From positions 1 to 12,485 of the forward strand of contig JAHEXM010000010.1 in assembly GCA_023252115.1 (NCBI GenBank): 12,485 bases of DNA, written 5' to 3'. Shown here one piece after another: positions 1 to 12,485 of the stretch. The DNA comes from Micrococcales bacterium (lineage in GTDB: Bacteria > Actinomycetota > Actinomycetes > S36-B12 > UBA10799). The notes below the pieces were generated by a model, which was not told the DNA's origin, did no database searches, and worked only from the letters and a program-made list of their open reading frames with translations. The position numbers and the translations under genes were made by a program. Position 1 is the stretch's first letter, and every line of letters begins with the position of its first letter.

Positions 1-1
1 T

Positions 2-304
2 AACGGCGTGATCCCAACTGCTGAAGCTGCCGGTCGTTTGATGGCGATGTCATTGGTGTCACCGGCCGCCGGAGAAATGATGGAGGACCTTCTCAATCCG
101 CGAGAAGACCTGGAAGTCATTGAGAGACCCGTTAATGCAAATGAAATCGGCTTAACGCCTGCGCAACTAGCTGACCAGGGCCAGTTGCTTCTCGCAGTCC
201 TTCGCAATGGCACCGTCCAACGTTTCGACCAAAACGCTGTTGACTCATTCGAGGCTGGCGACCAACTCGTCGTCATTCGGCATGCAACACACGTCAAGTC
301 ATAA
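2..304 (+). CDS. Potassium channel protein, C-terminal TrkA/RCK region (5' partial)
   Basis: This is the last 100 codons of a gene that begins before the window. The frame is open to the left edge and ends at TAA 302-304, so the GTG at position 8 is probably internal. The visible protein begins NGVIPTAEAAGRL. It continues into a segment ending VLRNGTVQRFDQNAV and then AGDQLVVIRHA, which has the look of an RCK_C (TrkA-C) ligand-binding domain: a short beta-rich module closing with a 'GD-x-LVVI' strand. In this family a two-helix pore is followed by TrkA_N (NAD binding) and TrkA_C, and the protein gates K+ at the membrane. The pore and TrkA_N are outside the window, so assignment to a channel rather than a stand-alone TrkA is inferred. 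The next gene starts 5 bp after the stop, suggesting one transcript. Confidence 0.6.
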   Translation, partial: NGVIPTAEAAGRLMAMSLVSPAAGEMMEDLLNPREDLEVIERPVNANEIGLTPAQLADQGQLLLAVLRNGTVQRFDQNAVDSFEAGDQLVVIRHATHVKS

Positions 305-309
305 CGCAG

Positions 310-1290
310 ATGTTTGCTGTCAAAGTCGACGAGCCGGGCGGATCAGATGCGCTGAAGTGGCGCAAAGTTCCTGACCCGGTCGTGAAAGCCGATGAAGTCG
401 TCATCGATGTCGCAGCAACGGCGGTCAATCGCGCCGACATCATGCAACGGCGAGGTTTTTACCCACCGCCCACCGGTGCATCCGAGTACCTGGGCCTTGA
501 ATGTGCAGGCACTATTTCGGCTATCGGACCCGACGTGAACAACCTTGCGATTGGCGACGAAGTCTGTGCGCTTTTGGCTGGCGGCGGATACGCAGAAAAG
601 GTTGCAGTACCCACTGGCACGGTGATGCCACTCCCACAAGGCGTTGACCTCATGACCGCTGGCTCACTTGCGGAAGTTGCCTGCACGGTGTGGTCCAACC
701 TGGTGATGGTTGCGGGATTGTCCGAAGGTGACGTGGTGTTGATCCACGGTGGTTCAAGTGGGATCGGCACCCATGCGATTCAAGTCGCAAAAGCGCTCGG
801 CGCGACCGTTGCAGTTACTGCTGGGAGCAGCGAGAAACTCGCCATCTGCGCAGACCTCGGTGCCGACATCTGCATCAACTACCGCGAGCAGGACTTTGTG
901 GAAGAGGTGAAATCGGCAACCGGCAGACATGGCGCCAACGTGATTCTCGACAACATGGGTGCCAAATACCTCGAGCGAAACGTCAACACCCTGGCACCCA
1001 ATGGGCGGCTGGTGGTTATCGGCTTGCAAGGTGGTGTTGCGGCAGAACTCAATCTCGGCAAATTACTGACCAAGCGCGCAACTATTCACGCGACGTCTCT
1101 GCGGTCGCGTCCACTCGACGAGAAGAAGCTGATCTGCACCGAAGTCGTCGAGCATGTGTGGCCGATGTTTGAGTCTGGTCAAGTTCGCCCGATCATTGAC
1201 ACGGTCATGCCAATTACCGAAGTTGCCGCGGCTCACGATCGCCTTGAGGCCAGTGATCACATCGGAAAGATTGTTCTGACGGTTTCATAG
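310..1290 (+). CDS. NAD(P)H-quinone oxidoreductase, PIG3 type (zinc-free MDR family)
   Basis: The 326-residue protein has the normal length for the PIG3/quinone oxidoreductase branch of the medium-chain dehydrogenase family. These cytosolic enzymes use NADPH to reduce quinones or other electrophilic carbonyls. The N-terminal GroES-like domain carries NRADIMQRRGFYPPP (residues 40-54), a near-signature of PIG3, then GLECAG (62-67) and GGGYAEKV (91-98). The Rossmann domain follows with HGGSSGIGTHAIQVAKALGA (146-165), where GGSSGIG is the nucleotide-binding turn. The zinc ligands of true alcohol dehydrogenases are absent, as expected. ATG 310 was chosen because the protein aligns from its first residue; no good Shine-Dalgarno precedes it, and it lies 5 bp after the channel stop, so coupling is likely. 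Mycobacterium has a quinone oxidoreductase of this kind near bpa, so the neighbourhood looks conserved. The true substrate cannot be read from sequence. Confidence 0.9.
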   Translation: MFAVKVDEPGGSDALKWRKVPDPVVKADEVVIDVAATAVNRADIMQRRGFYPPPTGASEYLGLECAGTISAIGPDVNNLAIGDEVCALLAGGGYAEKVAVPTGTVMPLPQGVDLMTAGSLAEVACTVWSNLVMVAGLSEGDVVLIHGGSSGIGTHAIQVAKALGATVAVTAGSSEKLAICADLGADICINYREQDFVEEVKSATGRHGANVILDNMGAKYLERNVNTLAPNGRLVVIGLQGGVAAELNLGKLLTKRATIHATSLRSRPLDEKKLICTEVVEHVWPMFESGQVRPIIDTVMPITEVAAAHDRLEASDHIGKIVLTVS

Positions 1291-1302
1291 TGTGACCGGC
1301 TT

Positions 1303-1340
1303 CCGCGGCGGTGAGCACAGTTCGCCCACGCGAACCGCGG
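1303..1340. other. Stem-loop between the oxidoreductase and bpa
   Basis: GTTCGC (1320-1325) and GCGAAC (1330-1335) form a perfect 6-bp stem with a CCAC loop. Directly outside it, CCGCG (1303-1307) can pair with CGCGG (1336-1340), leaving a 12-base bulge on the 5' side. There is no T-run after it, so it is not a classical intrinsic terminator. It may be a U-less terminator, a processing site or chance. Confidence 0.35.
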
Positions 1341-1375
1341 CTTGTCGAATCTCGGGTCAGTGGGAGGATGGGCGC

Positions 1376-1933
1376 ATGAGTGAAGAAGGCATTGTTGTTG
1401 TGAAGGCCGACGAACATCCGGGCGAGCCAACCCCGGCGGAGTCCGCATCGGAGACAGTTGGGTCTGAGATTGAGGCGGCGGACTCAGATCGACCGATTAC
1501 TGACCTGGTTGAGCAGCCAGCAAAGGTCATGCGTATTGGGAGCATGATCAAACAGCTGCTCGAGGAAGTCCGCAGCGCACCGTTAGACGAAGCCAGCCGA
1601 GCCAGGCTCAAGGAGATTCACGCCCGATCAATTAAGGAGCTTGAAGATGGACTCGCTCCGGAACTGCGCGATGAACTTGAGCGACTGAGTCTTCCGTTCA
1701 CCGAAGACGCCGCTCCATCGGAATCGGAACTGCGGATTGCGCAGGCGCAACTTGTCGGTTGGCTTGAGGGCCTATTCCATGGAATCCAAACTGCGCTCTT
1801 TGCCCAACAAATGGCCGCACAAGCCCAGTTCGAGGAAATGCGTCGACGAGCCGCAATTGGCGGCGCCGACCAAGCCGCCGACAATCAGTCGGCCAGTGGC
1901 CCAGGCATTGGCCACAGTGGCCCGTATTTGTAA
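1376..1933 (+). CDS. bpa: Bacterial proteasome activator Bpa/PafE
   Basis: The 185-residue protein is very close to mycobacterial Bpa (PafE, Rv3780) from TDLVEQPAKVMRIGSMIKQL (residues 42-61) onward. It continues through LEDGLAPELRDELERLSLPF (89-108) and LRIAQAQLVGWLEGLFHGIQ (119-138) to ALFAQQMAA (140-148). Bpa forms a dodecameric ring of four-helix subunits. It caps the 20S proteasome without ATP and delivers unfolded or damaged proteins. Docking uses a C-terminal HbYX-like tail, GQYL in mycobacteria; here the end reads GHSGPYL, so the penultimate Tyr and final Leu are kept. The first 40 residues are acidic and poorly conserved, as usual. ATG 1376 was preferred to GTG 1292 because GGGAGG (1362-1367) sits about 8 bp upstream and the extra 28 residues do not look like Bpa. 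No other proteasome gene is in the window. Confidence 0.95.
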   Translation: MSEEGIVVVKADEHPGEPTPAESASETVGSEIEAADSDRPITDLVEQPAKVMRIGSMIKQLLEEVRSAPLDEASRARLKEIHARSIKELEDGLAPELRDELERLSLPFTEDAAPSESELRIAQAQLVGWLEGLFHGIQTALFAQQMAAQAQFEEMRRRAAIGGADQAADNQSASGPGIGHSGPYL

Positions 1934-1957
1934 ACGACACCTTGTGAAGCGACACCC

Positions 1958-1972
1958 TAGAGTGAACTCATC
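1958..1972 (+). promoter_or_regulatory. Candidate -10 element before serS
   Basis: TAGAGT (1958-1963) fits the actinobacterial -10 pattern TANNNT and ends nine bases before the serS ATG. No Shine-Dalgarno lies between it and the start codon, so a leaderless or near-leaderless serS message is plausible. No convincing -35 box was found at the right spacing. Confidence 0.35.
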
Positions 1973-3301
1973 ATGATTGACCTCAAAGTCTTGCGCGACG
2001 ATCCGCAGCGCGTTCGGGATTCACAGACTGCGCGCGGCGAAGATGCCGCTCTGGTGGATGCAGCACTCGAAGCAGATGCCAACCGACGAGCTGCCGTTGC
2101 TGCGTTCGACAAGGTCCGGGCTGAGCAGAAGCTGGTGAGCAAAGGGATTGGTCCCTTGCACGGTGCAGTGAAGAAAGCTGCGGATGATTCTGCACGCGCA
2201 TCGGCGCAAGCTGAACTCGATAAACAAATGCTCATCGCGACTGATCTGGCCGATTTAGTTAAGGCCGCGGAAGCCACCCAACGTGATGCCGATGTTGCAG
2301 CTGATGCCGCAGTCGCCGCACTTTCCAACGTCATTGATCCAGCGGCACCAATCGGATCGGAAGAGGATTTCGTCGTACTAGACACCGTGGGTGAACCGCG
2401 TGACTTTTTGGCTGAGGGTTTCGAGCCGCGCGACCACGTTGAAATCGGCCAGCTGCTCGGAGCAATTGATATCGAGCGTGGGGCAAAGGTTTCGGGTAGC
2501 CGCTTCTACTACCTGACTGGGGTTGGCGCGTTACTGGAATTTGCACTGGTCGGTTTGGCAATGGACTTGGCGCAACGCAACGGATTCACACCTGTCATTC
2601 CTCCCGCACTCGTGAATCCCGCTGCGATGGAAGGTACCGGTTTTCTCGGACAAGCAGCCGAGAACGTCTACCGGCTTGAGGCCGATGACATGTATCTCGT
2701 TGGGACCGCCGAAGTTCCACTCGCCGCGTTTCACATGGACGAGGTGCTCGACGCCGACTCGCTGCCGCTCCGCTACGTCGGCTACTCGCCTTGCTTCCGC
2801 CGCGAAGCTGGCTCGCACGGCAAGGACACTCGCGGCATCTTTCGAGTCCACTGGTTCGACAAAGTCGAAATGTTTTCGTTCTGCCCGCCGGACCAAGCCG
2901 ATGCCGAACATCAGCGGCTGTTGACTTGGGAACGCGAATTCCTTGATGCGCTTGAGCTTCCGTACCAGGTGATCGATGTTGCAAGCGGCGATCTAGGTGC
3001 TAGTGCCGCGCGCAAGTTTGATTGTGAAGCCTGGATCCCCACCCAACAGCGTTACCGCGAACTAACCTCGACATCGAATTGCACGCAGTTCCAATCTCGA
3101 CGACTCAAGATTCGCATGCGTGACGAGAACGGCATTGCGCCACTGGCAACATTGAATGGGACTTTGTGCGCCATAACGCGCACGATCGTCGCGCTCTTGG
3201 AGAACCATCAGCGTAGCGATGGTTCGGTAAATGTTCCGGCTGCACTTCGGCCATTCTTCGGCAACCGCGAAGTGCTCGAACCAATAAACCCAGCACGTTG
3301 A
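1973..3301 (+). CDS. serS: Seryl-tRNA synthetase
   Basis: The 442-residue protein is a full-length cytosolic class II synthetase that charges tRNA-Ser (and tRNA-Sec) with serine using ATP. Residues 1-120 form the alanine-rich antiparallel coiled-coil arm that grips the long variable arm of tRNA-Ser. The catalytic core follows: a motif 1 region at [11 protein letters not shown] (204-214), the serine-pocket segment [10 protein letters not shown] (243-252), motif 2 at [18 protein letters not shown] (271-288) with [11 protein letters not shown] (291-301), the [13 protein letters not shown] block (365-377), and motif 3 at [20 protein letters not shown] (394-413). All catalytic blocks are present. 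ATG 1973 gives the canonical N-terminus [11 protein letters not shown]. It lies 39 bp after bpa, and its stop overlaps the start of the HAD gene. Confidence 0.98.
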
Positions 3302-4188
3302 GCAAGACTCGCATGCTGGCATGCGACCTCGACGGCACGCTGTTGATGCCCGACGGTTCGCTTTCACCGCGCACACTTGCAGCGCTGGATGCCGCACGTG
3401 ATTCGGGTTTGCTGGTGGCAATGGTTACCGGGCGACCACCACGGTGGCTATCACCAGTCGTTCATCAGTCCGGGTGGCATGGGCTTGCAGTCGCTGCAAA
3501 CGGCGCGGTGATCGCCGACCTCAATGTTGGTCGGGTCATGCACACCTTCCCGATTGATACCGATGTAGTACACGAGACTGTTACCCGCTTGCGCAAGTCA
3601 ATACCGGGCGTTGCATTTGCCGTTGAACACATCGAGCAGGGTCAACGGATACCGGATGCGCCACCCGATCTGCCGTTCCCGCTTTTGCGATCAGTTGGTC
3701 CGCCGGCTGAATTCGGCCATGAGCCCGGTTACCAGCCGCGCTTACCAGTCGCGCCGCATACACCGATTGGTGTCATCGACGAACTGATCGCGTCGGGCAA
3801 TGTCGTTAAGTTGCTCGCGCGTGCGCCTGCGGATAGCGAACACGATGCCGACGAAACAATGCAGCGCGCTCAAGACGAACTTGCCGAACTGGTGACTGTC
3901 ACACACTCAAGCAATGAATCGGTGTTGCTCGAGATATCGAAGATCGGTATTTCGAAAGGCACTGGAGTTTCTTGGCTGGCCAACGAACACAACATTGACC
4001 AAAGTGACGTAATCGCAGTCGGAGACATGCCTAATGACATTCCGATGTTGCAGTGGGCAGGACAGGGATACGCGATGGGCAACGCCCATCAATTAGTCAG
4101 AGACAGCGTTGGTCCCGAGCATGTTGTGCCGCCGAACACTGATGACGGCGTTGCGCAATTGATTGAATCACTACTGCACAAGCAGTGA
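3298..4188 (+). CDS. HAD-superfamily phosphatase, Cof type
   Basis: The 296-residue soluble hydrolase has all four HAD motifs. Motif I is DLDGTLL (residues 10-16), with nucleophile Asp10 and acid Asp12. Motif II is the Thr in MVTGRPP (42-48). Motif III is the Lys of SKGTG (219-223). Motif IV is GDMPND (242-247). The long insert between motifs II and III is a C2 cap, which places it in the Cof/YidA group. These enzymes dephosphorylate sugar phosphates, flavin or other cofactor phosphates; the substrate is not readable here. The start is TTG 3298, giving a TTGA overlap with the serS stop and suggesting translational coupling. ATG 3313 is an in-frame alternative but would begin only four residues before the catalytic Asp. 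A serS-HAD pair is common in Actinobacteria. Confidence 0.9.
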
Positions 4189-4239
4189 TAGAAGTCGGCA
4201 CATCGCCACATCACAAATGCACTACCGCCTCGGTTCTGC

Positions 4240-4367
4240 CCTGTGGAAAAGAAAATGGTGTGAGGACTGTCACGGGGCATTTCGGACACTTTTTGCTGCA
4301 TTGCACGAATCCCTTGGGGGACAACGGAAATCGTGCGTTACCTGTCTCACACAAAGTAATCCACAGG
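4240..4367. repeat. Nested inverted repeats, candidate structured RNA or cruciform
   Basis: Four pairs of arms are nested in the right order: CCTGTGGA (4240-4247) with TCCACAGG (4360-4367); GTGTGAG (4258-4264) with CTCACAC (4346-4352); GCACGA (4303-4308) with TCGTGC (4331-4336); and TCCC (4310-4313) with GGGA (4318-4321) closing a TTGG loop. The internal loop between the two outer stems is A-rich on both sides. No known RNA family was recognised; SRP RNA and tRNA hallmarks are absent. Confidence 0.45.
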
Positions 4368-4381
4368 CAACTTTGCAGAAC

Positions 4382-4409
4382 TTGCACAAAGACAAAGCCG
4401 TGTTAGTTT
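4382..4409 (+). promoter_or_regulatory. Candidate promoter for the NlpC/P60 gene
   Basis: TTGCAC (4382-4387) and TAGTTT (4404-4409, fitting TANNNT) are separated by 16 bases. A start near 4416 would give a 5' untranslated leader of about 210 bases that contains the whole second hairpin block. Both boxes are only partial matches. Confidence 0.3.
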
Positions 4410-4424
4410 CGAAACGTCGTTCGT

Positions 4425-4610
4425 CCGAAGCGCCGAGACCGGTGCGCGAGCGATCCGCTGAGCAGCGCTAGTTGGAGTTCCGGTACGGAATCCGGACTTG
4501 TCACTAGTGCACCGGGGACCAATCTCGATTACCTGGGCCGGTTCGGTTTTCCGAACTCCGGGCATTGCTACGTGCCCTTGCCCATGTACTCCCGGCAAGC
4601 GCCGTTTACC
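4425..4610 (+). ncRNA. Candidate structured leader, possibly a divergent ydaO (c-di-AMP) riboswitch
   Basis: The transcript could fold into several stems. GCGCC (4430-4434) pairs with GGTGC (4441-4445). GGA/TTCCG (4474-4482, one bulged G) pairs with CGGAATCC (4486-4493). GTTCGG (4541-4546) pairs with CCGAAC (4551-4556) over a TTTT loop. GGGCA (4560-4564) pairs with TGCCC (4573-4577). CTTGCC (4577-4582) pairs with GGCAAG (4594-4599). Three pieces recall the ydaO-yuaA consensus: GCGCCGAG at the 5' side, ACCGGGGACCAA (4511-4522) for the GGGGACC block, and CCCGGCAAGCG near 4591-4601 for the 3' end. The GGGGTGAATC and CAGCTAACC blocks needed for c-di-AMP binding are not visible. The position before a cell-wall hydrolase is typical of this riboswitch class. 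It may be a variant, a decayed copy or an unrelated element. Confidence 0.35.
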
Positions 4611-4616
4611 AAGGAG
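4611..4616 (+). promoter_or_regulatory. Strong Shine-Dalgarno of the NlpC/P60 gene
   Basis: AAGGAG ends 10 bases before ATG 4627 and decides that start over the upstream in-frame TTG 4498. The extended GGAGTT (4613-4618) is fully complementary to AACTCC at 4554-4559 and partly to ACTCC at 4588-4592, so the site could be masked by the leader. Confidence 0.8.
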
Positions 4617-4626
4617 TTGTTACTAC

Positions 4627-5190
4627 ATGCGTGCACTCACACGTCGTACTGCCGTCGGAGTATCGGCCGCAGCCGTCGGTGTGGCACTTCTGCCAATTGC
4701 CGGTGCACAAGCCGAAAGCGGTGTTCCATCAACTGAACCAGCTGCCCCCGCAGTCGTTGCTCCCCCCGTCGTGCCAGGACCAACTCGCGCCGAGCTGCGT
4801 CACGCACGCGCTGAAGTCTTACGTAAGAAACTCATTCAACTTGCGAAATACAAAGGCCGCACTTGGCAATACGTTGCTGGAGGTGCAGGGCCGAACAGCG
4901 GTGATTGCAGTGGTTTTGTGATGTATCTGGTCAAGAAGACAACCCATCGCAACCTGCCTCACTTTTCAGGCGCCCAGATGCATGCCACAAAACGTGTGGC
5001 CAAGCGCAACCTTCTGCCGGGCGATCTATTGTTCTGGGGTTCGAATGGTGGACAACACGTCAGCATCTACATCGGTCACGGAAAGATGATCGGTGCGAAC
5101 AACCCCAGCCGCGATGTCGTGATCGAACCCATCCACAGTTCGTACTGGAGTCCGCGCTACGCAGGAGCTGGGCGCATCATTTTCGGATAG
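4627..5190 (+). CDS. Secreted NlpC/P60 (C40) peptidoglycan hydrolase
   Basis: The 187-residue preprotein begins with a classical signal peptide: RTRR-type basic start, hydrophobic core at residues 8-24, and cleavage likely after AGAQA (25-29). A Pro/Ala-rich linker (38-52) and a basic, probably helical stretch (54-78) follow. The C-terminal NlpC/P60 domain then runs to the end. It carries the catalytic Cys94 in SGDCSGFV, LLPGDLLFWG (129-138), and His144 in GQHVSIYIG. Such enzymes cut the peptide stem of peptidoglycan, usually between D-Glu and mDAP, during growth and separation. The third triad position, 12 residues after the His (His in Spr, Glu in RipA), is Gly156 in MIGANNP; Asn158 or Asn159 may replace it. 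ATG 4627 is preferred because it has AAGGAG 10 bp upstream and places the signal peptide at the N-terminus. The gene is monocistronic and converges with a DUF4446 gene. Confidence 0.92.
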   Translation: MRALTRRTAVGVSAAAVGVALLPIAGAQAESGVPSTEPAAPAVVAPPVVPGPTRAELRHARAEVLRKKLIQLAKYKGRTWQYVAGGAGPNSGDCSGFVMYLVKKTTHRNLPHFSGAQMHATKRVAKRNLLPGDLLFWGSNGGQHVSIYIGHGKMIGANNPSRDVVIEPIHSSYWSPRYAGAGRIIFG

Positions 5191-5212
5191 CGCTAGAAGT
5201 TCTAGTCAGCGC
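5190..5212. terminator. Possible bidirectional terminator hairpin
   Basis: CTAGA (5193-5197) and TCTAG (5201-5205) form a stem over a 3-base loop. GCG (5190-5192) and CGC (5210-5212) can extend it with a bulge. It overlaps the stop codons of both converging genes. There is no flanking T-run, so termination is inferred from position only. Confidence 0.35.
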
Positions 5213-5693
5213 CCGAAGCACTCAGCGCATACGAGACTGCTTGCGTTTCTTCGGGCGTGAGATGTTCGGTTGCTCCGGCATTGACGCCTTTGGCGATGGT
5301 TTGGGATTCGCTGCGCCCACGTAAGCTGGTGAATACGACACCGTCTCCGCTGTCGTCGAGCAGCGCAGCGCTAAACGACAGCCGTCCGCTGAGTTCGCGG
5401 AAAGCGTCGTAGCGTACGACCGCAACATGACGGATCGAATGCGACATCTCGTCGCGCGTCACGTTCACCAGATCCGTCAAACCTTTTATCTGGGCGTTGA
5501 CTGAGTCAATGGCAGACACCCGCGCGAGCAGCGCCTCGACCACGTCGATGTCAGCGTCGGCAATGCGCCGGTGCTCACGCCGTGATTGCGCTGTTCGACG
5601 AAGGGCAGCGATAGATACGACCAAGGCCAAGATCGAAAGGACCATCGCGATGATGGCCAGGACTCCAACTGTCGAAGAACTAAGCCCACCCAC
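5202..5693 (-). CDS. DUF4446 membrane-anchored protein
   Basis: The 163-residue protein has one N-terminal transmembrane helix (about residues 9-31, VGVLAIIAMVLSILALVVSI), followed by a basic stop-transfer stretch LRRTAQSRREHRR. A probable coiled coil covers residues 45-88. The conserved core is HVAVVRYDAFRELSGRLSFS (89-108) with ALLDDSGDGVVFTSL (110-124) and GRSESQTIAKGV (126-137), which matches the DUF4446 family found in Actinobacteria and Firmicutes. Function is unknown. The topology implies a cytoplasmic or surface domain tethered to the membrane. The start is GTG 5693, with GTAGGG about 8 bases upstream. Only 11 bp separate its stop from that of the converging NlpC/P60 gene. Confidence 0.85.
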   Translation of the reverse strand: MGGLSSSTVGVLAIIAMVLSILALVVSIAALRRTAQSRREHRRIADADIDVVEALLARVSAIDSVNAQIKGLTDLVNVTRDEMSHSIRHVAVVRYDAFRELSGRLSFSAALLDDSGDGVVFTSLRGRSESQTIAKGVNAGATEHLTPEETQAVSYALSASGAD

Positions 5694-5789
5694 GAGATCA
5701 ACCCTACCGACGGCGCACGGCCGGGATACACGGGTCTGGAATGGCCCAAATAACTCTGCGTAACCGCGAATCAGCGCGGGAGCCCGTGA

Positions 5790-5818
5790 TTGCGGTCTCT
5801 GCGGGCGTGATTTACCCT
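5790..5818 (+). promoter_or_regulatory. Candidate promoter for the DCC/DUF2071 pair
   Basis: TTGCGG (5790-5795) and TACCCT (5813-5818, fitting TANNNT) are separated by 17 bases. A start near 5825 would place the inverted repeat at 5873-5910 in a leader of about 135 bases. Confidence 0.35.
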
Positions 5819-5872
5819 GCGTTTCTTCCGAAAATCTTGCGCGCTATCAGATGGTGACGTACGGTTACCAAG

Positions 5873-5910
5873 TCCGGACGCTGCTGCATCCCCCGTCGGT
5901 AGCGTCCGGA
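5873..5910. repeat. 10-bp inverted repeat upstream of the DCC gene
   Basis: TCCGGACGCT (5873-5882) and AGCGTCCGGA (5901-5910) are perfect inverted copies 18 bases apart. The sequence TTTCTCTG follows, and a further TCCGGA stands at 5919-5924. It could be an attenuator or terminator stem in the leader, or a two-site operator. Confidence 0.6.
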
Positions 5911-5960
5911 TTTCTCTGTCCGGAATCGCTTCTTGCGCCGCGACGCGCAACGATGGTGCC

Positions 5961-6347
5961 GTGAACACTCGCCCGGTTCTGGTCTTCGATGGTGACTGCG
6001 GATTCTGCACGTGGTCAGTCGCCCAAATCAGACGCTGGATCGATGTCGACGCTGACATCGTTGCGTGGCAACTCACCAATCTGGCTGAACTCGAACTCAC
6101 TAGCGAGGAATGCACGCGCGCGGTGCAGTGGGTCGAAACGGATCTTCGTCATTGGTCTGGCGGACGAGCAGTTGCGCGGATGTTGTCGCGATCGCCGATG
6201 CCGTGGGCTCTTGTCGGCAACATTGCGGACTTGCCTGGCATCGCCTGGGCCGTTGACCGCGCATACGAAGTAATCGCAGCAAATCGCTATCGGCTGCCCG
6301 GTGCAACGCCCGCTTGTGCAATCGCCGCGCAGCCATCCGCAGCCTAA
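5961..6347 (+). CDS. DCC-family (DUF393) thiol-disulfide oxidoreductase-like protein
   Basis: The 128-residue protein opens with PVLVFDGDCGFCTWSV. The DGDCGFC motif (residues 10-16) is the DxDCxxC signature of the DUF393/YuxK family, which has a thioredoxin-like fold with a CxxC redox pair. Length fits the family (110-140 residues). These proteins are presumed cytosolic thiol-disulfide oxidoreductases, but substrates are unproven. The start is GTG 5961; an ATG eight bases upstream is out of frame. No clear Shine-Dalgarno is present. The DUF2071 gene begins 13 bp after its stop, so the two are almost certainly co-transcribed. Two further cysteines are Cys52-like (SEECTR) and one near the C-terminus (TPACAI). 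Confidence 0.85.
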   Translation: MNTRPVLVFDGDCGFCTWSVAQIRRWIDVDADIVAWQLTNLAELELTSEECTRAVQWVETDLRHWSGGRAVARMLSRSPMPWALVGNIADLPGIAWAVDRAYEVIAANRYRLPGATPACAIAAQPSAA

Positions 6348-6360
6348 TTGCGCAATAGCT

Positions 6361-7095
6361 GTGACCCTTCCCGAGACTTTCACCATCGCGGCGCCGTCGT
6401 TGGTGGGGCCCGTCCTCTTCGATCAAACGTGGAGCGACCTGTGCTTGCTGCATTGGCGAGTCGACCCGGCAGACGTTGCGGGCTACTTTCCGCGCGGAAC
6501 ACGTCCGGATGTCTACGACGGTTCGACCTATGTGGGGCTTGTTCCTTTCCATATGCGCAAGGCTGGTTTGACGCAAGGTCATCCCGTGCCATATGTCGGG
6601 GACTTTCTCGAGACGAACGTTCGGCTGTACTCAGTCGATGACGAGGGCCGCCACGGAATTGTCTTTCGCAGCCTTGAAGCATCACGTCTTTTCACGACGC
6701 TGTGTGCTCGTTGGGGTTACGGCGTCCCCTACACCTGGTCACACCAGAGCGTTGGAACGTCGGGAGATCGTTGGACTTGGCGTACTCGGCGGATCTGGCC
6801 AGACCGCGGATTGCGCACCGTGATCACCGTCGATGTTGGATCGCGCCTTGCCCAACCGACGGAGCTGGATCACTTCCTAACCTCACGATGGGGCTTGCAC
6901 TCATCATGGTTGGGGCGAACTCTCTGGACACCGAACTTCCACGAACCGTGGCCACTGCATGAAGCTCGCTTTATTTCGATCAAAGACCAGCTAGTTCGCG
7001 CGGCAGGCGTTCCGGTCCGTGGCGCACCGGACGTACCAACCCGCTGGAGTCCGGGAGTGCATACAGTCTTCGGCTTTCCGCAATTGCTGAGCTAG
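6361..7095 (+). CDS. DUF2071 (YqjF family) protein
   Basis: The 244-residue protein shows the DUF2071 layout: QTWSDLCLLHWRVDP near the N-terminus, then a 'P-x-G-x-x-x-DVYDGSTYVGLVPFHM' block, then FLETNVRLY, and FRSLEASRLFTTLCARWGYG followed by VPYTWSH. The family has an acetoacetate-decarboxylase-like beta fold, and no activity is established for this branch. GTG 6361 (VTLPETF) is chosen because the in-frame GTG at 6301 would overlap the DCC gene by 47 bases and adds 20 residues with no family similarity. It forms an operon with the DCC gene. Its TAG overlaps the stop of the converging DUF5926 gene by four bases (CTAG, 7092-7095), leaving no room for a terminator. Confidence 0.85.
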   Translation: MTLPETFTIAAPSLVGPVLFDQTWSDLCLLHWRVDPADVAGYFPRGTRPDVYDGSTYVGLVPFHMRKAGLTQGHPVPYVGDFLETNVRLYSVDDEGRHGIVFRSLEASRLFTTLCARWGYGVPYTWSHQSVGTSGDRWTWRTRRIWPDRGLRTVITVDVGSRLAQPTELDHFLTSRWGLHSSWLGRTLWTPNFHEPWPLHEARFISIKDQLVRAAGVPVRGAPDVPTRWSPGVHTVFGFPQLLS

Positions 7096-8018
7096 CGAAG
7101 CGTTACTTGGCGACTTGTGAGTCCTTGGCGCGCCCGTCGCTCCTCGGCGGACAATTCTTTCTCGATGACAATGGCCGCGCTCATCCGCTCAGCGAACTTT
7201 TGTGCCGGTTCTTCAACGTCGCTTGCTTCATCACCAGGCGCTAAGTCCCAGACAGCAACTAGCAATCCGAGAGCTCGAAACGAACCAACAAACTTCGTGC
7301 CGGGTCCAAGGTTCAGTTTGTCCTCGACATGGAGGCGCGCGAAAGCGTCCAGCAACTTTTCCTCGGGGTGGTGCATGACCCAGCGAACGTGTTCGCGGCT
7401 TCCGATGCGACACCAGTACGCGGCGTTGACTAACTCCAGGCGCTTGGTTGGCACGACTTGTTCATCCGCGCGAGCCAAGGATTCCCGCATCTCATCGGTC
7501 TCTTCCTCGTTTGTGCCGTCGAGCCAGAAGCCGAAACCTTCGTGGACATTCACCGCTAATGACTTGTCGGTCTCCAGCAGGTCCTGCAAACGCGGTCCCG
7601 GTCCAGGCCGACCGGACTGAAGGACCGGGGTCCCCACGGGAGACTCCAATGCATCAAGCAACGAGGCCGCGATGTCTCTGGACGCGTCCCCGGATCCGCC
7701 GGTTCGCTGCAGTCCAACCAGGATTGAGCCATCTGCCCGATGCAGTGCTGGCCACGCCATTGGGAGCAAGGTTGCAAGCGTCACTTCGCGCCCCGCGTTG
7801 TCCTTGCCCGCTCCCTTTGTCAAGGTAACTGTGGCGGTGGCAGCAGGCACCAGGGTCGCCATGGCTACCAAGTCACATTCGCCTGGCAAGCCCTCAAACG
7901 GCCGGGCCACCAACTGGGTAGCAGAACGGGCGGCATCACGGCCATGGCACGCTTTGTATCGGCGACCGGACCCACAGGGGCATGGGTCGCGGGGGCCCAC
8001 TGCTTCAACTTCGGTCAC
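7092..8018 (-). CDS. SEC-C motif protein, DUF5926 type
   Basis: The 308-residue protein starts with an SEC-C zinc motif, PRDPCPCGSGRRYKACHG (residues 9-26; ligands Cys13, Cys15, Cys24, His25), like the tail of SecA but at the N-terminus. The rest has no known catalytic motif; ELVNAAYWCRIGSREHVRWV and FVGSFRALGLLVAVWDLAPG are its most conserved-looking parts. I recognise the arrangement as the actinobacterial DUF5926 family, of unknown function. SEC-C modules often bind proteins such as SecB or the ribosome, so a role around translation or secretion is only a guess. GTG 8018 is preferred because it overlaps the stop of the DM13 gene as GTGA. The frame stays open to 8099, but those 27 extra residues lie over the DM13 coding region and look unlike the family. 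Confidence 0.8.
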   Translation of the reverse strand: MTEVEAVGPRDPCPCGSGRRYKACHGRDAARSATQLVARPFEGLPGECDLVAMATLVPAATATVTLTKGAGKDNAGREVTLATLLPMAWPALHRADGSILVGLQRTGGSGDASRDIAASLLDALESPVGTPVLQSGRPGPGPRLQDLLETDKSLAVNVHEGFGFWLDGTNEEETDEMRESLARADEQVVPTKRLELVNAAYWCRIGSREHVRWVMHHPEEKLLDAFARLHVEDKLNLGPGTKFVGSFRALGLLVAVWDLAPGDEASDVEEPAQKFAERMSAAIVIEKELSAEERRARQGLTSRQVTLR

Positions 8019-8584
8019 TGCGATTGTCCATTCAGTATGTGCACTTCTTGGGGCTGGAGTTCGGCTGCGCCGAATGGAACGTGAAACCGACGGCACCAAA
8101 TAATCACACTACGGAAGTCCTTAAGCGACGTGCCAGTTGGAATCGGGTAGTTCTGATTTCCGATGTTTCCCTTGAGTGCTCCGAGGTCGACATAGTTGGC
8201 CTTGTCCGCACCTTCGGCCGCATTTGCCGGCTTGACGGAGAGCCATACCCGAACGTCGGGCCCGTCAGACGTCTTGAAGTTTTCCAGACGCAAAACATCG
8301 CTGCCGTTTGTAACGTCAATCACCTTGGCAACACCGGTTGTGGTGTGTTCGTATGATCGAAAATTTCCAACTGCAACAACCGTCGGTCCACTCGGGGGCG
8401 AGACGCTGCTTGAGTTGCCGCTCGGACTCGCCGATGGGCTCGATGACGGAAGCGCTTCGTCGACCGTCTTATTGGTGAACAGCTTCCAGGGAGCGAACGC
8501 CCACAAGGCAATGCCAGCGATCAGCACTACGACGACAATGATCGCAATGATGACGTTTCGTTTAGTGGAGCGAGCAACAGTCAT
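8015..8584 (-). CDS. DM13-domain membrane-anchored protein
   Basis: The 189-residue protein has a basic N-terminus, one transmembrane helix (about residues 10-30) and a Ser/Pro-rich extracellular linker (45-67). A DM13 domain covers about 68-175. Conserved DM13 features are VGNFRSYEH (72-80), LRLENFKTSDGPDVRVWLS (98-116), YVDLGALKGNIGNQNYPIP (131-149), and VIIWCRRFHVPFGAAEL (160-176) with the invariant Cys164. DM13 domains are proposed to be redox or electron-transfer modules related to cytochrome-type domains; direct evidence is thin. Topology predicts N-in, domain outside the cell. The start is ATG 8584, with TAGG a little upstream. Its TGA overlaps the GTG of the DUF5926 gene, so both are translated from one message. 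Confidence 0.85.
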   Translation of the reverse strand: MTVARSTKRNVIIAIIVVVVLIAGIALWAFAPWKLFTNKTVDEALPSSSPSASPSGNSSSVSPPSGPTVVAVGNFRSYEHTTTGVAKVIDVTNGSDVLRLENFKTSDGPDVRVWLSVKPANAAEGADKANYVDLGALKGNIGNQNYPIPTGTSLKDFRSVIIWCRRFHVPFGAAELQPQEVHILNGQSQ

Positions 8585-8595
8585 CGCAACAACCT

Positions 8596-8612
8596 ACCCG
8601 GGTTCCGCGGAA
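8596..8612. promoter_or_regulatory. Twin palindromes just upstream of the DM13 gene
   Basis: ACCCGGGT (8596-8603) and TTCCGCGGAA (8603-8612) are perfect palindromes that share one base. They lie 12-28 bases upstream of the DM13 ATG, in the 78-bp gap after the phosphodiesterase gene. They could be an operator or a small terminator stem. Confidence 0.3.
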
Positions 8613-8662
8613 TTACTTCCGCCGCTTCCGTAGCAACGCGTGCGTTCACGGTCGGCTCTTGG

Positions 8663-9451
8663 CTATGCATCAAGCTGAGCAATCACATCTGCTGGTCGGT
8701 TGGTGATGATGGCATCCACGCCCAGTTCCAGACACAGGTCGACATCTGCCGCAGTGTCAACGGTCCACACATGAACTTCGCAGCCGGTGTCATGCACTCG
8801 TTTGACGAAACCTGGATGCGCCCGCAACACGTGAATACCTGGGCCGGCAATACGTGCACCACTCGGCAGCCAGCCAGCACGGCTGCGCAGTGGAACGCGG
8901 TCCATCAGGAAGACCGTGGGGATGAGCGGAGCGAGACTGCGCATCCGACGAAGGGCAACCTCGCTGAAGGACATGAGCCGTGCCTGCGAATGAGTTCCCG
9001 GCGCAGGCCGGGCCAGACCGAAGCGTTGAAGCATCGCGACTACTCGCTCCTCGACAAGACCCGCATAACGAACCGGGTGCTTCGTCTCAATCGCTATGTC
9101 CAGGGGCCGCGGGGTACTCACCACTAAGTCCAGCAAATGTTCGAGCGTCAACAAATGACGAAAGGCAGGATCATCCGGCGACGCATCGCCCATCTTGCGG
9201 TGGGCACCAAAATCTCGTTGCGACAAATCGTTGTACGACTTGATTGAGACGATTCCGTATCCATCCGATGTGCGCTCAATCGTCCGATCGTGGACGCAGA
9301 CCGCGACTCCGTCGGCAGTCAGTCGCACATCGCACTCGAGTGCGCCCGCACCCTCGGCAATTGCTCGCTCGTAGGCCGCGAGAGTGTGTTCAGCAAGGGT
9401 GCTGTTTGATCCCCGATGGGCAACCACTTGCGGACGAGTAGTCGGCTGCAT
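8663..9451 (-). CDS. Glycerophosphodiester phosphodiesterase (GDPD)
   Basis: The 262-residue soluble protein is a full GDPD TIM barrel. It hydrolyses glycerophosphodiesters to sn-glycerol 3-phosphate and an alcohol in phospholipid turnover. The signature VVAHRGSN (residues 9-16) carries His12. GALECDVRLTADG (36-48) carries the metal ligands Glu39 and Asp41. VCVHDRTIERTSDG (51-64) carries His54. DIAIETKH holds a further acidic ligand in the middle of the protein. The C-terminal VHVWTVDTAADVD and GVDAIITNRP complete the family pattern. No signal peptide is present, so a cytosolic (UgpQ-like) enzyme is likely. ATG 9451 begins six residues before the first barrel strand. The gene follows the YbjQ gene by 36 bp on the same strand, suggesting co-transcription. 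Confidence 0.95.
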   Translation of the reverse strand: MQPTTRPQVVAHRGSNSTLAEHTLAAYERAIAEGAGALECDVRLTADGVAVCVHDRTIERTSDGYGIVSIKSYNDLSQRDFGAHRKMGDASPDDPAFRHLLTLEHLLDLVVSTPRPLDIAIETKHPVRYAGLVEERVVAMLQRFGLARPAPGTHSQARLMSFSEVALRRMRSLAPLIPTVFLMDRVPLRSRAGWLPSGARIAGPGIHVLRAHPGFVKRVHDTGCEVHVWTVDTAADVDLCLELGVDAIITNRPADVIAQLDA

Positions 9452-9487
9452 TCGACTGACCGCAGGTGAACGCCCAAAGGCGAACTC

Positions 9488-9928
9488 CTACTGCTGCGGC
9501 ACTCCGCCTTGGGCAGCTGCCTGTGCTTGCGCGGCGGCGGCATCTTCGGCAGTGGCCTGGATCGGGGCTTGCTGTTGCATCTGGGCGAACTGCGCTTGGG
9601 CATTCGCGTCAACTGGCGAAATCACGACAGCCGTTCCATAGGCAACCAATTCCTGCCAACCATCCGCGATTTCGTTGCTGTCATAACGCATCGCAAGTAC
9701 CGCGTTTGCACCGCGTGTCTGAGCGGCAGCGACCATCCTGCTCATGGCTTCATCACGAGTCTGCTGGAGTTGTTGGGTCAGTCCTTTTAATTCGCCACCA
9801 AACATTGCTTTGAACCCGGCGCCAAACTGCGCACCAATATTTCGCGCACGGACGGTGAGCCCGAACACTTCCCCGACGACTGCTTCAACTTTCCAACCGG
9901 GCAAGTCGTTCGTCGTTACGACGATCAT
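9488..9928 (-). CDS. YbjQ/UPF0145 family protein with Gln/Ala-rich tail
   Basis: The 146-residue protein has the YbjQ (DUF74, putative heavy-metal-binding) domain in residues 1-105. It begins with VTTNDLPGWKVEAVVGEVFG and continues with VRARNIGAQFGAGFKAMFGG, then TRDEAMSRMVAAAQTRGANA and VLAMRYDSNE, and ends with VAYGTAVVI. Family members form pentamers; metal binding is proposed but not proven. The usual length is about 105-110 residues. Here some 35-40 residues of Gln/Ala-rich low-complexity sequence are added (AQAQFAQMQQQAPI onward, ending GGVPQQ). ATG 9928 is chosen because AAAGGG lies about 9 bases upstream and the family begins at MIVVTTNDLPG; the open frame up to 10006 adds nothing family-like. 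It leads into the GDPD gene. Confidence 0.9.
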   Translation of the reverse strand: MIVVTTNDLPGWKVEAVVGEVFGLTVRARNIGAQFGAGFKAMFGGELKGLTQQLQQTRDEAMSRMVAAAQTRGANAVLAMRYDSNEIADGWQELVAYGTAVVISPVDANAQAQFAQMQQQAPIQATAEDAAAAQAQAAAQGGVPQQ

Positions 9929-10061
9929 GATGGATTCCCTTTCGATGAGGACTTGCTCGACGATCCCATAGTCGACCGCTCTGATCCAACCTGCGGAAAT
10001 GAACACTCACCCACATGCCGACGACTACATCGCAAGCAGCTCAACAGAACATCGAAAGCTC

Positions 10062-11402
10062 TCAATCCACAGAGAAGATGACGCCCGGAGCAAGCAGCCC
10101 ATTTGGGTCGAGCGCGTCTTTGATTGCTCGCATTGCGGCGAGCTCCTGCGGTGAACGGGACAACGATAGATACGCAGCCTTGGCCCGGCCGATCCCGTGC
10201 TCACCCGAGATCGAGCCGCCATGAACGGCGACCAACTGCAAGACAGCCGCGTCAACGCGCTCGTCATCCGGTGATGGGCCAGCGATTTCAATATGTAGAT
10301 TTCCGTCGGCGACATGACCGAAGATCATGTGATCGGTAACTATCGGATCGGCAGCCAAGAGAACCTGGACGTCGTCGGCGAAGCGTTGTAGTCGGTCGAG
10401 TGGAAGCGAAACGTCAAGTTTGTGAATCACGCCTAAAGTGCTAGCAGCTTCGGATTGCCGTTCGCGATAACTCCACAGTCGAGCCGCATCGCTCGTATCG
10501 GCCGCGAGCACTGCATCCGCATCTTCGGGTAGCTGAATTTCAGGACCGGCGACTTCGACCAATAGCAAGTGTGGCCAATCTGTTGAGCGCAGCGGCCAAG
10601 GAAGGCTGGCCAGTGCGCCCAGGAGTTCGACGCCACGGCTGTCCATGATTTCGGCGGCAAGTAACTGGCTGCCGTGCGCCGTGCATTCCGACACTGTGTT
10701 GAGCGCCGCGTCGTAACTATCGACGCCAACAATGGCGACGGTCGAGGTCGGGACGGGCCGATGCAGCGCAACGCGCACCGCAGTCACGACGGCGAGCGTT
10801 CCTTCCGATCCGACCAGCAGGGAAGGCCAGGCATACCCGGTGTTGTCCTTAGCAAGACCATTGAGGTGCTCGATCACAGAACCGTCGGCAAGTACCGCGC
10901 GCAAGCCGACGACTTGGCTTCGCGTCATGCCGTAGGCGCAGACGTGAATCCCGCCCGCGTTTGTCGCAACAGTTCCGCCGACGGTTGCCGTATCGCGTGA
11001 CGCGATGTCGACTCCGTAATGCCAGCCAGCAGATCGGGCATGCTTCTGCAGTTCGGCAAGGGTCACGCCTGCACCAACGGTGACTTGGCCGGCGCGTTCA
11101 TCAACGTCATCGAGCCAATTAAGTCGCGCTGTCGAAATCACGACGGGCGCGGCAGCGGTCGGATTCGGCACAGAACCTCCGACCAACCCAGTGTTTCCAC
11201 CTTGCGGGAGTACTGGAACACCACGTGCTGCGCATGCGGCAATCACTTGCGCGACTTGTGAACTATCTGCCGGGCGAACCACCGCCAATGCCGGGCCAGT
11301 GAAGCGGCGCGTCCAGTCGGTGGCGAAGGAGGCGGTGAGTTCAGGGTCCGTCAAGACACTCTCGGAGCCGAGCACCGCGACCAATTCGTCGATCAGGTCC
11401 AT
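10062..11402 (-). CDS. FAD-linked oxidase (GlcD / D-lactate dehydrogenase-like)
   Basis: The 446-residue protein is a full-length FAD_binding_4 plus FAD-oxidase_C flavoenzyme of the VAO superfamily. The FAD pyrophosphate loop is LPQGGNTGLVGGSVP (residues 65-79). Further FAD-domain blocks are VGAGVTLAELQKHA (109-122), DTATVGGTVATNAGG (137-151), KDNTGYAW (185-192) and LLVGSEGTLAVVT (195-207). The catalytic domain has HKLDVSLP (327-334), GHVADGNLH (362-370, a probable metal and hydroxyacid site) and GGSISGEHGIGRAK (395-408). Family members oxidise D-2-hydroxyacids (D-lactate, glycolate, D-2-hydroxyglutarate) and pass electrons to quinone or flavoproteins; which one is not readable here. ATG 11402 lies only 4 bp after the permease stop, so the two genes form an operon. 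Confidence 0.93.
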   Translation of the reverse strand: MDLIDELVAVLGSESVLTDPELTASFATDWTRRFTGPALAVVRPADSSQVAQVIAACAARGVPVLPQGGNTGLVGGSVPNPTAAAPVVISTARLNWLDDVDERAGQVTVGAGVTLAELQKHARSAGWHYGVDIASRDTATVGGTVATNAGGIHVCAYGMTRSQVVGLRAVLADGSVIEHLNGLAKDNTGYAWPSLLVGSEGTLAVVTAVRVALHRPVPTSTVAIVGVDSYDAALNTVSECTAHGSQLLAAEIMDSRGVELLGALASLPWPLRSTDWPHLLLVEVAGPEIQLPEDADAVLAADTSDAARLWSYRERQSEAASTLGVIHKLDVSLPLDRLQRFADDVQVLLAADPIVTDHMIFGHVADGNLHIEIAGPSPDDERVDAAVLQLVAVHGGSISGEHGIGRAKAAYLSLSRSPQELAAMRAIKDALDPNGLLAPGVIFSVD

Positions 11403-11406
11403 GCCT

Positions 11407-12485
11407 TCATCGTGACATGTTGTGCAGCGAAAGCGGGCCGAGGATCACGGTGACAAGTGCGGCGATCACAGCCGAGGTGATACTGGCCGACATCCACAGC
11501 GGCGGAACGAAACCGATCGCATCTCGAATGTGTGTCCACCACGAAGCCCACCACGAGACCAAACCTGGATTCACCAGGTTGTACGCAACAAACCCGGCAG
11601 CCCAGGCGATTAGGTAGACCCAACGATGCGGTCCTGGCCGCGCTGGATTGAAACCCGCGCCCGCTCGTCCACCAACAATGCGGCGCACCACGAACCAATC
11701 CACCACCAGCACGACTGTTAGCGGGACGAACACCGCACCAATGAGGAAGAGGAACGACTCGTACTGCTCAAGATTGAAGGCCAACGCAAGAACGGTCGAA
11801 ACGACTCCCACCACGATGGCGAGGATCCGCCGATCAACCTTTGGAGCAATATTCTGCGTCGACATCGCAGTGGAGTAGATGTTGGCGAAAACCTTGTCGA
11901 CCTCGCCAATCAATAAGACTGCTAGCGCGAGCGTTCCGATTGGCAAGGCGACCAGCGCTGGCACAAACGTTGTCGCGGTGAAGGCGTTTGCCGTGCCGCT
12001 AATGGTAAGCAGCGCAAAGAGCCCAAGCATGAAGTAGGCGATTGCCGTCACCGAGTAGCCAGTGAACACTGCCCAGAACGATGTCTTACCCGAGCGCGAG
12101 TGACGCGAGTAGTCAGCGGCAAGTGGTGCCCAGGACACGGGCAACGCCACGACAATGTCGAATGCCGGCCAGAACGCACTCCACGTGCCTTGCGGCGAAG
12201 ACGCTGCGTCTTTCGTAAAGACGCCGACTAGCAGAACGATCGTTGCGGCTATGACCAGCCAGATGAGGTACTTGCGAAGCACCGTCACAAAACCCAAGGG
12301 CCAAATCGCCATGACGATTGCCACGACACCAGCGACGATTGCCCAAACGCCCTTCAGCGACTGCGACGTGAGCGACGCACCGACAGAAGCAATAACCAGA
12401 ATCTCGACCGCCGACCAACCCACGCATTGAATGAGGTTGAGGACGGTCGGCAGATATGACGTTCGACGTCCTAGCAGGCCACGCA
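11407..12485 (-). CDS. NCS1-family nucleobase/cytosine permease-like transporter (5' partial)
   Basis: About 358 C-terminal residues of a polytopic membrane protein are visible. The reading frame is open to the right window edge, where it reads GRRTSYLPTVLNLIQCVGWS. That is a typical NCS1 stretch (TM2-TM3), so the GTG at 12423 is internal and the true start lies outside. ALPVSWAPLAADYSRHSR is the family's central motif, around TM6. Roughly ten hydrophobic segments follow from the visible start to the end. NCS1 members import cytosine, purines, hydantoins or thiamine precursors with H+ or Na+; the CodB/CytX/PurP branch fits best, but the substrate is unclear. The loop LVSWWASWWTH near the C-terminus is unusually Trp-rich. 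It is followed 4 bp later by the FAD-linked oxidase gene. Confidence 0.85.
   Translation of the reverse strand, partial: RGLLGRRTSYLPTVLNLIQCVGWSAVEILVIASVGASLTSQSLKGVWAIVAGVVAIVMAIWPLGFVTVLRKYLIWLVIAATIVLLVGVFTKDAASSPQGTWSAFWPAFDIVVALPVSWAPLAADYSRHSRSGKTSFWAVFTGYSVTAIAYFMLGLFALLTISGTANAFTATTFVPALVALPIGTLALAVLLIGEVDKVFANIYSTAMSTQNIAPKVDRRILAIVVGVVSTVLALAFNLEQYESFLFLIGAVFVPLTVVLVVDWFVVRRIVGGRAGAGFNPARPGPHRWVYLIAWAAGFVAYNLVNPGLVSWWASWWTHIRDAIGFVPPLWMSASITSAVIAALVTVILGPLSLHNMSR

Follow-up and report, generated by a model that had tools for sequence, protein, structure and literature searches.

A probable pocket-less descendant of a c-di-AMP riboswitch before an NlpC/P60 gene

The window analysed here, a stretch of 12,485 nucleotides (contig C385 of genome G000, whose assembly is 69% complete), contains a structured leader directly before a gene for a cell-wall hydrolase of the NlpC/P60 family. 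Comparison with leaders of related genomes supports descent of this leader from a c-di-AMP riboswitch (ydaO, RF00379) that lost its ligand pocket. On sequence grounds it is a derived, pocket-less descendant and no member of RF00379. We lean, with moderate confidence, towards the reading that a former c-di-AMP OFF riboswitch has become a fixed structured leader in a lineage probably without c-di-AMP. The locus offers a natural experiment on what becomes of a riboswitch when its signal disappears, and one family of genomes spans intact aptamers, weakened ones (G006), a frame without pocket (the window) and leaders in which only a 5' hairpin, H1, is found (G002 and G005).

The leader and its locus

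The preliminary description placed a leader of about 210 bases before a cell-wall hydrolase gene, and the PF00877 match confirms that gene as NlpC/P60 (Table 1); by eye, its product carries a signal-like N-terminal segment. The gene order of the window is serS-HAD-leader-nlpC, so that this nlpC is serS-linked, and the same order is found in the riboswitch-bearing genome G001. At least four stems had been claimed for the leader, and the MFE fold of 4414-4616 has more (H1, P2, P3, P4 and P5). Four distant protein relatives in genome contigs and one in viral contigs were left out of the comparison.

Table 1. Features of the leader, its promoter region and the downstream gene, in window coordinates
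Feature	Position	Strand	Basis and remarks
CCTGTGGA box, upstream copy	4240..4247	+	8-mer or complement, -161 to -164 from -10, in 3/12 leaders (window, G009, G005)
CRP/GlxR-like palindrome TGTGA-N6-TCACG	4259..4274	+	1 mismatch, p 0.013
TCCACAGG box, promoter-proximal	4360..4367	+	such a box at -40 to -54 in 7/12 leaders, window included
Probable -10 TAGTTT	4404..4409	+	inferred; hexamer chosen by eye
Structured leader, ~210 nt	about 4416-4626	+	upstream of NlpC/P60 ATG 4627
H1, 5' hairpin	4417..4453	+	outer 4417-4423/4447-4453, inner 4430-4435/4440-4445; folding and covariation in relatives
P1, 5' strand CGCU	4456..4459	+	pairs with 4598-4601; placed by R1 alignment, 4/4 pairs
P2	4465..4510	+	4465-4472 with 4503-4510; 8/8 pairs in MFE
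CCGGG, 5' strand of RF00379 [ ] helix	4512..4516	+	pairs with CCCGG 4591-4595; 5/5 pairs
Predicted three-way junction at place of ligand core	4534..4584	+	P3 4534-4538/4580-4584, P4 4541-4546/4551-4556, P5 4560-4564/4573-4577
ACUCC, predicted anti-Shine-Dalgarno, overlapping [ ] strand	4588..4592	+	pairs with GGAGU 4613-4617
CCCGG ([ ] 3' strand) and AGCG (P1 3' strand)	4591..4601	+	R1 alignment
Shine-Dalgarno AAGGAG	4611..4616	+	read from sequence; 10 nt to ATG
NlpC/P60 cell-wall hydrolase gene	4627..5190	+	PF00877, 1.4e-23; ATG 4627

Kinship with c-di-AMP riboswitches

When all Rfam families were searched against the window, none reached its cut-off, HgcC staying below its own at E 0.46. The RF00379 search proposed in the preliminary description gave no match in the leader: the model was absent from 4100-4700 at E up to 10 (one unrelated match was returned) and, when more sequence was scanned at E up to 5, from the window, and the leader does not reach the Rfam cut-off of 38 bits. 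The preliminary description is confirmed in part. The two fragments ACCGGGGACCAA at 4511-4522 and CCCGGCAAGCG at 4591-4601 are both present as described; ACCGGGGACC was matched without mismatch and the relatives' CCCGGGAAGCG with 1 mismatch, each equalled by 1 of 300 dinucleotide shuffles. A third segment, GCGCCGAG (4430-4437), had been read as a ydaO fragment and is instead the inner strand of the separate hairpin H1. The repeated AAGCGCCG in the leader was taken, by judgement, as chance.

The blocks that contact the ligand are missing, as had been claimed. The best approach to GGGGCGAAUC in the leader has 2 mismatches, which 13% of shuffles do as well, and the best approach to GUCAGCUAACC has 4, which 72% of shuffles do as well, so that both lie within the shuffle range. 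The core blocks GGGGYGAAUC and GUCAGCUAACC are mostly invariant in 14 relatives; the residues that we take to form the pocket were assigned from conservation in the RF00379 model and in the relatives.

Within the window's family of 11 genomes, RF00379 was found directly before NlpC/P60 homologues in G001, G004, G006 and G008-G010. It precedes nlpC twice in G001 (89.4 and 88.7 bits), where a third copy stands before a more distant NlpC/P60 gene (78.8 bits); the scores before nlpC are 71.5, 72.0 and 75.3 bits in G008-G010 and 58.9 bits on contig C66 of G004, whereas the two matches of G006, a genome without disA, are weakened to 45.6 and 43.2 bits compared with 71.5-75.3 in its genus. By eye, the window and its relatives' leaders have in common, wholly or partly, the -10 element, H1, P1, ACCGGGGACC, the CCCGG-AAGCG end and the ribosome site. 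The window is like RF00379 in having the P1, P2 and [ ] strands in the same order, ACCGGGGACC and CCCGG-AAGCG, in its place before an NlpC/P60 gene and, when the leader is folded alone, in its predicted P3-P4-P5 topology. It is unlike RF00379 in having neither GGGGYGAAUC nor GUCAGCUAACC, in its short junctions, in the lack of an Rfam match and in that no diadenylate cyclase was found in its genome.

Fourteen leaders of the order, chosen by eye and not including the window, were aligned with MAFFT, and a covariance model, R1, was built from them. Over the 40 pairs of this alignment, 57 cells carry a change in both partners; shuffled controls average 21.9 and slid ones give 6-20. On the proposed covariation check, leaders of homologous genes do covary. 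In a search of 23 sources (128 kb), R1 aligns along its full length of 198 positions with 4414-4615 of the window (34.7 bits, E 5.6e-7), and this is its sole match in the G000 genome at E up to 0.01 (E 9.8e-6), in a scan whose strict filters left 14 of 394 first-look candidates to be scored. The window keeps 13 of 14 pairs of H1, 4 of 4 of P1, 4 of 4 of P2 and 5 of 5 of the [ ] helix, as counted in an alignment fitted to the R1 model itself; R1 skips P3-P5 and places nothing of the window in the core. A control model, R2, made from 11 leaders and restricted to the aptamer without H1, found no match in the window with default filters. With the filters off, the right place was the best of 27 matches, but a weak one (11.3 bits, E 0.02 in 4 kb). 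Together the R1 and R2 results make homology of the leader firm and homology of the aptamer frame moderate, with H1 carrying much of the score.

It is highly improbable, in our judgement, that the leader is an unrelated new structured element beside H1 and resembles the riboswitch by chance. Such an origin would explain the weak aptamer-only match and a core that is not alignable beyond chance, but not the two long motif matches in the right order, the spacing of H1 and P1, the gene order shared with riboswitch-bearing G001 or the R1 E-value in the genome. The preliminary description offered three readings (a variant class with another ligand, a decayed riboswitch, or a new element that arose in the same place), and its interpretation is supported in part: the evidence favours descent from a c-di-AMP riboswitch, and this descent argues against the new element.

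The c-di-AMP synthase and the fate of related leaders

Loss of c-di-AMP sensing is supported by the lost pocket blocks together with the absence of the synthase from its usual place. The DAC domain (PF02457) was present in 48 of the 97 order genomes searched; within the window's family it was not found in G000 (69% complete), G002, G003, G005, G006 and G007. According to PMC10117811, Actinobacteria have no DAC domain protein other than DisA. The order in G008 is radA-disA-hypothetical-mutY, and in G004 mutY, a hypothetical gene and disA are followed after about 1 kb by a radA-like gene. Without disA, the genes radA, hypothetical and mutY are contiguous in G005 (96% complete); G006 (98% complete), equally without disA, has radA, the hypothetical gene, one more open frame and mutY, and in G003 radA and mutY stand about 800 nt apart. 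By eye, G000 has a GGDEF-type gene after radA and, on a separate contig, pilin-like genes beside the hypothetical-mutY pair; disA is not at the usual radA/mutY place in this 69% complete assembly. From these gene neighbourhoods and domain searches, the window's genome seems to have lost the enzyme that makes c-di-AMP. At least one further loss of disA is likely, since G006 groups with disA-bearing G008 in both the RadA and the SerS tree; the order of G000, G002 and G005 is not resolved in these trees. As a side observation, the sequence immediately after radA on contig C73 of G000 (L102, 2517-8289), the spot at which disA would be expected, holds, by eye, a chemotaxis-type cluster with a GGDEF response regulator and CheR-, CheB-, CheW- and CheA-like genes.

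Riboswitch and cyclase co-occur: across the 97 order genomes, RF00379 exceeds its cut-off in 36 of the 48 genomes with DAC versus 3 of the 49 without (Fisher p 7e-13, uncorrected for kinship and calculated on incomplete assemblies). The three are G006, G025 and G053, and 12 of the 48 DAC-bearing genomes are without RF00379. One could also suppose that the leader remains a c-di-AMP riboswitch whose pocket has diverged strongly. Its helix order, which is that of RF00379 when the leader is folded alone, would agree with this; the pocket blocks are absent, however, RF00379 gives no match up to E 10 and no synthase was found, and we give this reading next to no credence.

Scanning 166 order genomes with R1 under strict filters gave matches at E up to 0.01 in 53 of them. 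Besides the window, 49 match loci were inspected, namely 30 of the best and 19 low-scoring ones. A pattern search within the locus found both core motifs in 34 of the 49; of the other 15, 14 match RF00379 (13 over the cut-off and G034 below it), and the last, G006a, does so with 45.6 bits. Beside these 49 loci of the 166-genome scan, the window leader is the only one found with the frame and no core, and the same genomes yielded, under strict filters, no second member of a variant class sharing an altered core.

The serS-linked nlpC genes of G002 and G005 leave no room for a HAD gene, and in 401 nt searched at each locus R1 finds H1 only (12.8 bits, E 3.6e-4 in G002; 15.2 bits, E 9.4e-5 in G005). 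G004 has the window's gene order, across two contigs sharing an exact 127-nt overlap; disA is still present there, and an intact riboswitch precedes its other nlpC. On the coding strand of its serS-linked leader region R1 scores no higher than -0.5 bits, and on the opposite strand 3.9 bits; no structural homology was found, not even H1 being picked up by R1. As this region gives no such match despite the presence of disA, loss of the pocket is not strictly tied to loss of disA, and at the serS-linked locus it may precede or be independent of it. Two minor observations concern other genomes. On contig C11 of G034 (L156), where no DAC was found, RF00379 reaches 30.3 bits with the GGUGAAU side altered and CAGCUAAC kept, a possible case of independent riboswitch decay. 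In G005 (L072, 4805-4868), just after nlpC, a Thr_leader match of 36.8 bits, below the cut-off of 55, is possibly a terminator hairpin.

Predicted fold and proposed role of the leader

The fold energy of the entire leader gives z of -2.51 for 4400-4630 (2 of 200 shuffles), -2.04 for 4414-4616 (17 of 500) and -1.69 for 4455-4616, with H1 removed (29 of 500). For comparison, 20 other 203-nt pieces of the window were folded, one of them overlapping the leader: z falls within -1.37 to +1.59 in 19 and is -2.23 in the remaining one, a coding piece at 5491, so that the value for the leader as a whole is no more than suggestive. Individual domains are more conspicuous: z is -2.86 for H1, -4.41 for the P2 region 4463-4512 (0 of 500 shuffles) and -3.64 for 4517-4590, the core between the conserved CCGGG and CCCGG (1 of 500, and 7 of 3000 in a second set). 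P2 has a mean probability of 0.86-0.98 in 6 of 7 fragments and of 0.01 in the longest, 4416-4800. P1 and the [ ] helix are complementary, yet their probability is 0.07 or less when folded with neither ligand nor tertiary contacts, that of P1 being 0.05 or less in the leader folded alone.

The P3-P4-P5 junction is predicted with pair probabilities of 0.91-1.0 in 4414-4616. P3 falls to 0.27 in 4416-4640, and P3 and P5 to 0.13 or less in fragments reaching at least 4665; the predicted three-way junction is lost once at least 38 coding bases are folded along. In these longer fragments H1 keeps a probability of 0.95 or more, and P2 one of 0.97-0.98 in those ending no further than 4700. A junction of the same size occurred in 8 of 3000 shuffles, under thresholds set on the observed window fold, and in 131 of 3000 with looser stem lengths. 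The same core region in 8 relatives, 6 of them from DAC-bearing genomes, has z of only -0.15 to -1.16; high stability is therefore no mark of ligand binding. Neutral decay was simulated from 4 relatives, with 60 runs each, down to the window's alignment score: z of -3 or below was reached in 0, 3.3, 1.7 and 1.7% of runs, and the window's energy in 5, 6.7, 10 and 0%. The core sequence itself aligns with that of the relatives near chance, and its homology is not demonstrable.

These values bear on a variant riboswitch, in which new junction strands within the retained scaffold would bind another ligand. It would account for a core that looks non-random when the leader is folded alone, both in its z and in the rarity of the junction among shuffles, and that neutral decay seldom equals in z (0-3.3%) or energy (0-10%). 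Nevertheless we find it unlikely: it concerns a single sequence with no second member in the 166 order genomes, folding of fragments that extend to 4665 or beyond does not predict its junction, the connecting strands of 2, 3 and 2 nt leave little room for a ligand pocket, the core of the 8 relatives has no such z, and there is no candidate ligand. In a more specific form of this reading, the leader would be the earliest example found of a riboswitch class that arose from the c-di-AMP aptamer, with the outer frame kept and the inner junction rebuilt for another ligand. This appears to us quite improbable; if true, the cell-wall hydrolase would have stayed under RNA control after the loss of c-di-AMP.

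The leader might also be a passive relic, in which only the promoter, H1 and the ribosome site matter and the rest is a drifting former riboswitch. The serS-linked leaders of G002 and G005 with H1 only, that of G004 with not even H1, the match of DAC-less G034, down to 30.3 bits, and the modest z of the leader without H1 all point in this direction. Yet P2 and the core of the window both exceed shuffled sequences in stability, and 26 of its 27 frame pairs have been preserved, which makes this reading rather doubtful in our view.

The probable -10 TAGTTT stands 7 nt before the first stem, and its spacing to H1 is 7-8 nt in all 9 leaders measured; from this constancy, the RNA probably starts with H1, near 4416. 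A consensus scan of 4189-4700 returned no promoter and no terminator and did not pick up the proposed -10 promoter. The upstream comparison covered the window and the homologous regions L066-L077. In the window and 7 of the other 11 leaders compared, a CRP/GlxR-like site (TGTGA-N6-TCACA with 1 mismatch) stands 142-155 nt upstream of the -10; the two G001 leaders have such a site at 44-50 nt, G006b has one with 2 mismatches at 131, and G004 C137 has too little upstream sequence. The factor's name is inferred from C. glutamicum nlpC (PMC9960051). At the other end of the leader, pairing of ACUCC with GGAGU is predicted with a probability of 0.78-0.92 in six fragments that extend to 4626 or beyond, and pairing of ACUCC with GGAG only has 0.33 in 4414-4616. 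As ACUCC overlaps the [ ] strand, closing the old frame would open the ribosome site: enforcing P1 and the [ ] helix costs 7.8 kcal/mol and raises its predicted opening from 0.01 to 0.41. The same enforcement increases opening in G006a, G006b and G004b, decreases it in G008-G010 and G001a and leaves G001b unchanged, so that no switching rule common to the leaders follows. Two boxes about 120 nt apart, TCCACAGG and CCTGTGGA, flank the CRP/GlxR-like site, and the same pair occurs in G009 and G005; the box resembles part of a DnaA box.

In the fixed-leader reading that we favour, disA is gone from its usual place in this lineage, which probably produces no c-di-AMP; the strands of the pocket were lost, other sequence took the place of the core, and the leader would now work without a small ligand. 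The RNA would begin at H1, which, being 5'-terminal, could shield the mRNA end; P2 would fold stably, and the ACUCC-GGAGU mask over the ribosome site would set a fixed, modest or low level of translation. With no ligand to pay the predicted 7.8 kcal/mol, translation would be fixed low, adjustable control resting with the promoter and its conserved CRP/GlxR-like site. According to PMC9960051, the C. glutamicum nlpC riboswitch, RSnlpC, is an OFF switch for c-di-AMP whose action is most likely translational, and it lowers mRNA regardless of c-di-AMP; a ligand-free leader can therefore still matter. Likened by description, RSnlpC has the same gene family downstream, no canonical terminator and the idea of a CUCC anti-Shine-Dalgarno in common with the window; unlike the window, where the pocket and apparently the synthase are gone, it answers c-di-AMP in reporters (PMC9960051). 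The rpfB RNA switch of M. tuberculosis, as described in PMC6009663, is likewise a structured leader of a cell-wall hydrolase with no known ligand, but it is a transcriptional attenuator from some mycobacteria, and this comparison is one of descriptions only.

H1 lies outside the Rfam model, RF00379 pairing starting at P1, and has a mean predicted pair probability of 0.93-0.99 in 7 fragments of different length. When the 14 leaders were aligned by MAFFT without fitting to a model, 8 of its 15 pairs change on both sides, and its helices are paired in 90% and 77% of cells. All 14 pairs change on both sides in 49 leaders including the window (88% paired where letters are present) and again in 22 leaders from 21 loci outside the order (L172-L192; 90% paired); both sets were chosen and aligned by an H1-containing model, which favours H1, some rows are without one of its helices, and the 21 loci were drawn from the top scorers in the 132 genomes that gave matches. 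The hairpin precedes c-di-AMP riboswitches in these 7 other families of the class, and no mention of it was met in the open-licence papers searched. That H1 persists after the aptamer has gone suggests that it has a separate function, and H1 is a more general lead than the window leader itself. In the 22 leaders, H1 has 91 both-side cells versus 15-33 in slid and 27.7 in shuffled controls, and the whole structure in the 49 leaders has 336 versus 42-67 slid and 101 shuffled.
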